Shown: positions 1-64,000 of the stretch, piece after piece
Position numbering within the stretch: the first letter of the stretch is position 1
Layout: every line of letters begins with the position of its first letter
Source: Luteitalea sp.
GTDB lineage: Bacteria; Acidobacteriota; Vicinamibacteria; Vicinamibacterales; Vicinamibacteraceae
DNA length: 64,000 bases
Direction: 5' to 3'
Assembly: GCA_009377605.1 (NCBI GenBank)
Contig: WHTT01000006.1
Coordinates: 1-64,000 of the forward strand
Position numbers and translations under genes: made by a program
The notes under the pieces: generated by a model
What the model was told of the DNA's origin: nothing
Database searches by the model: none
What the model saw: the letters and a program-made list of their open reading frames with translations, nothing else

Positions 1-1
1 C

Positions 2-1213
2 ATCTTTTACGATCGCCCGGCCGGCCAGTTCTTCAACGACGCTAGTGCGGGACTGCCGCTCTTCGGCACGGCCACCGTCAGTCGACAAACCGCTCCGGCG
101 GTGCCCGTCTTCGGGTTGAGCAGCACTACGGAATCGCCGTTCGACTTCCCGGCGATCCCGAACTTGCAGACCGGGCTGGACGAACGCAACGGCCTGATCG
201 GCGCGCCCGCGGCCATCGACATCTGGGACCCGGATCTCGAAACGCAGTATTCGATGAACTGGTTCCTCGGCGTGCAGCAACAGCTCGGCGGCGATTGGGT
301 AGTCGAGGTCAACTACAACGGTTCGGTGGGCCGCCACTTATATCAAGCGTTTGATGTCAATCGGTTCAGCGGCGACGTGATCGACGGACAGTTGGATCGG
401 CTGAACCCCAGCTTCGCGGGCATCAATTACGGGCAAGCGAATGGGAAGTCTTCCTATCACGGCGGCAACGTGACCGTCACGAAGCGCCTCTCCCACGGGC
501 TCCATTTCCAGAGCGCCTACACCGTCGGCAAGGCAATCGACACGGCCAGCAGCTTTGGCGGCAACTTACCGATGGTCGATGCGGGCAATCTCGAGCTCAA
601 TCGCGGCCTGGCGAACTTCGATATCCGTCAGAAGCTGGCAATGAGCATCATTTATGAAGTCCCCAACCTGGCGCAATCCGGCCCGTTGCGCGCCATCTTC
701 GGCGACTGGCAGGTCGGAGCGGTGACCATCCTCCAAAGCGGCTCCCCCTTCTCGGTGTTCTGCACCGATCCGTTCGATCCGGTTGTCAATGCCCGCGGCG
801 AGGTGATTGGCAACAGCGGCTGCGACTACAACGCCGACGGGTTCAACAATGACTTTCCCGACGCGCCGGCGTTCGGGAATTCACTTCCCAACTCCGACAG
901 AGCGGCCTTCTTGAGCGGGGTCTTCACGCGGGCGGACTTCCCGCAGCCGGCGCTCGGCTCACCCGGAAATCTGGGTCGCAATGTCTTCATCGGGCCTGGG
1001 TTCGCCAACACCGACCTCAACCTGACGAAGCGAATTCCGGCGCCCTTCTTGGGCAACGCCGGCCGCATCGACTTCCGGGCCGAGCTCTTCAATCTCTTCA
1101 ACCGCGTCAATCTGCAGAATCCGGACGACAACCTCAGTAGCTCGACGTTCGGCCGCTCGACAGCGGCATTTGGGGTGCGTAACATCCAGTTCGGTCTGAA
1201 GATTAGCTTTTGA
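2..1213 (+). CDS. TonB-dependent receptor, C-terminal part (5' end outside window)
   Basis: The frame is open from base 2, so only the last ~404 residues of an outer-membrane beta-barrel are present and the start lies upstream. The visible part is the distal barrel: alternating aromatic and polar strands, the segment FRAELFNLFNRVN near the end, and a terminal stretch closing on Phe (GLKISF), the usual recognition signature for barrel assembly. The FN-(L/M)-FN-type segment recurs near the end of two of the three complete receptors in this window (starts 11042 and 28880) and loosely in the third, so they belong to one family, the carboxypeptidase-regulatory-domain TonB receptors common in Acidobacteria. 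The substrate cannot be told from this fragment. A CRTAC1-type gene follows on the same strand after 140 bases. Confidence 0.88.
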   Translation: MFYDRPAGQFFNDASAGLPLFGTATVSRQTAPAVPVFGLSSTTESPFDFPAIPNLQTGLDERNGLIGAPAAIDIWDPDLETQYSMNWFLGVQQQLGGDWVVEVNYNGSVGRHLYQAFDVNRFSGDVIDGQLDRLNPSFAGINYGQANGKSSYHGGNVTVTKRLSHGLHFQSAYTVGKAIDTASSFGGNLPMVDAGNLELNRGLANFDIRQKLAMSIIYEVPNLAQSGPLRAIFGDWQVGAVTILQSGSPFSVFCTDPFDPVVNARGEVIGNSGCDYNADGFNNDFPDAPAFGNSLPNSDRAAFLSGVFTRADFPQPALGSPGNLGRNVFIGPGFANTDLNLTKRIPAPFLGNAGRIDFRAELFNLFNRVNLQNPDDNLSSSTFGRSTAAFGVRNIQFGLKISF

Positions 1214-1226
1214 CGCGAGGTCGGAG

Positions 1227-1302
1227 GCGCCCGACCTAAAGGTCGGGCCTACATTTAGATCACTGATCAGACGGGTGTAGGCCCGACCTTTAGGTCGGGC
1301 GC
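1227..1302. repeat. Inverted pair of a palindromic intergenic repeat (REP-like)
   Basis: Two 26-base arms, 1227-1252 and 1277-1302, are perfect reverse complements, and each arm is itself a hairpin with core CCCGACCTAAAGGTCGGG. The whole can fold as one long stem with a 24-base loop or as two hairpins. A third copy with one substitution lies at 55905-55930. The pair begins 13 bases after the receptor stop codon, so it may also act as a transcription terminator or mRNA stabiliser, although no T-run follows. Confidence 0.85.
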
Positions 1303-1353
1303 TTCCGTTTCTGCCACGAACCAACGATCTTTTGACCCCGTCGAGCGCAATCG

Positions 1354-3123
1354 ATGTCGTCGCGTTTTCGCTGTCTACTGTTCACCGTCGTCTTCGTCGG
1401 CGCGGCGGGCCTGCCGGCGTTGGGCCAAGGCATGGCCACGTCGGGCCGTGCCGTCCCCTCGGGCGTGGTCGTCGACGCGACCGACTCGCCGTTCGACGTT
1501 CGGTTCGTCGACATCGCGGTCGAGGCCGGTTTGACCGCGCGCAATGTTTCTGGAAATCCCTCGCGCAAGCAATACATCGTGGAGGCTGTTGGCAACGGCG
1601 TCGCGTTGTTCGATTACGACAACGACGGGCGCCTCGACATCTTTCTCGCCAACGGCTCGACGCTGGACAACTCGGTTGACGCAGCCGCGGAAACGCATCG
1701 CCTCTACCGCAACCTCGGGAATCTTCGCTTCCAGGACGTCACGCACGCGGCCGGCTTGGAGCGGACTGGCTGGGGCCAAGGGGCCTGCGTCGGCGACTAC
1801 GACAACGATGGCTGGCGCGATCTGTTCGTCACGTTCTGGGGACAGAGCGTCCTGTACCGCAATGACGGCGACGGCACGTTCACCGACATTACAACGACCG
1901 CAGGGCTCTCGTCGGAAGGCGTCCGCTGGGACACCGGCTGCACGTTCATCGATTACGACGTCGACGGAGACCTGGACCTTGCTGTCAGCGGCTATGTTGA
2001 TTTCGACCTGGACGAAGTGCCCTCGCCTGGCAGCGGAGGCTACTGCCGCTGGAAGGGGCTGCCAGTGATGTGTGGACCCCGCGGTCTGCCGCCTGGGCGC
2101 AACCTCCTCCTTCAGAACGACGGACGAGGCCATTTCCGGGACGTATCCAAGGCGAGCGGCATCGGCGAGCAGAAGCGCTGCTACGGGTTCACGGTGCTCG
2201 CTTCCGATCTCGACAACGACGCCTTTCCTGATCTGTACGTCGCGTGTGACTCCACACCCAGCTTGTTCTATCGAAATCTCGGCGACGGCTCCTTCGAAGA
2301 GATCGGCGTGCTGGCCGGCGTCGCCCTCAACGAGAATGGCCAGGAACAGGCAGGCATGGGTGTTGCGACCGCCGACGTGGACGAGGACGGCTTCGTCGAC
2401 ATCGTCAAGACCAACTTCAGCGACGATACGCCGAATCTCTATCACAACGACGGCAACGCCACGTTTTCCGACCAGGTCTACGTGTCAGGGCTCGGCATCC
2501 ATACGCAGTACTTGGGGTGGGGCGCGCACCTGTTCGATGCGGATCATGACGGGCGGCGCGACATCCTCTTGGTAAACGGACATGTCTACCCCGAGGTCGA
2601 TAATGCCGGTCTTGCGGTGACCTATCGTCAGAAGCGGCTGCTCTATCAGAACGTCCGCGGGCGCTTCGCCGACGTCTCTGACAAGGCAGGTCCAGGAATC
2701 GCAACGGCAGCCTGGTCCTCCCGCGGCTCCGCGGTGGGAGATCTCGATAACGACGGATCTCTCGAAGTCGTCATCAACAACATGAGCGAGAGGCCCAGCC
2801 TGCTGAAGAACCAGGGGAAGCCAAAGAACTGGTTGATGGTTCGGCTGGTCGGCACTCGGGCCAATCGCGACGCACTCGGGGCCCGCGCATACGTGGTCAC
2901 CGCAGAGGGACGAATCTCCGGCGAGGTTCAGGGTGGGTCGGGATATCTCTCGCAGAGCGACTCACGACTCCATTTCGGCTTGGGCGGCGCCGAACGCTGC
3001 GAGCGAATCGAGGTGCTGTGGCCGGGCGGCGAGCGCGAAGTGTTCGAGGGATCGAAGGCGAATCGCCTCGTCGTGTTGAAGCAGGGCGAGGGCGAGCCGG
3101 CCGGTCCGTCAAAGTCGCGCTGA
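1354..3123 (+). CDS. CRTAC1-family FG-GAP/VCBS repeat protein with ASPIC/UnbV C-terminus
   Basis: 589 residues. An N-terminal hydrophobic segment ending near LPALGQG looks like a Sec signal peptide. About seven FG-GAP/VCBS repeats follow, each with the calcium-binding-like DxDxDG pattern (FDYDNDGRLDIF, GDYDNDGWRDLF, IDYDVDGDLDLA, SDLDNDAFPDLY, ADVDEDGFVDIV, FDADHDGRRDIL, GDLDNDGSLEVV). The last ~90 residues (NWLMVRLVGTRANRDALGA through RIEVLWPGGE) are the ASPIC/UnbV domain. Such proteins are exported beta-propellers of uncertain function, typically encoded beside TonB receptors and TPR proteins in Acidobacteria, as here. No strong Shine-Dalgarno sequence precedes the ATG. Binding or adhesion is an inference from the fold. 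Confidence 0.9.
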   Translation: MSSRFRCLLFTVVFVGAAGLPALGQGMATSGRAVPSGVVVDATDSPFDVRFVDIAVEAGLTARNVSGNPSRKQYIVEAVGNGVALFDYDNDGRLDIFLANGSTLDNSVDAAAETHRLYRNLGNLRFQDVTHAAGLERTGWGQGACVGDYDNDGWRDLFVTFWGQSVLYRNDGDGTFTDITTTAGLSSEGVRWDTGCTFIDYDVDGDLDLAVSGYVDFDLDEVPSPGSGGYCRWKGLPVMCGPRGLPPGRNLLLQNDGRGHFRDVSKASGIGEQKRCYGFTVLASDLDNDAFPDLYVACDSTPSLFYRNLGDGSFEEIGVLAGVALNENGQEQAGMGVATADVDEDGFVDIVKTNFSDDTPNLYHNDGNATFSDQVYVSGLGIHTQYLGWGAHLFDADHDGRRDILLVNGHVYPEVDNAGLAVTYRQKRLLYQNVRGRFADVSDKAGPGIATAAWSSRGSAVGDLDNDGSLEVVINNMSERPSLLKNQGKPKNWLMVRLVGTRANRDALGARAYVVTAEGRISGEVQGGSGYLSQSDSRLHFGLGGAERCERIEVLWPGGEREVFEGSKANRLVVLKQGEGEPAGPSKSR

Positions 3124-3152
3124 GCCGCAGGCTCGAAGGGTGGGTCGCAGGT

Positions 3153-3480
3153 TCAGCGGAGGGTAGCCAGCGCGTGTGTCGCCTCGGCGACCAGGCGCGA
3201 GTCGGCTGTGGCGGAGCCCACCAGCGCCGTCAGCCCGGCTTCAATCAGCGAACGGGCCTCGGCGGTACGCCCTTGGGCCACGCGACACAGGCCAGCGCAA
3301 CGCGCGCCTGGTTGGTGAGGTCGCTGCGTGAGGCGCTCACCAGTGTGGCCCTGACGGGCGTGATTGACACACGCCAAGTCGAGACGCTGCTCGGCGGGAG
3401 ATGCGAGTCTCTGTGCGCCAACGGCGTGCAAGCCGGGGCTCGTTGCAAGCCGTGCGACGACGGCGTCGCCGCCTGCCTGA
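3153..3480 (-). pseudogene. Possible decayed TPR-type protein, C-terminal remnant
   Basis: On the minus strand a short frame ends AQGRTAEARSLIEAGLTAL followed by an alanine-rich helix and a stop, which reads like the last TPR helices of a longer protein. Matching upstream sequence (LTNQARVALACVA) lies in a different frame, so at least one frameshift would be needed to join them. No start or complete domain is present. The 3124-3818 interval otherwise holds no gene I can support. This is a weak call: a similar run of alanine-rich codons could arise by chance in GC-rich DNA. Confidence 0.3.
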
Positions 3481-3807
3481 GCATCCGCTACGTAAAGTAC
3501 CGCATTTCAGAATTATTGTGACGTATCTTTACGACCGTCAGGTGCGCGGAGGTGTGCGGCGGAATGTCGCGAGGGGCTGCAGCGCCGGTATGCGCGTGAT
3601 GCGCCAACGGTGCCGGCCCGCGTGAAGAAAGCGCTTGACAACGATTCGCCACCCGTGCGCGTTTTTGTGCCGTCCCGCGTGAGAATGGTCCGTTACGCAG
3701 GCGACGTTGGCCGAGAAGCCGCGTTTGCACGCAACTTTGATTAAAAAGAAGGATCGGTCAGTTTGCGTGCGATCGAGGGCCGTTCTGCGCTTAGAAAATC
3801 GCGTCCG

Positions 3808-3821
3808 TATAATGGGATATG
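3808..3821 (+). promoter_or_regulatory. -10 box directly before the HNH gene start (leaderless candidate)
   Basis: A perfect TATAAT lies at 3808-3813 and the ATG of the HNH gene begins at 3819, so transcription should start at or within a base or two of the ATG. No Shine-Dalgarno sequence and no convincing -35 hexamer are seen. The bases before it (3481-3807) are AT-richer than the surroundings and hold no gene I can support. Confidence 0.5.
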
Positions 3822-5099
3822 GCGACGCTATTTTCCCCGTTTAATCAGCTCTCTGACTCCGATCTCCTCCGCGAGGTCACGCGCCTCGCTGCCCGTGAAC
3901 GTGAGGCCACCGCGCGCCTCGTCGGCTCCCTCGCCGAACTCGATCCGCGACGTCTGTATCTCCGCGAAGGCTGTGCCTCGCTCTTTGCGTACTGCGTTCG
4001 CGTGTTGCACCTCGCGGAGCACGCCGCGTACGACCGCATCGAGGTCGCCCGCGCGGCGCGCCGCTTCCCCGCCATTCTCGGGCACCTGGCGGCGGGCGCG
4101 GTCACGCTGACCACGATTCGCCTGCTGGCCCCGCACTTGACCACCGAGAACCAGGCCGCGGTGCTGGCCGAGGCCCAGCACCGCACGCGCCGCGAGGTCG
4201 AACAGATCGTGGCCCGACTGCAGCCGCGCCCCGATGTGCCAAGCACAGTCCGGAAACTGCCCACGCCAACGGCCCCACACCCTAACACGCCGACGGCCGA
4301 GAGCAGCTCGCTCACCGCGGCACGAGCGAACGCTGACGCCGCGCCGCCGTGCGCCACGCCGGCCTCGTCTGCCGCAGCCCCGCCACCGCCCGCCCCGGCC
4401 CCGACACCGACACGTCCTACGGTGGTCGCCCCGCTGGCCCCCACGCGCTATAAGGTGTCGTTCACGATCAGCGCAGAGACGTATGCCAAGCTGCAGGAGG
4501 CGCAGGCGCTTCTTCGGCACGTCATCCCGAGCGGCGACCCTGCGCTGATCTTCGATCGCGCGCTCACGCTGCTCGTCGCTCAGTGTGCGCGGACGAAGCA
4601 CGCGGCCACGACCACGCCCAGGCCCCGTCGCGCCTCGACGGCGGTTGGCCCGGCCGTCGACCATCCTCGAGGGACCTCCGCGCGGGTCGACGGCGCTACG
4701 GCCGGTGCGACGGTCGTGCGGTCGCGGCATATCCCGGCCGAGGTGAAGCGCCAGGTCTGGGCGCGCGATGGTGGCCGGTGCGCGTTTGTGAGCCCTAGCG
4801 GCCGGCGGTGCGCAGAACGCGGGTTCCTCGAGTTCCATCACCTGGTGCCGTATGCGAAGGATGGTGAGCCGGCCGTCGAGAATCTGCAGCTTCGCTGTCG
4901 TCAGCACAATCGCTATGAAGCCGAGCGCGACTTCAGCCCCTGGCCGACGTCTGTCCGAGAGACGGCACCGATCTTTGGCGTGCCGCCGCCGGCGACTTGG
5001 TTTGAAACGAGTGTGGCGCAACTCTTGTGCCACGCCGCCGGGCCACCCCGGATGGAAGCGTCACACGCACGTGATCCCACCGTGCGCGCCTCACCCTAA
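3819..5099 (+). CDS. HNH endonuclease domain protein (DUF222/13E12-like architecture)
   Basis: 426 residues in three parts. An N-terminal helical region (about 1-130) resembles the DUF222/13E12-like segment that precedes many HNH domains. A low-complexity linker rich in Pro, Ala and Thr (about 135-205) follows. The C-terminal HNH nuclease domain (about 305-370) shows VWARDGGRCAFV, then FLEFHHLVPYAKDG, then ENLQLRCRQHNRYE, giving the His-Asn-His set; the two zinc-type cysteines are in GGRCAF and GRRCAE. The protein is probably a DNA-cleaving enzyme of unknown role; such genes occur in many divergent copies in Acidobacteria and Actinobacteria. It stands alone, with its start set by a -10 box immediately upstream. 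The linker is compositionally odd compared with the neighbours. Confidence 0.82.
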   Translation: MATLFSPFNQLSDSDLLREVTRLAAREREATARLVGSLAELDPRRLYLREGCASLFAYCVRVLHLAEHAAYDRIEVARAARRFPAILGHLAAGAVTLTTIRLLAPHLTTENQAAVLAEAQHRTRREVEQIVARLQPRPDVPSTVRKLPTPTAPHPNTPTAESSSLTAARANADAAPPCATPASSAAAPPPPAPAPTPTRPTVVAPLAPTRYKVSFTISAETYAKLQEAQALLRHVIPSGDPALIFDRALTLLVAQCARTKHAATTTPRPRRASTAVGPAVDHPRGTSARVDGATAGATVVRSRHIPAEVKRQVWARDGGRCAFVSPSGRRCAERGFLEFHHLVPYAKDGEPAVENLQLRCRQHNRYEAERDFSPWPTSVRETAPIFGVPPPATWFETSVAQLLCHAAGPPRMEASHARDPTVRASP

Positions 5100-5493
5100 G
5101 GGCGCACGAACGTTGGCTCATGCTTAGACGACGAAACACCTCCGCGCTAAAGCAGCAACAGGGCGTGAGCGGCTGGTCCCTCTGTGGAACCAGCTCGCCG
5201 CTTTCGCCGCCCTGCGGGATCGCCGACCGCTGCCCGTCACCCGTTGAACGGAAGCTCGCTGACCCACGACTAAAGAGGGTGAACGACCTCTGAGCCAGCG
5301 TTCGCTCAGGAGGCTGGCGACCTTTTACGCTGGCACGTACTCCTCACCAGGAAACAACGCTCGCTGAGTCAGCAGAGAACAGGCACGTTCGATCATGAGA
5401 CGACGCATGCAGTCTCCTTACGTGTGGTGGGCGTCTATCGCACGGCGTTGCTCCTGACACGCTCGGCAGCTAGACGGCCACCCTCGCGGATCA
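5100..5493. other. Non-coding interval with imperfect inverted repeats
   Basis: No gene is supported here. A CAGGGCG/CGCCCTG pair (5159-5165 and 5208-5214) encloses a second imperfect stem, GCTGGTCCC with GGAACCAGC, so the stretch after the HNH gene can fold as a large stem-loop. The left copy of a 44-base direct repeat lies at 5341-5384. Confidence 0.5.
5341..5384. repeat. 44-base direct repeat, left copy
   Basis: Begins TCCTCACCAGGAAACAACGC and ends AGAGAACAGGC. An identical copy except for one base (G to C at position 34) lies at 6149-6192 in the same orientation. The pair brackets a truncated DoxX-like gene. No transposase is nearby, so it is not an ordinary insertion sequence. Confidence 0.8.
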
Positions 5494-6066
5494 CTACGAA
5501 GGTACGTAGGATCTTGGTCGTCGTGCGTTCGGGGCCTCGGTGTGCGCCGTTGTTTCAGGTAGGTTCGGCCACCGATAGTGCGGGCGGCGCCAGTCGACCG
5601 CGGACCAGATCATCGTCGCAACAACAGTCAGCACCAGATAGCAGAAGAGCAGGACCCAGTCAGAGGTTTTGTCGCCGCTGCCGCTCGGAAAATAGGTGAT
5701 AGGGGAGCGCAGATTCAGGATGTGGGCGCCGACCCACGGCACGATCTGCTGCCACATCGTCATGTACCCACGCACGAGCGACGACAGGCCCGGGACGAGT
5801 GCGGGCGACACGTTTGCCAACGTCACCGTGTTGTAGAGCGTGAGGTAGATGAACCCGAAGCGGAAGGCGACGGCCAGGGCGCGCGACCACGCTGTGGTAT
5901 TCAAGCCCTTCGGAAATGCGGATGCACCGCCGCCAGGCGTCGGCGCCGGTTTCGATCCCGCCAGTGGTGCCGACCAAGAGTGCGCGCGCGGCGTCGCGGG
6001 CGACGCTGCAGCTGGCGTGGCGCCGACATCAGGAGTGGAACTGCCGTTCGTGCCCAGGGAGCTCAT
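5494..6066 (-). pseudogene. DoxX-like membrane protein, 5' fragment
   Basis: The start is taken at the ATG at 6066, which has GAGAGAGG seven bases upstream; an in-frame extension to 6198 runs through repeat sequence and is not credible. After ~50 low-complexity residues comes the first membrane segment FRFGFIYLTLYNTVTL, then WQQIVPWVGAHILN, then a second hydrophobic helix (LLFCYLVLTVVATMIW) and VDWRRPHYRW. This is the N-terminal part of the acidobacterial DoxX-like family, in which further helices should follow. Here the frame leaves the family after about residue 170 and stops 20 residues later, so the 3' half is missing. The fragment lies between two 44-base direct repeats. It is probably non-functional; a genuine two-helix protein is the alternative. 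Confidence 0.6.
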
Positions 6067-6148
6067 GTGTAGCCTCTCTCTTCGAGCGCGCCGACAGCGA
6101 CTCCCGTGGGGCGGAGGGAAGCCCGCGCCGTTTGTGCCTCGCAAGCGC

Positions 6149-6192
6149 TCCTCACCAGGAAACAACGCTCGCTGAGTCACCAGAGAACAGGC
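6149..6192. repeat. 44-base direct repeat, right copy
   Basis: Same sequence and orientation as 5341-5384 with one mismatch. It lies immediately upstream of the DoxX-like fragment (which reads on the minus strand) and downstream of the TPR gene stop at 6234. Confidence 0.8.
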
Positions 6193-6233
6193 TGCCAAGA
6201 ACGCGTTCGGTTAACGACGAATTCATAAACTCG

Positions 6234-7832
6234 TCACCGAACGGCATCGCTGTCGGCCCGGAGCGCAGCATCGAGCAACCGCCGCGCCGCAGCATCATCA
6301 GGAGCCCAAAGCAGCACGGCTCGGGCATGCCGAGCGGCCTCACGTGACCCGCCGGCATCGAGCAGCGCCTCCGCCAGGCGAAGGCGTGCGGGTGTGAAGC
6401 TGGGCGCGACGCTCGCGGCGAGTCGAAGCTCTTCGAGCGCCTGCGCATCTTGGCCCTGATCCTCGAGCAGCAGGGCAGCCTCATAGTGTGCCTGCGCGTT
6501 GCTTGGGTCCAGCTCTATGGCGCGCTGCAGCGCGGCAGCCGCGTCTTGGGGGTCGCCGCCGGATTTTCGAATGGCTCGGCCCAGCAGTAGATGCGTATCC
6601 GCCGCGTTCGGGCTCATCGAGACCGCCTTGCGCAGTTGACCAAGTGCATTGTCAACGTCGCCCCGCTCCAGGTGTTGTGCCGCCGACTGCGTCAGGATCA
6701 TGGCGCGGCCCACGCGAGCCTCCTCATCCCTCAGTGCCTCGGCCTGGCGCGCCGACCGCATCGCTTGGTCGCGCTTTCCCAGTCTGTAGTACGCCTGAGC
6801 GAGCGTGCGGTGAGCCTTGATAAGCTTTGGATTCGCCTCGATCGCCCGCTGCAGATGCATGAGGGCCTCGTCGACGGCACCCAACGTGAGAAGCACCACG
6901 CCCAGCATGTTGTGCGCCTCGGGGTCGTCTGGATCGCGCTCGACCGCCACACGCAGCTCGCGCGCCGCAGCCTTCGCGTCGCCGCTTCGCTGCAGCGCCA
7001 CGCCCAGGGCACGTCGGGCACGCGCCTCGTCTGGACGCAACCGAAGCGCGTCGCCAAGTGCTTTCGCCGCGTCGGAAAGCCGTCCCGCCTGCGCCAAGGC
7101 GAGGCCGAGATTGTAATGCGCATCCGGATTGGCCGGATCGAGGCGGACAGCAGCGCCGAGCGTCTCGACGGCCGCCTTCAGATCCGGTTTCTCCGCATAG
7201 GCGATGCCGAGCGCGAGCGCCGCCGATGGATCGTTCGGCTGCAGCTCGTGCGCGGTTCGCAGCGAGGTGATCGCCGCCGCTGGATCGCGGGACTGGAGCA
7301 GCAGACCGAGGTTGTAGCGCGCTTCGGCGAACGTCGGCTCGCGCTCAATCACGTCGCGCAGCAGGCGGATCGCCCCTTCCGTGTCGCCCTGTTTGCGCAG
7401 CACCCCGCTCAAGAGATAGCGCGCTGGCGTCAAATCAGCGTCGAGCCGTAGCGCTTCCTCGAAACCGGCGATCGCGTCGCTCGTGCGTCCCAAACGATCC
7501 TGGGCGAGGCCGAGGTGATAGTGCGCCTCCGCCGACGCCGGGTTCAGCGCGACGGCCTTTCGAAAGTGCGCCTCGGCGTCGGCGACGCGTCCTGTCTCTG
7601 CCAGAATGACGCCGAGATTGTCATGGGAAACAGCGTCGTTCGGATCGAGCCGAATCGCCTCTTCAACATGAGGCAGCGCGGCTCGAAGATCTCCGCGCTT
7701 CAAGAGCTCGACGGCGCGGTTGCGATGCGTTTCAGCAGCGGTGCGCCGCTCGCCTCGCTCGGTCCGTTGTTGAGCGAGCGCGGCGGGCGGGACCAGCGCT
7801 GCGAGCACCATCGCCACGAGCATTGTCTTCAC
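6234..7832 (-). CDS. Exported TPR-repeat protein
   Basis: 532 residues from a GTG at 7832 (an ATG at 7823 is the alternative; the open frame extends further upstream, but only through repeat DNA and without protein-like sequence). A signal peptide (MLVAMVLAALVPPAALAQ) is followed by a near-continuous array of about 13 tetratricopeptide repeats with the usual pattern, for example AHYNLGLALAQAGRLSDA and AHNMLGVVLLTLGAVDEA. TPR solenoids bind other proteins; the partner is unknown. It is the last gene of a minus-strand set (TPR, CRTAC1, TPR) that is divergent from the TonB receptor and sulfatase at 11-16 kb. The gap to the preceding gene is only ~55 bases and holds a palindrome. Confidence 0.85.
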   Translation of the reverse strand: MKTMLVAMVLAALVPPAALAQQRTERGERRTAAETHRNRAVELLKRGDLRAALPHVEEAIRLDPNDAVSHDNLGVILAETGRVADAEAHFRKAVALNPASAEAHYHLGLAQDRLGRTSDAIAGFEEALRLDADLTPARYLLSGVLRKQGDTEGAIRLLRDVIEREPTFAEARYNLGLLLQSRDPAAAITSLRTAHELQPNDPSAALALGIAYAEKPDLKAAVETLGAAVRLDPANPDAHYNLGLALAQAGRLSDAAKALGDALRLRPDEARARRALGVALQRSGDAKAAARELRVAVERDPDDPEAHNMLGVVLLTLGAVDEALMHLQRAIEANPKLIKAHRTLAQAYYRLGKRDQAMRSARQAEALRDEEARVGRAMILTQSAAQHLERGDVDNALGQLRKAVSMSPNAADTHLLLGRAIRKSGGDPQDAAAALQRAIELDPSNAQAHYEAALLLEDQGQDAQALEELRLAASVAPSFTPARLRLAEALLDAGGSREAARHARAVLLWAPDDAAARRLLDAALRADSDAVR

Positions 7833-7855
7833 GTGCACCAGCGCTTCTGTGTGTC

Positions 7856-7944
7856 GGACGGCTCGGCGAGCCGTCCCTACCTTCCCGTCATTGGTAGGGC
7901 GCGTTCGCCGAACGCGGCGTGGGTCGCACGCCTCGGCGAGGCGT
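7856..7944. repeat. Cluster of three perfect palindromes (REP-like)
   Basis: Three hairpins with a one-base centre: GGACGGCTCG/CGAGCCGTCC at 7856-7876, GCGTTCG/CGAACGC at 7901-7915 and ACGCCTCG/CGAGGCGT at 7928-7944. All share a TCG-S-CGA core, so they look like variants of one repeat family. The last two lie inside the 3' end of the CRTAC1 reading frame and encode its odd C-terminal tail. Confidence 0.7.
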
Positions 7945-9309
7945 CCGCACCAGACCCTGTCCCTCGCGCACGGTAATCGCTTGGTTCGCCGGGACGTTCT
8001 CGAGTCGGTCAATCGTGCCGCTCGGCCAACGCACCTCGACCGAGTCCGCGCGATCGCTCGTGCCGAGCCCGAAATGGAGGCGCGGATCGTGAGCTGATTG
8101 GTAACTGCCACCGCCGGTTCGCTGGTCGCGCTGGTCGAGCCCGTTGGCTCTCACCACCACGCTGGCGCCAATCCCGTCGCGATTGGACTTGACGCCAACG
8201 AGACGCACTTGCAGCCAGCTCCGTTGATTGCCGCCGTCATTGCGCAGGAGCTCCGCCTGATCGCCGTTGTTGCTGACCAGGACATCCTCGTCTCCGTCGT
8301 TGTCGTAGTCGCCGAACGCCGCTGCACGACTGACCTTCGCGCGCGACAGGTCCGGGCCAAGCTGCCTCGTCACGTTGCGAAAGTGGCCCCCCAGGTTGCG
8401 AAAGATGAGCTTCGGCTCGGCGTAGGTGGTCTTCGCATGAAAGAGCTCGATGTTATCCATGACATGTCCGTTCACGACGAAGACGTCCAGCCGGCCATCG
8501 TTGTCGTAGTCGACGAAGCGGGTGCCGAACCCGCTGGTCTGAAACGTCTCGTAACCGAGCTTCGTGGAGAACACGACGTCTTCGAACGTGCCATCTCCGC
8601 GATTCCGGTACAGGGTCATCGTCTGGCCGCGATACTTGTTCGGATGACAGTACGCGCGGTAGCCGGGGCGTCGCTCACCGCAGTACAGGTTCGTTTCTGG
8701 CGTCCAATCGAGATAGTTCACCACGATGAGATCGAGCCGTCCATCGTTGTCGTAGTCGAACCAGGCGCCGCTCGACCCCCACTTATCTCGATTGGCGACA
8801 CCCGCGCGATCGGTGACATCGGTGAAGGAGCCGTCACCGTCGTTGCGATAGAGAATGGACCGTCGGTAACCCACGACAAAGAGGTCCTGATCGCCGTCGT
8901 TGTCGTAATCTCCTACGGCAACGCCCATGCCGAACAGTCCTTCCGCTGCGACGCCGGCCCGCGCGGTCACGTTCGAAAACGTTCCGTCGCCGTTGTTCCG
9001 AAACAGGGCGCTGCGCAGTGGCTGGTCGGGCTGGTACACCTTCGTGGGGGCGCTGTTCACCAGATACGCATCGAGCCAACCATCCTCATCGAAGTCGATC
9101 CAAGCCGCGCCCGCGCCCATCGTCTCGATCAGGTATTTCTCGGGCGATGCGGCGTTGTCGTGCCGAAATGTCAGGCCCGAGCGCGCAGCGACGTCGACGA
9201 ACCGCAACTGTGCTCGGTTGGTCCCTGGCGCGGGAGCGGCTGCAAATGACAAGGCGAGTATGCCGCATGCGACCCCCGCCGCATGGTGCGCCGGCGCGAC
9301 GGTGCTCAT
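7888..9309 (-). CDS. CRTAC1-family FG-GAP/VCBS protein with ASPIC/UnbV domain
   Basis: 473 residues. An N-terminal hydrophobic segment (about 10-28) is probably a signal peptide. FG-GAP/VCBS repeats follow with DxDxDG motifs (IDFDEDGWLDAY, GDYDNDGDQDLF, FDYDNDGRLDLI, VDYDNDGRLDVF, GDYDNDGDEDVL), then an ASPIC/UnbV domain (SWLQVRLVGVKSNRDGIG to SVEVRWPSGT). The family-like sequence ends at AITVREG; the last ~22 residues (QGLVRTPRRGVRPTP onward) are encoded by palindromic repeat DNA and are Arg/Pro-rich. The ATG overlaps the stop of the upstream TPR gene as ATGA (9309-9306), which suggests translational coupling. The role is unknown; it is likely an exported beta-propeller partner of the adjacent TPR proteins. 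Confidence 0.88.
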   Translation of the reverse strand: MSTVAPAHHAAGVACGILALSFAAAPAPGTNRAQLRFVDVAARSGLTFRHDNAASPEKYLIETMGAGAAWIDFDEDGWLDAYLVNSAPTKVYQPDQPLRSALFRNNGDGTFSNVTARAGVAAEGLFGMGVAVGDYDNDGDQDLFVVGYRRSILYRNDGDGSFTDVTDRAGVANRDKWGSSGAWFDYDNDGRLDLIVVNYLDWTPETNLYCGERRPGYRAYCHPNKYRGQTMTLYRNRGDGTFEDVVFSTKLGYETFQTSGFGTRFVDYDNDGRLDVFVVNGHVMDNIELFHAKTTYAEPKLIFRNLGGHFRNVTRQLGPDLSRAKVSRAAAFGDYDNDGDEDVLVSNNGDQAELLRNDGGNQRSWLQVRLVGVKSNRDGIGASVVVRANGLDQRDQRTGGGSYQSAHDPRLHFGLGTSDRADSVEVRWPSGTIDRLENVPANQAITVREGQGLVRTPRRGVRPTPRSANAPYQ

Positions 9310-10878
9310 CGCCTGCCCTCGCGCACAATCCTGAGCAAGCCGCTCCGTGTGAGCTCGTCGCGGTCGTCCGCCTTTATGTCGCGCACTTTTGCGAACAGCT
9401 CGTTCGCCTCGCGGGTCTTCCCTTGGCGACGATAGACTTGCGCCAGTTGGTAACTCGTCGCCGCGTTGTCCGGATCAAGAGCCAGCGCTTGTTTCAAGTG
9501 CTCGAGCGCCTCGTCCAGTCTGTCATTGCGCTGCAGCATCTTGGCGAGGAGCAGGTGCGCCTGCAGGAGATCCGGCTGCAGGTCGACGGCGCTGTTCAGA
9601 GCCTGGAGCGCCTCGATTTCCTCCTTCGAGCCGGGCTGGGCCCCCGAGCGGTACAAGGCTTCGCCGAGGAACCAGCTCGCGAGCGCATCATCGGGGCTGC
9701 GGCGGCGCCGCGCTCGGAGCGTGGCGACGGCTTCGGGAGTGCGCCCCATTTGGAGATAGACCAAGCCGAGCGCGACATACGAGAGTCCATCATCCGGGGA
9801 TCGCGTGGCGGCCTCGTCGAAGGAGGACTGGGCCGTCTGAAAATCGCCCTTCATGGCGAGGACAATGCCCCGTTGGCGCAGAAGTCTCGCCGAGCGCGGT
9901 GACGCCGATGTCGGCGATCTCCAGTGCAAGCTCGAGATTCTCGTGGTCCAGACAGAGGGCGATGAGATCGACGTAGTGCGTCTCGCCGGCTGGATCGATC
10001 TCGATGGCGGCGCGCAATGCGTCGTACGCCTGCTGGGTCTCGCCGGTCGCTTCATACGCGCGCGACAGCAGGTTGTAGACCTCTGGGGTCCGGCGCCCAT
10101 TTTCGACGAGATCTCGAAGGGTCTGCACTGCCGCCGCCGGCTGCTCGCCCCGAAGCCTGGCGAGCGCGAGGTTGAAGCCGACGTCGTAGTTGTCAGGAGA
10201 GGCGGCAAGCACACTTTCAAAACGCGTCGCGGCCGCGGAGAATTCTTCCATCTCCACGAGCAATCGAGCCGCTTCTCGATCGATGGTGGGATCGTCGGTA
10301 GGCAACGTCGCCAGCGCCGATACCGCCTCCTCGGGGCGACCGACGCGTTGGTAGCTGCGCGCGAGCTTCAACACCAGTGCTGGATCTCCGCGCTCGAAGA
10401 TGCGGCTCTGTTCGTAGTGCTCGACAGCTCCTTGGAAATCGTCCGCGTCGAAGGCCGCTTCCGCCAGGACGAGATGCGCGACACGGTCGTCCGGCACGGC
10501 CTTCAGCAATTCCCGGAAGTGCGCCACCGCCTCGTCCGCTCGCCCGAGCGACATCTCGTTGACAGCCAGATTCTTCAGCGCGGGATGAAAGGTGGGGGCG
10601 AGGGCGACCGCCTTCGCGAACTGTGCGTGCGCCTCCTCTCTCCGGCCGCTCGACGAGAGCGCGATGCCCAGCAGGTTCAACGCTCGCACCTCGTCTGGAG
10701 AGCGCGCCAACGTGGCTTCCAGGATCTCGATGGCGCTGGTCCAGCGCTCTTCTCGGATGTGATTGGCAGCCTGCTGCAACGGATCAGGCTGCGCCGACGT
10801 GACGACCGCAAACGCGCATGAACAGAGCGCAACGAGGATCGCGTACGGTCGGGGCGGCCTCGAAACGACCTGTGTCAC
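9306..10878 (-). pseudogene. Exported TPR protein interrupted by one frameshift
   Basis: The first part (10878 to about 9888) has a signal peptide (ILVALCSCAFAVVTSAQ) and about nine TPR units. It reads properly up to IADIGVTALGE and then slips into a short nonsense tail that stops at 9790. The continuing TPR sequence (LLRQRGIVLAMKGDFQ onward, four more repeats to 9306) is in another frame that overlaps it. Dropping one base around 9883-9892 restores a single protein of ~523 residues. It may be a recent mutation or a sequencing error; because the downstream gene is coupled through ATGA to the restored frame, I favour an error or very recent lesion. The gene heads the TPR-CRTAC1-TPR operon. Confidence 0.75.
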
Positions 10879-10938
10879 ATCGTGCTCCTTCGTCCGACGA
10901 GTCTACCACTCGATGTCGTGGCACAGCAGACGCTGCAC

Positions 10939-10968
10939 TTGACAGGGCAGTCGCCCGTAGGCTACCGT
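10939..10968 (+). promoter_or_regulatory. Predicted promoter of the TonB receptor/sulfatase operon
   Basis: TTGACA at 10939-10944 and TACCGT at 10963-10968 are separated by 18 bases. The receptor gene at 28880 has the same layout (TTGACA, 18 bases, TACTGT), with the same operator 13-15 bases further on. The match between two loci is what makes this call credible. Confidence 0.55.
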
Positions 10969-10981
10969 CCCCTCACCGAGA

Positions 10982-11011
10982 ATGACATCGATATCATGAC
11001 ATCGCTGTCCA
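10982..11011 (+). promoter_or_regulatory. Tandem operator, copy 1 (upstream of TonB receptor)
   Basis: Site 1 is ATGACATCGATATCAT (10982-10997). Site 2, overlapping it by two bases, is ATGACATCGCTGTCCA (10996-11011). Both have the central CG usual for LacI-family operators. The same two-site arrangement stands before the TonB receptor at 28880 and the sulfatase at 29084. It lies just downstream of the predicted transcription start, where a bound repressor would block elongation. Confidence 0.75.
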
Positions 11012-11041
11012 CCCTGCGGGCGAGGGCAAGGAGAGGGAGAG

Positions 11042-14000
11042 ATGCGTTCCAGACGATCGGTGTTCGCGCTCGTGCTGCTTTCGCAGATGCTCGTTGCGAC
11101 CTCTGCGTGGGCGCAGGGCGCCGAAGCCACGATCAGCGGCTTTGTCACGGACGATACCGGAGCGGTCCTGCCCGGTGTCACGGTGGCGGCCACCCATGTC
11201 GGGACACAGCAGCAGGTGGTGGGCGTCACCAACGAGCAAGGCTTCTACGTCCTGCAGCCGGTGCCTATCGGCGCATACGTGGTGGAGGCCGTGCTCGAAG
11301 GGTTCGGGACCTATCGTCGTGAAGGGGTCACCGTCACCACGCAGGCACGGGTTGGCCTGGATATCACGCTAGACGTCGGCGGCATGGAAGACACCGTGAC
11401 CGTCAACGCGCAGCTGCCGCTCCTCGAGTCGCGATCGTCAGAGGTGGGCCAGCTGATCGAGTCCCGTGCCGTGGAGAGCATGCCGCTGGGCGATCGGCGC
11501 TCCATGAACCTGATCCGGATGACCGGAGCCGCGGTGTTCGTGAGCTACGACACGGGCGCCAAGCCGAACTTCAGCCTGGCGGGCGGTCGCACGCAAAGCC
11601 AATCCTTCTTGATCGACGGCGGCACCGGCCAGAACATGCGGCTGGGGATCGGCCAGGTGGATGTCGACCCGCCCGTCGAAACAGTGCAAGAAGTCCGCGT
11701 GCTGAGTAACAACTACTCGGCAGAGTTTGGCGGGTCGGCGGGTGGCGTCATCACGGCCACCACCAAATCGGGGACCAACACGTTCCGCGGCGTCGGCTTC
11801 GAGTACTTCCGCCACGACGGCCTCGACGCGGCCGGCTTCTTCGCGCCTTTCGTCGATGGCAGCAAGCAAAAAGAGCCACTCCGCTACAACGTCTATGGGG
11901 GCACGCTGGGCGGCCCTATCGTGCCCGACCGCACGTTTTTCTTCTTCTCCTATGAAGGATCGCGGAGAAAGTTCGGGGAGACGCGCACACTGACGGTTCC
12001 CACCACGCTCCAGCGGCGCGGCGACTTCTCGGAGACCGTAAGCGCCAGCGGTGATCAGATCACGGTCTACGACCCGCAGACGACAATGCCGAGTGGAGCG
12101 CGGAGGCCGTTTGCCGGTAACGTCATTCCCTCCGACCGCCTCGATCCGGTGGCGCTCCGGTTGATGGATTTCTATCCGCTGCCGAATCGTCCGCCCGACA
12201 ACCCGAGCGGTGCCAACAACTTCAGTGCGAACGCGACCGACCGGCTCGAGCGCGACAACTATCTGATCAAGATCGATCACGCGCTCACCAGCCGCGACAA
12301 GATCACCGGGCGTTATCTCTACAACAGCGACAATCGGTTTCCGGGGAGCGTGCTGCCAGAGTCGGCAGCGGACACGGCGAGCGATGCGCTGCGCCACCAG
12401 AACTACCTCTACGTCAGCCACACACGCACCTTTGGCAACGCGGTCAACGAGCTCCGCTATACGTACGCCAACCGTATCAACCACACGACGTCGCCCGGGC
12501 TCGGGGGCGGCTGGCCGTCGCAACTCGGCCTGCAGGGCGTCTCGGACGAAGCGTTCCCCCGCTTTTCGGTCGCCGGCTTCGCGCCGCTCGGCGCCACGAA
12601 CCACGAGCGGCGCCAGTTTCCAATCGAGCAGCATCAGTTCACCGACACGCTGTCCTACGTGCGCGGCCGACACACCTGGAAGACGGGCTTCGAAGTACGG
12701 CCCTCGCTCAACTACGAGGTCAACCGTCCGTCGGTCTCGGGGAACTTCAGCTTTACCACGCAGCCAACTGGGCTCCCTGGCCAAAGCGGAACGGGGTATG
12801 GATTGGCCAGCCTCCTGCTCGGCTTCCCGAACAGCGTCTCGGTGCGCGAGACGGAGGTGCTCGACCGCTCGAGCTGGTATCTCGCGGCATTTCTGCAAGA
12901 TGACTGGACCGTGAGCCGCAATCTCACGATCAACCTCGGTGTGCGGTGGGAGGTAGACACGCCGATCAAAGACAAGAACCAGCGCATGAACAGCTTCGAC
13001 CCTGAGGCCATCAATCCGGTCTCGGGCACGCCCGGCGTCGTGCGCTTCGCCGGCGTCGATGGCTGGAGCGATCTCCCCTACGAGACCGACTGGAACAACT
13101 TCGGTCCACGCTTTGGGTTCGCGTGGCGTCCCTTCGGGCTGGAGGGAACTGTCGTGCGTGGCGGCGCCGGCATCTTCTATGCGCATCCGTTCGATCATGG
13201 CGCGCCGAGCTCTGCGTCGCTCGGCTTCGAACGATCGGCGAGCCTGTCCACACCCGATAACGGTCTGACCGCACCGTTCTATTTGGCTGACGGCGTGCCG
13301 CCGCTCGAAGCGGGCGATGCGCCGCGCGACGAGCGGTTCGGCGCCGTGCCGGTCGGCGCGCCTACCACCACGGCGGTTACCTTCTTCGAGCCGGACCGAG
13401 AGACCGGCTACGCCCAGCAATTCAACCTCGGCCTCCAGCGGGAGCTTCCAGGCCGCATCGTCCTCGAGGCGGCGTACGTGGGGAATATCTCCCGGAAGCT
13501 GCCGGGACAGAACCTCCCGATCAACCAAATCCCGCCCGAGATGCTGGAGCCCGGTGTGACGCAGAGCGACCGTCCCTTTCCGCAGTTTTCCAACGTGACG
13601 ATCGTGCTGCCATCCATTGGCCGCTCCGACTATCATGCGGGCACGCTCCGTGTGGAGAGGCGGTTCGACAGTGGGTTCAGCTTGCTCGGCACCTACACCT
13701 ACGCTCGCTTCGACAGCGATACGGACATGGGAGGGCAGGACCTGGGCGATGTCGGCGTGTACTCCGACTTCTACAACCGACAGGCCGACTACGGACCGTC
13801 AGGCAACGACATCCGACGCCGCCTGACGATCAGTAGCGTGTACGAGCTGCCCATCGGGCCAGGCAAGCGCTGGCTGGGCTCCGGCTGGCTTGGCCAGGTC
13901 ATCGGTGGCTGGTCGGTCGGTCTGCTGGGAACCTTCCAATCAGGGCCGCCGTTCTCGGTCACGACCCAGACGAATACCACGAATGCGTTTTCCGCAGGCG

Positions 14001-14347
14001 CGCTGCGAGCGAACATGGTTGGTGAACCCGAGCTTCCGGCCGACGAGCGCTCGATCACTCGCTGGTTCGACACCGAGGCCTTCGCCCAGCCAGCAGCGCT
14101 GACGTTCGGGAACAGCCCACGTGGCCTGCTTCGCGGCGACGGTATCATCAACTTCGATCTGTCTCTCGCCAAGAGCGTGGCGCTCGGCGGCGAGCGTGTC
14201 TTGCAAGCTCGCGTCGAGCTGTTCAACATGTTCAACCACCCGAACTTCGAAATCCCGGGCAACGTCCTTGGCGCGCCGGGCTTCGGCGTGGTCTCGAGCG
14301 CTGGACCCGCACGAACCGTGCAGCTTGGTCTACGCTTTGCCTTCTAG
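11042..14347 (+). CDS. TonB-dependent receptor with carboxypeptidase-like regulatory domain
   Basis: 1101 residues. The start ATG follows a long purine-rich ribosome-binding stretch (AAGGAGAGGGAGAG). A signal peptide ending near TSAWAQG precedes a carboxypeptidase-regulatory-like beta-sandwich (about 28-110: GFVTDDTGAVLPGVTV to GFYVLQPVPIGAYVVEA). The plug domain (about 125-240) follows with FLIDGG and NNYSAEFGGSAGGVI, then a large barrel ending LGLRFAF with terminal Phe. It imports a bulky ligand across the outer membrane using TonB energy. The next gene, nine bases on, is a sulfatase, so a sulfated glycan or oligosaccharide is a reasonable inferred substrate. Its operator is shared with the receptor at 28880. 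Confidence 0.92.
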   Translation: MRSRRSVFALVLLSQMLVATSAWAQGAEATISGFVTDDTGAVLPGVTVAATHVGTQQQVVGVTNEQGFYVLQPVPIGAYVVEAVLEGFGTYRREGVTVTTQARVGLDITLDVGGMEDTVTVNAQLPLLESRSSEVGQLIESRAVESMPLGDRRSMNLIRMTGAAVFVSYDTGAKPNFSLAGGRTQSQSFLIDGGTGQNMRLGIGQVDVDPPVETVQEVRVLSNNYSAEFGGSAGGVITATTKSGTNTFRGVGFEYFRHDGLDAAGFFAPFVDGSKQKEPLRYNVYGGTLGGPIVPDRTFFFFSYEGSRRKFGETRTLTVPTTLQRRGDFSETVSASGDQITVYDPQTTMPSGARRPFAGNVIPSDRLDPVALRLMDFYPLPNRPPDNPSGANNFSANATDRLERDNYLIKIDHALTSRDKITGRYLYNSDNRFPGSVLPESAADTASDALRHQNYLYVSHTRTFGNAVNELRYTYANRINHTTSPGLGGGWPSQLGLQGVSDEAFPRFSVAGFAPLGATNHERRQFPIEQHQFTDTLSYVRGRHTWKTGFEVRPSLNYEVNRPSVSGNFSFTTQPTGLPGQSGTGYGLASLLLGFPNSVSVRETEVLDRSSWYLAAFLQDDWTVSRNLTINLGVRWEVDTPIKDKNQRMNSFDPEAINPVSGTPGVVRFAGVDGWSDLPYETDWNNFGPRFGFAWRPFGLEGTVVRGGAGIFYAHPFDHGAPSSASLGFERSASLSTPDNGLTAPFYLADGVPPLEAGDAPRDERFGAVPVGAPTTTAVTFFEPDRETGYAQQFNLGLQRELPGRIVLEAAYVGNISRKLPGQNLPINQIPPEMLEPGVTQSDRPFPQFSNVTIVLPSIGRSDYHAGTLRVERRFDSGFSLLGTYTYARFDSDTDMGGQDLGDVGVYSDFYNRQADYGPSGNDIRRRLTISSVYELPIGPGKRWLGSGWLGQVIGGWSVGLLGTFQSGPPFSVTTQTNTTNAFSAGALRANMVGEPELPADERSITRWFDTEAFAQPAALTFGNSPRGLLRGDGIINFDLSLAKSVALGGERVLQARVELFNMFNHPNFEIPGNVLGAPGFGVVSSAGPARTVQLGLRFAF

Positions 14348-14355
14348 GAGACGTG

Positions 14356-15852
14356 ATGACATCACAGCGAAGTGTGAGCTGCGTGTTGTGCCACTGTCTG
14401 GCGGTGGCATTGCTGGCAATGATCGGTGTGGCCGGCGCAAGCCGTGCGCGGCTGGATGCCAGCGCTGCTCGCCCGCAAGATGCGCCATCGGAGGAGCGGC
14501 CAAACATTCTGCTCGCTATCGCGGACGACTGGTCGTGGCCTCATGCCAGCGCGTACGGTGACAAGGCCATCTCCACACCGGTCTTCGATCGTGTGGCGCG
14601 CGAAGGCGCACTGTTCAGCAACGCGTTTACGGCGGCGCCATCGTGCACGCCCTCTCGCGCCGCCATCCTCACCGGCCAATATTCGCATCGGCTCGCCGAG
14701 GGCGCCAACCTGCACGGATTTCTGCCGTCCCGCTTTCCAGTCTATCCGGACCTTCTCGAGGAGGCGGGCTACTACGTTGGCTACACACGAAAGGGGTGGG
14801 GACCTGGCCGATTCGAGCCCGGCGGCCGTACGCGCAACCCTGCTGGCACGCAGTTCGAGGATTTCGCAGCGTTCTTGGCGAGCAGGCCCTCGAAGCAGCC
14901 GTTTGTGTTCTGGTTCGGGAGTCAGGATCCGCACAGACCCTATGAGGAAGGATCCGGCGCCGCAGCCGGGATCGACCTGGATCGGATCGAGGTGCCTCCT
15001 CATCTGCCGGACACGCGCGAGGTGCGAAGCGACCTGGCGGATTACCTCGCCGAAGTGCAACGATTCGACCGCGAGGTCGGTGAGATCCTCGAGCGACTCG
15101 AATCGGCTGGTGAGCTCGACAACACGCTCGTCGTGATCACCTCTGACAATGGGATGCCGTTCCCACGTTCGAAGGCCAACGTGTACGACGCCGGCGCTCG
15201 TATGCCGCTGGCCATCCGATGGCCGGGCAAGGTCAAGGCAGGCGCGACGGTCGATGGCTTCGTCAACCTGTCCGATCTCGCGCCGACGTTTCTGGCCGCC
15301 GCGGGGCTCGAGCCGCCGGACGAGATGACCGGTCGCAGCCTGCTCACCCTTGCAGAAGGAAAAGACGAGGCAGATCGCGACCACGTCTTCGTCGAGCGCG
15401 AGCGCCACGCACAGGTACGTAAGGGGGATCTCTCGTATCCGATGCGCGCCGTACGGACCAGCGACTGGCTCTACATTCGCAATCTTCGCCCCGACCGGTG
15501 GCCGGCTGGCGATCCAGAGATGTACTTCTCCGTGGGCCCCTTCGGGGACATCGATGGTGGACCGACCAAGCAGATCCTCTTGGATGGGCGAGACGACCCA
15601 GCGTTCTCTCGCTTCTTTCACCTCGCCACGGACAAGCGCCCGGCGGAAGAGTTCTACGACCTTCGATCGGATCCCGGCCAGCTCCGCAACGTCGCCGACG
15701 ATCCCACGCACGCCAAAGAAAAGGCGCGGCTGCGCGCACTCCTCGACGACTGGATGCGCAGCACCGGTGATCCTCGTGCGACCAGCGACGATGACCGGTG
15801 GGATCGGTATCCGTACTATGGCGGTCCGGCCAAGCCCGTCAAGGGTGAATAG
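14356..15852 (+). CDS. Family S1 sulfatase, N-sulfoglucosamine sulfohydrolase-like
   Basis: 498 residues. The start is the ATG at 14356, preceded by GGAG five bases upstream and nine bases after the receptor stop, so it is one operon with the receptor. A signal-like hydrophobic segment (about 10-28) implies export. The metal-binding start of the fold is ILLAIADDWS (Asp57, Asp58). The formylglycine motif C97-T-P-S-R is intact and followed by AAILTGQYS. Later metal and substrate motifs include SQDPHRPY and VVITSDNGMPFP. The arrangement resembles heparan N-sulfatase-type members of the S1 family; exact specificity cannot be fixed by eye. No sulfatase-maturating enzyme is in the window. Confidence 0.88.
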   Translation: MTSQRSVSCVLCHCLAVALLAMIGVAGASRARLDASAARPQDAPSEERPNILLAIADDWSWPHASAYGDKAISTPVFDRVAREGALFSNAFTAAPSCTPSRAAILTGQYSHRLAEGANLHGFLPSRFPVYPDLLEEAGYYVGYTRKGWGPGRFEPGGRTRNPAGTQFEDFAAFLASRPSKQPFVFWFGSQDPHRPYEEGSGAAAGIDLDRIEVPPHLPDTREVRSDLADYLAEVQRFDREVGEILERLESAGELDNTLVVITSDNGMPFPRSKANVYDAGARMPLAIRWPGKVKAGATVDGFVNLSDLAPTFLAAAGLEPPDEMTGRSLLTLAEGKDEADRDHVFVERERHAQVRKGDLSYPMRAVRTSDWLYIRNLRPDRWPAGDPEMYFSVGPFGDIDGGPTKQILLDGRDDPAFSRFFHLATDKRPAEEFYDLRSDPGQLRNVADDPTHAKEKARLRALLDDWMRSTGDPRATSDDDRWDRYPYYGGPAKPVKGE

Positions 15853-16034
15853 CGCCCGCGCACGCACTTCGCCACGTGCTCGGCGGTCCGAGGCAGGACC
15901 TCCTGAGCCGTAGACTTCCTGTATTCTGTTGGCCGTCGCGCTGGTCGCCTCCAGCCCGGCTCTGCGCGCGTCAAAGGTCGATCCGACCTTGGTCTTGCGT
16001 CGGGAGCAGGGGGCTCTGAGACGCGCATGTGCCC

Positions 16035-18023
16035 ATGAGACACTACGCCCTTCGTGCCGCACGGCATGCGACAATCGCGTCACTGTTCGGGATCGCGATC
16101 CTCACGGGCGCCGTGTGCGGTGTGCTGTTCGCGCACGCCGCCGATCTGCCAGAGATCTCTACACTCGACAGCTACGCTCCCGCGACGATCACGCGTATCC
16201 ACGCCGACAACAACGAGGTCATCGCCGAGCTCGCGGTCGAGCGTCGTCTGCCGGTGGGGTACGACGACATCGCTCCGCACCTGCGCGAAGCCATCATCGC
16301 AGCGGAAGACGGCGGTTTCGACTCGCACGTCGGAGTGAGCCTTTCGAGGCTCGCCGTGACGCTGGTACGCAATGCGTTGGAGGTCGTGCACGACGCGGTG
16401 ACGGGGCGGGCGTCCCGCCCGGCTGGCGCGAGCACGCTGACGCAACAGCTCGCTCGCAGCGTCTTTGCCGAAACGGTCGGCTTCAGAATCGGAGACGTCA
16501 GCCCGGGACGGAAGATCAGAGAAGCGCTCGTCGCGCTGCAGATCGAGAAGCGCTACACCAAGCGTGAAATCCTGACCTTCTACGCCAATCACATGCCCTT
16601 TGGCCACGGCACCTATGGCGTCGAGGCTGCGGCGCGGCTCTACTTCGCGAAGTCCGCCGTGGATGTATCGCTCGAGGAAGCGGCGTTGCTGGCCGGGATT
16701 CTCCAGTCACCAGCGCGGCATAGCCCATTCGTCAACCGCGACAACGCGCGGTGGCGCCGCAACTACACAGTGCAACGGATGGCAGACGAGGGATTCATCA
16801 CCCACGCACAAGCGGAGGCGAGCACGAAGAAGCCCATCGTCACACGCGGCGGCCCGCGGCGACCCGACTCGCCTGCACCGTATTTCGTCGAAGAGGTTCG
16901 CCAGGCGCTGGAGGCGAGATACGGTGCCAAGCAACTCTACGAGGGCGGGCTGCAGGTTCACACGTCGCTCAACCTCGAGCTCCAAGCGGCTGCGACGCAA
17001 GCGCTCGGGGCCGGCTTGGCACGTCTCAACAAGGGCCGCAAGGATCCCGCCGTTGAAGGCGCGGTGCTCGCGCTGCACAATGACACGGGCCAGGTGCTCG
17101 CGATGGTTGGCGGCTCGGATTTCGATCGCACGAAGTTCAACCGCGCCGTTCAAGCCAGGCGACAGATCGGATCGACCTTCAAGCCGATCGTCTACACGAC
17201 TGCCGTGGATCGCGGCTATACCGCGCTGTCCCAGCTGAAAGATAAGCCCGCCTGGTACATGGTGGGCCCGGGACAGCCGCTCTATGCTCCCGAGAACTAC
17301 GACCACCACTACGAGGGGGTGGTGACGCTTCGCCGTGCGCTCGAGCAGTCACGGAACGTGCCGACGGTTGGCCTGATGCACGACCTCGGCGCGCGCCAGG
17401 TGGCGGACTACGCGCGCCGGCTGGGCTTCGCGTCGCAGGTCCGCCCGTATCTCTCGAGCGCGCTCGGGTCGAGTGAAGCGACCTTGCTGGAAGTCGTGAA
17501 CGCGTTCTCGGTGTTCCCCAACCAGGGCGTACGCATGCAGCCGCACTCTATCCTGCGGATAGCCGATCGGTCAGGAAGCGTGCTCCAGGAGAACCGGCCG
17601 GAGCCGCATGCCGCCATCCGGGCGGACACCGCGTATGTCATGTTGAGCCTGCTCCAGGGCGTCACGGCCCGGGGGACGGCGGCACGCGCCTCATCGCTTG
17701 GCTGGCCGCTCGGAGGGAAGACCGGAACGACCGACGATTATACGGATGCCTGGATGGTCGGTTTCGACCCCGACATCACGATTGGTGTTTGGGTGGGCTA
17801 CGACACGAAGAAGACGCTGGGGCCCTCCAATGACGGGTCGGTCGCGGCGCTTCCCATTTGGCTCGATGTGATGAAGGCACACATTGCACACCACAAGGAC
17901 CAGCCCAAGCCAGCGTTCGCCTCGCCGGGCAACATCGTCTTCGTCCAGCTCGACAACGGCGTCCGCGAAGCGTTCATCGCAGGAACGCAGCCAGGTGCGA
18001 CTTTTGGTGACATCGACGAATGA
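16035..18023 (+). CDS. Penicillin-binding protein 1 (bifunctional transglycosylase/transpeptidase)
   Basis: 662 residues from the ATG at 16035 (a GTG six bases earlier is possible). One N-terminal membrane anchor (about 14-36) is followed by the GT51 glycosyltransferase domain, with catalytic Glu91 in EDGGFDSHVG and the STLTQQLAR motif. The transpeptidase domain has the active-site serine S380-T-F-K, the SRN motif in LEQSRNVPT and KTGTT near residue 570. It polymerises and crosslinks peptidoglycan at the outer face of the inner membrane. Just before STLTQQ there are ~12 extra residues (TGRASRPA within them) encoded partly by the perfect palindrome GGGCGGG-CGT-CCCGCCC at 16404-16420. The next gene overlaps its stop by ATGA. 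Confidence 0.92.
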   Translation: MRHYALRAARHATIASLFGIAILTGAVCGVLFAHAADLPEISTLDSYAPATITRIHADNNEVIAELAVERRLPVGYDDIAPHLREAIIAAEDGGFDSHVGVSLSRLAVTLVRNALEVVHDAVTGRASRPAGASTLTQQLARSVFAETVGFRIGDVSPGRKIREALVALQIEKRYTKREILTFYANHMPFGHGTYGVEAAARLYFAKSAVDVSLEEAALLAGILQSPARHSPFVNRDNARWRRNYTVQRMADEGFITHAQAEASTKKPIVTRGGPRRPDSPAPYFVEEVRQALEARYGAKQLYEGGLQVHTSLNLELQAAATQALGAGLARLNKGRKDPAVEGAVLALHNDTGQVLAMVGGSDFDRTKFNRAVQARRQIGSTFKPIVYTTAVDRGYTALSQLKDKPAWYMVGPGQPLYAPENYDHHYEGVVTLRRALEQSRNVPTVGLMHDLGARQVADYARRLGFASQVRPYLSSALGSSEATLLEVVNAFSVFPNQGVRMQPHSILRIADRSGSVLQENRPEPHAAIRADTAYVMLSLLQGVTARGTAARASSLGWPLGGKTGTTDDYTDAWMVGFDPDITIGVWVGYDTKKTLGPSNDGSVAALPIWLDVMKAHIAHHKDQPKPAFASPGNIVFVQLDNGVREAFIAGTQPGATFGDIDE

Positions 18024-18745
18024 CGCGTGGCTATGACGACAGCTTCTTTCGTCTCGGTGCCATTGGTGCCGCGCTGTATCTCGGCGCCCAGTTGTTCCAG
18101 GCGGTCGCCTTCTGGTGGCTCCCCGTGGCTACGGCGCCGGGAGAAGCCATCGCCCTCAGGCAGCTCCCGTTGGACCAGATACGTAATCTCGTCGTGCTGC
18201 TTGGATTCGTGCCGCTGCTCGTGGCCTACACCGCCGCGGCGCTGACGGGCGCTCGCCGCTTCACCGGGAGCGCGATCCTGGCGATCACGTTCACGTCATT
18301 GTTCGTGGCGCTCGAGATAGGCTATCGAAGCATAGACCTCTTCGGGGTCAGCCTGCAGTGGGCCTCGGAGTACACCGCCTCCCCAGACGCAGCCGCGCGC
18401 GCAGCCGTCATCGATCGCATCCACCACTGGGAGCAGATCGTGGTGGCCTGGTACTTCGGGCTGCTGCTCACGCATGGCGCTGCCTCGATCTGCTTGGCCT
18501 GGGTTGTCCGCCGCTCCGACGCACCTGCAACTGCCGTTGTATCGCTGCTGTTCGCGCTGAACGCGCTGCGCATCCTGGCACGGATGCTCGAGATGCATGC
18601 GGGCGTTCATGGCCTCGCACCGCTCAACGCCGTCGCCTATTTCCCGATGGTCGTTGTCCTGTACGGGACGCTGACGTATTGGTTGCTCAAGCAGCGCGGC
18701 TCAGCGGACCAGGCGCCCGTGCTCCCGGGAACACGCCCCGCCTGA
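18020..18745 (+). CDS. Multi-pass membrane protein of unknown function
   Basis: 241 residues, starting in the ATGA that ends the PBP gene, so it is translated with it. About six hydrophobic helices are visible: LYLGAQLFQAVAFWWL, VVLLGFVPLLVAYTAAAL, AILAITFTSLFVALEI, VAWYFGLLLTHGAASI, AVVSLLFALNALRI and VAYFPMVVVLYGTLTYW. The N-terminus is short and cytoplasmic-looking; the C-terminus is charged. I do not recognise a named family. Coupling to a peptidoglycan synthase suggests an envelope role, but that is inference only. Confidence 0.75.
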   Translation: MTRGYDDSFFRLGAIGAALYLGAQLFQAVAFWWLPVATAPGEAIALRQLPLDQIRNLVVLLGFVPLLVAYTAAALTGARRFTGSAILAITFTSLFVALEIGYRSIDLFGVSLQWASEYTASPDAAARAAVIDRIHHWEQIVVAWYFGLLLTHGAASICLAWVVRRSDAPATAVVSLLFALNALRILARMLEMHAGVHGLAPLNAVAYFPMVVVLYGTLTYWLLKQRGSADQAPVLPGTRPA

Positions 18746-18778
18746 GACGGGCACCCTCAGCGTGAACGAGCATGCGCT

Positions 18779-19363
18779 TCAGAAGCGCCAGCCGGCAGCA
18801 AGGTTGACGTTCGGGTTGTGCGTCCACTCCGCCGACCGTTCGGCGCGGCCGAACCGGATGACGTTGTCTCCACCGTCGATTCGCAGCATGGTCGAGCGGG
18901 TGGGATAGACGTCAAAGACCGCTCCAACGTCGACGGCAAAGTTCGATCCGTCAATGAAACAGCTCTCAGGGGTGGGAACGATCGCCGGGCAATTCGTATC
19001 CGGCGCGAAGAAGCGCCTCGAGAAGTGCAAGACGCCTGGCCGCACCTTTCCGAACAGCCCGAAGCGGTCGTTGCGCCAGCCTGCCTTGGCGCCAACCAGC
19101 GCCTGGAACTGACGGCCACTCACCGCATCGTTGGTCGGGAAGAACGAGACGCTCGTGTCGAGCGCAAGCCAGTCGGCGACGTCATAGGTAAACCAGCCAC
19201 CGATTCCGGAACGAGTCTGATCAGGATAATCGAGGGCCATCGCTGAATACTGCAGACCCACGGCGCCGCGCGGATCGGCCGCGACCTGCGCGCGCACCTC
19301 ATTCGAGGCAGCAATGAAGACGACGGACACGAGAATGATGACCTTGTAGGCTTTGGACCACAC
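18779..19363 (-). CDS. Outer-membrane beta-barrel-like hypothetical protein
   Basis: 194 residues from a GTG start (19363-19361) with a strong AGGAG six bases upstream, which decides the start. A signal peptide (VIILVSVVFIAASNEVRAQ) is followed by alternating strand-like segments such as VGLQYSAMALDYPD, GGWFTYDVADWLALDTSVSFF and FGLFGKVRPGVLHF. It ends LAAGWRF, with a terminal Phe typical of porin-like barrels. Two cysteines in NCPAIVPTPESCF may pair in an external loop. It resembles small OmpA/OmpW-type eight-stranded barrels. Function unknown. It is convergent with the membrane protein gene at 18020 and not obviously in an operon. Confidence 0.72.
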   Translation of the reverse strand: MWSKAYKVIILVSVVFIAASNEVRAQVAADPRGAVGLQYSAMALDYPDQTRSGIGGWFTYDVADWLALDTSVSFFPTNDAVSGRQFQALVGAKAGWRNDRFGLFGKVRPGVLHFSRRFFAPDTNCPAIVPTPESCFIDGSNFAVDVGAVFDVYPTRSTMLRIDGGDNVIRFGRAERSAEWTHNPNVNLAAGWRF

Positions 19364-19428
19364 GGTTAGCTCCTACGCGTAGAGGCAGGCGCGTTCCTCC
19401 CAGTGTAACGCCACATCCGGCTCGTAAT

Positions 19429-19441
19429 CCCCCTCCGGGGG
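19429..19441 (-). terminator. Short GC hairpin after the GT39-type gene
   Basis: CCCCC-TCC-GGGGG lies ~47 bases beyond the stop of the minus-strand glycosyltransferase gene. No clear T-run follows, so its strength as a terminator is uncertain. Confidence 0.3.
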
Positions 19442-19487
19442 CACCTCCTGCGACGACGACCCGCGCTCGGCACCGTGCCCGTGTTCA

Positions 19488-21173
19488 TCATTTGGGGTAT
19501 TTACGGGGACGCATGACGAGGCAGAGCTCATTTGCCGGCGTCATCATGCGGCCATCGAGTAGGTGCCCCAGCCGGGGCGAGAACACGGGCTGTCGGGCCA
19601 CCACCCGCAGAGGCGTACCGGCGCGGTCGATCGTGGGCTCCACATCGCGACACGACAGGACCAGATAGCGTCGAGATGGTTCAGCCAGGAATTGGACGAC
19701 CTCGTCCGGGCTTTGGAGGAAGCGTACTGGCCGTCGCGCGTAGTACACGAGCGATGGATGCAATAGTGTCGAGGCGAGCGGCGCACCCGCCGGAGCGATC
19801 GTCGCCGTCGTCCGTCCCAGGGCCTGCGCGGCCTGAAAATGTCCGGCGATCTCGTCGCTCCAGCGCCACGCCACGACCGGGTACAGGAGCGCTGCCACGC
19901 AGACGACGACGCCGAGCGCCCTCGAGAGACGAGCGCTTTGAAGAGCTGCCAGGCCAGCGCCGACGGCCAGCAGCACGAGCAGCGTCGTACCGAGCAGGTC
20001 GAAGGAAAACAACCACCACAGGAGCGCCGCGAGGACCGCGCAGATCAGGGCGACCACTGCTGCTGTTGCCGCGAGCGTGCCGCGCAAGGCGCGCGACCAA
20101 CCAGGAGCACCGTTGGCCGTCGCATCGACAAAGGCACCCGCTGCAATCAGGAGCGGCGGGTACGCAGGCAGCGTGTAATGAGGCAGCTTGTAGCGCGCGG
20201 CACTGAACAACGCAAGGACACCGAGGCTCCATACGGCAAGCAGCGCAACGCTCGCCCGATCGTCTCTCGACATGCGCCGCCAGGTGACGACAGCCCACAC
20301 GACCGCGGCGCCAACGAGCAACGTCCAGGGCACGATCTCGCCGGGGAGGATCTTCAGATAGAACAAAGGGCCTCGGGTCGGGCCTGCGAACTTCGACGAC
20401 ACGGCGCGTGTGATGACTTCGTATCCGAAGTGGAGCGCGATGAAGCGCCATCCGTGCAAGGCGATCTCGAAGAGATACCAGGGCGCCGCAATACCAGCCG
20501 CCAACACGCTGCCCGCCAGCCACCGGAGTCGGGCGAGGCTGCGCCAGTCGCGCATGACGAGGAGCCAGACGGCAATCACCAGGCACGGTAGGAGGCCTAT
20601 GGGCCCCTTGGTGAGGACGCCGAGACCCACCGCCGTCCACGCAACCCAGACCCAGCGGGGATCCCCACCCAACACGGCGCGCGTGAAGCCGAGCATGGCG
20701 GCGAGCACGAAGCACAGGACCGGCACGTCGGTGAGCCCCTGGCGCGCATACGTGACGAAGCGAAACGTCGAGAGCCACATCCCGCTGGCCAGCAGCGCCG
20801 CACGACGCGTGAAAAGTGTGCGACCGAGGAGATAGATGAGCAGGGCGCATCCCACCGCGGCGAAGGCCGCAGGGGCTCGGGCAGCCCACTCGCTGTCGCC
20901 CGCCATCCGAAACAGAAGGGCTTGTGCCCAGTACAAGAGGATCGGCTTCTCCCACCGCGGCGCATCGTTGAAATACGGCGTGAGATAGTCGCCGCGCGCG
21001 ATCATCTGGCGCGTGGCCTCGGCGAACCGTGGCTCGTCTGGATCCCAGAGATTCGTGCCGCCGAGGGCTGGCAGCAGACACACGAGCGCGCCAACGGCGA
21101 TGAGAACGACATCTCCGACAGTAGCCCAGGTCAGCCTGGGCAAGGGCTCTTCCCGCATGGACATCGCAGACAT
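19488..21173 (-). CDS. GT39/ArnT-like membrane glycosyltransferase
   Basis: About 561 residues from the ATG at 21173; the frame is open to a GTG at 21200, and two further ATGs lie at 21164 and 21158. The N-terminal helix is followed by WDPDEPRFAEATRQM, the Asp-Glu catalytic loop of the PMT/ArnT/RgtA-like family, and WEKPILLYWAQ. About eleven hydrophobic helices follow, then a C-terminal soluble part with LLHPSLVYYARRPV. Members transfer sugars from polyprenyl-phosphate donors to lipid A or proteins on the periplasmic side of the inner membrane. Donor and acceptor cannot be told here. It is divergent from the Uma2 gene with a very short intergenic gap. Confidence 0.85.
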   Translation of the reverse strand: MSAMSMREEPLPRLTWATVGDVVLIAVGALVCLLPALGGTNLWDPDEPRFAEATRQMIARGDYLTPYFNDAPRWEKPILLYWAQALLFRMAGDSEWAARAPAAFAAVGCALLIYLLGRTLFTRRAALLASGMWLSTFRFVTYARQGLTDVPVLCFVLAAMLGFTRAVLGGDPRWVWVAWTAVGLGVLTKGPIGLLPCLVIAVWLLVMRDWRSLARLRWLAGSVLAAGIAAPWYLFEIALHGWRFIALHFGYEVITRAVSSKFAGPTRGPLFYLKILPGEIVPWTLLVGAAVVWAVVTWRRMSRDDRASVALLAVWSLGVLALFSAARYKLPHYTLPAYPPLLIAAGAFVDATANGAPGWSRALRGTLAATAAVVALICAVLAALLWWLFSFDLLGTTLLVLLAVGAGLAALQSARLSRALGVVVCVAALLYPVVAWRWSDEIAGHFQAAQALGRTTATIAPAGAPLASTLLHPSLVYYARRPVRFLQSPDEVVQFLAEPSRRYLVLSCRDVEPTIDRAGTPLRVVARQPVFSPRLGHLLDGRMMTPANELCLVMRPRKYPK

Positions 21174-21211
21174 CTTGTCAGAAGCCGGCGGATCGGGCAC
21201 ACTCGTGTGAG

Positions 21212-21844
21212 ATGGCCACCGTGCTCAGCGCCGCCGAACAGCGAGTGCTCTTACAGAACATCCCCTGGGAGGTCTACGAGGGCCTGCTCGCTACCCAGCA
21301 AGACGCGAGTGTACCGCGATACACGTATGACGAAGGGTTGTTGGAGATCATGAGCCCCTCGGCAGAGCACGAGCACGCCAACGATGTCATCCGACTGCTA
21401 GTCAACGTCGCGGCGGAGGAAATGGCCATCGACGTCGCGGGATTTGGCTCGACGACCTACCGGAGGAAAGACCTCGCACGTGGCTTCGAGCCGGATGCTT
21501 CGTTCTACGTCACGCACGTCAAACAGGTGCGCGGGAGGGCAACCCTCGACCTGACGACCGATCCGCCACCCGATTTGGTCGTTGAGATCGACGTGACCAA
21601 ATCCTCGTTGGACAAGCTCGCGATTTTTGCACGCTTTGGCATTCGCGAAGCGTGGCGATACGACGGTACGCGGCTCACGGTCTTCGTTCTCGTGGCTGGC
21701 CAGTATGTAGAACGTCAAGCTAGCGACGTCTTTCCAGGCCTGGCCGCGGAGACGCTCACACGCTTTATTGGCGAGGCTCGCGAGCTAGAGCGGCCCGTCT
21801 GGTTGCACCGCCTCCGTGCCTGGATACGCTCGCACCGTGTCTGA
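21212..21844 (+). CDS. Uma2-family (DUF820) restriction-endonuclease-like protein
   Basis: 210 residues. The family fold is visible as PRYTYDEGLLEIMSPSAEHE, then GFGSTTYRRKDLARGFEPDASFY, then PPDLVVEIDVTKSS, giving the PD-(D/E)XK-like set (the Glu of the first motif, D in EPDASFY, E-I-D in the last). FGIREAWRYD completes the core. Uma2 proteins are widespread in Cyanobacteria and Acidobacteria; most are uncharacterised and often treated as nuclease-like orphan or toxin-like genes. No partner antitoxin is adjacent. The start follows the divergent glycosyltransferase promoter by only a few tens of bases. Confidence 0.85.
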   Translation: MATVLSAAEQRVLLQNIPWEVYEGLLATQQDASVPRYTYDEGLLEIMSPSAEHEHANDVIRLLVNVAAEEMAIDVAGFGSTTYRRKDLARGFEPDASFYVTHVKQVRGRATLDLTTDPPPDLVVEIDVTKSSLDKLAIFARFGIREAWRYDGTRLTVFVLVAGQYVERQASDVFPGLAAETLTRFIGEARELERPVWLHRLRAWIRSHRV

Positions 21845-22149
21845 CCCCGGGACGCACACCCTCCCTCTGGTGGCGGGACAATCGAGTCCGTCAGATTTGG
21901 CGCTATCTCAGTCTTCTGCCGACGCGTTTGTCGCTTCGCCACCGACTGGTCCCGGACTCCCGCAGATGCGATACCGCTAGAATTCCGCGAAAAACCCAGG
22001 TAGTCGCGGGCGAAGGGCCCCGTCACGGCCGTGGCGTGCGTCTTGCTACAGTGTGACGCGGGCAGGCCAGTATCCCTGTCTCGCGGGCGCTCCAACGGCG
22101 CCGGAGCGCTCTGGTCGAGCAGGACCGTTTGTCCGTGGAGGGGTGCATC
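21845..22149. other. Non-coding interval
   Basis: I see no supported gene, strong hairpin or recognisable site in this stretch between the Uma2 gene and the small HTH gene. Confidence 0.5.
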
Positions 22150-22338
22150 ATGGAATCGGATCCCGTCGATCGCGTTCGGAGTGAGTTCATCGAGATGCCA
22201 GGCATGCGGCTGACGCTCGCACAGGCGGCGCGTTTGTGCGGTCTGGATCAGCCCGCCTGTCAGCGTGTGGTCAACGCGCTCGTGGGATCCGGGTTTCTGC
22301 GATGGACGCCCAACGGTACGATCGCGCGCGTCGAGTAG
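22150..22338 (+). CDS. Small winged-helix-type DNA-binding protein
   Basis: 62 residues from the ATG at 22150 (a GTG-initiated frame from 22129 is possible). The protein is almost entirely one helix-turn-helix: MRLTLAQAARLCGLDQPACQRVV followed by a wing-like FLRWTPNGTIARVE, as in the DNA-binding part of IclR or DprA-tail proteins. It has no effector domain. It may be a free-standing regulator of the neighbouring, now eroded, ATP-grasp/transglutaminase locus. A GC hairpin follows 49 bases after its stop. Confidence 0.6.
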   Translation: MESDPVDRVRSEFIEMPGMRLTLAQAARLCGLDQPACQRVVNALVGSGFLRWTPNGTIARVE

Positions 22339-22386
22339 GGCAGGGCCTCCCTGGCCTGAGCGACGTCGAAGGCAACGGTGCAGACC

Positions 22387-22410
22387 ATGGCGGCCCCTTG
22401 GGGCCGCCAT
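22387..22410. terminator. Strong GC hairpin after the small HTH gene
   Basis: ATGGCGGCCCC / GGGGCCGCCAT with a two-base TT loop, perfect 11-base arms. There is no T-run, so it may be a repeat or attenuator rather than a canonical intrinsic terminator. Confidence 0.45.
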
Positions 22411-22430
22411 ACTCGTCTCCGCTTGGCGCG

Positions 22431-23098
22431 CTCTTCTCGGGCTACCACCTCGGTGGCGCCTACGACGAGATGTTCGAGCCGTCTGGCGGGGCGCGCCAGC
22501 ACTGCCGTGCGCTCTACTGGATCAGCCGATATCTCGAGCGCGCCGAGCACACCATCCGGCTGATTGATGTCCGCCTCGATCTCGGATTGGATCGACGTCC
22601 CTCGTCTGCTGGATGGGACTTCGAACGGCTGTACGCCATCCTCAGGTTCTCGCAAACCGGAGAGCCGCCCGACACGCCAGCAGCGCTCATCGAGACGTCG
22701 GTCTTCGATCTGTCGAACCCGGATTCCGTGGCCCGTCGGTGACGGCGGCACGCGAGAACGCCCAGCAGGTCCGAGAAGAGATCAGCGCGGACATGTGGGA
22801 ACAGGTGAACCGTCTCTACCTGCGGCTGAAGCAGGTCCGCACCGAGGGCCTCTGGTCCGCTCGCCCTCATTACCTGTCCCGAGTCGTCATCGAGGGAGTC
22901 CACCTGCTCAGCGCGGAGTTCCCGCGCTCTGTGCGCTTCGCCGCGGCTCGTATCGAGTCGGCGTTACAGGCCATCGCCCATCACACGTCTCGCGGTGCCA
23001 TGCCCAGCCCCCGCGCGGTCAGACGGCGCAGGGTGGCAGAGGACGAGCGGAGCGGCTCGCCGGACGTTTGCACGCATCGTTGGACTATGGCCAGGTCC
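22431..23098 (+). pseudogene. Deletion remnant: circularly permuted ATP-grasp start fused to alpha-E domain
   Basis: LFSGYHLGGAYDEMFEPSG is the characteristic beginning of the circularly permuted ATP-grasp enzymes (DUF404/407). Within ~12 residues it passes, in frame, into YWISRYLERAEHT, the beginning of the alpha-E domain (DUF403), so almost the entire ATP-grasp gene is gone. The alpha-E part continues to LSNPDSVA, where a frameshift moves it to another frame (AARENAQQVREEISADMWEQ). It then jumps from EGVHL directly to AEFPRSVRF, losing the middle of the domain, shifts frame once more and ends at GRLHASLDYGQV. ATP-grasp, alpha-E and transglutaminase normally form a conserved peptide-modification operon; here all three are in one broken relic. 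Confidence 0.78.
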
Positions 23099-23711
23099 CA
23101 GTCCGTTTGCGCAACCGACGCAGCTGTTGCGCGACTTGGCGTCCGAGGTGGGCCTCGAGCGGGGTGACGACCCGCTCGGCACGTTGCGCCAGCTTTCGCG
23201 GGATGTCTACGCCAGCTTCGAGTACAGCCCCAAGAGCACCCGCGTCGACTCGCCGATCGACGAGGCGCTGGAGACGCGGCGCGGTGTGTGTCAAGACTTC
23301 GCGCACATCTTCATCGCCCTCGCGCGACAGATCGGCATACCCTCTCGCTATGTGAGCGGCTATCTCCTTCACGCCGCGGACAGCGCCGACCGGTCATCCG
23401 ACGGCGCCACTCATGCATGGGTCGAGGTGCTGCTGCCTGACCTCGCGTGGGTCGGCTTCGATCCGACCAATGACCTCATCGCGGGCGATCGCCACATTCG
23501 AGTGGCGATTGGTCGCGACTACGCGGACGTGCCCCCGACTCGCGGCGTCTTCAAGGGGATCAGCGCCGTTCGCAGCGAGCTGGCCGTGTCGGTCCACGTT
23601 GGACCCGTGCCCCCGCCGCTGGCTGGTGAGGCGCTGCCCTTCGTGCCCTGGATGTCACGCGAGGCGGCGGCGCCGCTCGGCGACGCCAGCGCGAGCCAAC
23701 AGCAGCCGTAG
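23090..23711 (+). pseudogene. Transglutaminase-like protein lacking its N-terminal domain
   Basis: The sequence enters the family at about SPFAQPTQLLRDLASEVG directly from the alpha-E remnant, so the N-terminal beta domain of these bacterial transglutaminases is absent. The catalytic core is complete: Cys in RRGVCQDFAH, His in ATHAWVEV and Asp in GFDPTND. The C-terminus runs on normally to 23711. The reading frame is open from about 22995, so a truncated product could still be made, but no good start or ribosome-binding site is visible. Part of the same eroded ATP-grasp/alpha-E/transglutaminase cassette. Confidence 0.72.
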
Positions 23712-23893
23712 CGGTTTGACGCGTCGTCAGCAGTCCTGTACTCTTGTTGCTACGTTCAGGGCCTGACCGCTTGGACGTGTGTTGGTCCTCACTCGGTCGC
23801 CGCTCCCCCGCTGCACTCTCATCGTTGGCACGGCAGGGCGCATGGACGCGCCGAGATACGCCTTGTGATCTCGCGGCAGATGCACTGACGTTC

Positions 23894-25501
23894 ATGGCTG
23901 TTTCTGCAGACGCACCGTCCTCGAGCGACCTTCTCGCCGCCGAGGTCGCCCGGCGGCGAACCTTCGCCATCATCTCGCACCCGGATGCGGGCAAGACCAC
24001 CTTGACGGAGAAGACGCTCCTGTATGCTGGCGCAATTGAGCTGGCGGGAGCGGTCCGTGGCCGCAAGTCGCAGCGACACGCCCTCTCGGATTGGATGGAG
24101 GTCGAGCGTCAGCGCGGCATCTCGATTACGTCTGCCGCGCTGGAGTTCGAGCTCGACGACTGCAAGATCACGCTGCTCGACACGCCGGGACACCGCGACT
24201 TCAGCGAAGACACCTATCGCACGCTGCTGGCCGTGGACAGCGCTGTCATGGTCATCGATGCGGCCAAGGGCATCGAAGATCAGACACGAAAGCTGTTCGA
24301 GGTGTGCCGCAGGCGGGGTCTGCCGATTCTCACGTTCGTGAACAAGCTGGATCTGCCCAGCCGCGATCCGCTCGAGCTCGTCGATGAGATCGAGCGCGTC
24401 CTCCAGATCGCGGCAGCGCCGGTCAACTGGCCGATTGGCGATGGAGACCGCTTCAAGGGTGTCTACGATCTCGAGCGCCACCAGGTGCTGCTCTACGAGC
24501 GGTCCGTTGGTGGCCAGCGCCGCGCGCCCGTGGCGGTGACGAGCGTGACCGATCCGCTGCTCGTCACGCTGCTGGGCGAGGCGGCATGCGCTCGGTTACG
24601 AGAGGCAGTTGCCTTGCTCGAAACAGCCGGCACCCCTTTCGATCGCGACGCGTATCTCGCAGCCGCGCAAACCCCAGTGTTCTTCGGAAGCGCGCTCACG
24701 AACTTCGGTCTGGAGCCTTTCCTTCGGGCGCTGGTACAGCTCGCGCCGTCCCCCCGACCGCGCCCCAGCACGCGCGGCCTGATCGATCCGACGGCTCCGG
24801 ACTTCAGCGGCTTCGTGTTCAAGATTCAGGCGAACATGAACCCGCGGCATCGCGATCGCATCGCGTTCGTTCGCGTCTGCTCCGGCCGGCTGAGCAGGGA
24901 CATGCAGGTGATGAACCCGCGACTGAAAACGCCGGTGCGTCTCGCGCGTCCCCATCGCTTCTTCGGCCGCGAGCGGGAGACGGTCGAGACGGCCGTCGCG
25001 GGCGATGTCGTCGGCCTCGTGAATCCCGGCCGCTTTGCCATTGGGGACACGCTCTTTGCAGGAACGCCCGCGGAATATCCGCCAATCCCGCGCTTCGCCG
25101 CCGAGCACTTCGGCATCGCCCGGCTCCGCGACATCCGGTTCAAGCAGTTCGACGAGGGCGTCAAGCAGCTCGAGGAGGAAGGGCTGATGCAGGTGGTCTT
25201 CCCCACCGCGGGGCGCCGAGAGCCCATCCTCGGCGTCGTCGGAGCCCTGCAGCTCGACGTCGTGGAGGCACGCTTGACGAGCGAGTATGGAGTCTCCTGC
25301 GAAGTGCAGCGGCTGAACTACGTCTCCGCGCGCTGGGTGGCCGGCTCAGACGAGGCCATGCGTGCGATTGAGTTGCCCGGGCAGGGTGTCCTCCAGGCCA
25401 CGGATCGACAAGGCCGCCTCGTGCTGCTCTTTGCGTCCAGCTGGGAGCTGGATTACTGCCAACGAAAGAATCCTGACCTGGAGCTCCTCGCGGTCGCGTG
25501 A
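23894..25501 (+). CDS. prfC: Peptide chain release factor 3 (RF3)
   Basis: 535 residues from the ATG at 23894, which matches the family start; an open extension to 23744 has no protein-like sequence. GTPase motifs are intact: G1 HPDAGKTT (29-36), the RGISIT switch, G3 DTPGH and G4 NKLD. Domain II and the C-terminal part (LQLDVVEARLTSEYGV) are also present. RF3 uses GTP to release class I release factors RF1/RF2 from the ribosome after termination. Length and order are normal for the family. The product is cytoplasmic and unconnected with the neighbouring glycan genes. Confidence 0.95.
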   Translation: MAVSADAPSSSDLLAAEVARRRTFAIISHPDAGKTTLTEKTLLYAGAIELAGAVRGRKSQRHALSDWMEVERQRGISITSAALEFELDDCKITLLDTPGHRDFSEDTYRTLLAVDSAVMVIDAAKGIEDQTRKLFEVCRRRGLPILTFVNKLDLPSRDPLELVDEIERVLQIAAAPVNWPIGDGDRFKGVYDLERHQVLLYERSVGGQRRAPVAVTSVTDPLLVTLLGEAACARLREAVALLETAGTPFDRDAYLAAAQTPVFFGSALTNFGLEPFLRALVQLAPSPRPRPSTRGLIDPTAPDFSGFVFKIQANMNPRHRDRIAFVRVCSGRLSRDMQVMNPRLKTPVRLARPHRFFGRERETVETAVAGDVVGLVNPGRFAIGDTLFAGTPAEYPPIPRFAAEHFGIARLRDIRFKQFDEGVKQLEEEGLMQVVFPTAGRREPILGVVGALQLDVVEARLTSEYGVSCEVQRLNYVSARWVAGSDEAMRAIELPGQGVLQATDRQGRLVLLFASSWELDYCQRKNPDLELLAVA

Positions 25502-25553
25502 GCCCCGAACGTGCTCGCCTTGTCACCCTTTCGGTCGGCGGCTCCTTCGCGCG

Positions 25554-28500
25554 TCAAAATGTGACCCGCACACCGAGCTGCACCTGCCGCGGCGGTGCAG
25601 CGCTCGTCACCGTCCCAAAGGCCATTTGCGACGCGTTGGTGTTCACCTCGTTGAGGTTCACACGGTTGAAGAGATTGAAGAAGTCGACCTGGAAGAGCAC
25701 GTTCGCTGCTCCGCCGACGCCGACGCGCTTTCGCAGGGAGAGATCCCAGACGTGCAGGGCAGGTCTCTGTACCGTGCCGACGCCCGCCGTACCACGCCGC
25801 TCGTCGGGCGCCGGTGCGAACGCGTCCGTATTGAACCACCGGTCGGCTGAGCGCTCGCTCGAAGGAAGGTCGATCTCACCACCGAGATAATCGGCGCGGC
25901 GCCCGCCGGTCGACGTGTCCCCGGAGACCGTCGAGAAGCCCCCGGATTGGAGGCGAACGATACCACTCACTTCCCAGCCACCGAGCAGGCCCGCGACGAG
26001 GCCCGGGTGATCGCGCCACCAGGGCAATCGCATCGTGAACGTGCTGACAAAAATATGCGGGCGATGGAAGCCCGCGGGGCCGTAATTGTACTTTCGATCG
26101 TCGAGCTGTTCGGGATTCGCCGTCGGACCAGTGGCATCGGTTAGCGCCTTCGACCAGGTGTAACTGCCGGTGAAGGTCAACAGTCCCAAGCGGCGGGCGA
26201 CATAGAGCTGCAGGGCGTCGTAATTCGAGATTGCATCGGCCTGGTAGTAGAGAATGTTCGAGTAGCCTTTGAACGGCCGAAGCGAATTGTCCGATGCCCG
26301 TTCGCCCGGCGGCAGGGCGGCGTTGGCCGCGAGCATCTCGAATGGCACGCGGTTGATGTTGGGCCGGCGAAGGAGGCTGCGTCCCCGAGTGCCCACATAG
26401 GCGACTTCTGCGAGCATGCCGCCTGGAAGCTCCCGCTGCATGCCGAGGCTGAAGCTTGTCGTGCGGGGCGGTTTCATCCCGGGGTCGATTCCCTGGACCT
26501 CGCCGAGCACGCCCGCGGCCGGCGCGCGGCCGCCCGCTGGATCGACGAGGTTGCCGTTCTCGAACTCCACGACGTCGACAAATGGAGGATTCGCGGAGGC
26601 GCGCTGCGTGATGTCGCCGCGGGGACTGTCGTAGAACAGGCCGATACCCCCACGGATGGCGGTTCTGCTGTCTCGAAATGGCGTGATCGCGAAGCTGAAG
26701 CGCGGCGCGAACCGATGCGCCGGCTCCCAGAGCGTCCGCTCGGCGCCTGCGGGGATGACGTCGAGCGCCGGGTCGCTGCTGTCGCGCGATCCGTCGCCAG
26801 CGCGAATCATCCCGTCGAAGGGATCGCCGGAACCGGGCACAACCGTGCCGTCTGGATTGACGACCACAGCCCTTGCCGGGTCGTAGAGCAACGGGTCGAA
26901 GGTCGAGAGGCGGTCGTCGCCGGAGAAGATCGGCCGGATGAATTGGTAGCGGACGCCGAGCTCGAGGCTCACGCGATTCGAGACCCTCCAGCTGTCGGTG
27001 ACGAACGCTTCGTAGTTCTCCGAGCGGAAGGGGGTGACCGGCGTGCCGCTCATCTCCCTGTACCTGCGAAAGTTGCCGAGGAGCGCGTCGGCAAACGCAT
27101 CGCCGGTGCGCATCGGATTGCCAGCCGAGTTGAAGGTCACATTGCCGAGCGTGAAGTCAGTGACGCGTCCGTTCTGGTCGTTCTTGGTTCGGATGTAGAC
27201 AATACCCGACTTCATCGTATGCCGCCCGAGCAGCATCGTCAGGGTGTTGGTGACGGCGAAGTCAGCCGCTTCGGCGGCGTTGGCTTGCGCCGGCCCCTTG
27301 AATCCAGCGTAGTCAGTGATGGTGACATCAGGCAGTCCCCCAGGAAAGCGGCCACCATCGAACAGGTGTGGAAAGTCGAGGCCAAACGCTGACCGTTCCC
27401 AGTTGTCTCCGATCGGCGCAACATCTTGTTCCCACCACGTCATGTTTGCCTTGGCCTCGTTGACGAGCCTTGGCGAGACCACCCAGTTGTGTGTGACGAG
27501 CAGGCTGTACGGCGACCGCACTTGTTCCGTCGGAACAGTGGGCAGGTTCGAGTTGATGTTGAGCCCGAAGGGACTCGTCCTCGTGGGAGCGTCGTGCAGA
27601 TACCGTCCGTACAACGTGTGGCGATCGTTGAGCCGGTAGTCGAGGCGCAGAATGTCCTGACGATAGTCGTACGGGCTGGACAACTGATAGACCGCGTTGT
27701 TTGCGGTCGGCTCATCGACGTAGCCCGCCGCGAGCGTCTCCATGGCGTCGTAGACCGCCGCCATGGCCTCGCCTTGTGGTGTGATGAGCGACGAGATGTC
27801 GCGATTCGGGACCGGCGTCGTGGTGCCTGGGAAGAAGAGGTCGCCCGTCGTACCGCTGAAGTCGCCGCGTCGCTGGGCGCGGGTCGGGAGCGTTCGCCGC
27901 ACCGGACTCTCGGTGCGTCGAATGGTGCGCCACTCCTGACCACCGAAGAAGAAGACCTTGTTCCGGCGGATGGGGCCACCGAGGCTCCAGCCGTAATTGT
28001 TGAAACGCAGCTCGCCCTCTTCGACGGCAAAGAAGTCGGTTGCGTCCATGGCGTTGTCACGGAAGAACTCGAACGCACTGCCGTGGAGCTCGTTGCTGCC
28101 GCTGCGCGTGACCACGTTGATTGCCGAGCCAGCCTGGCGCCCGTACTCCGCCGAGAAGTTGGACGTCTGAATACTGACCTCCTCGATGAAGTCGAGGCCG
28201 ACGTTGTGGCTCTGCGCGGTGTTGTTCGATTTGTTCAGATTGAATCCGCCATCGACCATCACGTTGTTGGAGTCGCCCCGGTTCCCGTTGACCGGCTGGT
28301 TCGACGAGTTGGCGATGGTCTGGTTGATGGCGTCGAAGTTGGTGAGCGGCACGCCCGGGATCGTCGTGGTGAGCTGGATGTAGTTGCGGGCGTTGAGCGC
28401 AAGGTTCTGCACCTGCTCGCGGTCGACGACGCGCGCCACCTCGCCCGACGTCGTGTTCACGCTCTCGCCCACGCGCGCGGCGACCTGCACGGTCTCTGAC

Positions 28501-28880
28501 ACCGCGCCAGGCTCGAGCACGACGCTCACGGTCACTCGGCCGTCGGCGACGAGCCGGTTCCCCGTCCTGACACCCTGCTTGAACCCCGTCAGCTCAGCAT
28601 TGACCGTATAGGTGCCGACCGGGAGGTTGGTCACGACGTAGAAGCCTCCTCCGTCGCTGACCGTCTCGCGAGCCGCCCCGGTGCCCTCGTTGATCACGAG
28701 GACGGTCACGCCCGGCACGACGGCACCCGAGTTGTCTTCGACGACGCCGGAGATTTGACCGACCAGCGTCTGCGCGTGGAGCGGCGCGCTGGCGAGCGCG
28801 GTCAAGACGATGGCGGCACACAGCGCCGGGCAGGCGCGCGCACGTCCGACGAACGCGGGCGGGAGATCGGTGGTGCCCAT
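25554..28880 (-). CDS. TonB-dependent receptor with carboxypeptidase-like regulatory domain
   Basis: 1108 residues from the ATG at 28880, chosen because GGAGGG lies six bases upstream and a signal peptide follows (LCAAIVLTALASAPLHAQ). The open frame runs further upstream but crosses the promoter and operator. The regulatory beta-sandwich (GVVEDNSGAVVPGVTV to FYVVTNLPVGTYTVNAEL) is followed by a plug with NVMVDGGFNLNKSNN and NFSAEYGRQAGSAINVVT. The barrel contains VDFFNLFNRVNLNEVN and ends LGVRVTF. Long NxxNxNx stretches in the plug are typical of the acidobacterial type. It is divergent from the sulfatase at 29084, and both genes carry the same tandem operator, so uptake of a sulfated glycan fragment is the likely job. 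Confidence 0.93.
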   Translation of the reverse strand: MGTTDLPPAFVGRARACPALCAAIVLTALASAPLHAQTLVGQISGVVEDNSGAVVPGVTVLVINEGTGAARETVSDGGGFYVVTNLPVGTYTVNAELTGFKQGVRTGNRLVADGRVTVSVVLEPGAVSETVQVAARVGESVNTTSGEVARVVDREQVQNLALNARNYIQLTTTIPGVPLTNFDAINQTIANSSNQPVNGNRGDSNNVMVDGGFNLNKSNNTAQSHNVGLDFIEEVSIQTSNFSAEYGRQAGSAINVVTRSGSNELHGSAFEFFRDNAMDATDFFAVEEGELRFNNYGWSLGGPIRRNKVFFFGGQEWRTIRRTESPVRRTLPTRAQRRGDFSGTTGDLFFPGTTTPVPNRDISSLITPQGEAMAAVYDAMETLAAGYVDEPTANNAVYQLSSPYDYRQDILRLDYRLNDRHTLYGRYLHDAPTRTSPFGLNINSNLPTVPTEQVRSPYSLLVTHNWVVSPRLVNEAKANMTWWEQDVAPIGDNWERSAFGLDFPHLFDGGRFPGGLPDVTITDYAGFKGPAQANAAEAADFAVTNTLTMLLGRHTMKSGIVYIRTKNDQNGRVTDFTLGNVTFNSAGNPMRTGDAFADALLGNFRRYREMSGTPVTPFRSENYEAFVTDSWRVSNRVSLELGVRYQFIRPIFSGDDRLSTFDPLLYDPARAVVVNPDGTVVPGSGDPFDGMIRAGDGSRDSSDPALDVIPAGAERTLWEPAHRFAPRFSFAITPFRDSRTAIRGGIGLFYDSPRGDITQRASANPPFVDVVEFENGNLVDPAGGRAPAAGVLGEVQGIDPGMKPPRTTSFSLGMQRELPGGMLAEVAYVGTRGRSLLRRPNINRVPFEMLAANAALPPGERASDNSLRPFKGYSNILYYQADAISNYDALQLYVARRLGLLTFTGSYTWSKALTDATGPTANPEQLDDRKYNYGPAGFHRPHIFVSTFTMRLPWWRDHPGLVAGLLGGWEVSGIVRLQSGGFSTVSGDTSTGGRRADYLGGEIDLPSSERSADRWFNTDAFAPAPDERRGTAGVGTVQRPALHVWDLSLRKRVGVGGAANVLFQVDFFNLFNRVNLNEVNTNASQMAFGTVTSAAPPRQVQLGVRVTF

Positions 28881-28903
28881 GAGTCGCCCTCCATGCCGAG
28901 AAC

Positions 28904-28933
28904 TCGACAGCGACGTCATGACATCGATGTCAT
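28904..28933 (-). promoter_or_regulatory. Tandem operator, copy 2 (upstream of TonB receptor 28880)
   Basis: Reading toward the receptor: ATGACATCGATGTCAT (28933-28918), a perfect 16-base palindrome, overlapping by two bases ATGACGTCGCTGTCGA (28919-28904). The order and spacing are the same as in copy 1. Confidence 0.78.
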
Positions 28934-28948
28934 GTGCGGCGTGCCGTG

Positions 28949-28978
28949 ACAGTAGTCCGGCCGCGGCCCCAGTGTCAA
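28949..28978 (-). promoter_or_regulatory. Predicted promoter of TonB receptor 28880
   Basis: On the minus strand, TTGACA (28978-28973), an 18-base spacer and TACTGT (28954-28949). The operator begins ~15 bases downstream of the -10 box. Confidence 0.55.
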
Positions 28979-29040
28979 GGCCCGCGACAGGCCCGCGATA
29001 GGCCCGGTTCTTTGTTCGCCCACCCGTTGGACAGGCGGGG

Positions 29041-29070
29041 ATGACATCGATATCATGACGGCACCGTCCG
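29041..29070 (+). promoter_or_regulatory. Tandem operator, copy 3 (upstream of sulfatase 29084)
   Basis: ATGACATCGATATCAT (29041-29056), overlapped by two bases with ATGACGGCACCGTCCG (29055-29070), whose core GACGG/CCGTC is again dyadic. It ends just before the ribosome-binding site AGGAGG of the sulfatase gene. No clear -35/-10 pair is visible for this direction. Confidence 0.72.
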
Positions 29071-29083
29071 AAGGAGGAACTGG

Positions 29084-30496
29084 ATGAGAGCTGTGTGTCT
29101 CGCACTGATCGCGCTCGCCACCATGGCTTCGGCAACCACGCAGCTGCCGGAGCGGGAAAAGCTGAACGTCCTCTTCATCGTGGCTGACGATCTCAATACC
29201 GACATGGGGAGCTACGGCGCGCCGGTCGAGACACCCCACCTCGATCGCCTCGCCCAGCGCGGCGTGCGCTTCGAGCGCGCCTATTGCCAGTTTCCGTTGT
29301 GCAGCCCGAGCCGTGCGTCCTTCTTAACGGGACGGCGACCCGACCAAACGGGCGTGCTCACCAACCCGCGCAAGAACCAGTTGTCACCTCACTTCCGGGA
29401 GCGGATCCCGGACACGGTCACCCTGCCGCAGCTCTTCAAGGAACACGGATGGTTCTCGGCACGCGTCGGCAAGCTCTATCACTACGGTGTGCCGCTTCAC
29501 ATCGGAACGGCCAGCCTCGACGACTACATGTCCTGGGACTTCACGGTCAACCCCCGCGGCCGCGATCGCGACAGACTCGATCAGGTGTTCAGTCTCGTTC
29601 CTGGCCAGTTCGGCGGCACGCTGAGCTGGCTGGCCGACGATGGAGAAGATGCAGAGCAAACAGACGGCATCGGTGCGCTCGAGGCGGTGCGCCTGTTGGA
29701 GCGCTTCAAGAACGACGAGCGCCCCTTCTTTCTCGCCGTCGGCTTCTACAGGCCGCACACGCCATACGTCGCGCCAAAGAAATACTTCGATGGCTACCCG
29801 CGCGACGGCATCGAGCTTCCGGCGCTGAGCGCTGACGACGAGGCCCGACGTCCGGAGGCAGGCTACGCCAGCGCGAAGAAAGAACAGGACAGCATGACGG
29901 ACGCGCAGCGACGTGAGGCCATTCAGGCCTATCACGCGTCGACCACGTTCATGGATGCTCAAGCCGGCCACGTCCTCGACGCGCTGGAGCGCCTCGACTT
30001 GCGTGAGCGAACCGTTGTGGTCTTCACGAGCGATCACGGCTATCACCTGGCCGACCACGGCCTGTGGCAGAAGATGAGCCTCTTCGAGCGCAGCGCCCGC
30101 GTCCCGCTCGTCATCGCAGCGCCGGGAGCCAAAGCGAACGGACAGGTGGCGCGCGGGGTCGTTGAGCTCGTGGACCTCTATCCGACGCTCGCCGCGCTGA
30201 GCCAGCTCGAGGCTCCGGACTATCTCGACGGCGTCAGCTTGCAGCCCATGCTCGACGATGCAACCAAGAGCGTGCGGGAGGCGGCCTTCACGCAGGTGCG
30301 CGATGGCTACTCGGTACGGAACGACCGCTGGCGATACATCGAATGGGCGGAAGGCGCAAAGGGGGCGCAGCTCTACGACATGGAGCGCGATGCCGACGAA
30401 ACCAACAATCTCGTGGAGGACCCCGAGCACACCGACACGGTTGCCGAGCTCAAGGCGCTCTTGGAGACATATCGCCAGAAGGGAGCGGATCGGTGA
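29084..30496 (+). CDS. Family S1 sulfatase, iduronate-2-sulfatase-like
   Basis: 470 residues with AGGAGG six bases before the ATG and a short signal peptide (LALIALATMASA). The fold begins LNVLFIVADDLNTDMGSYG (metal ligands Asp35, Asp36). The formylglycine motif C73-S-P-S-R is intact, followed by ASFLTGRRPDQTGV. Further motifs are VGKLYH, VGFYRPHTPYVAPKKY and VVFTSDHGYHLADHG, which match the iduronate-2-sulfatase-like S1 subgroup. It removes sulfate esters, probably from imported or periplasmic oligosaccharides. It shares an operator with the divergent TonB receptor and with the other receptor/sulfatase operon. Its stop codon is part of the tandem repeat that follows. Confidence 0.9.
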   Translation: MRAVCLALIALATMASATTQLPEREKLNVLFIVADDLNTDMGSYGAPVETPHLDRLAQRGVRFERAYCQFPLCSPSRASFLTGRRPDQTGVLTNPRKNQLSPHFRERIPDTVTLPQLFKEHGWFSARVGKLYHYGVPLHIGTASLDDYMSWDFTVNPRGRDRDRLDQVFSLVPGQFGGTLSWLADDGEDAEQTDGIGALEAVRLLERFKNDERPFFLAVGFYRPHTPYVAPKKYFDGYPRDGIELPALSADDEARRPEAGYASAKKEQDSMTDAQRREAIQAYHASTTFMDAQAGHVLDALERLDLRERTVVVFTSDHGYHLADHGLWQKMSLFERSARVPLVIAAPGAKANGQVARGVVELVDLYPTLAALSQLEAPDYLDGVSLQPMLDDATKSVREAAFTQVRDGYSVRNDRWRYIEWAEGAKGAQLYDMERDADETNNLVEDPEHTDTVAELKALLETYRQKGADR

Positions 30497-30729
30497 CAAG
30501 GTGACAGGGTGACAGGGTGACAACGTGACAGGTGACAAGGTGACAAGGTGACAAGGTGACAAGGTGACAAGGTGAGCGGGTGATTCGACAATTCGGGTTG
30601 GAAATCGTGCGACGTTTCCGATGGCTCGATGTACGCCTCGAGCAATCGAACACCCGCTCACCCTGTCACCCCTTCACCCTGTCACCCCCTCACCCTGTCA
30701 CCCCCTCACCCTGTCACCCCCTTCACCCT
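30492..30729. repeat. Two facing arrays of an 8-base tandem repeat between convergent genes
   Basis: From 30492 to about 30577 the unit GGTGACAA (with GGTGACAG variants) is repeated about ten times. From about 30650 to 30729 the inverse, CACCCTGTCACCCC-type, is repeated about five times. Reversed, both arrays end in GTGAGCGGGTG facing a ~70-base centre, so the region is a long imperfect inverted repeat. The stop codon of the sulfatase (30494-30496) and that of RecQ (30728-30730) both lie at the array edges. It may serve as a two-way terminator. Confidence 0.8.
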
Positions 30730-32410
30730 ATCGCCGGCGCACGAGCGCCGCGAAGGCGCCGCGGAGCGGAGAGCGACGTCGCCGTGATCGCGTGCGGCGC
30801 GCCACGGGAACCGCCATCATGACCTCCTCGACGCGTCCCGCCATCACCTCGCGTCCGAGCGGTGTCAGGCTGAGAGTCTGGTACTTGTCGGCCGACGTGC
30901 GAACCAGGCCGGCGGCGCATATGGCCTCGATCCACTGTTCCACCGTCTGCGGGAGCTCGTCCCGCAGCAGACCGGTGGTGGACAAGCGCGTCAACGGCTC
31001 GGGCAGACCGTCTACCTCACCGACGAGCATGGCCGCGACCTTTCGCCGCCCATACCGCTCACCCGCCCGCGCGATGCCCGACAAGATCTTCCTCACACGC
31101 AACCGAGCCGCCTCGTCCAGCGGGCGGCGGCGATCGCAGTTGCCGCATGCGCCGCACGGCTCGCGCGCGGCGGGATCGCCGAAGTAGCGCAGGATCGTCG
31201 CTCTCAGACAGCCCGCGGCATGGGCGTACGCCACCATGCGGCGCAGCTTCTTGTGATCCAGCTCCTTCCGGCGCGCGACTTCGGCCGCGTCCAACGGAGC
31301 CACCGTGCGACCGGGCAGCTCTTCTCGCGCGTGGTCGATCAGGTACTGCCGCGTCTTCACGTCGCGGTAGTCCCAGAGCAGCGTCGCGTCCGCTGGCCGG
31401 CCGTCACGACCAGCACGACCGATCTCCTGGTAGTAGGCCTCGATCGAGCCTGGAATCGCAAAGTGAATCACGGCCTCGACGTCCGGCCGATCGATGCCCA
31501 TGCCGAACGCGTTGGTCGCGCAGACCACAGGCAAGGCGCCCGAAGCAAAGGCGTCTTGGACGCGGCTTCGCTCGCTATCGCGGAGTCCGCCGTGATAGGC
31601 ATCCGCCGCGATGCCAGCCTCACGCAACGACTCCGCGGATTCTTCTGCACTTGCTCGGGTCGCCGTGTACACGAGTGACCGCCGACCGGCGACCAGCTGA
31701 TGCAGCAGCCGCTCTTTCTCCTGCCTGCCCGACACTGGACGTATCTGCAGGTGAATGTTGGGACGGTCGAATCCCGAGACGAGCAGGTGCGGATTCGACA
31801 AGCCGAGAAGATCGACGATGTCATCGCGTACCTCGGGCGTCGCCGTGGCGGTAAACGCGGCGAGCGGCGGCCGACCGGCTTGGCCGTCACTCCGGCGACA
31901 CGCGCCTGCCGCCGCGCGAAGCCGGCGATAGTCCGGCCTGAAGTCATGTCCCCATTCGGACACGCAGTGCGCCTCATCGACGACGAATCTCGCCACGGGC
32001 AAGTCACACAGTAGGCGGGCGAAGTGATCCGACGCGAACCGTTCGGGCGCCACATACAGAAGGCTGAGATCTCCTTGACGCGCCGCGGTCAGCGCTCGAC
32101 GTCGCGCATCGCTCGGCAGCATCGAGTGCAGGGCGGCCGCACGAATACCGCGGCGATTCAGCTCGTCGACCTGGTCCTTCATCAGCGAAATCAACGGGGA
32201 GACCACCAGCGTGATGCCTGGAAGCAGGACCGCCGGTAACTGGAAGCCGAGAGACTTGCCGGATCCGGTCGGCATGACCGCGAGCACGTCATGGCCGTCG
32301 AGCACGGAGCGGACGAGATCCTCCTGACCGGCGCGGAACGACCCGTGGCCAAAATGACGCTGGAGAGTGGAGAGGAGATCGACCATCGCCGGCAGTGCCG
32401 CGGTAGTCAT
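30728..32410 (-). CDS. recQ: RecQ-family ATP-dependent DNA helicase
   Basis: 560 residues. The start is taken at 32410; an internal ATG at 32386 is also possible, and neither has a clear ribosome-binding site. Helicase motifs are intact: RAGQEDLV (motif 0), MPTGSGKSLGFQLPA (Walker A), SPLISLMKDQ, DEAHC, FTATATPEV, TNAFGMGIDRPDV and QEIGRAGRDG. The RecQ zinc-binding part follows with CGACGNCDRR. No HRDC domain is visible, and the C-terminal ~25 residues are Arg-rich. It unwinds DNA 3' to 5' in recombination and repair. It stands alone on the minus strand, with its stop at the edge of the tandem repeat. Confidence 0.93.
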   Translation of the reverse strand: MTTAALPAMVDLLSTLQRHFGHGSFRAGQEDLVRSVLDGHDVLAVMPTGSGKSLGFQLPAVLLPGITLVVSPLISLMKDQVDELNRRGIRAAALHSMLPSDARRRALTAARQGDLSLLYVAPERFASDHFARLLCDLPVARFVVDEAHCVSEWGHDFRPDYRRLRAAAGACRRSDGQAGRPPLAAFTATATPEVRDDIVDLLGLSNPHLLVSGFDRPNIHLQIRPVSGRQEKERLLHQLVAGRRSLVYTATRASAEESAESLREAGIAADAYHGGLRDSERSRVQDAFASGALPVVCATNAFGMGIDRPDVEAVIHFAIPGSIEAYYQEIGRAGRDGRPADATLLWDYRDVKTRQYLIDHAREELPGRTVAPLDAAEVARRKELDHKKLRRMVAYAHAAGCLRATILRYFGDPAAREPCGACGNCDRRRPLDEAARLRVRKILSGIARAGERYGRRKVAAMLVGEVDGLPEPLTRLSTTGLLRDELPQTVEQWIEAICAAGLVRTSADKYQTLSLTPLGREVMAGRVEEVMMAVPVARRTRSRRRRSPLRGAFAALVRRR

Positions 32411-32456
32411 CGATACGATCTACGTTGGCCCCGGCGATCCTACCATCGTCGAGCAG

Positions 32457-34160
32457 CTAGAGCTCCCCGCGCTTCAGCTCATTGACCGCGTGGTCGACGG
32501 CGCGTGCCGTCAGCGCCATGTACGTGATGCTGGGATTGACACAGGACGAGCTGGTCATGCAGGCGCCGTCGGTGACAAACACATTCGGGGCCTCCCAGAC
32601 CTGGTTGTCGCCGTTCAGCACGCTCGTCGTCGGGTCTCGGCCCATGCGCGCCGTTCCCATCTCATGGATGGCTCCGCCCGGCATGGCGGTCATGTCTTCC
32701 CGCTCGAGCCCGTCCTGAATCTGGACATTGTGACACCCGATGGCCTCGAGCATCTCGGCCGCTTGCGCCTTGATGTCCTTGCGCATGGCCAGCTCGTTCT
32801 CACCCCAGGAGGCGTGGATGCGCAGTACCGGGATTCCCCACGGATCGGTCTCCTTGGCGAGCTCCACGTAGTTGTCCGACCTCGGAAGGCACTCGCCAAA
32901 GCCACCGAGTCCCATGTGCCAGGGACCGGGATCGCGCAGCACGCGTTTGAGCGCCGCACCAATCTCGGGTCGGTCGGAGCCGCGGCCCCACCCCGCACGA
33001 CCCGCCCCGCCTTGGTAGCCGTAGCCACGCACGAAGCCGAGCCTGTCCGAATCGGGCGCCTTCAGGTTGCGAAAACGAGGGAGGTAGGTCCCGTTGGGTC
33101 GGTCGCCTTGATAGTAACGGTCCACCAGTCCTGGGATCTCCCCGCTCGCGCCCTGCCGCAGGTGATGGTCCATCAGATAGCGCCCCAGCGCTCCGCTGCC
33201 GCCGCCGAGGCCATTGGGATGACGCCGGCTCCGGCTGTTGAGCAGCACACGCGTCGTGGCCAGGGTGGATGCACACAAGAAGATCACGCGCGCGTAGAGC
33301 TCCTGCGTCTCACCGGTTTGCGTGTCGACGACCCGCACGCCCGTCACCCGATCGCGCTGGAGGTCATAGATGATCGAGTGCACGAGGCTGGAGGGCCGCA
33401 GCGTCAGCTTCCCCGTCTTGCGTGCGGCTGGTAGGGTCGATGCCTGGCTGGAGAAGTAGCTGCCGGTCGAGCAGCCACGCGCGCAGGGACCGCAGTAATG
33501 GCACGGCAAGCGGTCACCAATCGGTTGCGTGAGCACGGCGGTGCGCCCGATGGTGAGCCGGCGATCGGGATAACGCTTCTCGAGGCGCGTCTTCACCCAC
33601 TTCTCGCCGGCGTTCAACGCCATGGGCGGCTGAAACTCTCCGTCCGGGAGCTGCGACAGCCCCAGCTTCTCGCCGCTGATGCCCACGAACTTCTCGACGT
33701 ACGAGTACCACGGCGCGATGTCGGCGTAGCGGATCGGCCAGTCTACGCCGTGGCCGTCCTTCAGGTTCGCCTCGAAGTCCAGGTCGCTCCAGCGGTAGCA
33801 TTGGCGGCCCCAGATGAGCGATCGGCCACCGACCTGACTCCCTTGCACCCACAGGAACGGCTTTGCCTGTACGTAGGGGTTCTCGGCGTCCTTGAGAAAG
33901 TAGTGCGTGGTCGCCTCACGAAAGCTGGGCGTGTGCGCCTGTGTGGGGTGCTCTGGCGCCTGCGCTGGCGTGAGCTTCCGCTCGCGCAGTGGAAAGGCCC
34001 AGGGGGGGAGGTGTTCGGTCGGATAGTCGCCGTGCTGTTGGTCACGGCCGCGCTCGAGCACGAGGGTGCTCAGTCCCTTCTCGGTCAGCTCCTTCGCGGC
34101 CCAGCCGCCACTGATGCCCGAGCCAACAACAATGGCGTCGTAGTCGTGTTCGGTGCTCAT
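32457..34160 (-). CDS. GMC-family FAD-dependent oxidoreductase, large catalytic subunit
   Basis: 567 residues. The N-terminal FAD-binding fold is YDAIVVGSGISGGWAAKELTEKG. GQLCYRW-like sequence (LIWGRQCYRWSDLDFEANLKDG) and CHYCGPCARGCSTGSYFSS, a cysteine cluster seen in the gluconate/sorbitol dehydrogenase type, follow. The C-terminal domain has IHEMGTARMGRDP and CVNPSITYMALTARA, holding the catalytic His and Asn. Partnered with the overlapping upstream subunit-3 gene, it should form a membrane- or periplasm-associated dehydrogenase passing electrons to a cytochrome; no cytochrome c subunit gene is adjacent. The polyol or sugar acid oxidised is unknown. Confidence 0.88.
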   Translation of the reverse strand: MSTEHDYDAIVVGSGISGGWAAKELTEKGLSTLVLERGRDQQHGDYPTEHLPPWAFPLRERKLTPAQAPEHPTQAHTPSFREATTHYFLKDAENPYVQAKPFLWVQGSQVGGRSLIWGRQCYRWSDLDFEANLKDGHGVDWPIRYADIAPWYSYVEKFVGISGEKLGLSQLPDGEFQPPMALNAGEKWVKTRLEKRYPDRRLTIGRTAVLTQPIGDRLPCHYCGPCARGCSTGSYFSSQASTLPAARKTGKLTLRPSSLVHSIIYDLQRDRVTGVRVVDTQTGETQELYARVIFLCASTLATTRVLLNSRSRRHPNGLGGGSGALGRYLMDHHLRQGASGEIPGLVDRYYQGDRPNGTYLPRFRNLKAPDSDRLGFVRGYGYQGGAGRAGWGRGSDRPEIGAALKRVLRDPGPWHMGLGGFGECLPRSDNYVELAKETDPWGIPVLRIHASWGENELAMRKDIKAQAAEMLEAIGCHNVQIQDGLEREDMTAMPGGAIHEMGTARMGRDPTTSVLNGDNQVWEAPNVFVTDGACMTSSSCVNPSITYMALTARAVDHAVNELKRGEL

Positions 34161-34774
34161 GCCCAGGATCGCCCGCCCTCTCCATAGGGAATGTCAGCCT
34201 CCCAGGACCCGATGGGATTCGGGCGCAGCTCCTTGGTGGCGCCAACTTCGGACGTGTAGTACCCCACGATGACCAGCTCCTTGAAGGTGCGGAAGAACGA
34301 TCGCAGCGGCGCGTGCGATCCGCTGGTCGGTTGGAACGCCTCCCGATTCAGCGCCTGAACCAGCTCGAGCTGCTGCCCCCTCGGCAGTGTTGTGAAATCG
34401 CCTCCAAAGCGGCGGCGCGCCCGATCGTCGACGCCATCGAGCCCTGCCAGGAACTGATCGCGCTTCTCTGATGGGTAGTAATCGGTAAGCATGGCGTCGA
34501 CGAACTCGTCGACGCGTGCGGTACGCGCACCTGGACTGTCCGTCTCGGGCAGAATGTGCTCTCCCATGGCCAGCACCATCTCGCGCTGCTCAGGGGAAAG
34601 CGTTCGTCTCGCTCCGGCGATTGCCGAGGTCGAGGTGTCTGCTGGCGCCTGTGCGGCCTGACAACCAGCCAATACACCTTCGATGGTCGGCGCTGAAAGC
34701 GCACCGCCCAGCAGGCACGCGGCACGGCGCAGTGCCTCACGCCGATGAATCATGCGACGAGCGTCGAGCATCAC
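34157..34774 (-). CDS. Gluconate 2-dehydrogenase subunit 3-like protein
   Basis: 205 residues. The N-terminus has a twin-arginine-like signal (RREALRRAACLLGGALSAP), then the Gluconate_2-dh3 domain: LSPEQREMVLAMGEHILPETDSPGA and VDEFVDAMLTDYYP, ending in PNPIGSWEADIPY. Family members are small exported chaperone-like subunits that carry the GMC subunit through the Tat system. Its stop overlaps the GMC start (ATGA). A clear promoter lies upstream at 34807-34835. Confidence 0.87.
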   Translation of the reverse strand: MMLDARRMIHRREALRRAACLLGGALSAPTIEGVLAGCQAAQAPADTSTSAIAGARRTLSPEQREMVLAMGEHILPETDSPGARTARVDEFVDAMLTDYYPSEKRDQFLAGLDGVDDRARRRFGGDFTTLPRGQQLELVQALNREAFQPTSGSHAPLRSFFRTFKELVIVGYYTSEVGATKELRPNPIGSWEADIPYGEGGRSWA

Positions 34775-34806
34775 GGCTCACGACGGATTGTCGTGCGACA
34801 TATTGG

Positions 34807-34835
34807 TTGATAATGGAAAAACTTATCAGTGTCAA
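34807..34835 (-). promoter_or_regulatory. Promoter of the GMC dehydrogenase operon with overlapping dyad
   Basis: On the minus strand TTGACA (34835-34830), a 17-base spacer and TATCAA (34812-34807). The dyad TGATAA (34808-34813) / TTATCA (34823-34828) with nine bases between covers the -10 box and the adjoining spacer, the usual position of a repressor site. Confidence 0.6.
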
Positions 34836-34915
34836 GCTGTGATGAGCGGGGGCTGAAAATCCCCGATTGGCGGCCCTCAACGGCCGCCCGCGAACCGGCA
34901 TGGAACCGCCTGCTG

Positions 34916-34945
34916 TTGACACCTCAGTTTTTCTGTCTTCATACT
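34916..34945 (+). promoter_or_regulatory. Promoter of the bicupin/aldehyde dehydrogenase operon
   Basis: TTGACA (34916-34921), an 18-base spacer and CATACT (34940-34945), 19 bases before the ATG at 34965. No operator palindrome of the kinds found elsewhere in the window is visible here. Confidence 0.5.
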
Positions 34946-34964
34946 CTCGGGCGAGGATTCAGGC

Positions 34965-35768
34965 ATGATGGACAAGCCACCGGAAGTCAAGGCCGCCCAC
35001 CTCCTGCGGGCGGAAGATTGGCAGTTCGAATACCGGCAGAAGTGCACGCCACAGACATCCAATCTGCAGTTGCTGACCTACGGCGTCTACCGCATCGCCG
35101 GGCGTGTGACCAGCGACGAGCTGTACCATCGGCGCGATGAAGCCATTTTGTTCTGCCTGGCCGGCGGACAGCGCGTGCAGGTGGAGGATCGAACGTTTGA
35201 GCTGAAGCACTACGACACGCTGTACGTCCCGCTCGCCACGCCATACCGGATCACGAACGACACTGACGAGCCGGGCGTGCTCGCCGTCTGCCGTGCGCCT
35301 GCAGTCAACCGACACGTGCCGTCGCACGCCGTCTGGGAGCGGGTTCACGCCGATGAGGCGCGCATCCGTCACCTCGACGGCAAGGATGTGTTCCTGATGT
35401 TCGATGTGAGCGAGGCAGGCGACCGCCTCTTGGCCGGCTACACGATCTATCAGCCGCACACGCGCGCCTGGCCGCCCCACAACCACACCGATCAGGAAGA
35501 GATCTACCTCTTCACGAAGGGCCGCGGTTCCATGGAGGTCTACGCGGACGAGAAGACCAAGACGTTCGTGCACAGCGTCAAGGCGCTCGACGCGGCAACG
35601 ATCCCGCTGCTCAACTACCATCCCGTCTTCAGTCAAGACGAGGAACTGCACTTCATCTGGTGCCTGGCCGGCGAGCGGTATTGGATCGGCGACAAGCACC
35701 GCGAGTTCATGGACGCGTCTGTCGACGAGCTCACCACTGGCGCACCCTCCACCCCAAACGGCTTATGA
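34965..35768 (+). CDS. Bicupin sugar-acid isomerase-like protein (KduI/IolB type)
   Basis: 267 residues with two cupin halves. The second half has the metal-binding pattern WPPHNHTDQEEIYLFTKGRG, giving His-x-His and Glu ligands, followed by a later His in LNYHPVFSQDEELHFIW. The first half (GQRVQVEDRTFELKHYDTLYVP) has lost clear ligands. KduI and IolB of this shape isomerise 5-dehydro-4-deoxy-glucuronate or 5-deoxy-glucuronate; sequence inspection cannot separate them from cupin isomerases with other substrates. The gene heads an operon with an aldehyde dehydrogenase (ATGA overlap), an MFS carrier and a Gfo/Idh oxidoreductase, so it belongs to a carbohydrate or sugar-acid breakdown route. Confidence 0.75.
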   Translation: MMDKPPEVKAAHLLRAEDWQFEYRQKCTPQTSNLQLLTYGVYRIAGRVTSDELYHRRDEAILFCLAGGQRVQVEDRTFELKHYDTLYVPLATPYRITNDTDEPGVLAVCRAPAVNRHVPSHAVWERVHADEARIRHLDGKDVFLMFDVSEAGDRLLAGYTIYQPHTRAWPPHNHTDQEEIYLFTKGRGSMEVYADEKTKTFVHSVKALDAATIPLLNYHPVFSQDEELHFIWCLAGERYWIGDKHREFMDASVDELTTGAPSTPNGL

Positions 35769-37207
35769 CTGACGTACGCAACGACACCGTTCACGCGCTC
35801 TATCTGGACGGCCGATGGCATCATGGCGGGCAGCCGCTGTCGGTCACCAATCCGGCGACCTCGGAGGTCTTCGCGCGGGTGGCCACCGTGGACCGCACCG
35901 GCGTTCGAGAGGCCATCGACGGCGCGGCAGCCGCCTGGCCTGGCTGGCGGGCGCTCTCGGGCAAGGAGCGTGGAGCCTTGCTCCACCGCATCGCTGGCGT
36001 GATCGCACGGCGTGCCGACGAGATCGCCCACACGATCACGCTCGAGAACGGCAAGCCGCTCGCCCAAGCTCGCGCCGAGGTGGGCATGACAGTCGACCAT
36101 CTCCAATGGTTCGCCGAGGAGGCACGGCGCGCGTATGGACGCGTTGTCCCGCCCCAAGCGACGGGCAAGCGACACCTCGTCATCCAGCAGCCGATCGGCG
36201 TCGTCGGCGCGATTGCCCCCTGGAACTTCCCGCTGGTGCTCGCGGTGCGCAAGGTGGCGCCCGCCCTGGCTGCGGGATGTCCCGTCGTGTTGAAGCCAGC
36301 CGCCGCAACACCGTTGTCCGCCGTCCACTTCGCAGAGGCGGCTCATGAAGCGCGCCTTCCTGCCGGCGTGTTTCAGTTGGTCGCGGGAAGCTCTCGGGAG
36401 ATCGCCGCCGAGATGTTCGCTCATCCCGCCTGCCGCAAGATTACGTTCACGGGCTCGACGGAGGTGGGACGCGACCTCATACGCCTCGCTGCCGACCGCG
36501 TGGCGAAGCTCTCGCTCGAGCTCGGTGGAAATGCTCCGGTGATCGTCTTCGATGACGCCGATCTCGACCAGGCGATCAACGGAGCGCTCGTTACCAAGTT
36601 CCGAAACACGGGCCAGTCCTGCATTGCTGCGAATCGGATCTATGTGCAGCGTGGCCTGTTCGACAGCTTCGTGGCGGGGTTCACGGAGAAGACCAAGTCG
36701 CTCGCGATCGGCAACGGTCTGGACGATGGTGTGGAGATCGGGCCGCTGCGTGACGCCACCGCGGTCGACGCTGCGCTCGCCTATGTCGAGGATGCACGCC
36801 GGCTGGGCGCCACAGTGCTGTGCGGCGGCAAGCCGGTCGACGGCCCGGGCTACTTCTTCGAGCCCACCGTGCTGGTCGACGTCGGCGAATCGGCACGTTG
36901 TCTCAGCGAAGAAGCGTTCGCGCCAATCGCGCCAATCCTGCCGTTCGACGATGAGGCGGAGGTCATTGAGCGCGCCAACCGCACGCGCTATGGCCTTGCG
37001 GCCTACCTGTTCACGACCAACCTCGGGCGTGCGTGGCGTGTCGCGGAGGCACTCGAGGCTGGGACCGTCGGCGTCAACGATGCCGTACCGACCACGAGCC
37101 AGTGCCCGTTTGGTGGCGTAAAGGAAAGCGGCGTCGGGCGAGAGCTCGGAAGCGAAGGGCTCGAAGCGTTTCTGGAAACCAAGCACATCGCGTTTGCAGG
37201 CATTTAG
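35765..37207 (+). CDS. NAD(P)-dependent aldehyde dehydrogenase (GabD-like)
   Basis: 480 residues from the ATG at 35765, which overlaps the cupin stop as ATGA. Family motifs are intact: GAIAPWNFPL, FTGSTEVGRDL, LELGGNAPVIV with general base Glu252, and GQSCIAANR with catalytic Cys286, followed by EEAFAPIAPI and CPFGGVKESGVGRELG. It resembles succinate-semialdehyde or related short-chain aldehyde dehydrogenases. In sugar-acid pathways such enzymes oxidise ketoglutarate semialdehyde; sulfolactaldehyde dehydrogenases also belong to this superfamily. The substrate is therefore open. Cytoplasmic. Confidence 0.88.
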   Translation: MTDVRNDTVHALYLDGRWHHGGQPLSVTNPATSEVFARVATVDRTGVREAIDGAAAAWPGWRALSGKERGALLHRIAGVIARRADEIAHTITLENGKPLAQARAEVGMTVDHLQWFAEEARRAYGRVVPPQATGKRHLVIQQPIGVVGAIAPWNFPLVLAVRKVAPALAAGCPVVLKPAAATPLSAVHFAEAAHEARLPAGVFQLVAGSSREIAAEMFAHPACRKITFTGSTEVGRDLIRLAADRVAKLSLELGGNAPVIVFDDADLDQAINGALVTKFRNTGQSCIAANRIYVQRGLFDSFVAGFTEKTKSLAIGNGLDDGVEIGPLRDATAVDAALAYVEDARRLGATVLCGGKPVDGPGYFFEPTVLVDVGESARCLSEEAFAPIAPILPFDDEAEVIERANRTRYGLAAYLFTTNLGRAWRVAEALEAGTVGVNDAVPTTSQCPFGGVKESGVGRELGSEGLEAFLETKHIAFAGI

Positions 37208-37285
37208 GAGAGCTTTGGCAACCCGTACACGACGATGGGCGAAGGCCTCTTCCAGCAGGCGTGGGACCAGACTCCGGAATCATAG
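37208..37285 (+). pseudogene. Short 3' remnant of an unrecognised gene
   Basis: Between the aldehyde dehydrogenase stop and the MFS start a 24-codon stretch reads SFGNPYTTMGEGLFQQAWDQ and then stops (37283-37285). It is protein-like and uninterrupted but has no start. It looks like the end of a gene whose body was deleted from the operon. Confidence 0.4.
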
Positions 37286-37291
37286 AGGGTC

Positions 37292-38818
37292 ATGGAGAGG
37301 GAGCCACGCACGGTGAGCGCGGCGGTATCGGCCGAGGCAGAGCATGCTGCGCCTTGGTACCACGGTGTCACCCGGTATCAGTGGCTCGTGCTCGTCGTCG
37401 CGTCGCTTGGCTGGATGTTCGACGCGTTCGAGGGGCAGATCTTCGTGGCCGCCATGACCGAGGCGATGCCGTCACTCGTGCCCGCGAGAACCTCCTCGGG
37501 ACAAATCGGCCTGTACAACAACATCGCGCTTGGCGCCTTCCTGCTGGGTGGCGCACTTGGCGGCGTGCTGTTCGGCGTGCTCAGCGATCGCATCGGGCGG
37601 AAGCGGACCCTCTCGTTGACAATCGCGTTCTATTCCTTCTTCACCTGTCTCTCGGCAATATCGCAGGAGTGGTGGCATCTGGCCGCGTTCCGGTTCCTCG
37701 TGGCGCTCGGGGTCGGAGGAGAATGGGCGGTCGCCAGTGCGCTGGTGGCCGAGGTATTCCCGGCACGTGCACGGGCGCACGCCGGGGGGATCTTCCACGC
37801 CACGAGTGTCCTCGGAACCTATCTGGCCGTGGCGGCAGGTGTCTTCCTGATCGGCAACCCGGCGCTCTACGCATGGTCGCGCCAGGTCGGGAGTGGTTGG
37901 GTGGGTCAGTACGTCGATCCAGAAACGCTGCCCTGGCGAATTGGATTTGCGGTAGGTGTCGTACCGGCGCTGTTGATCATTTGGATCCGCAGGAGTATTC
38001 GCGAGCCTGAGACCTGGCAAGCGGCTCGAGCGCGGGCGCACAGCGAGCCGAGTCAGAAGATGGGAGCCCTGGCCGATCTGTTTCGTGGCGAGCTGATACG
38101 CCCCTCTCTCGTCGGCGTATCGCTGGCCGGGATCGGCCTCGCCACGTTCTGGGGCACGCACATCTACGGCAAGAACGCGCTGCGGCTCGTGGTCGAGCAG
38201 CAATATGTCGAGGCAGCCACGACTGGAGTCTCCGCTGGCGGCGGTCCGAGCGCCACCGCCCAGCAAAGCAACGGGCCCGCCGCCAACGCCGCTCGGAGCG
38301 CATTGACCGACCACGAGCGCCAGCGTCTCCTCGAGCGGCATGCGACTGCCCTGAAGCGATGGGAGATGCTCGGGATGTTCCTCGTCACGACCGGCGGCGG
38401 TCTCGGGCTGGTTGCCTTCGGGCCGATCTCCCAACGCACTGGCCGCCGCAGCGCTTTTTTCTTCTACCATCTCGGTGCCGTGGCGAGCGCGCTGCTCGTC
38501 TTCCAGGGCCTCGACGATGTCAGCACGTTGGTGGTGGCGCTTCCCGTCTTTGGATTCCTCACGCTGGGCATGCATGCCGGCTACGCCATCTACTTTCCAG
38601 AGCTCTACCCAACGCGCCTCCGCGGCACCGGTACCGGGTTTTGTTTCAACGCGGGCCGCATGCTTGCCGCCCCGGTGCTGCTCGTCGTGGGCTGGATGCA
38701 GGCCGGTCTGGGCTTTTCACTGACGAGTATCTCTTCATGGCTCAGCCTCCTATTCCTCCTGGGCATCGTCGTCTTGATCTTCGCCCCTGAGACGAGAGGG
38801 AGAGAGCTCAGGGACTGA
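37292..38818 (+). CDS. Major facilitator superfamily transporter
   Basis: 508 residues with about twelve hydrophobic helices. The MFS loop 2-3 signature is FGVLSDRIGRKRTLS, and WMFDAFEGQIF in helix 1 recalls the sialic-acid/aromatic-acid carrier (SHS/AAHS) branch. A central insertion rich in Ser, Ala and Gly (AATTGVSAGGGPSATAQQ) lies in the region between the two halves. It most likely imports an organic acid or sugar-derived substrate through the inner membrane, supplying the surrounding dehydrogenases. It is two bases upstream of the Gfo/Idh gene, clearly in one operon. Confidence 0.85.
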   Translation: MEREPRTVSAAVSAEAEHAAPWYHGVTRYQWLVLVVASLGWMFDAFEGQIFVAAMTEAMPSLVPARTSSGQIGLYNNIALGAFLLGGALGGVLFGVLSDRIGRKRTLSLTIAFYSFFTCLSAISQEWWHLAAFRFLVALGVGGEWAVASALVAEVFPARARAHAGGIFHATSVLGTYLAVAAGVFLIGNPALYAWSRQVGSGWVGQYVDPETLPWRIGFAVGVVPALLIIWIRRSIREPETWQAARARAHSEPSQKMGALADLFRGELIRPSLVGVSLAGIGLATFWGTHIYGKNALRLVVEQQYVEAATTGVSAGGGPSATAQQSNGPAANAARSALTDHERQRLLERHATALKRWEMLGMFLVTTGGGLGLVAFGPISQRTGRRSAFFFYHLGAVASALLVFQGLDDVSTLVVALPVFGFLTLGMHAGYAIYFPELYPTRLRGTGTGFCFNAGRMLAAPVLLVVGWMQAGLGFSLTSISSWLSLLFLLGIVVLIFAPETRGRELRD

Positions 38819-38819
38819 C

Positions 38820-39887
38820 ATGTCACATTCATCACCAGTACGATTCGGATTGATTGGCTTCGGTGCCTGGGGTCGGTGTCACGCAGAGGCAATCGCGCAC
38901 TCAGACGAGGCGCAGCTCGTCGCGATCGCTGGTCGCTCGGAGGCCAGCTGCAAAGCGGCCCGTGAGGCATTCCCGAGTGCCACCGTGGTCTCGGATTATC
39001 GTGAGCTGCTGGCTCGGACCGACGTCGAAATCGTCGCTGTCGTCCTGCCAACGTATCTGCACCACGAGGTGGCTTCTGCCGTGCTGTCGGCAGGAAAACA
39101 TCTGTTGCTCGAGAAGCCGATGGCCGCGTCGCTCCAACAGTGCGACGACCTCATCGCGCTGGCGAAGCCACATGATCGGTTGCTGGCGATCGGGCACGAG
39201 TTTCGGCTGTCATCCCTGTGGGGGAAGGTGAAGGAGATGGTCGATGCCGGATACGTCGGCGAGCCGCGATACGTGCTGGTGGAGCTCTCGCGCAACCCGT
39301 ATCGACAGGGCGCGAGTGGCTGGCGCTACGACATCGATCGCGTTGGCAGCTGGATTCTCGAGGAGCCGATCCATTTCTTCGATCTGGCGCGCTGGTATCT
39401 GCGCGCGGCAGGCGAGCCGGAGAGCGTCTATGCGGCCGCGAGCTCACGCCAGCCTGGTCACCCGGAGCTCCAGGACAACTTCAGCGCGATCGTGCACTTT
39501 CCGAAGGGTGCCTACGCCGTCATCTCGCAGACACTGGCCGCGTTCGAGCATCATCAAACGGTCAAGGTGACCGGGACGAAGGGCGCGCTGTGGGCGAGTT
39601 GGAGCGGTGCCATGGATCGCACGCGACATCCCACGTTTTCGTTGAAGGGGTTCGACGGCGAGAACGTGCAGGAGATCCCAATCGAGAAGATCACCGGCGA
39701 AGTGTTCGAGCTCGAAGACCAGGTCGCGATGCTCGTCCGCACGATCCGAGAGGGAGCGCCGCTCTCGGTAGGGGGAGAGGATGGCCGGTCGTCGGTTGGG
39801 TTGTGCCTGGCCGCGGCAACGTCGGTGCGCCAGGGGCGGGCCGTGGAGCTCAACCTCCAAGTCGGATCGACGCCGTCGAGCTGGTGA
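38820..39887 (+). CDS. Gfo/Idh/MocA-family NAD(P)-dependent oxidoreductase
   Basis: 355 residues. The N-terminal Rossmann fold starts VRFGLIGFGAWGRCHAEA, then VVLPTYLHHEVASAVLSAGKHLLLEKPMA carries the conserved EKP motif. The C-terminal domain has GSWILEEPIHFFDLARWYL with the catalytic-region His. Family members oxidise or reduce sugars, inositols and related polyols. It ends the bicupin-ALDH-MFS operon. The actual substrate is unknown. Confidence 0.87.
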   Translation: MSHSSPVRFGLIGFGAWGRCHAEAIAHSDEAQLVAIAGRSEASCKAAREAFPSATVVSDYRELLARTDVEIVAVVLPTYLHHEVASAVLSAGKHLLLEKPMAASLQQCDDLIALAKPHDRLLAIGHEFRLSSLWGKVKEMVDAGYVGEPRYVLVELSRNPYRQGASGWRYDIDRVGSWILEEPIHFFDLARWYLRAAGEPESVYAAASSRQPGHPELQDNFSAIVHFPKGAYAVISQTLAAFEHHQTVKVTGTKGALWASWSGAMDRTRHPTFSLKGFDGENVQEIPIEKITGEVFELEDQVAMLVRTIREGAPLSVGGEDGRSSVGLCLAAATSVRQGRAVELNLQVGSTPSSW

Positions 39888-39961
39888 AGTGTGTCGCGCA
39901 CTGACCGCGCTACGAGACCGTTACTAATTCAGCGGTTACAGGCCGCAGGTCTACGGGAGAT

Positions 39962-40548
39962 CTACAGGCGTTTGACCTCGACGTTGCCAAACGTGACGTC
40001 GGAGTGGTGAACGACGAGTAGCAGCGAGCCCGACTGTAGATCCTGCGCGCCATCGACGCTGACCAGTCAATCGTGTAAGGCAAAGGCCACACGCGGCCCG
40101 GCGTGTAATGGGCGCGAACGCTCGACGAGAGCGTCCCGCCACCCTGCAACCTTGCTCGAATGACGACGTCATTTGCTCCGTTGAGCAGATCGCTGCGTTC
40201 AATCTCGATGTTGAAGTCGCCCGGCCGAGCCAGCCGACGAAGGTCAACGCCCATCGAGAGCGCCTTGACTGATGCGCCGTTGAGCGAATACGACAACGAC
40301 TCGACCTCGTCATGACGCGCGATCGACCCGAGGATATTGATGCGCGGCTGTGAGTTGCCCAGCCGGCCGAAGTGTTGCTCTTGGCCGTACCATACGTTGA
40401 TCGCTGGACTCAGGCTCTGTGAACCCAGTGCCCCCACAGCCAACGTGAAGGACGCGACGCAAATCGCGGTGAGTAATCGGCAGCGATGGTCCTTCGCGCT
40501 TCTCTGTCTCTTGGCAACGGCCGTGGTATCCGCCCTCACAACACCCAT
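39962..40548 (-). pseudogene. LamG/DUF1080-type exported protein with central deletion
   Basis: The start at 40548 is followed by a signal peptide (LLTAICVASFTLAVGALG). An Ig-like domain comes next (INVWYGQEQHFGRLGNSQ to ANDVVIRARL) and ends in VWPLPYTIDWS, which in intact relatives is followed by ~150 residues of a laminin-G/concanavalin-like domain. Here the next credible sequence, in a different frame, is SGSLLLVVHHSDVTFGNVEV and a stop at 39962, i.e. the last strand of that domain. So the domain's body is deleted and the join is out of frame. It follows the VCBS-repeat gene by 19 bases and was probably its operon partner. Confidence 0.72.
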
Positions 40549-40567
40549 CTCTCGTGTGAAGGCCGTC

Positions 40568-41848
40568 CTACTGTGTCCGTTGCGCCCGGCCGTTATCGTT
40601 ACGCCAGACGTGGAGGTCCTTGAAGCCGAAGTAGGCGATACTCACGATGTCCAGATCGCCGTCACCATCGAAGTCCGCCGCCAACGCGCCCTTATGACTT
40701 TCCTTGCCCTCGTCGATCAGGTGCTCGTTCCACGAGGTGCCGCGATTGACGTTCTCATAAATGACGAGGCGAAGGCGGTCCTTCGTTTCGCCGATGACGA
40801 TGTCAGGTGAGCCGTCGTTGTTCATGTCGGCAACGGAAAGGCTGTCCAGACCGTTGTAGCCGCGACCAACGTCGTGGCGCGCCCACTCTTCTTTGAGGGG
40901 ATCGGCGGGCGCTTCGAACCAAAAGATGTGGCTGTCCTCGTTTTCCGAGTCAGTGGCGACCACATCGAGCCGTCCATCGCCGTTGACGTCGGTCGCTTCC
41001 AGCATCTTCGCCGCGTTGACGGTGTTGCCGATGGAATGCCTGACCCAGTTGGCCGAACCGTCAGCGGGGTTGCGCCACCACTCGACTTGCGGCAGCTTGA
41101 TACCGACGCCGAGCACGAGATCCAGGTGGCCGTCACCGTCAATGTCGCCGATGCCGATGCCCTTCTGCTCATCGTGCTCCGTCTGGGTGATTTTCATGAT
41201 GGGCCAGCTCCCCGCCTCGGGCTTGTCTGGTATCTGCAGCAGATGCGTACCGCCGCCAGCGGAAAGAATAATGTCCGGCCGTTTGTTGCCAGGAACGATG
41301 TGCGCCAGCTTGATCGTGCGCCCATTCCCATGCCCGACAGCCGGCATTTGAGCGACCACCTTGGCGGACCAGGACTCGCCTTCAGGGTCTTCGGCATGCA
41401 GCCAGACGATATTGGGCAACGCCTGCGCGAGGATGTCGCGGGCCGGGCCGTTGCCATCGACACTGAAGAGAAGCCCCGCATCGAGGCGCCTGCCGCTCTC
41501 GGGCCCGGCCTCGGGGTCGCTGGGCAACGTCACACGTGGCCAAGGCGCCTTGGTCATGTCCGCGCCGGGATTGCGATAGAAGTAGGGGCCCGACGCGACG
41601 TCCAACCAGCCGTCGCCGTTCGAATCGGCGACTCCGATGCCGAAATCGCCCCTCTCTTTTCCAGTTGACGGCTCGCGGCTGTCGTCGGCGTGGATGTAGG
41701 TCCACTTGTCGAGGCCGACCCTCGGCTCGGTGCGGCTGGGCTGCACAGCAGACGCAAGCGTTGCTCCGGCCGTAAGCGCGAAGGTAAGCAGTTGCCTGCG
41801 CCGTAAGGCTGTCGCGGCGCTATGGGTGGTCGTTGGAGACTTTGCCAT
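40568..41848 (-). CDS. Exported FG-GAP/VCBS-repeat protein
   Basis: 426 residues. A Tat-like N-terminus (RRRQLLTFALTAGATLASA) precedes about six FG-GAP/VCBS repeats with calcium-binding-like loops (ADSNGDGWLDVAS, GDIDGDGHLDLVL, TDVNGDGRLDVVA, ADMNNDGSPDIVI, ADFDGDGDLDIVS). Between them are segments such as NPADGSANWVRHSIG that recur in this type of propeller. It likely forms a seven-bladed beta-propeller at the cell surface or periplasm. No ASPIC/UnbV domain is present, unlike the CRTAC1 proteins at 1354 and 9309. It is divergent from the AraC-type gene, which may regulate it. Confidence 0.85.
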   Translation of the reverse strand: MAKSPTTTHSAATALRRRQLLTFALTAGATLASAVQPSRTEPRVGLDKWTYIHADDSREPSTGKERGDFGIGVADSNGDGWLDVASGPYFYRNPGADMTKAPWPRVTLPSDPEAGPESGRRLDAGLLFSVDGNGPARDILAQALPNIVWLHAEDPEGESWSAKVVAQMPAVGHGNGRTIKLAHIVPGNKRPDIILSAGGGTHLLQIPDKPEAGSWPIMKITQTEHDEQKGIGIGDIDGDGHLDLVLGVGIKLPQVEWWRNPADGSANWVRHSIGNTVNAAKMLEATDVNGDGRLDVVATDSENEDSHIFWFEAPADPLKEEWARHDVGRGYNGLDSLSVADMNNDGSPDIVIGETKDRLRLVIYENVNRGTSWNEHLIDEGKESHKGALAADFDGDGDLDIVSIAYFGFKDLHVWRNDNGRAQRTQ

Positions 41849-42075
41849 CGGTCTTCATCGTGTGAGCCACATCCCTCGAGCGCCCTCGCGGAGCACCAGT
41901 ATTGAGTGGCGGACGCCATCCTCGTCATCGTGAAACAGGCCATAACTGTTAACAGGCCAAGAGGATGCATGTCGTTAGCACCGCCGGAAAAACCTGTCGC
42001 CGGCGCGGAAGGTCTGCGCCGAGGCGTGCTAACCTTACGAATCGCACACGCTCATCTGTTGCCTTCATCGTCCCA

Positions 42076-42906
42076 ATGTCTTCCGAACCCGCCATTGTGT
42101 CGATGCGGTGTCTCGCGGCGGAGCCCGGTGCAACCTACGACTGGCATGATCACCCGTTCTACGAGTTCACCTTCCTCTCCGATGACGAGGCGACGGTCGG
42201 CTATGCCGACAGGATGCGGCCGGCTCGGCCCGGTGCACTGCTCTTCTATCACTGTCGCGAGCGACACGCGGGCTGGAGCGGTGCCGACCAGCGGCCACAT
42301 TTCTGGGTCGTCCACTTCACGGCGCCGGAAGCTCTCCTGGACGACTTCCCTTCCCTCCACGTCGCCGATCCAGAGCGCCGCCACTGGAATCTGTTGCCGG
42401 AGCACGGTGAAGCGTTTCGTTGGATGTTTCTTCAGATCCTCAGCGAGCGCACCCGCCGGGCGCCACATCAGACCGCGGCCGAGGCAGCCTGGCTCCGCCT
42501 GCTGCTGATTAACGTGCATCGCTGGACCACCAAAGAGGCGTTCGCTCCGCTGACACCAGGCCACCTGAATCCCGACCTGCTGAAAATCTGGCACCTCGTC
42601 AACGCGTGCGTCGGCGAGCCCGCGGAGTTCCAGCAGCGTATCCACGAACTGCCAAATTACGATTCACTGCGCCACGGCTTCAAGCGCGCGTTCGGCTGTT
42701 CCCCACGCGAGATGATGCTGCGCCTGCGCATCCAGCACGCGAAGAATCTGCTCCTCGAGTCCAACCTCAGCATCAAGGAAATCGCCTACCGATCCGGTTA
42801 TCAGCGACAGCACGAGTTCACGCGTGCGTTTCGCCAACACACCGGCGTTCCGCCGACCACGTGGCGCGAGCAACCCGTCGCGCGGTCGTCCACGCAGGCG
42901 AAATGA
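42076..42906 (+). CDS. AraC-family transcriptional regulator
   Basis: 276 residues from the ATG at 42076; an open extension to 41965 is Arg-rich and not family-like. The N-terminal cupin-type effector domain is GATYDWHDHPFYEFTFLSDD and PGALLFYHCRERHAG. The C-terminal double helix-turn-helix includes FKRAFGCSPREMMLRLRIQH, NLSIKEIAYRSGY and HEFTRAFRQHTGVPPTTWRE, matching the AraC/XylS signature. It likely senses a sugar through the cupin domain. Targets probably include the divergent VCBS gene or the following zinc alcohol dehydrogenase gene. Confidence 0.87.
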   Translation: MSSEPAIVSMRCLAAEPGATYDWHDHPFYEFTFLSDDEATVGYADRMRPARPGALLFYHCRERHAGWSGADQRPHFWVVHFTAPEALLDDFPSLHVADPERRHWNLLPEHGEAFRWMFLQILSERTRRAPHQTAAEAAWLRLLLINVHRWTTKEAFAPLTPGHLNPDLLKIWHLVNACVGEPAEFQQRIHELPNYDSLRHGFKRAFGCSPREMMLRLRIQHAKNLLLESNLSIKEIAYRSGYQRQHEFTRAFRQHTGVPPTTWREQPVARSSTQAK

Positions 42907-43005
42907 CGTTCCATACCTGCTAAAGACGCCCGCCCCCTGGCGCAATCTATACTTCGAGGGCTGTGATGGCCCGCGAACTCAGGCCGTTGTGATCTGCGCC
43001 GACCG

Positions 43006-44052
43006 ATGATCGCCCTTGTCAAGACCAGACCCGGTCCCGGCCATGTCGAGCTTTGTGACATGCCCGAGCCCGCCCTTACTGATGACCAGGTGAAGCTGGA
43101 GATCTCGCACTGCGGTATCTGCGGGACGGACCTCCACGTCTTTCACGACACGTTTCCCAATTTCCCGCCAGTGATCCTCGGTCACGAATTCGTGGGGCGT
43201 GTCATCGAGGAAGGCGCAGCGGTGCGCGGAGGCGTCGATCGTTCTGGGCGCTATGCCGTGCTCGGCGCGACGGCGATCAGGTGCGGCCGCTGCCACTACT
43301 GTCGTAGTGGCGACTTCATGTTCTGCCTGGACCGCCGGGGCATGGGCCACGGCGTCCACGGCGCGTTTACGCGCTACGCGTGTGTGCGCCCCGACCAATT
43401 GTTCCGCCTCGACGACAACGTGCCCGAGGAGGAGGGCGCACTCGTCGAGCCGCTCGCGGCCGCAGTGCACGCCGTCACCGAAATGACGGTGGTCCGGCCG
43501 GGCGATATCGCGCTCGTCTCCGGGCCAGGCCCTATCGGCCTGCTCTGCCTTCTCGTGCTCGTGCACCAGGGCATCCAGACCATCGTCGCCGGCACCACGG
43601 CCGACGGCGGTCGCCTCGCCCTCGCCCGTGAGCTTGGGGCCGCGCGCGTGGTCGATGTGGAGACGAACAACCTCCAGGACGCCGTCGGTGCCGAGACCGG
43701 CGGTGCCGGTGTCGATGTGGCCTTCGAGGTCGCGGGAGTCGCGGCGTCGGCTGGCGCATGCCTCGACGCGCTCCGCCCACTCGGACGCTACACGCAGGTC
43801 GGCCACTTCGGGCGACAGATCACCGTGCCCTTCGATCGCATCGGGTTTCGCCAGCTCCACGTGCGCGGTTCCGTCGGGTACACCGCCGCCACCTGGGACC
43901 GCACACTGCGCCTGATCGCGCGGGGCCTCGAGCCGAGTCGGATTGTCACGCACCGCCTGCCGCTCGAGCGCTGGCGCGAAGGCTTCGAGCTCTTCGAGCG
44001 CAAAGAGGCGGTGAAAGTTCTCCTCAGTGCTTCATCCGCTTCGGTCCGCTGA
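43006..44052 (+). CDS. Zinc-dependent medium-chain alcohol/polyol dehydrogenase
   Basis: 348 residues. Catalytic zinc ligands are in CGICGTDLHVFH and GHEFVGRV; the structural zinc site CGRCHYCRSGDFMFC has four cysteines. The NAD-binding fold is VVRPGDIALVSGPGPIGLLCL. It resembles threonine dehydrogenase and sorbitol/iditol dehydrogenase members of the MDR superfamily and likely oxidises a sugar alcohol or sugar-acid hydroxyl group. It lies just upstream of the LacI-type gene, and the operator-like AGAAAACGATTTCG begins right after its stop. Confidence 0.87.
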   Translation: MIALVKTRPGPGHVELCDMPEPALTDDQVKLEISHCGICGTDLHVFHDTFPNFPPVILGHEFVGRVIEEGAAVRGGVDRSGRYAVLGATAIRCGRCHYCRSGDFMFCLDRRGMGHGVHGAFTRYACVRPDQLFRLDDNVPEEEGALVEPLAAAVHAVTEMTVVRPGDIALVSGPGPIGLLCLLVLVHQGIQTIVAGTTADGGRLALARELGAARVVDVETNNLQDAVGAETGGAGVDVAFEVAGVAASAGACLDALRPLGRYTQVGHFGRQITVPFDRIGFRQLHVRGSVGYTAATWDRTLRLIARGLEPSRIVTHRLPLERWREGFELFERKEAVKVLLSASSASVR

Positions 44053-44053
44053 A

Positions 44054-44067
44054 AGAAAACGATTTCG
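44054..44067 (+). promoter_or_regulatory. LacI-type operator-like site before the lacI-type gene
   Basis: AGAAAACGATTTCG matches the palindrome CGAAAACGTTTTCG, found at 45229-45242 and 51483-51496, in 12 of 14 positions. It lies 67 bases before the regulator start and suggests autoregulation. Confidence 0.5.
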
Positions 44068-44118
44068 CCAACACTATCGCCGCTCTTTGCGGCTGTCCAG
44101 ATCGTCAGCAAACACGCT

Positions 44119-44136
44119 TACAATATTGAACTTGTG
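44119..44136 (+). promoter_or_regulatory. -10 box and leaderless-type start of the LacI-type gene
   Basis: TACAAT at 44119-44124 lies nine bases before the GTG start (44134). No Shine-Dalgarno sequence is present. The transcript probably begins at the start codon. A -35 box is not convincing. Confidence 0.4.
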
Positions 44137-45168
44137 GCCGTCCGCCTCAAGGACATCGCCGACGAGCTGCAGCTTTCGGTGGTAACCGTCTCCAAAGTTC
44201 TGCAGAACTACCGCGACGTGAACGCCGAAACGCGGCGCCGTGTCTTGCAAAAAGCCCAAGAGCTGGGCTACCGGCCGAATTATGTCGCGCGTAGCCTGGT
44301 CAAGCAGCGGAGTGCCACCATCGGCATGGTGCTGCCCCACTTGCGCCACACGTTCTTTCAGGAGGTGTACCAGGCGATTGCCGCGAAGGCTTCTCCCAAG
44401 GGGTACAGCCTGTTGATCGCGCTCTCCCAAGAAGACCCCGATCAGGAGGCGCGCGAGATTGACCACATGATCTCACGCCAGGTGGAGGGGCTGATCCTCG
44501 CATCGACGCAGCCGTATACCGCGGGAGAGTTCCTGGAACCGCTCGAGAAGCGCAACCTGCCGTTGCTGCTGCTCGACCGTGAGTTTGCCGGCTACGAGGC
44601 GCATTTCGTGGGGACCGACGACGGCGAGCTCGGCCGCCTCGCCACCGCGCACCTCATTGAGCAAGGCTGCACACGGATTGCCCACCTGCGCGGGCCTGAC
44701 GTGTCGACCGCGATCGTCCGGGTCGAGGGCTACCGTGCCGAGCTCGCTGCGCACAAGCTGACGCGGCACCCCCACTACGTCGCTGGCGGGACCGGCGACG
44801 ATGAGGCCGGCTATTGGGCCATGAAGAGCCTGCTCAAGGCCAAGCCACCGCCCGACGGCGTGTTTTGCTACAACGACCCGGTAGCGGCAGGAGCCATGAA
44901 GGCGGTCCTGGACTCCCAACTGCGAGTTCCGGAGGACGTAGCCATCGTCGGCGCCGGCAATATGCACTACTCGGATCTCTTTCGCGTGCCGCTCACCACG
45001 GTGGACCAGCGGAGCGCCGAGGTCGGCGCCCAGGCCGCCGATCTGATCTTGGCGCTCGCTGAACGCGGCTCGACGGCCCTCGCCACAGACGCGCGCCGTA
45101 GGCGCCCCACGCGCGTGCTCGTGAAACCGACGATGGTGATCCGCGAGTCGAGCCGGCGGAAGCGCTAG
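44134..45168 (+). CDS. LacI-family transcriptional repressor
   Basis: 344 residues from a GTG start. The N-terminal helix-turn-helix and hinge are VRLKDIADELQLSVVTVSKVLQNYRD and LGYRPNYVARSLVKQRS. The periplasmic-binding-protein-like effector domain follows (IGMVLPHLRHTFFQEVYQAI, VEGLILASTQP, VGTDDGELGRLATAHLIEQG, FCYNDPVAAGAMKAV, LTTVDQRSAEVG). It should bind palindromes with a central CG. The palindrome ATCGAAAACGTTTTCGAT stands before the next gene and a 14-base version before the transketolase operon, so it probably represses both until an inducer sugar or acid is present. Confidence 0.92.
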   Translation: MAVRLKDIADELQLSVVTVSKVLQNYRDVNAETRRRVLQKAQELGYRPNYVARSLVKQRSATIGMVLPHLRHTFFQEVYQAIAAKASPKGYSLLIALSQEDPDQEAREIDHMISRQVEGLILASTQPYTAGEFLEPLEKRNLPLLLLDREFAGYEAHFVGTDDGELGRLATAHLIEQGCTRIAHLRGPDVSTAIVRVEGYRAELAAHKLTRHPHYVAGGTGDDEAGYWAMKSLLKAKPPPDGVFCYNDPVAAGAMKAVLDSQLRVPEDVAIVGAGNMHYSDLFRVPLTTVDQRSAEVGAQAADLILALAERGSTALATDARRRRPTRVLVKPTMVIRESSRRKR

Positions 45169-45195
45169 CCGTCCTGCAGTTGATTGCGCGCTTTG

Positions 45196-45243
45196 TTGAC
45201 ATCACACGCGACGCTGTGCTAGTTTATCGAAAACGTTTTCGAT
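45196..45243 (+). promoter_or_regulatory. Promoter and LacI-type operator of the TonB receptor at 45341
   Basis: TTGACA (45196-45201), an 18-base spacer and TAGTTT (45220-45225), followed at once by the perfect 18-base palindrome ATCGAAAACGTTTTCGAT (45226-45243), which would cover the transcription start. This is a textbook repressor position for a LacI-family protein. Confidence 0.8.
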
Positions 45244-45340
45244 GCCGGTCCACAGTTGTCGCGGCGAGCCTTTCCCGTCACTCGAGGCTTGTGCAGGGCG
45301 ACGCGGGGACGCTTTGGCTGTTTTTTTCGAGAGGTGAGGG

Positions 45341-48300
45341 ATGTCCACTCTTTGGTCCGCACGTACGCTCGCCGGCTGCGTGAGCTTGCTGGCACTCCTT
45401 GGATCCGCAGCCGCTCAGACCTACCGCGGCACCCTGTCCGGCACCATTACCGACCCGACAGGATCCGCGATGGTCGAGGCAACCGTCACGATCGTCAATC
45501 TCGAGACCGGCGTGACCCAGCAAACGCGCGCCAACGCGGAAGGCACATACCGTCTCCTCAACCTGGAGCCCGGGCGCTATCGCCTTGTGGTCGAGCAGAC
45601 CGGGTTCGAGACCTATGCTCGAGAGCCGATCACCATACCGGTCGCCGCGAGTCTGACGCTCGACGTCGAGCTCATGCTCGGCCAGGTGACCGATGAGGTT
45701 CAGGTGACGGCAGGGGCGCCCCTGCTCGAAACGCGCGCGTCGTTCGGACAAGTGGTAGACCAGCGTGCGATCGAAGAGCTGCCGCTCAACGCGCGAAACC
45801 CTATGCTGCTCGTCACCCTGTCGCCCGGCGTCACCACACAGGGACAATTTAGTGCAGACGGCGTCGGCGCGGGCAATATCGAGGGTGGCCGCGACCAGTA
45901 CGCCACCGATTTCTCGATCGGCGGCGGAAAGACACTGTCCAACGAGGTGCTGCTCGACGGCGCGCCCAACACGAGCGTCGACCGCGGCTACATGGCCTAT
46001 ATCCCACCGGTCGACTCGACGCAGGAGTTCAAGGTGGAGGCGAATGCTTTTTCGGCCGAGTTTGGTCGAACCACCGGGGGTGTGGTGAACATCGTCACCA
46101 AGGGCGGCACCAATGAGCTCCATGGAACCGTGTACGAGTTTCACCGGAGCAGCGGGCTCGATGCCCGTGACTTCTTCTCGAACCGCTCCGGCGATCCGGA
46201 CCCGCCGAGTTGGAACCGGGACCAGTTTGGCGGCAACTTCGGTGGGCCGATTCGCCGGAACAAGACGTTCTTCTTCGCCAATTACGAGGGTCTTCGCCAG
46301 GCCATTCCGTTCACGTTCACCTCCACGGTTCCGACGCTGCTCCAGCGGCAAGGCGACTTCTCGGAGACCCGGGGGCCGAACGGCGAGCTGATCACGATCT
46401 ATGACCCGGCCAGCCTGCAGCGGTTGCCAGATGGCCAGCGCGTCCGGTCACCGTTTTCAGGGAACGTGATTCCACCCGACCGCTTGGACCCCGTTGGGCA
46501 GGCGGTGCTCGGTTACTACCCGGAGCCCAACGTCGCCGGGGATCCCGTCACGAACACCAACAACTACGTGAGCATCAACAACGGCACGGCGAACATGAAC
46601 AATTACGGTGCGCGTGTCGATCATAACTTCAGCACCGGGAACCGCCTCTCCGGTCGCGTCTCCTATCGGAAGGACACGCGCGTCGCCGCGAACACGTTTG
46701 AGCCCGGAAACCCGGCAGCCAATACGGGCGCGCCGACGGACATCTCGTGGAACCTCATGGTGTCGGATATGCACACCTTCTCGTCGACGATGACGGGCGA
46801 GCTACGGGCATCCTTCGCACGGCACCACACGGCGGAGATCTCGCCGTCGTTCGGGTTCGATATCTCGCAACTAGGATTTCCGCAGAGCTACGTTGAGACT
46901 GCGGTCCCCTTCTTTCCGAAGGTCAATCAGACGGATGCACAGAACTTGGGGCGCGATCGGTTCTACGACCAAATTCGCGACACCCTCTCGTTCCAGGGCA
47001 ACGTCACGAAGCTCGCCGGTCGGCACACCATGAAAGCCGGGTTCGATTATCGTCTCCCGCGTTTCCAGCTGGATCGAAATCTCAACTCGGCCGGGACCTT
47101 CCAATTCAATCGCAACTTCACGCAAGGTCCTGATCCACGGAGCTCCAGCGCGACCGCGGGTCACAGCGTGGCCTCGCTGCTCCTCGGCATGGGCTCTGGC
47201 GGATCGCTCACGCACACCGACGCGTTCACGCTCAACCGTCAATACTACGGGTTCTTCTTCCAGGACGATTGGACGATCACGCCCCGCCTCACGCTGAATC
47301 TGGGTCTCCGCTACAGCCTCGAAGTCGGCCAGACCGAGAGCGACGACCGCATGGCCTTCCTCGACCTGGACGCGCCGAACCCGCTGTCGGAGCAAGTGGG
47401 CATTCCGTTCACGGGCCTCGTGGGGTATGTGGGAACCGACGGGAGCTCGCGCAACTTGCTCGAAACGGACAAGAACAACGTCGCCCCGCGCATCGGCCTC
47501 GCCTTCCGATTGAATGACCGGACGGCCATCCGGGCTGGCTACGGCGTCTTCTACGCGCCACAGTGGATTGCGGCATACGATGCGAACGTGTATGCAGGGT
47601 ACAACGGCGTCACGAGCTGGGTGACCTCGCTCGACAACGGCATCACGCCGCTCTATACGCTGAGCGACCCCTTTCCGCAGGGCTTCAACTTGCCGACCGG
47701 CGATCGGGATCCCCTGGTCAATACCGGCCAAGGCATCTCCGGCTGGACGCGCGACGAACGCGTCGGCTATACGCAGCAGTGGAATCTCACGGTCCAACGA
47801 CAGCTCGGAGACCGGCTGCTCGTCGAGGCGGCGTACTGGGGCAGCAGAGCGCTCAAACAGGAGAACCGGAACGGGTGGCAAGAGAACCAGCTGCCGAACG
47901 AATATCTGGAGCTGGGCAGCGAGCTGGACGAGCTCGTGCCGAATCCGTTCTACGGCATCATCGAGCAGGGCGAGCTGTCGAACCCGGAGGTGTCCCGCCG
48001 TCAGTTGCTCCTGCCATATCCGCACTACACCTCTGTCTCTCGCACGGGCGTCATGGCCGGGAGCTCGTTCTACAACGCGTTCACCCTCCGCGCCGAAAAG
48101 CGGTTGTCGGGAGGCCTCAGCTTCCTCACGTCGTACACCTTTTCAAAGACGATCGACGATTTCGACGCGCGCCCGCTCGATCACTACAATCGCGACCTCG
48201 AGCGTTCGCTCTCCGCATTCGACGTACCGCACCGCCTCGTCTTCGGCGCTGTGTATGAATTACCGTTTGGTCGCGGCAGGCCCTTCGGCGACGGGATGCC

Positions 48301-48733
48301 TCCGGCGCTGGAGGCGATCCTCGGTGGATGGACAGTCAGCGGTATTGGCACGTACCAGACTGGCTTCCCAGTTGCAATCGGACGTCCCGCCGTGAACAAC
48401 GGGCAAAGTGCCAAGGTGGACGACCCCGATATCGACCAGTGGTTCGATACGAGCGTGTTCTCGCCGGCCGAGCCGTTCACGTTTGGAAATGTGGGACGCA
48501 GGCAGCCCGACGTTCGTGCGGACAGCTTCAAGAACCTCGACCTGACGCTCACGAAGAATTTTACGCTCCTGGACCAGTACAGGCTGCGCCTCCGCGTCGA
48601 CAGCTTCAACGTGACGAACACGCCGCAGTTCGCCGCGCCGAATGGCTCGGTGACGAGCGCGGCCTTCGGTCAGGTCAGCAGCACCGCGAACAGACCGCGC
48701 TCGATCCAGTTCAGCGCGCAGCTCATCTTCTGA
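45341..48733 (+). CDS. TonB-dependent receptor with carboxypeptidase-like regulatory domain
   Basis: 1130 residues with a GAGGTGAGGG ribosome-binding stretch and a signal peptide (GCVSLLALLGSAAAQ). The regulatory beta-sandwich (GTITDPTGSAMVEATVTI to GTYRLLNLEPGRYRLVVE) is followed by the plug with EVLLDGAPNTSVDRG and NAFSAEFGRTTGGVVNIVT. The large barrel ends IQFSAQLIF. It imports a ligand under LacI control. The same operator at the split transketolase suggests that the imported compound is processed by the 48.7-55.9 kb genes. Confidence 0.92.
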   Translation: MSTLWSARTLAGCVSLLALLGSAAAQTYRGTLSGTITDPTGSAMVEATVTIVNLETGVTQQTRANAEGTYRLLNLEPGRYRLVVEQTGFETYAREPITIPVAASLTLDVELMLGQVTDEVQVTAGAPLLETRASFGQVVDQRAIEELPLNARNPMLLVTLSPGVTTQGQFSADGVGAGNIEGGRDQYATDFSIGGGKTLSNEVLLDGAPNTSVDRGYMAYIPPVDSTQEFKVEANAFSAEFGRTTGGVVNIVTKGGTNELHGTVYEFHRSSGLDARDFFSNRSGDPDPPSWNRDQFGGNFGGPIRRNKTFFFANYEGLRQAIPFTFTSTVPTLLQRQGDFSETRGPNGELITIYDPASLQRLPDGQRVRSPFSGNVIPPDRLDPVGQAVLGYYPEPNVAGDPVTNTNNYVSINNGTANMNNYGARVDHNFSTGNRLSGRVSYRKDTRVAANTFEPGNPAANTGAPTDISWNLMVSDMHTFSSTMTGELRASFARHHTAEISPSFGFDISQLGFPQSYVETAVPFFPKVNQTDAQNLGRDRFYDQIRDTLSFQGNVTKLAGRHTMKAGFDYRLPRFQLDRNLNSAGTFQFNRNFTQGPDPRSSSATAGHSVASLLLGMGSGGSLTHTDAFTLNRQYYGFFFQDDWTITPRLTLNLGLRYSLEVGQTESDDRMAFLDLDAPNPLSEQVGIPFTGLVGYVGTDGSSRNLLETDKNNVAPRIGLAFRLNDRTAIRAGYGVFYAPQWIAAYDANVYAGYNGVTSWVTSLDNGITPLYTLSDPFPQGFNLPTGDRDPLVNTGQGISGWTRDERVGYTQQWNLTVQRQLGDRLLVEAAYWGSRALKQENRNGWQENQLPNEYLELGSELDELVPNPFYGIIEQGELSNPEVSRRQLLLPYPHYTSVSRTGVMAGSSFYNAFTLRAEKRLSGGLSFLTSYTFSKTIDDFDARPLDHYNRDLERSLSAFDVPHRLVFGAVYELPFGRGRPFGDGMPPALEAILGGWTVSGIGTYQTGFPVAIGRPAVNNGQSAKVDDPDIDQWFDTSVFSPAEPFTFGNVGRRQPDVRADSFKNLDLTLTKNFTLLDQYRLRLRVDSFNVTNTPQFAAPNGSVTSAAFGQVSSTANRPRSIQFSAQLIF

Positions 48734-48760
48734 GCCTGGTGTACCGGCTCTCCGCGGCGA

Positions 48761-49642
48761 TCATGGCGTGAGCCACTTCTGCTCGAGCGCGGCGCTGATT
48801 ACCGTAGGAACGGTGGTTTCGAGAAACCCGATTGACACACGCTGCGGCACGAAGTCGAGGAACTTGTCGCCGCCGCTCCGGCCGAAACCGAAGACCGTCA
48901 TTTGCCGCTTCATTTGATAGAACCGGTCCGGATGCTCATCGTCTTCATGATGCACGAGGAAGAGCACCCGCTGCAGCTTCTCATCACCGAAGACAATCCA
49001 CTCGGGCGCGGGAATGTCGCCCTCGTGGTTCGTGGTCATCGGCTGCCGCTCCTTGACGGCCGAGGTCATCCACCAATCGGTGTCATCGTATTGCCCGCCC
49101 GGTGTGCCCTCGTAGAGCACCCAGTATTTGTTGGTGGACGGCATCTTCGTCATCGTGAACGTACTGTGCGTCGGAAAAAAATCGTAGCGAGACGCCCAGA
49201 CGCCGTTTCTGGAGGTCGCGGAGATGGTCACACGATCCGGACCGACGTACTCCACGTCCGTCCTCGAAAGGTCGGTAGCTTGATTTCTTGGGTGAAAGTA
49301 GTTGCCGGCCTGCCGGTGGACAGCGTTGGGAAATCCGCGGAACTCGCCGGCGGGCCCCGACCGGGGTTCGGGACGAAAGCCGATCCAGTCATGGCCGTCG
49401 CTGTCGATCAGAGCGGCGAGGCCGGCGCCGGATTTTTCTAGATAGTAAGTCGCAACGGCCGTTTCGATCTTATAGCACTCCAGCCCGGGTGCAGAGGCGA
49501 GGGTGGCATTGGGCGTAAAGCGCAGCGCGGCGCTACTCTGCCACGTGATCTCTGCGTAGACGGTGCAGGCACCAGCCAGGAGCAGCGCTGCAACGAAGGC
49601 AGGGAGGCGCTCGACAGGAGACTGTTGTTGCACGACAGGCAC
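48761..49642 (-). CDS. Exported protein of unknown function, beta-sandwich-like
   Basis: 293 residues from a GTG three bases after the stop of the transketolase C-subunit gene, so it is the third gene of that operon. A signal peptide (LPAFVAALLLAGACTVYAE) implies export. The mature part is strand-rich and aromatic: YYLEKSGAGLAALIDSDGHDW, GEFRGFPNAVH, YFHPRNQATDLSRT, WVLYEGTPGGQYDDTDWWMTS and VLFLVHHEDDEHPDRFYQM. The pattern resembles carbohydrate-binding or lyase-like beta-sandwich proteins of Planctomycetes and Acidobacteria, but I cannot name a family. As a LacI-regulated periplasmic partner of a TonB receptor it may process the imported glycan. Confidence 0.7.
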   Translation of the reverse strand: MPVVQQQSPVERLPAFVAALLLAGACTVYAEITWQSSAALRFTPNATLASAPGLECYKIETAVATYYLEKSGAGLAALIDSDGHDWIGFRPEPRSGPAGEFRGFPNAVHRQAGNYFHPRNQATDLSRTDVEYVGPDRVTISATSRNGVWASRYDFFPTHSTFTMTKMPSTNKYWVLYEGTPGGQYDDTDWWMTSAVKERQPMTTNHEGDIPAPEWIVFGDEKLQRVLFLVHHEDDEHPDRFYQMKRQMTVFGFGRSGGDKFLDFVPQRVSIGFLETTVPTVISAALEQKWLTP

Positions 49643-49645
49643 CGC

Positions 49646-50638
49646 TCACCCCCATTCACTGCTGCGAAGCGGCGACGCGAGATCACGAGAATACGCTCTT
49701 CGTCTGGATAGCGCCTGCTGGACCTGATCGACGATCGCACCCGCGTGCAGGCCGAAGTGCCGCAGGAGGGCCTTGTAGTCGCGGCCCGAGCTGGCAAACC
49801 GGTCGGCAAGTCCCACCCGATGCACCAGGACCGGACACGTCTCGGCCACGACTTCGGAGACCGCACCGCCGAGACCGCCGTAGATGGAGTGGTCTTCGGC
49901 GGTGACCAGACAGCCGGTCTCCTGCGCCGCGTGCACGATCGCCTGGCGGTCAATCGGCTTGATGGTGTGGCAGTCGAGCACCCGGGCCTCGACGCCAGCC
50001 CGCGACAACTCGTCTGCGGCGATGAGCGCTTGTTCGACCATGTTGCCGGTGGCGATGATCGTCACGTCGCCGCCGTCGCGCAGCCGGATCATCGTCCCGA
50101 TCTCGAAGGGCGTCTCCTCCGCGTGCAGGACAGGCGCGACCTGCCGGCCAAGCCGCATGTACACGGGCCCGACGTAGGCCGCGATGGCGCGCGTCGCGAG
50201 ACGCGTCGTGACCGGATCCGAGGGCGAGAGCACGATCAGGTTCGCCATGACCCGCATGATGGCGAGATCCTCGACCGCCTGATGTGAGGGGCCGTCACCG
50301 GCGATCTCCACCCCGGCGTTGGTGGCAACGATTTTCACGTTCCGTTTGGCGTAGCACACCGACTGGCGGACAGCTTCGCACGCGCGCATGCTCGCGAACA
50401 TGCAAAACGTGCTGGCGAACGGGATCAGCCCCATCGTGGAGGCGCCGGCGGCCATACACACCATGTTGAGCTCGGCGGCGCCACAGTTGAAGAACCGCTC
50501 CGGAAACCGCTCGCCGAACCGGTACGTGTTCGTGGATTTCGCGATGTCGGCCTCGAACACGATGATCCGCGGATCCTGCTCGCCGAGCTCCACGAGTGTC
50601 TGCCCGTACATCGCGCGGTTCGGCTGCGCTTCGATCAT
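49646..50638 (-). CDS. Two-gene transketolase, C-terminal (pyrimidine/TK_C) subunit
   Basis: 330 residues. The pyrimidine-binding domain contains FNCGAAELNMVCMAAGAS, with the catalytic Glu56 that activates thiamine diphosphate. GVEIAGDGPSHQAVEDLAIMR and YMRLGRQ follow. The C-terminal domain has LDCHTIKPIDRQAIV and TAEDHSIYGGLGGAVSEVV. The start overlaps the stop of the N-subunit gene (ATGA, 50638-50635). The pair forms one enzyme that moves two-carbon ketol units between sugars. Split transketolases are used for ordinary pentose chemistry, for apiose breakdown and, as I recall, for sulfoquinovose breakdown. Confidence 0.88.
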   Translation of the reverse strand: MIEAQPNRAMYGQTLVELGEQDPRIIVFEADIAKSTNTYRFGERFPERFFNCGAAELNMVCMAAGASTMGLIPFASTFCMFASMRACEAVRQSVCYAKRNVKIVATNAGVEIAGDGPSHQAVEDLAIMRVMANLIVLSPSDPVTTRLATRAIAAYVGPVYMRLGRQVAPVLHAEETPFEIGTMIRLRDGGDVTIIATGNMVEQALIAADELSRAGVEARVLDCHTIKPIDRQAIVHAAQETGCLVTAEDHSIYGGLGGAVSEVVAETCPVLVHRVGLADRFASSGRDYKALLRHFGLHAGAIVDQVQQALSRRRAYSRDLASPLRSSEWG

Positions 50639-51480
50639 CCTCCCTCCAGCTCGGCCAGCAGATGCGCCATTTCCGCCTCGGTCAGCGGCTTGCTCAGCGA
50701 ATGCGAGTCCACCTGGTTCTCGAGCGACGGCACGCCCTTCCCCTTGATCGTATCGCCCACGATGGCATGCGGGCGGCCCTCGCGCGCTTGGCAGCGCTCG
50801 ACGGCGTCGTGGATCTGCGCCAGATCGTGACCATTGATCTCATAGGTCTCGAAGCCAAACGCTCTCCACTTCTCCGCGATTGGATTGGGGCTCATGATGT
50901 CGGCCGTGAAGCCGTCCGTTTGGAGCTTGTTGTCGTCGACAAAGACAATGAGATTATCGAGCGTGTAGTGGCTGGCGGCCATCGCGGCTTCCCAGACGAT
51001 GCCCTCCTGTAACTCAGCGTCGGAGAGCATCACGTACACGCGGAAGTCTTGCTGCTGCAGCTTCCCACCGAGCGCGATGCCAGTGGCGGCGGAGAATCCC
51101 TGCCCCAAGGAACCACTGGTCATGTCCACACCCGGCGTTTTCAGCATGTCCGGATGGCCCTGCAGGCGGCTGTCGATATCCCGCAGCGTCCACAGCCAGG
51201 CCCGAGGAAAGTACCCGCGTGCGGCCAGGGCCACGTACCAGGCTGGTGCGCAATGTCCCTTCGATAACACGAAGCGATCCCGGTCCGCCCAGTCAGGATG
51301 TGCGGGATCGATGCGGAGCCGGAACCAATACAGATAGGTGATGTAGTCAATGGCCGACAAGGAGCCGCCCGGATGGCCCGATCCCGCGATGCCCAGCATG
51401 CGGATGATGTCTTTCCGCAAGAGCAGCGCCTGACCGTGAAGCTGCTCGTAATCCGGGGTGTCGCGATCGGCTGTCGTCAT
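50635..51480 (-). CDS. Two-gene transketolase, N-terminal (thiamine diphosphate-binding) subunit
   Basis: 281 residues from the ATG at 51480. A TTG-initiated extension to 51531 would pass through the operator and is rejected. Thiamine-diphosphate motifs are clear: SGHPGGSLSAID with His36, LSKGHCAPAWY, TSGSLGQGFSAATGIALG, and the metal-binding SDAELQEG followed by DDNKLQTDG. The LacI-type palindrome lies three bases upstream of the ATG, and no Shine-Dalgarno sequence is present, so the operator occupies the translation-initiation region. It is the first gene of a three-gene operon and divergent from the lyase operon at 51625. Confidence 0.88.
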   Translation of the reverse strand: MTTADRDTPDYEQLHGQALLLRKDIIRMLGIAGSGHPGGSLSAIDYITYLYWFRLRIDPAHPDWADRDRFVLSKGHCAPAWYVALAARGYFPRAWLWTLRDIDSRLQGHPDMLKTPGVDMTSGSLGQGFSAATGIALGGKLQQQDFRVYVMLSDAELQEGIVWEAAMAASHYTLDNLIVFVDDNKLQTDGFTADIMSPNPIAEKWRAFGFETYEINGHDLAQIHDAVERCQAREGRPHAIVGDTIKGKGVPSLENQVDSHSLSKPLTEAEMAHLLAELEGG

Positions 51481-51482
51481 AA

Positions 51483-51496
51483 CGAAAACGTTTTCG
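51483..51496 (-). promoter_or_regulatory. LacI-type operator of the transketolase operon
   Basis: Perfect palindrome CGAAAACGTTTTCG, identical to the core at 45229-45242. On the minus strand TTGACA (51532-51527) lies 30 bases upstream; a -10 box is not clear (AAGGAT at 17-base spacing). Confidence 0.75.
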
Positions 51497-51575
51497 CTGA
51501 GTATCCTTCCATGGCTCTTCGCCACTGTCAAGAGCTCACAAGCCCATGATCGCGGATCAGTTCAGAGCGAAGATA

Positions 51576-51598
51576 TTACGTATTACGATGATACGTTA
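51576..51598. promoter_or_regulatory. Imperfect dyad before the UxaA/SuyAB-type operon
   Basis: TTACGTAT (51576-51583) and ATACGTTA (51591-51598) form an inverted repeat with one mismatch and a seven-base centre, 27 bases upstream of the small-subunit ATG. It differs from the LacI-type palindrome, so the lyase operon may have its own regulator. The promoter itself is unclear; TACGAT within the dyad could be a -10 box. Confidence 0.4.
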
Positions 51599-51624
51599 CG
51601 AGACCGGTTTGGAGACATCCAGGC

Positions 51625-51951
51625 ATGACACAGGTAGCAGCCGAGCCACAAACCATGCTCCGGGCATTGATTGTTCATCCGGACGACAACGTCGCCAACC
51701 TCATTGGTCCAGGGCAGCGCGGCCAGCGCGTCCAGTGCGTCGTCGAGGGACAGGACCAGATCGAGACGATCGACCTCGTTGACGACCTGCCGTCCAACCA
51801 CAAGCTGGCGCGACGCGACATCGAGACCGGCGAGCCGATCGTCAAATACGGGCTGATCATCGGCAAGGCGAGCCGGCCGATCAGACGTGGCCAGCACGTG
51901 CACGCTCACAACATCGAGTCCAATCGTGGAAGAGGGGATCTGAAGTCGTGA
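51625..51951 (+). CDS. UxaA/SuyA-type small subunit (SAF domain)
   Basis: 108 residues comprising a single SAF domain: RALIVHPDDNVANLI, NHKLARRDIETGEPIVKYGLIIG and PIRRGQHVHAHNIES. In one-chain altronate dehydratase (UxaA) this is the N-terminal domain; as a separate ~100-residue protein it matches altronate/galactarate dehydratase small chains and the alpha subunit of (2R)-sulfolactate sulfo-lyase (SuyA). The large subunit gene follows 41 bases later. I cannot decide between dehydratase and sulfo-lyase from sequence alone; the following Ldh_2 and PGDH-like genes favour sulfo-lyase, as argued in the findings. Confidence 0.8.
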   Translation: MTQVAAEPQTMLRALIVHPDDNVANLIGPGQRGQRVQCVVEGQDQIETIDLVDDLPSNHKLARRDIETGEPIVKYGLIIGKASRPIRRGQHVHAHNIESNRGRGDLKS

Positions 51952-51991
51952 GTTCTGAGTCTTGAGTTGAGTGTTCGGCAGGAGTCATACG

Positions 51992-53161
51992 ATGCGAGAC
52001 GGCTTTTATGGTTACGTGCGAGACGATGGGCAGGTTGGTATACGGAATTATGTGCTCTTGCTGAGCGGCACGCTCTACGCCAACCCCACGTGTGAACGTG
52101 TGGCGCATACGGTTCAGAACACGATTCCAATCGTGCATCCCCTGGGCCGGTGCCAGATCGCGCCCGATCTCGCGCAAACGTTCCGCACGCTCGTCGGCCA
52201 CGGGATCAATCCCAATGCGGGTGCGGTGATCGTCGTGGATCACTTCAAGGAGGCGGGCTGCGAGGCTGACGCCATCGCGCACGAGATCGCCCAGACTGGC
52301 AAGCCCGTCGAAGTGGTGAACATCCGTAACGCTGGTGGCGTCGTGCAGGCAACCGCGCAGGCGACCAACCTCGCCGTCGCGCTCAACCGCACGATCACTG
52401 GGCAGCAACGCGACAAAGTCACCCTGGACCGGCTCGTGTACGGCATCAACTGCGGGACGAGCGACGTGACGAGCGGCCTCTCCCACAATCGCTGCGTGGG
52501 CTGGGTCGCCGACCGGATCATCGAGGCTGGCGGGCGTGTCGTCGGCGCCGAGACCACCGAGATGATGGGAGGCGAAGAGCTGATCCGAGAAAAGGCCAAG
52601 ACGCCAGCCGTGGCCGACAAGCTCTTGGGCTATATCGCAAAGATGGAACGCGAGATTCTCGCCTGCGGCGTGGATCTCCGCGGCAGCCAGCCCACGGGCG
52701 ACAACATGGCCGGGGGCCTCTCCACCATCGAGGAGAAGTCACTCGGCGCCATGATGAAGTGGGGCACTACGCCGATCGTCGGAGCAGTGGATTACGCCGA
52801 GCGCATTGGCCGGGAGGGCGGTCTTTGGCTGATGGATACACCCGGCCACGGAGGCGAGTCGATCACAGGAATCGCCGCCGCCGGAGCTCAGATCATGAGC
52901 TTTGCCACCGGCGGCGGGCACACCATCAACCATCCGCTCATGATCACCATGCGTCTGACGGGCAACCGTGAGTCCTGGAGCCGGATGGAGGAAACGACCG
53001 ACGTGAACGTCAGCGACATGTTCGACGGCACCACGTTGGATCAGGCAGGTGAGCGACTGCTCAATGAGGTGCTGGACATTTGCGACGGCAAGATGACCAA
53101 GGCAGAAGCGCTGCGGGAATGGAACGCGTTTGCGATCACACGCTGCGGACCGAGCGTCTGA
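51992..53161 (+). CDS. UxaA/SuyB-type large subunit (altronate dehydratase or sulfolactate sulfo-lyase)
   Basis: 389 residues from the ATG at 51992 with AGGAG seven bases upstream. It begins FYGYVRDDGQVGIRNYVLLL, the family start. GRCQIAPDLAQT and VYGINCGTSDVTSG carry candidate iron-ligand cysteines, followed by GAETTEMMGGEEL, NMAGGLSTIEEKSLGAM, LMDTPGHGGESITGIAAAG and MSFATGGGHT. The family eliminates water from aldonates (altronate, galactarate) or bisulfite from sulfolactate. ~390 residues without a SAF domain is the two-subunit architecture. It is followed after 8 bases by an unrecognised gene and then two hydroxyacid dehydrogenases. Confidence 0.85.
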   Translation: MRDGFYGYVRDDGQVGIRNYVLLLSGTLYANPTCERVAHTVQNTIPIVHPLGRCQIAPDLAQTFRTLVGHGINPNAGAVIVVDHFKEAGCEADAIAHEIAQTGKPVEVVNIRNAGGVVQATAQATNLAVALNRTITGQQRDKVTLDRLVYGINCGTSDVTSGLSHNRCVGWVADRIIEAGGRVVGAETTEMMGGEELIREKAKTPAVADKLLGYIAKMEREILACGVDLRGSQPTGDNMAGGLSTIEEKSLGAMMKWGTTPIVGAVDYAERIGREGGLWLMDTPGHGGESITGIAAAGAQIMSFATGGGHTINHPLMITMRLTGNRESWSRMEETTDVNVSDMFDGTTLDQAGERLLNEVLDICDGKMTKAEALREWNAFAITRCGPSV

Positions 53162-53169
53162 CAGCGGCA

Positions 53170-53796
53170 ATGACGGACGCGGACCCAATAGTCGCCCCGT
53201 ACTCCGAGCTGCTCGCGGCATTCGCGGCTGCCGAAGAAGCCGAAGGGTGGTTGGCTCGATGCGTGGAGGCGGGTCGCTATCTCGCCTTGAGCGTCCAATT
53301 CGTCGATGCCCTTGCGACGGCGCTGCGCCGACTCGGCCAGTCACCGGTCGTCGAGATCTGTGCAGGCGACGCGGCGCTCGCCGCCGCGCTGGGGAGCCGT
53401 GGTCTTGCGGTGACCGCGACAGACCTCCGGCCACCGCCGCGAACCGAGACGCAGGTTGAGCCGCTTGCGGTAGACGAGGCGCTGCGTCGTCATCGCCCAC
53501 GAGTCGTGCTCGCCAGCTTCGTGCCAGTGGATACTGGTGTCGATCGGCACGTCCTCGACTGCCCAGGCGTGCAGCACTACGTGGTGCTCAACGCGCGGCT
53601 CGGTGGCGAGTGCGGGACGGTCTGTCTCTGGACGCATCCCGGCTGGACACGCACGCCGCTGGAAGCCGTGACGCGCTGGATGATCTGCCGGCACGACGTA
53701 TGGCTTGGTACAGAGAGACCGCCGCTGACGCACGGTGAAGCCTGGCTCCTCAGCCGTCCCCACTTACGTGATGACGACAAAACGCTACAACCCTGA
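53170..53796 (+). CDS. Methyltransferase-fold-like protein of unknown function
   Basis: 208 residues from the ATG at 53170. The central segment VVEICAGDAALAAALGSRGL followed by VTATDLRPP looks like motif I and the acidic end of strand 2 of class I S-adenosylmethionine methyltransferases. RPRVVLASFVPVDTG would be the following strand. The N-terminal 60 residues are helical. I do not recognise a named family. It sits between the lyase large subunit and the Ldh_2 dehydrogenase with which it overlaps by 26 bases, so it is translated as part of the pathway operon; its role there is unknown. Confidence 0.65.
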   Translation: MTDADPIVAPYSELLAAFAAAEEAEGWLARCVEAGRYLALSVQFVDALATALRRLGQSPVVEICAGDAALAAALGSRGLAVTATDLRPPPRTETQVEPLAVDEALRRHRPRVVLASFVPVDTGVDRHVLDCPGVQHYVVLNARLGGECGTVCLWTHPGWTRTPLEAVTRWMICRHDVWLGTERPPLTHGEAWLLSRPHLRDDDKTLQP

Positions 53797-54862
53797 CGCG
53801 CTCCGGACGCTCGTCGGCACGATCGCCCAGGCCGCTGGCGTGCCGGACGTCGATGCGCCCATTCTCGCAGATGCCCTCGTAGACGCGGACCTGCACGGCC
53901 GCTCGACGCATGGCGTCTCGCGACTGGCGATCTACCTCCGGCGAATCGAGCTAGGACAAATCGACGCCCGCGCAGCGCTACAGATCGAGCAGCGCCGCCC
54001 AGGCGTGCTGGTGGTCGATGCCGGGAACGGCTTGGGGCAGGTTCAGGCAATTCGAACACTGGAGCAATTGGCGCCACTGGCACAACAATATGGGCTCGCC
54101 GCAGCCACCATCCGCCGCTCGCAGCACTTCGGCGCGCTGAGCTACTACTGCAATTGGGCGGCCGATCGGGACATGATCCTGCTTGCCACGACGAGCTGCG
54201 AGCCAGCGATGAGCCCTGAAGGGGGCTGCGAAGCCTTCTTCGGAACCAACCCCATCGCCGCCAGCTTTCCCACGGGGAAGGGTTGGCCGGTAAGCGTTGA
54301 CCTTGCGACGTCGGTCGTGGCGCGTGGCAACATCATCGCGGCAAGCCGCGAGGGCCGGCGTCTGCCCGACGGATGGGCGCTGGATCCGGAGGGCAATGCC
54401 ACCACCGACACCGACGCTGCTCTGGCGGGAACGGTGTTGGCCATGGCGGGCCACAAAGGCTATGCCCTGGCGCTGATGGTCGAGCTGTTGTCCAGTGTGC
54501 TCAGTGGCTCCGCCATCGGGCCGGACATCGGCTCGATGTACAAGAACCTCGACCGCCCGCAAGACGTCGGACATTTCTTTTGCCTGCTCGACATTGCCGC
54601 GTTCACCGACGCGGCAGTGTTCAGGCAGCGCATCGATCAAACCATCGATCGAGTCAAAGCCTGCCGGCGGCGCCCGGGAGTCAAAGAGATTCTCGTGCCG
54701 GGTGAGCGTTCGTCGCGAAGGGCCGAAGCCAATCGTCACACCGGTGTGTCGCTCAGCGACGCGACCGTGCGCGAGCTCGACGAGCTGAGCGAGCGATTCG
54801 AGCTCGCGCTCCGGCTGCACGACGCCGAGACGGCTGCCGTTGATCCCGTGAATCGTGATTAG
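53771..54862 (+). CDS. Ldh_2-family hydroxyacid dehydrogenase (ComC-like candidate)
   Basis: 363 residues from the ATG at 53771, which agrees with the family start; a frame from 53735 is possible. The malate/L-lactate dehydrogenase-2 family pattern is clear: DADLHGRSTHGVSRL with the catalytic-type His47, VVDAGNGLGQVQAI, RRSQHFGALSYY, FFGTNPIAASFP, DLATSVVARGNI and AGHKGYALALMVELL. The family includes ureidoglycolate, malate, 2,3-diketogulonate and (R)-sulfolactate (ComC) NAD(P)-dependent oxidoreductases. Downstream of a SuyAB-type lyase and upstream of a PGDH-like enzyme, the ComC role is a serious candidate. Cytoplasmic. Confidence 0.85.
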   Translation: MTTKRYNPDALRTLVGTIAQAAGVPDVDAPILADALVDADLHGRSTHGVSRLAIYLRRIELGQIDARAALQIEQRRPGVLVVDAGNGLGQVQAIRTLEQLAPLAQQYGLAAATIRRSQHFGALSYYCNWAADRDMILLATTSCEPAMSPEGGCEAFFGTNPIAASFPTGKGWPVSVDLATSVVARGNIIAASREGRRLPDGWALDPEGNATTDTDAALAGTVLAMAGHKGYALALMVELLSSVLSGSAIGPDIGSMYKNLDRPQDVGHFFCLLDIAAFTDAAVFRQRIDQTIDRVKACRRRPGVKEILVPGERSSRRAEANRHTGVSLSDATVRELDELSERFELALRLHDAETAAVDPVNRD

Positions 54863-54873
54863 TACTCGCCACC

Positions 54874-55863
54874 ATGCCCGACATTCTCGTGAGTGAGTCG
54901 CTCGCTGGCCCGGACCTCGACAGCCTCGGCCACCGTTACAGCGTATCGGTCGAGCCGGAGCTCTGGCGCGACGAGCCGCTGCTGGTGAATCGCCTAGCCG
55001 ACACTCGGGCGCTCATCGTGCGCAATCAGACGCGGGTGACCAGCGATGTCATCCGTGCCGCTGACCGCTTGGAGGTCATTGGACGCGCCGGCACAGGGCT
55101 CGACAACATCGACGTTGCCGCGGCGACCGAGGCCGGCGTGGCTGTATGTTACGCACCGGATCAGAACAGCTGCTCCGTCGCGGAGCTGGCAATGGCCATG
55201 CTGCTGGCGCTGGCGCGACGCGTGGTCACCGCCGACCGCGACACCCGCGCGGGCGGATGGGCGCGCAGTGCTTTCATGGGCATCGAGCTCTATGGAAAGA
55301 CACTGGGCGTGGTCGGCTTCGGCCGCATTGGCTTTCTTCTGGCCATGCGCGCGCGGGCCTTCGGCATGCGCGTGCTGGCGCATGATCCCTTTATCAGCCC
55401 CGACGCGGTGACCGTCACTGAGAGTGGCGCGGAGCTCGTCGGCCTCGACGAGCTACTCGCGCGCGCCGATGTCGTCAGCTGCCACCTCCCCAGCACACCT
55501 GCAACGCACAAGCTGTTCAACGCCGATCGATTCAGGATGATGAAACCGACGGCGCTGTTTCTGAACCTGGCGCGGGGAGACGAGGTGGACGAGCCCGCAT
55601 TGGTTGAGGCGCTGCAGAGCGGCCAGATTGCGGGCGCTGGGCTGGACGTGCGGGCGCTCGAGCCGCCGGCCTCTTCGTCTTTGAACGCGATGGACAACGT
55701 TGTCCTGACGCCGCACATCGCCGCCTTCACCGTCGAGGCACAGGCGCGCATCGTGGCAGCGGTGTGCCGCGACGTCGCTGCCGTGCTCGACGGCCGATCG
55801 CCGCTCTATTGCGTCAATGCGGCCGCGTTGTCCGAGAAGCGGAGTCTCGCGCCACGATCGTGA
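54874..55863 (+). CDS. D-2-hydroxyacid dehydrogenase, PGDH-like (SlcC-like candidate)
   Basis: 329 residues. The NAD-binding fold has LGVVGFGRIGFLLA. The catalytic Arg-Glu-His set is visible: Arg234 in NLARGDEVD, Glu263 in ALEPP and His281 in TPHIAAF. It lacks the C-terminal ACT domain of biosynthetic phosphoglycerate dehydrogenases, so it is not SerA. (S)-sulfolactate dehydrogenase (SlcC) is of this type. If paired with the Ldh_2 enzyme, the two could interconvert the enantiomers of a 3-carbon hydroxyacid through the keto acid. Last gene of the operon; a palindromic repeat follows 41 bases later. Confidence 0.85.
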   Translation: MPDILVSESLAGPDLDSLGHRYSVSVEPELWRDEPLLVNRLADTRALIVRNQTRVTSDVIRAADRLEVIGRAGTGLDNIDVAAATEAGVAVCYAPDQNSCSVAELAMAMLLALARRVVTADRDTRAGGWARSAFMGIELYGKTLGVVGFGRIGFLLAMRARAFGMRVLAHDPFISPDAVTVTESGAELVGLDELLARADVVSCHLPSTPATHKLFNADRFRMMKPTALFLNLARGDEVDEPALVEALQSGQIAGAGLDVRALEPPASSSLNAMDNVVLTPHIAAFTVEAQARIVAAVCRDVAAVLDGRSPLYCVNAAALSEKRSLAPRS

Positions 55864-55904
55864 CGTTGCCGGCGGCTGACACCTCATGCGTCGCGGCTCG
55901 TCTT

Positions 55905-55926
55905 GCGCCCGACCTGAAGGTCGGGC

Positions 55927-55930
<4 letters not shown>
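55905..55930. repeat. Palindromic intergenic repeat, single copy
   Basis: 26-base palindrome with core CCCGACCTGAAGGTCGGG, identical in 25 of 26 positions to the arms at 1227-1302. It lies between two convergent genes and supplies the stop codon (55929-55927) of the minus-strand permease gene. Confidence 0.85.
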
Positions 55931-58584
<2,654 letters not shown>

Positions 58585-58587
58585 GGC

Positions 58588-58923
58588 TCACGCCTCTTTG
58601 AGCTTCACCACATGAGAGATCGCGCCGGACAAGCGCTGCCAGTTGGCGGTCTCGCGCTCGAGCTGCTTGCGACCGGGCCGCGTCAGCGAGTAGTACTTGG
58701 CGCGCCGGTTGTTCTCCGTGACCCGCCATTCGGCCTTGATCCAGCCCTCTTGTTCGAGCTTGTGCAGCGCTGGGTAGAGCGATCCGTCGCTCACCTGCAG
58801 GACCTCTCGCGAGACCTGCTTCAGCCGCTGACTGATTGCCCAGCCATTGAGCGGCTCGAGGGCCACGATCTTGAGAATCAGAAGGTCAAGGGTGCCTTGA
58901 ACCAGATCAGGTGGTCTACTCAT
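58588..58923 (-). CDS. PadR-family transcriptional regulator
   Basis: 111 residues with the PadR winged helix: GTLDLLILKIVALEPLNGWAIS, SDGSLYPALHKLEQEGWIKAEWR and KYYSLTRPGRKQL, followed by a short C-terminal helix. It is the standard partner of ADOP permease genes and probably represses the operon from the inverted repeat at 58939-58974. No metal or redox cysteines are visible. Confidence 0.92.
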   Translation of the reverse strand: MSRPPDLVQGTLDLLILKIVALEPLNGWAISQRLKQVSREVLQVSDGSLYPALHKLEQEGWIKAEWRVTENNRRAKYYSLTRPGRKQLERETANWQRLSGAISHVVKLKEA

Positions 58924-58938
58924 ATTTGTCTCACTCGG

Positions 58939-58974
58939 TTACCGAGAACAGCATACGACGACTTTTCTCGGTAA
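58939..58974 (-). promoter_or_regulatory. Inverted-repeat operator of the PadR/ADOP operon
   Basis: TTACCGAGAA (58939-58948) and TTCTCGGTAA (58965-58974) are perfect 10-base arms separated by 16 bases. On the minus strand TATGCT in the spacer is a likely -10 box, so binding would occlude the promoter. The PadR-proximal arm is also part of a smaller palindrome, CTCGGTTACCGAG. Confidence 0.7.
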
Positions 58975-58976
58975 GC

Positions 58977-59165
58977 AAGAGGAAGACGACCGCTGTTCTG
59001 ATCTATGGGCACACCCATCGCGCCCTGATCCACCGTGCCGGCAGGCGTTGGGTAGTGAACCCAGGAGCGGCCGGGCCACGCCGCTTCGATCTCATCCCGA
59101 GCGTCGCGCGTCTCACGATGCGGGAAGGCGAAGTGGCCGATGTCCGAATCATCCCACTCACTTGA
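58977..59165 (+). pseudogene. Metallophosphoesterase (YfcE-like), C-terminal remnant
   Basis: The frame reads VLIYGHTHRALIHRAGRRWV, then NPGAAGPRRFDLIPSVARL and stops at 59165. GHTH is the last metal-binding motif of the YfcE/MJ0936 phosphodiesterase family and the remainder matches its C-terminal strands. The first two thirds of the protein, including the DxH and GD/GNH motifs, are missing. The fragment begins in the PadR promoter region and has no start of its own. Confidence 0.7.
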
Positions 59166-59256
59166 CACATCGACACCGATCGAAGATCGTGGCCTGCGCA
59201 TTGAGCGGATACAGGACATGAGCGCATCACTGCGCGGTTCCGTGGAGTAAGACTGC

Positions 59257-59667
59257 ATGCCAACCTTGAGAGTCGAGCACGTCGCCTGGAACGTTTCGGA
59301 GCCAGAGGCAATGGCCGCCTGGTACATCGAGCATCTGGGAATGCGCATCGTGCGAAAGGTCGATACCCCTGCGCGCATTCATTTTCTGGCGGATACGAGC
59401 GGAGCAGTAGTAGTCGAGATCTACAACAATCCAGCGGATGCAATTCCGGACTACCCGTCGATGCATCCGCTCAGATTCCATCTCGCGTTCGAGGCGGACG
59501 ACCCGGACGCGGCCAAGTCGGCACTGCTGGACGCCGGCGCCACTTTCGTCGAGGAACAGCGCCAAGCGGATGGCTCACGCCTCCTCATGTTGCGCGACCC
59601 ATGGGGACTGCCGCTTCAACTGTGCAAGCGTCGGCAGCCGCTGTTGGCCGGTCGCCAGGACTCGTGA
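59257..59667 (+). CDS. VOC-superfamily (glyoxalase-like) protein
   Basis: 136 residues with one vicinal-oxygen-chelate domain pair: LRVEHVAWNVSEPEAMAAWY with His at 8, IHFLADTSGAVVVEIYNN with Glu, HPLRFHLAFEADDPDAAKSAL with His, and LLMLRDPWGLPLQLCKR at the end, where the fourth ligand is Gln rather than Glu. It may be a metalloenzyme or a binding protein. Free-standing gene of unknown substrate. Confidence 0.8.
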   Translation: MPTLRVEHVAWNVSEPEAMAAWYIEHLGMRIVRKVDTPARIHFLADTSGAVVVEIYNNPADAIPDYPSMHPLRFHLAFEADDPDAAKSALLDAGATFVEEQRQADGSRLLMLRDPWGLPLQLCKRRQPLLAGRQDS

Positions 59668-59679
59668 TCCCAGTTGGCG

Positions 59680-59970
59680 TTACATCGGCGGCGCCTCTCG
59701 AGCAGGAGCATCGCGAAACGCCGGAACAGACTGCCGGCTGAACCGCTGGAAGTAGCGGAGGCACTTGTCGCGCCACGCGGCCGCATCTTCGACCTGCCGT
59801 CGCAGTTTGTCGCGCAAGGGCGCCTCCTCGATTGGGGCATAGCGGAGCCAGAGGTCGTAGCCGGTTTCAGCGCTCGCTCGAGCGCTCACCGACAGCGCGA
59901 GAAGCACGACGACCATGCCAGGCACGTATCTCGCGAGCCAAAGAGAGGGAGAGGTCATTGGCAGCATCAC
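59680..59970 (-). pseudogene. GH67 alpha-glucuronidase, internal-deletion remnant
   Basis: 96 codons. A signal peptide (VVVLLALSVSARASA) is followed by ETGYDLWLRYAPIEEAPLRD, the start of GH67 alpha-glucuronidases. It then passes in frame, at about LRRQVED, to AAAWRDKCLRYFQRFSRQSV, the C-terminal end of the same family. An intact enzyme is about 700 residues, so ~600 residues including the catalytic domain are deleted. The start (GTG at 59970, or the ATG at 59955) overlaps the end of the ROK repressor gene. A small in-frame peptide would still be made but without enzyme activity. Confidence 0.72.
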
Positions 59971-61181
59971 ATCAGAGCCGGGGCACCGAAGTGCTTCTGA
60001 AGCACCAGGGCGATCGTGCCGCGAAGCCTGGGCTGGCTGGCGGCATCGGTCGGCACGATACGGGTCGTTGCGTGGGTGAACGTGTGCCGCTTGACCACGT
60101 TCTCGATCGCGGCCCCAATCCGGTTCCAGAAGCGCGTCACCTCGCCCACGATCACGATGACGTCCGGCGCCAAGCCGGTGACGAGCAGCGCCGCCCCGGC
60201 GCCAATGTAGTGGGCTTGGCGGTCGATGGCCGACAACGCTCTGGCGTCGCCCTGGTCCGCGAGACGGACGATATCGTCGAACGTCGGGAGCTGCCGTTTT
60301 GCCGTCGCCGTGGAGTCTCTGCGACGGTTGCGAGAGGTTGCCTCAACGTAATAGCGCACGGCCGCAGAGTTCGAGGCGTACATCTCCCAACACCCCTGGT
60401 TGCCGCACCGACACCGAAGGCCCTCCTCGACCAGCGTGATGTGGCCGAACTCGCCTGCGACACCTGTGGAGCCTCGTATGAGTTGGCCGTTCAGGATGAT
60501 GCCGCCGCCGATCCCTTCCGACACGGTGATAGCGATGAGGTTCCGTACGCTCTCGGTATGCTCGCCGAACCAGAGCTCTGCGAGCGCACAGGCGTTCGCC
60601 GCATTCTCTAGCGCCACCGGCAGCTTCGTGGCTGCTTCGAGCGGCCCCTTCAAGTCCACGCCGTTCCACGCGAGATTCGGCGCAAACACCAACCGCTGCG
60701 ACGCCAGGTCGATGCGCCCTGGCACGCTCACGCCGACTCCTTCGTAGCAAATCTCGGGGTGCGCCTCGATGAGGCGACGGAGGTGCGCGCACAATGCGTC
60801 GATGGCCTGCGCGGGATTCGAAGGCGTCGGGAGAGACTCCTGGGTGATGAACCGCGCATCCAGATCGGCCAAGGCAATCGTGGTCCGGATGGGACGGATG
60901 TTGATGCCGATGATGCCGACGCGCTCCCTGTTCAAGTGAAGAAATCTCGGCCGTCGACCGCGGGGCAGATAGCCGCTCGCGCCTTCCGCGACCCACTTCT
61001 CCTTGATCAATTGCTCGATGATGGCCGAGACGGTGCTCCGCTGCAGCCCCGATTCGCGAGCCAAATCGGCTCGCGAAATTGGCTGATGCCGCCGAATCAA
61101 GTTGAGCACGATCCGGCGGTTGATGTCGCGCGCGGTCTCACTGGTCGCGACGTGAAAATTGGTCAGATCGATCTTGCGCAT
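59967..61181 (-). CDS. ROK-family transcriptional repressor (NagC/XylR-like)
   Basis: 404 residues. The N-terminal winged helix is RDINRRIVLNLIRRHQPISR, ADLARESGLQRSTVSAIIEQ, followed by a ROK domain with IIGINIRPIRTTIALADLDA, VSVPGRIDLASQRLVFAPNL, and GEFGHITLVEEGLRCRCGNQ leading to the zinc/sugar motif CxCGxxGCWE. The HTH makes it a regulator, not a sugar kinase. Its original target was probably the overlapping alpha-glucuronidase gene, now a remnant. Expected ligands are xylose-, glucose- or glucuronate-type sugars. A strong operator lies 24 bases upstream. Confidence 0.9.
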   Translation of the reverse strand: MRKIDLTNFHVATSETARDINRRIVLNLIRRHQPISRADLARESGLQRSTVSAIIEQLIKEKWVAEGASGYLPRGRRPRFLHLNRERVGIIGINIRPIRTTIALADLDARFITQESLPTPSNPAQAIDALCAHLRRLIEAHPEICYEGVGVSVPGRIDLASQRLVFAPNLAWNGVDLKGPLEAATKLPVALENAANACALAELWFGEHTESVRNLIAITVSEGIGGGIILNGQLIRGSTGVAGEFGHITLVEEGLRCRCGNQGCWEMYASNSAAVRYYVEATSRNRRRDSTATAKRQLPTFDDIVRLADQGDARALSAIDRQAHYIGAGAALLVTGLAPDVIVIVGEVTRFWNRIGAAIENVVKRHTFTHATTRIVPTDAASQPRLRGTIALVLQKHFGAPALM

Positions 61182-61205
61182 GTCGGCAGCGCGATCAGCG
61201 TGCAG

Positions 61206-61232
61206 GCTATAGTTCGGGAGGAGAACTATAGC
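61206..61232 (-). promoter_or_regulatory. Operator-like inverted repeat upstream of the ROK gene
   Basis: GCTATAGTTC (61206-61215) and GAACTATAGC (61223-61232) are perfect 10-base arms with a seven-base centre, 24 bases before the ROK start. Likely autoregulatory; TATAGT/ACTATA in the arms could also serve as -10 boxes in either direction. Confidence 0.65.
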
Positions 61233-61385
61233 ACGCCCGTCGAGGTCGGAGAATGCCTCGGAGTCCGCGGCGTATACTGGGCACTGGAACGCTGCGTTGC
61301 CACGGACTCCTGGTGCGGACGAGAAGTGGCCGTCGAGATAGCGGTGTCACTTGGAAACACCGGCCTGCGTTGTAGAATCGCTGCC

Positions 61386-61790
61386 ATGTCGAGCGTCGAC
61401 ACCCTGAAGCGTGTGCTGGGGGCCATGTCAGGCGTGCGGCTCGCTGTCCTCTTCGGATCGGCAGCGAGACGAACCGCCGGGCTCGCCAGCGACCTCGATG
61501 TGGGGATATTGCTCGATCGGAAGACTGAGCCCACATCGCTGCTGGCTGTGACCCTCGAGCGAGCCGTTGGCCGTCCGGTCGACGTCATCTGGCTCGATGC
61601 AGCCCCTCCACTTCTCCGTTTCGAAATCGCTCGAGACGGCGTGGTGCTGGTCGAACGCAGCAGCCACACGTGGGCCGATTTTCGCGCCCACGCGATGATC
61701 GACTGGTGGGATTGGGCACCGACTGCACGAATGATGCACAAGGTGATGGCCGCACGACTGAAGGAGGAGGCGGCGCGTGGTCGGTCGTGA
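61386..61790 (+). CDS. MNT-type nucleotidyltransferase antitoxin (MntA-like)
   Basis: 134 residues from the ATG at 61386. The minimal nucleotidyltransferase core is LAVLFGSAARRTAGLASDLDVGILL, with the GS and DxD catalytic motifs, then VDVIWLDAAPPLLRFEIARDG with a third Asp. MNT proteins paired with HEPN proteins act as antitoxins, modifying the HEPN tyrosine with AMP. The HEPN gene overlaps by 14 bases. A long open frame upstream on the same strand is antisense to the ROK gene and not credible as an N-terminus. Confidence 0.82.
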   Translation: MSSVDTLKRVLGAMSGVRLAVLFGSAARRTAGLASDLDVGILLDRKTEPTSLLAVTLERAVGRPVDVIWLDAAPPLLRFEIARDGVVLVERSSHTWADFRAHAMIDWWDWAPTARMMHKVMAARLKEEAARGRS

Positions 61791-62196
61791 GGTGGTGGTG
61801 ACGAAGGCCGCCCGGGCACGCGCGTGGCTCAATGAGGCAGCCGCCACACTGCTCGCGCCCCTCGACAGGTTCCAGTCCGACCCGAAAGCGCGGGATCTGT
61901 CGCTCTTTTATCTCTTTCTCTCCATTCAAGAGTGCATAGACTTAGCCGCCCACTGGGTGGCCGACGAAGGATGGGCTGAGCCGGACGATGCGGGCTCTGC
62001 GTTCGACGTCCTTGCGGATCGCAGCGTGATCGACCGCGACACCGCGACGGCCTTGCGTGCTGCCGCTGGCCTGCGTAACCGGATCGCGCACGGCTATGCC
62101 CTGCTCGACTACGAGCGGGTGCACCGCGAGGCGCAAGGAGGCGTTCCCGCGCTCCGCAAGTTCCTCGTTTCCATCACAGAAGCAGCGGGTGTGTAA
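61777..62196 (+). CDS. HEPN/DUF86-domain RNase toxin (HepT-like)
   Basis: 139 residues from a GTG that overlaps the MNT gene. The helical HEPN domain has FYLFLSIQECIDLAAHWVAD and, near the C-terminus, LRNRIAHGYALLDYERV, giving the RxxxxH and following Tyr that form the ribonuclease active site and AMPylation target. Pairing and order (MNT then HEPN) match the MntA/HepT type II/VII toxin-antitoxin systems. The active-site residues look intact, so the toxin should be functional. Confidence 0.85.
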   Translation: MVGREVVVTKAARARAWLNEAAATLLAPLDRFQSDPKARDLSLFYLFLSIQECIDLAAHWVADEGWAEPDDAGSAFDVLADRSVIDRDTATALRAAAGLRNRIAHGYALLDYERVHREAQGGVPALRKFLVSITEAAGV

Positions 62197-62209
62197 GTCG
62201 CGGCGGCTT

Positions 62210-63154
62210 CTAGAGGCTTGATTTCTCGAGGAGCTTCACCAGCGTATGGAGCGTGTGGGAGACCGGCGTCGGAATGCCAAGCTCCGCCCCACGGCGCGCC
62301 ACGTAGCCGTTCAGGGAATCGATCTCCGTGCGCTTCCCGCGCAGGATGTCCTGCCCCGTCGACGACAGCGCATTCGGCATGCTGCCTGCGAGCTTCCAGC
62401 CCGCTTCGACCATGCCGTCTGGCATCTCGACACCGAGCCCGCGCGCAACCGCTACGGTCTCTTCGATGGCGTGCCGCATCACTTCGCGTGTCCCGGGATC
62501 GGCGACCAGCCGCCCATATCTGGTTCGGGTCAACGCGGAGATCGCGTTGTAGGCACAGTTCATGACCATCTTCGTCCAGAGATCCGTTTCGATGCGTGCC
62601 GATACTCGACACGGCACACCGGCCCGGCCGAAGACGTGCGCGACTCGCTCGATGTCGCGCCGGCGCTGATCGCTGGATCCACCGCGCTGCGGGGCATCAC
62701 CGATGATGAGGTCGCCACGGCCGGCATGCGTCACCACGCCCGGGGCCGTCATCTCCGCGGCCACATAGACGGACGCGGGAATGGCATCGATCCGCGTCGC
62801 GGCGCGAATACGCTCTGCACCATCCACACCGTTCTGGAGGCAAACAACAACGGCTCCATTCGACACATGGAGCGCAAGGGTGTTGGCTGCCGCTTCCGTG
62901 TCGGTTGTCTTGACCGCAAACAGGACGAGCTCGGCGTCACCGGCGGCGGCGGGGTCGATAGATGCCGACGCGGGGACCGTCGCCTCGAAGTCGCGGGTCT
63001 GGAGTAGCAGGCCGCTTGCCGTGATGGCGTCGACGTGCGCCGCGCGACCGATGAGTGTCACGGGAGCACCGGCGCGTGCGAGCATGCCGCCGAAATAACA
63101 GCCAACCGCGCCCGCCCCCATGACCGCCACCCGCGGCCACTCCTCAATCGTCAT
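62210..63154 (-). CDS. panE: 2-dehydropantoate 2-reductase
   Basis: 314 residues. The NADPH-binding start is VAVMGAGAVGCYFGGMLARAG, followed by LVLFAVKTTDTEAA and CLQNGVDGAERI. The catalytic Lys is in TDLWTKMVMNCAYNAISAL and the C-terminal substrate-binding part in QDILRGKRTEIDSLNGYV. It reduces ketopantoate to pantoate for coenzyme A synthesis. Several family members act on other keto acids, so the symbol is the family's usual name rather than a proven function. It stands alone, convergent with the HEPN gene. Confidence 0.85.
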   Translation of the reverse strand: MTIEEWPRVAVMGAGAVGCYFGGMLARAGAPVTLIGRAAHVDAITASGLLLQTRDFEATVPASASIDPAAAGDAELVLFAVKTTDTEAAANTLALHVSNGAVVVCLQNGVDGAERIRAATRIDAIPASVYVAAEMTAPGVVTHAGRGDLIIGDAPQRGGSSDQRRRDIERVAHVFGRAGVPCRVSARIETDLWTKMVMNCAYNAISALTRTRYGRLVADPGTREVMRHAIEETVAVARGLGVEMPDGMVEAGWKLAGSMPNALSSTGQDILRGKRTEIDSLNGYVARRGAELGIPTPVSHTLHTLVKLLEKSSL

Positions 63155-63172
63155 GTCGTGGTTGCCAAGACG

Positions 63173-63246
63173 GCGGACCGTCAGGTCCGCTAGCGGCCAA
63201 ATTTACATCGATTCGTGTGGATCAAGAAAAGATGCCAGGCATCTTT
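63173..63246 (-). terminator. Terminator hairpin of the efflux gene and a nearby palindrome
   Basis: AAAGATGC/GCATCTTT with a three-base loop (63228-63246) is followed on the minus strand by TTTTCTT, an intrinsic terminator beyond the stop of the efflux gene at 63274. A second hairpin, GCGGACC/GGTCCGC (63173-63190), lies close to the start of the reductase gene. Confidence 0.6.
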
Positions 63247-63273
63247 CGGGACGCCGCCTTGCCGAGGCGGGCA

Positions 63274-64000
63274 CTAGAATCGGGCCGTCCGCTGCACCAC
63301 TTCTCGACCAGACGAAGCGGGGCCGGCGGCGCTGGTTGTCGCGCCACTCGCGCCGGTGGCGGCGCCGTCGGTCACAATGCCCCCCAGCGCTTTGTAGACC
63401 GCCACGACGCTCGTATACACGCCGACCTCGGCTTGGGCCACGGCGTCTTCCGCCTCGAGCTGCGTGCGTTCCGCATCCAACAGCGAGAGGAAGTCGGCAA
63501 CGCCCTCTTTGTAGCGCACGCGCGCGATATCAGCGGCACGCGTGCTCTCTCTCACCTGCTCGCCGAGCCTGAGCAGTCGCTGCTGCTCCTCGCGATAGGA
63601 AACCAGCGCGTTCTCGGTTTCTTCGAGCGCCAGCAGCACCGTTTGCTCGAACGTCGCGAGGGTCTCGCCCGTCGCCGCTTCCGCACCACGCAGCCGTGCC
63701 CGTGCACTGCCGAGGTCGAACGCCGCCCAGCTCAACGCCGGCGTTACGGCCCACGCGCGCGAGTCTGCCTCTCCGAAGAGGCTGCCTCGACCTGCAATGA
63801 AACCGAGGAACCCGGTCAGCGTCACGCGCGGATAGAGATCCGCGGCCGCCACACCCTCACGGGCCACAGCCGCCGCCAAGCTCCGCTCGGCCGCGCGAAC
63901 ATCCGGACGGCGACGAAGCAACTCGCCCGGGTCGCCAATCGACAGCGCTTTTGCCAGCGGCGGGTAGGGACGAGGCGCGAGATCCGCGCGAAGGGCGCCC
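63274..64000 (-). CDS. TolC/NodT-type outer-membrane efflux protein, C-terminal part (5' end outside window)
   Basis: The frame is open to the window edge. The visible 241 residues belong to the OEP family of RND efflux channels: LRRRPDVRAAERSLAAA, then YPRVTLTGFLGFIAG, long amphipathic helices (VLLALEETENALVSYREEQ, AADIARVRYKEGVADFLSLL) and DAERTQLEAEDAVAQAEV. The C-terminal tail is Ala/Gly-rich. It forms a trimeric channel; inner-membrane and adaptor genes would be expected upstream, beyond the window. Confidence 0.88.
   Translation of the reverse strand, partial: GALRADLAPRPYPPLAKALSIGDPGELLRRRPDVRAAERSLAAAVAREGVAAADLYPRVTLTGFLGFIAGRGSLFGEADSRAWAVTPALSWAAFDLGSARARLRGAEAATGETLATFEQTVLLALEETENALVSYREEQQRLLRLGEQVRESTRAADIARVRYKEGVADFLSLLDAERTQLEAEDAVAQAEVGVYTSVVAVYKALGGIVTDGAATGASGATTSAAGPASSGREVVQRTARF

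Follow-up and report, generated by a model that had tools for sequence, protein, structure and literature searches.

A short open reading frame in Luteitalea sp. as the very probable remnant of a secreted GH67 alpha-glucuronidase gene

The window analysed here (the first 64,000 nucleotides of contig WHTT01000006.1 from Luteitalea sp.) contains an ORF of 96 amino acids on the minus strand (59680-59970, GTG start). This ORF is very probably the dead remnant of a gene for a secreted GH67 alpha-glucuronidase that has lost its interior through one in-frame deletion of ~1.87 kb, in a lineage whose GH10 xylanase gene is truncated as well. The direct basis of this reading is the missing stretch itself, the orthology of the locus with that of a congeneric genome, a genome without other matches to GH67, GH10 or GH115, and a surviving stub of the GH10 gene.

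Results

Both ends of a GH67 gene in one reading frame

The 5' part of the ORF (codons 1-53; 59812..59970, minus strand) consists of a signal-peptide-like segment, recognised by eye (codons 1 to ~34; 59869-59970, minus strand), and the first ~19 mature residues. The 3' part (codons 54-96 and the stop; 59680..59811, minus strand) belongs to the other end of the family. In a phmmer search against PDB, residues 35-61 align to residues 1-27 of the alpha-glucuronidase 1gqi/1h41, and residues 51-91 align to its residues 640-680; the whole-sequence E value is 2.7e-5, with the separate stretches being weak (E 2.3 and 0.7). The Pfam family GH67C (PF07477) matches residues 53-84 at profile positions 189-220 of 223 (E 1.7e-5; 24.9 bits, under the 27-bit cut-off), and no match to GH67N (PF03648) was reported for the 96-aa ORF in the Pfam search, i.e., neither terminal domain is present above its cut-off. 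The codons that would correspond to the catalytic domain (PF07488) are missing. Like GH67 alpha-glucuronidases (PF03648, PF07488, PF07477; 1gqi/1h41), the ORF has the N-terminal end of the family, to which its signal-like segment and first mature residues ETGYDLWLRY align, and the C-terminal end, to which the stretch KLRRQVEDAAAWRDKCLRYFQ aligns. In contrast to them, it has no catalytic middle domain at all and retains very little of the N- and C-domains, so that no GH67 activity would be expected of the product. Chance does not reasonably account for the two-end match, because both ends match the same protein, in the right order and at an orthologous locus.

A preliminary description of the ORF, made from the sequence alone, had proposed an in-frame fusion of the N- and C-terminal ends of a GH67 enzyme, and the comparisons with PDB, Pfam and the GH67 protein of the congeneric genome bear this out. 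It had also stated that the signal peptide is intact, which agrees with our inspection by eye, and had given the retained parts as ~25 mature and ~30 C-terminal residues; these lengths need correction to ~19 (taking residue 34 as the end of the signal peptide) and about 42, respectively.

The deletion as seen against the sister genome

The other genome of the genus that was compared ('Luteitalea sp.', G001, contig WHTZ01000077.1; here the sister) possesses the same overlapping pair of a ROK regulator gene and a GH67 gene, and its GH67 gene is intact (722 aa, all three Pfam domains). The pieces of the ORF match codons 4-53 and 677-714 of the sister gene and abut at 59812/59811 (deletion junction 59809..59812, minus strand). 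Codons 2-53 align to sister codons 2-53 without gaps, and codon 55 pairs with sister codon 678; this offset of 623 means that 623 codons (1,869 nt) of the gene are missing in the host. The catalytic middle domain (sister residues 165-484) falls entirely within the missing codons 54-676. As the preliminary description had advised, the gene was thus aligned with an intact ROK-GH67 pair, and what appears is an in-frame internal deletion. The reading frame is preserved across the join, for which the chance expectation is one in three.

We considered a deletion between long direct repeats and rejected it: there is no long repeat at the join, and the longest word shared by the breakpoint neighbourhoods (codons 47-62 and 670-686 of the sister GH67 gene) has 9 bases (GAGGACGCG) and does not coincide with the join. 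Microhomology of up to about 3 nt is possible, as residue 54 (D) could come from either arm (in L012, the left arm reads LRDAYRR and the right one LGKLR). The sister gene probably represents the ancestral state, and a single step would suffice to derive the host gene from it, with the direction and timing of the loss resting on this one comparison within the genus.

The locus and its surroundings

Upstream of the ROK gene lies a gene for a PanE/ApbA-type reductase (62210..63154, minus strand), and from PanE (62226-63139) onward to about 71.6 kb of the host contig the sequence is collinear with the sister contig (C74), insertions aside. On the 3' side, a RecQ-type helicase region (30732..32451, minus strand) directly follows the GH67 gene in the sister and is found in the same orientation ~27 kb away in the host. 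The RecQ region, the ROK-GH67 pair, and PanE and the genes beyond it all have the same orientation and order in both contigs. As the flanks on both sides are collinear, the ROK-GH67 locus is orthologous in host and sister. The intact gene of this close relative is an orthologue at the same locus, and both ends of the ORF match it, which establishes descent from a GH67 gene. A transposition of the ROK-GH67 pair, considered when the flanks seemed different in the retrieved sister locus (L010, identical in sequence to the corresponding part of C74) taken by itself, was rejected in view of this collinearity on the RecQ and PanE sides.

Some features of the surroundings may be recorded here. The ~27 kb between the RecQ region and the remnant (32452-59680) correspond to about 130 bp between these genes in the sister, and the portion of this stretch that was compared (from 54000 on) partly matches sister contigs C5, C14, C17 and C62. 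A nucleotidyltransferase/HepT-like gene pair (61386-62196, assigned by Pfam), presumably a toxin-antitoxin system of the MntA-HepT type, lies on the opposite strand, immediately upstream of the ROK gene. A plasmid search with the junction region gave no match.

The ROK regulator

The ROK-family regulator gene is intact (59967-61181, minus strand; 404 aa, winged HTH and ROK domain), and its stop overlaps the GTG start of the ORF, just as the preliminary description had it. The protein shares 81% amino acid identity with the sister regulator over 404 aa. NagC and Mlc are its best-scoring full-length regulator models, and it has the HTH and ROK domains of such regulators; however, it is far under the cut-offs of both (163 of 650 bits for NagC, 139 of 530 bits for Mlc). 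Since the ROK stop overlaps the GH67 start, the two genes are likely co-transcribed.

Homologues of about 60% identity are found in three further genomes (G036, G121 and G029). In G029, the 60%-identical ROK gene is located between a divergent GH67 gene and a glucuronyl-esterase-like gene (L112:7908-13838, contig C40), an arrangement that may be regarded as a candidate glucuronoxylan regulon. A URO-D gene comes after the ROK homologue in G121 and in G095, which is more distant; in G036, the nearest genes are those for a short-chain dehydrogenase and a GH3 enzyme, with URO-D further on. The gene neighbourhood in G029 fits a role of ROK as a regulator of glucuronoxylan use, and repression of GH67 by it is plausible. 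If the regulator has targets beyond GH67, its retention would be explained.

Other genes of xylan degradation

The host genome is 97.54% complete (draft assembly of 382 contigs). No match to GH67M (PF07488) was found in it, with the same search giving matches in 4 of 14 control genomes. Furthermore, the whole GH67 protein of the sister, used as query against the host genome at E up to 1, retrieved only the two pieces in the window, and the missing 623 codons are present nowhere else in the assembly. The search for another GH67 gene that the preliminary description called for has accordingly turned up none, although a copy in the small part of the genome missing from the assembly is conceivable. 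One 930-aa protein of the host (L121:7428-10220, contig C40), membrane-like by eye, has a weak, sub-cut-off match to the start of GH67C (21-23 bits).

Other families of the pathway give a similar picture. GH115 (PF15979) has no match in the host genome either, and one partial match in the sister (254-326 of 335 positions, i.e., 73 positions; 33 bits). GH10 xylanase (PF00331) is strongly matched in the sister and matched once in a second relative (G002), and has no match in the host or in a third one (G003). Host contig C28 matches the DNA around the sister GH10 gene, and the match extends into the gene itself over its last ~125 bases. What remains in the host is a stub of 39 C-terminal residues (L148:10629-10745, corresponding to 38628-38744 of C28), 35 of which are identical in the sister, where the gene is intact. 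The site is orthologous to that of the sister gene and adjoins a MoaA-like gene; the stub itself is entered, in another frame, by an alcohol-dehydrogenase-like ORF. The loss of GH10 in the host is a rearrangement, unlike the clean deletion in GH67; the two losses may have a common cause and need not be linked. UxaC, which would use free glucuronate, is kept in all four genomes examined, including the host. This enzyme also serves galacturonate use, and its retention is therefore not specific to glucuronate.

These data largely uphold the view, put forward in the preliminary description, that xylan/glucuronate use has changed: as regards glucuronoxylan, the GH67 gene is deleted, no other GH67 catalytic domain was found in the genome and the GH10 gene is truncated. 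It is possible, although we consider it rather unlikely, that the deletion is real and has little ecological meaning, because GH67 comes and goes and the lineage may use xylo-oligosaccharides otherwise. Indeed, GH67M is carried by only 7 of the 60 genomes searched (the host counted among them) and, among the six other genomes of the family, by two (G001 and G002); moreover, the evidence for xylose isomerase is equally weak in the host, the sister and two relatives, with all four genomes being far below the cut-off of the model. Against this stands the difference between host and sister: the host has no match to GH10, GH67 or GH115, but in the sister both GH10 and GH67 are full and GH115 has a short partial match. 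Note that this objection disputes the consequence only and is compatible with the ORF being a GH67 remnant.

An assembler-made join, or a mixture of strains in which the organism or part of its population has an intact GH67 gene, is considerably less probable, and we regard it as very unlikely. The draft state of the genome, with its 382 contigs, would allow for such an artefact, but the join lies inside a contig of 116,552 bp, and the breakpoint neighbourhoods share no more than the 9-base word mentioned above, which leaves no evident repeat that could have misled an assembler. In addition, the missing codons were not recovered from any other part of the assembly, and the truncation of GH10 is an independent loss in the same pathway.

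Selection on the remnants and the search for similar peptides

No stop codon or frameshift has so far appeared in the ORF, and its segments are very short for a test of selection. Between host and sister, the C-terminal core (codons 55-78, 24 codons) has a dN/dS of 0.083 (dS 0.67), compared with 0.133 (dS 0.85) for the intact ROK gene (403 codons); the 33 codons of the signal-like segment give 0.60. No ratio can be stated for the N-terminal mature part or the C-terminal tail because of saturation at synonymous sites; the tail (codons 79-96, 18 codons) is strongly diverged (pN 0.53) and is also variable among intact GH67 proteins. The GH10 stub (39 codons) has a dN/dS of 0.079 (dS 0.60). It has neither a start of its own nor a catalytic core, and its translation appears unlikely; note that it is an imperfect control for selection, as an in-frame GTG, located 27 codons upstream and beyond the GH10-like part, could serve as a start, with the frame being open from there. 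Because this stub is conserved to the same degree, the conservation of the C-terminal core of the ORF would require no function of a peptide. The low ratios of both remnants would most simply reflect selection on the whole enzymes before a recent loss.

Searching with the peptide at E up to 0.01 gave 36 matches in 21 of the 193 genomes of the class (host included). The only genome with both ends in one short ORF is the host, whose match alone covers residues 1-96. Most of the other matches are to the N- or the C-terminal end separately, with about 2 kb between the two, in frames of 700 aa or more. The remaining cases are an N-terminal end at a contig edge (L083; contig C3 of G060), a weak match with an in-frame stop (L099; contig C34 of G067) next to a longer match to GH67, covering sister positions 33-560, that is cut by the fetched stretch, a similarity of the C-terminal motif inside an unrelated-looking frame of 815 aa (L089), and four matches with E values of 0.007-0.009 and no GH67 match at E 1e-3 (L090-L093), three of which (L091-L093) span the position of the join. 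In a scan of the genome collection, which is not independent of the class search as some contigs, judging by their length, are common to both, 31 of 33 loci have a full-length GH67 frame (710-823 aa). One of the other two (L018) is cut by the contig end, and one (L037:4962-5287) belongs to a Rhizobium MAG with a separately broken GH67 gene, of which two N-terminal pieces in different frames and no further match were found; it looks like an independent case of decay. The possibility that the peptide forms a conserved stand-alone family, which the preliminary description had named as the finding that would speak against its reading, was rejected, as no genome other than the host among the 193 has the two ends in one short ORF and the 33 loci contain GH67 genes that are full-length, cut or broken.

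That the fusion yields a functional mini-protein which is exported and kept in frame by selection, for example to serve in binding or signalling with ROK as its regulator, could be argued from the retained frame, start overlap and signal-like segment and from the low dN/dS of the 24 C-terminal codons, but is highly improbable given the equally low ratio of the GH10 stub, the divergence of the tail (which varies in intact GH67 proteins too), the restriction of the two-ended ORF to the host and the prevalence of full-length GH67 genes at the scanned loci.

Discussion

The history of the locus may be summarized as follows. A single in-frame internal deletion of about 1.87 kb would have removed the GH67 gene from codon 53 to about 45 codons before its end, leaving a product that probably has no remaining function, and the same lineage would have truncated its GH10 xylanase gene. 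Without these two enzymes, the lineage would no longer be able to cleave the xylan backbone (GH10) or to strip the resulting fragments of their (4-O-methyl)glucuronic acid side chains (GH67). ROK would have survived because the deletion affected only the gene downstream of it and, in addition, owing either to a recent date of the loss or to other targets of the regulator.

Glycoside hydrolase genes reduced to deletion pseudogenes or other remnants, within operons that are intact in other respects, are a known general kind. The ORF resembles them in having an intact orthologue in the sister, a clean internal deletion and no other copy found in the genome; it differs in that the frame happens to be kept and the remnant still reads as a small ORF. 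It looks like an ordinary gene remnant, not like a small protein of a new kind. The parts of the literature consulted on Luteitalea and xylan and on loss of alpha-glucuronidase/GH67 genes (including PMC6252331) contain no mention of this locus.

One could speculate further that the lineage has recently shed its secreted GH10 and GH67 enzymes and kept ROK and uronate isomerase in the course of a change from a degrader to a scavenger of uronates released by its neighbours; we offer this as a doubtful suggestion. Irrespective of it, the locus provides a clean example in which a glycoside hydrolase gene is lost, its regulator is left in place and a second gene of the same pathway is truncated. A further implication is that remnants of larger genes can take the form of short in-frame ORFs that start like a signal peptide, and that caution is advisable when small secreted proteins are predicted.
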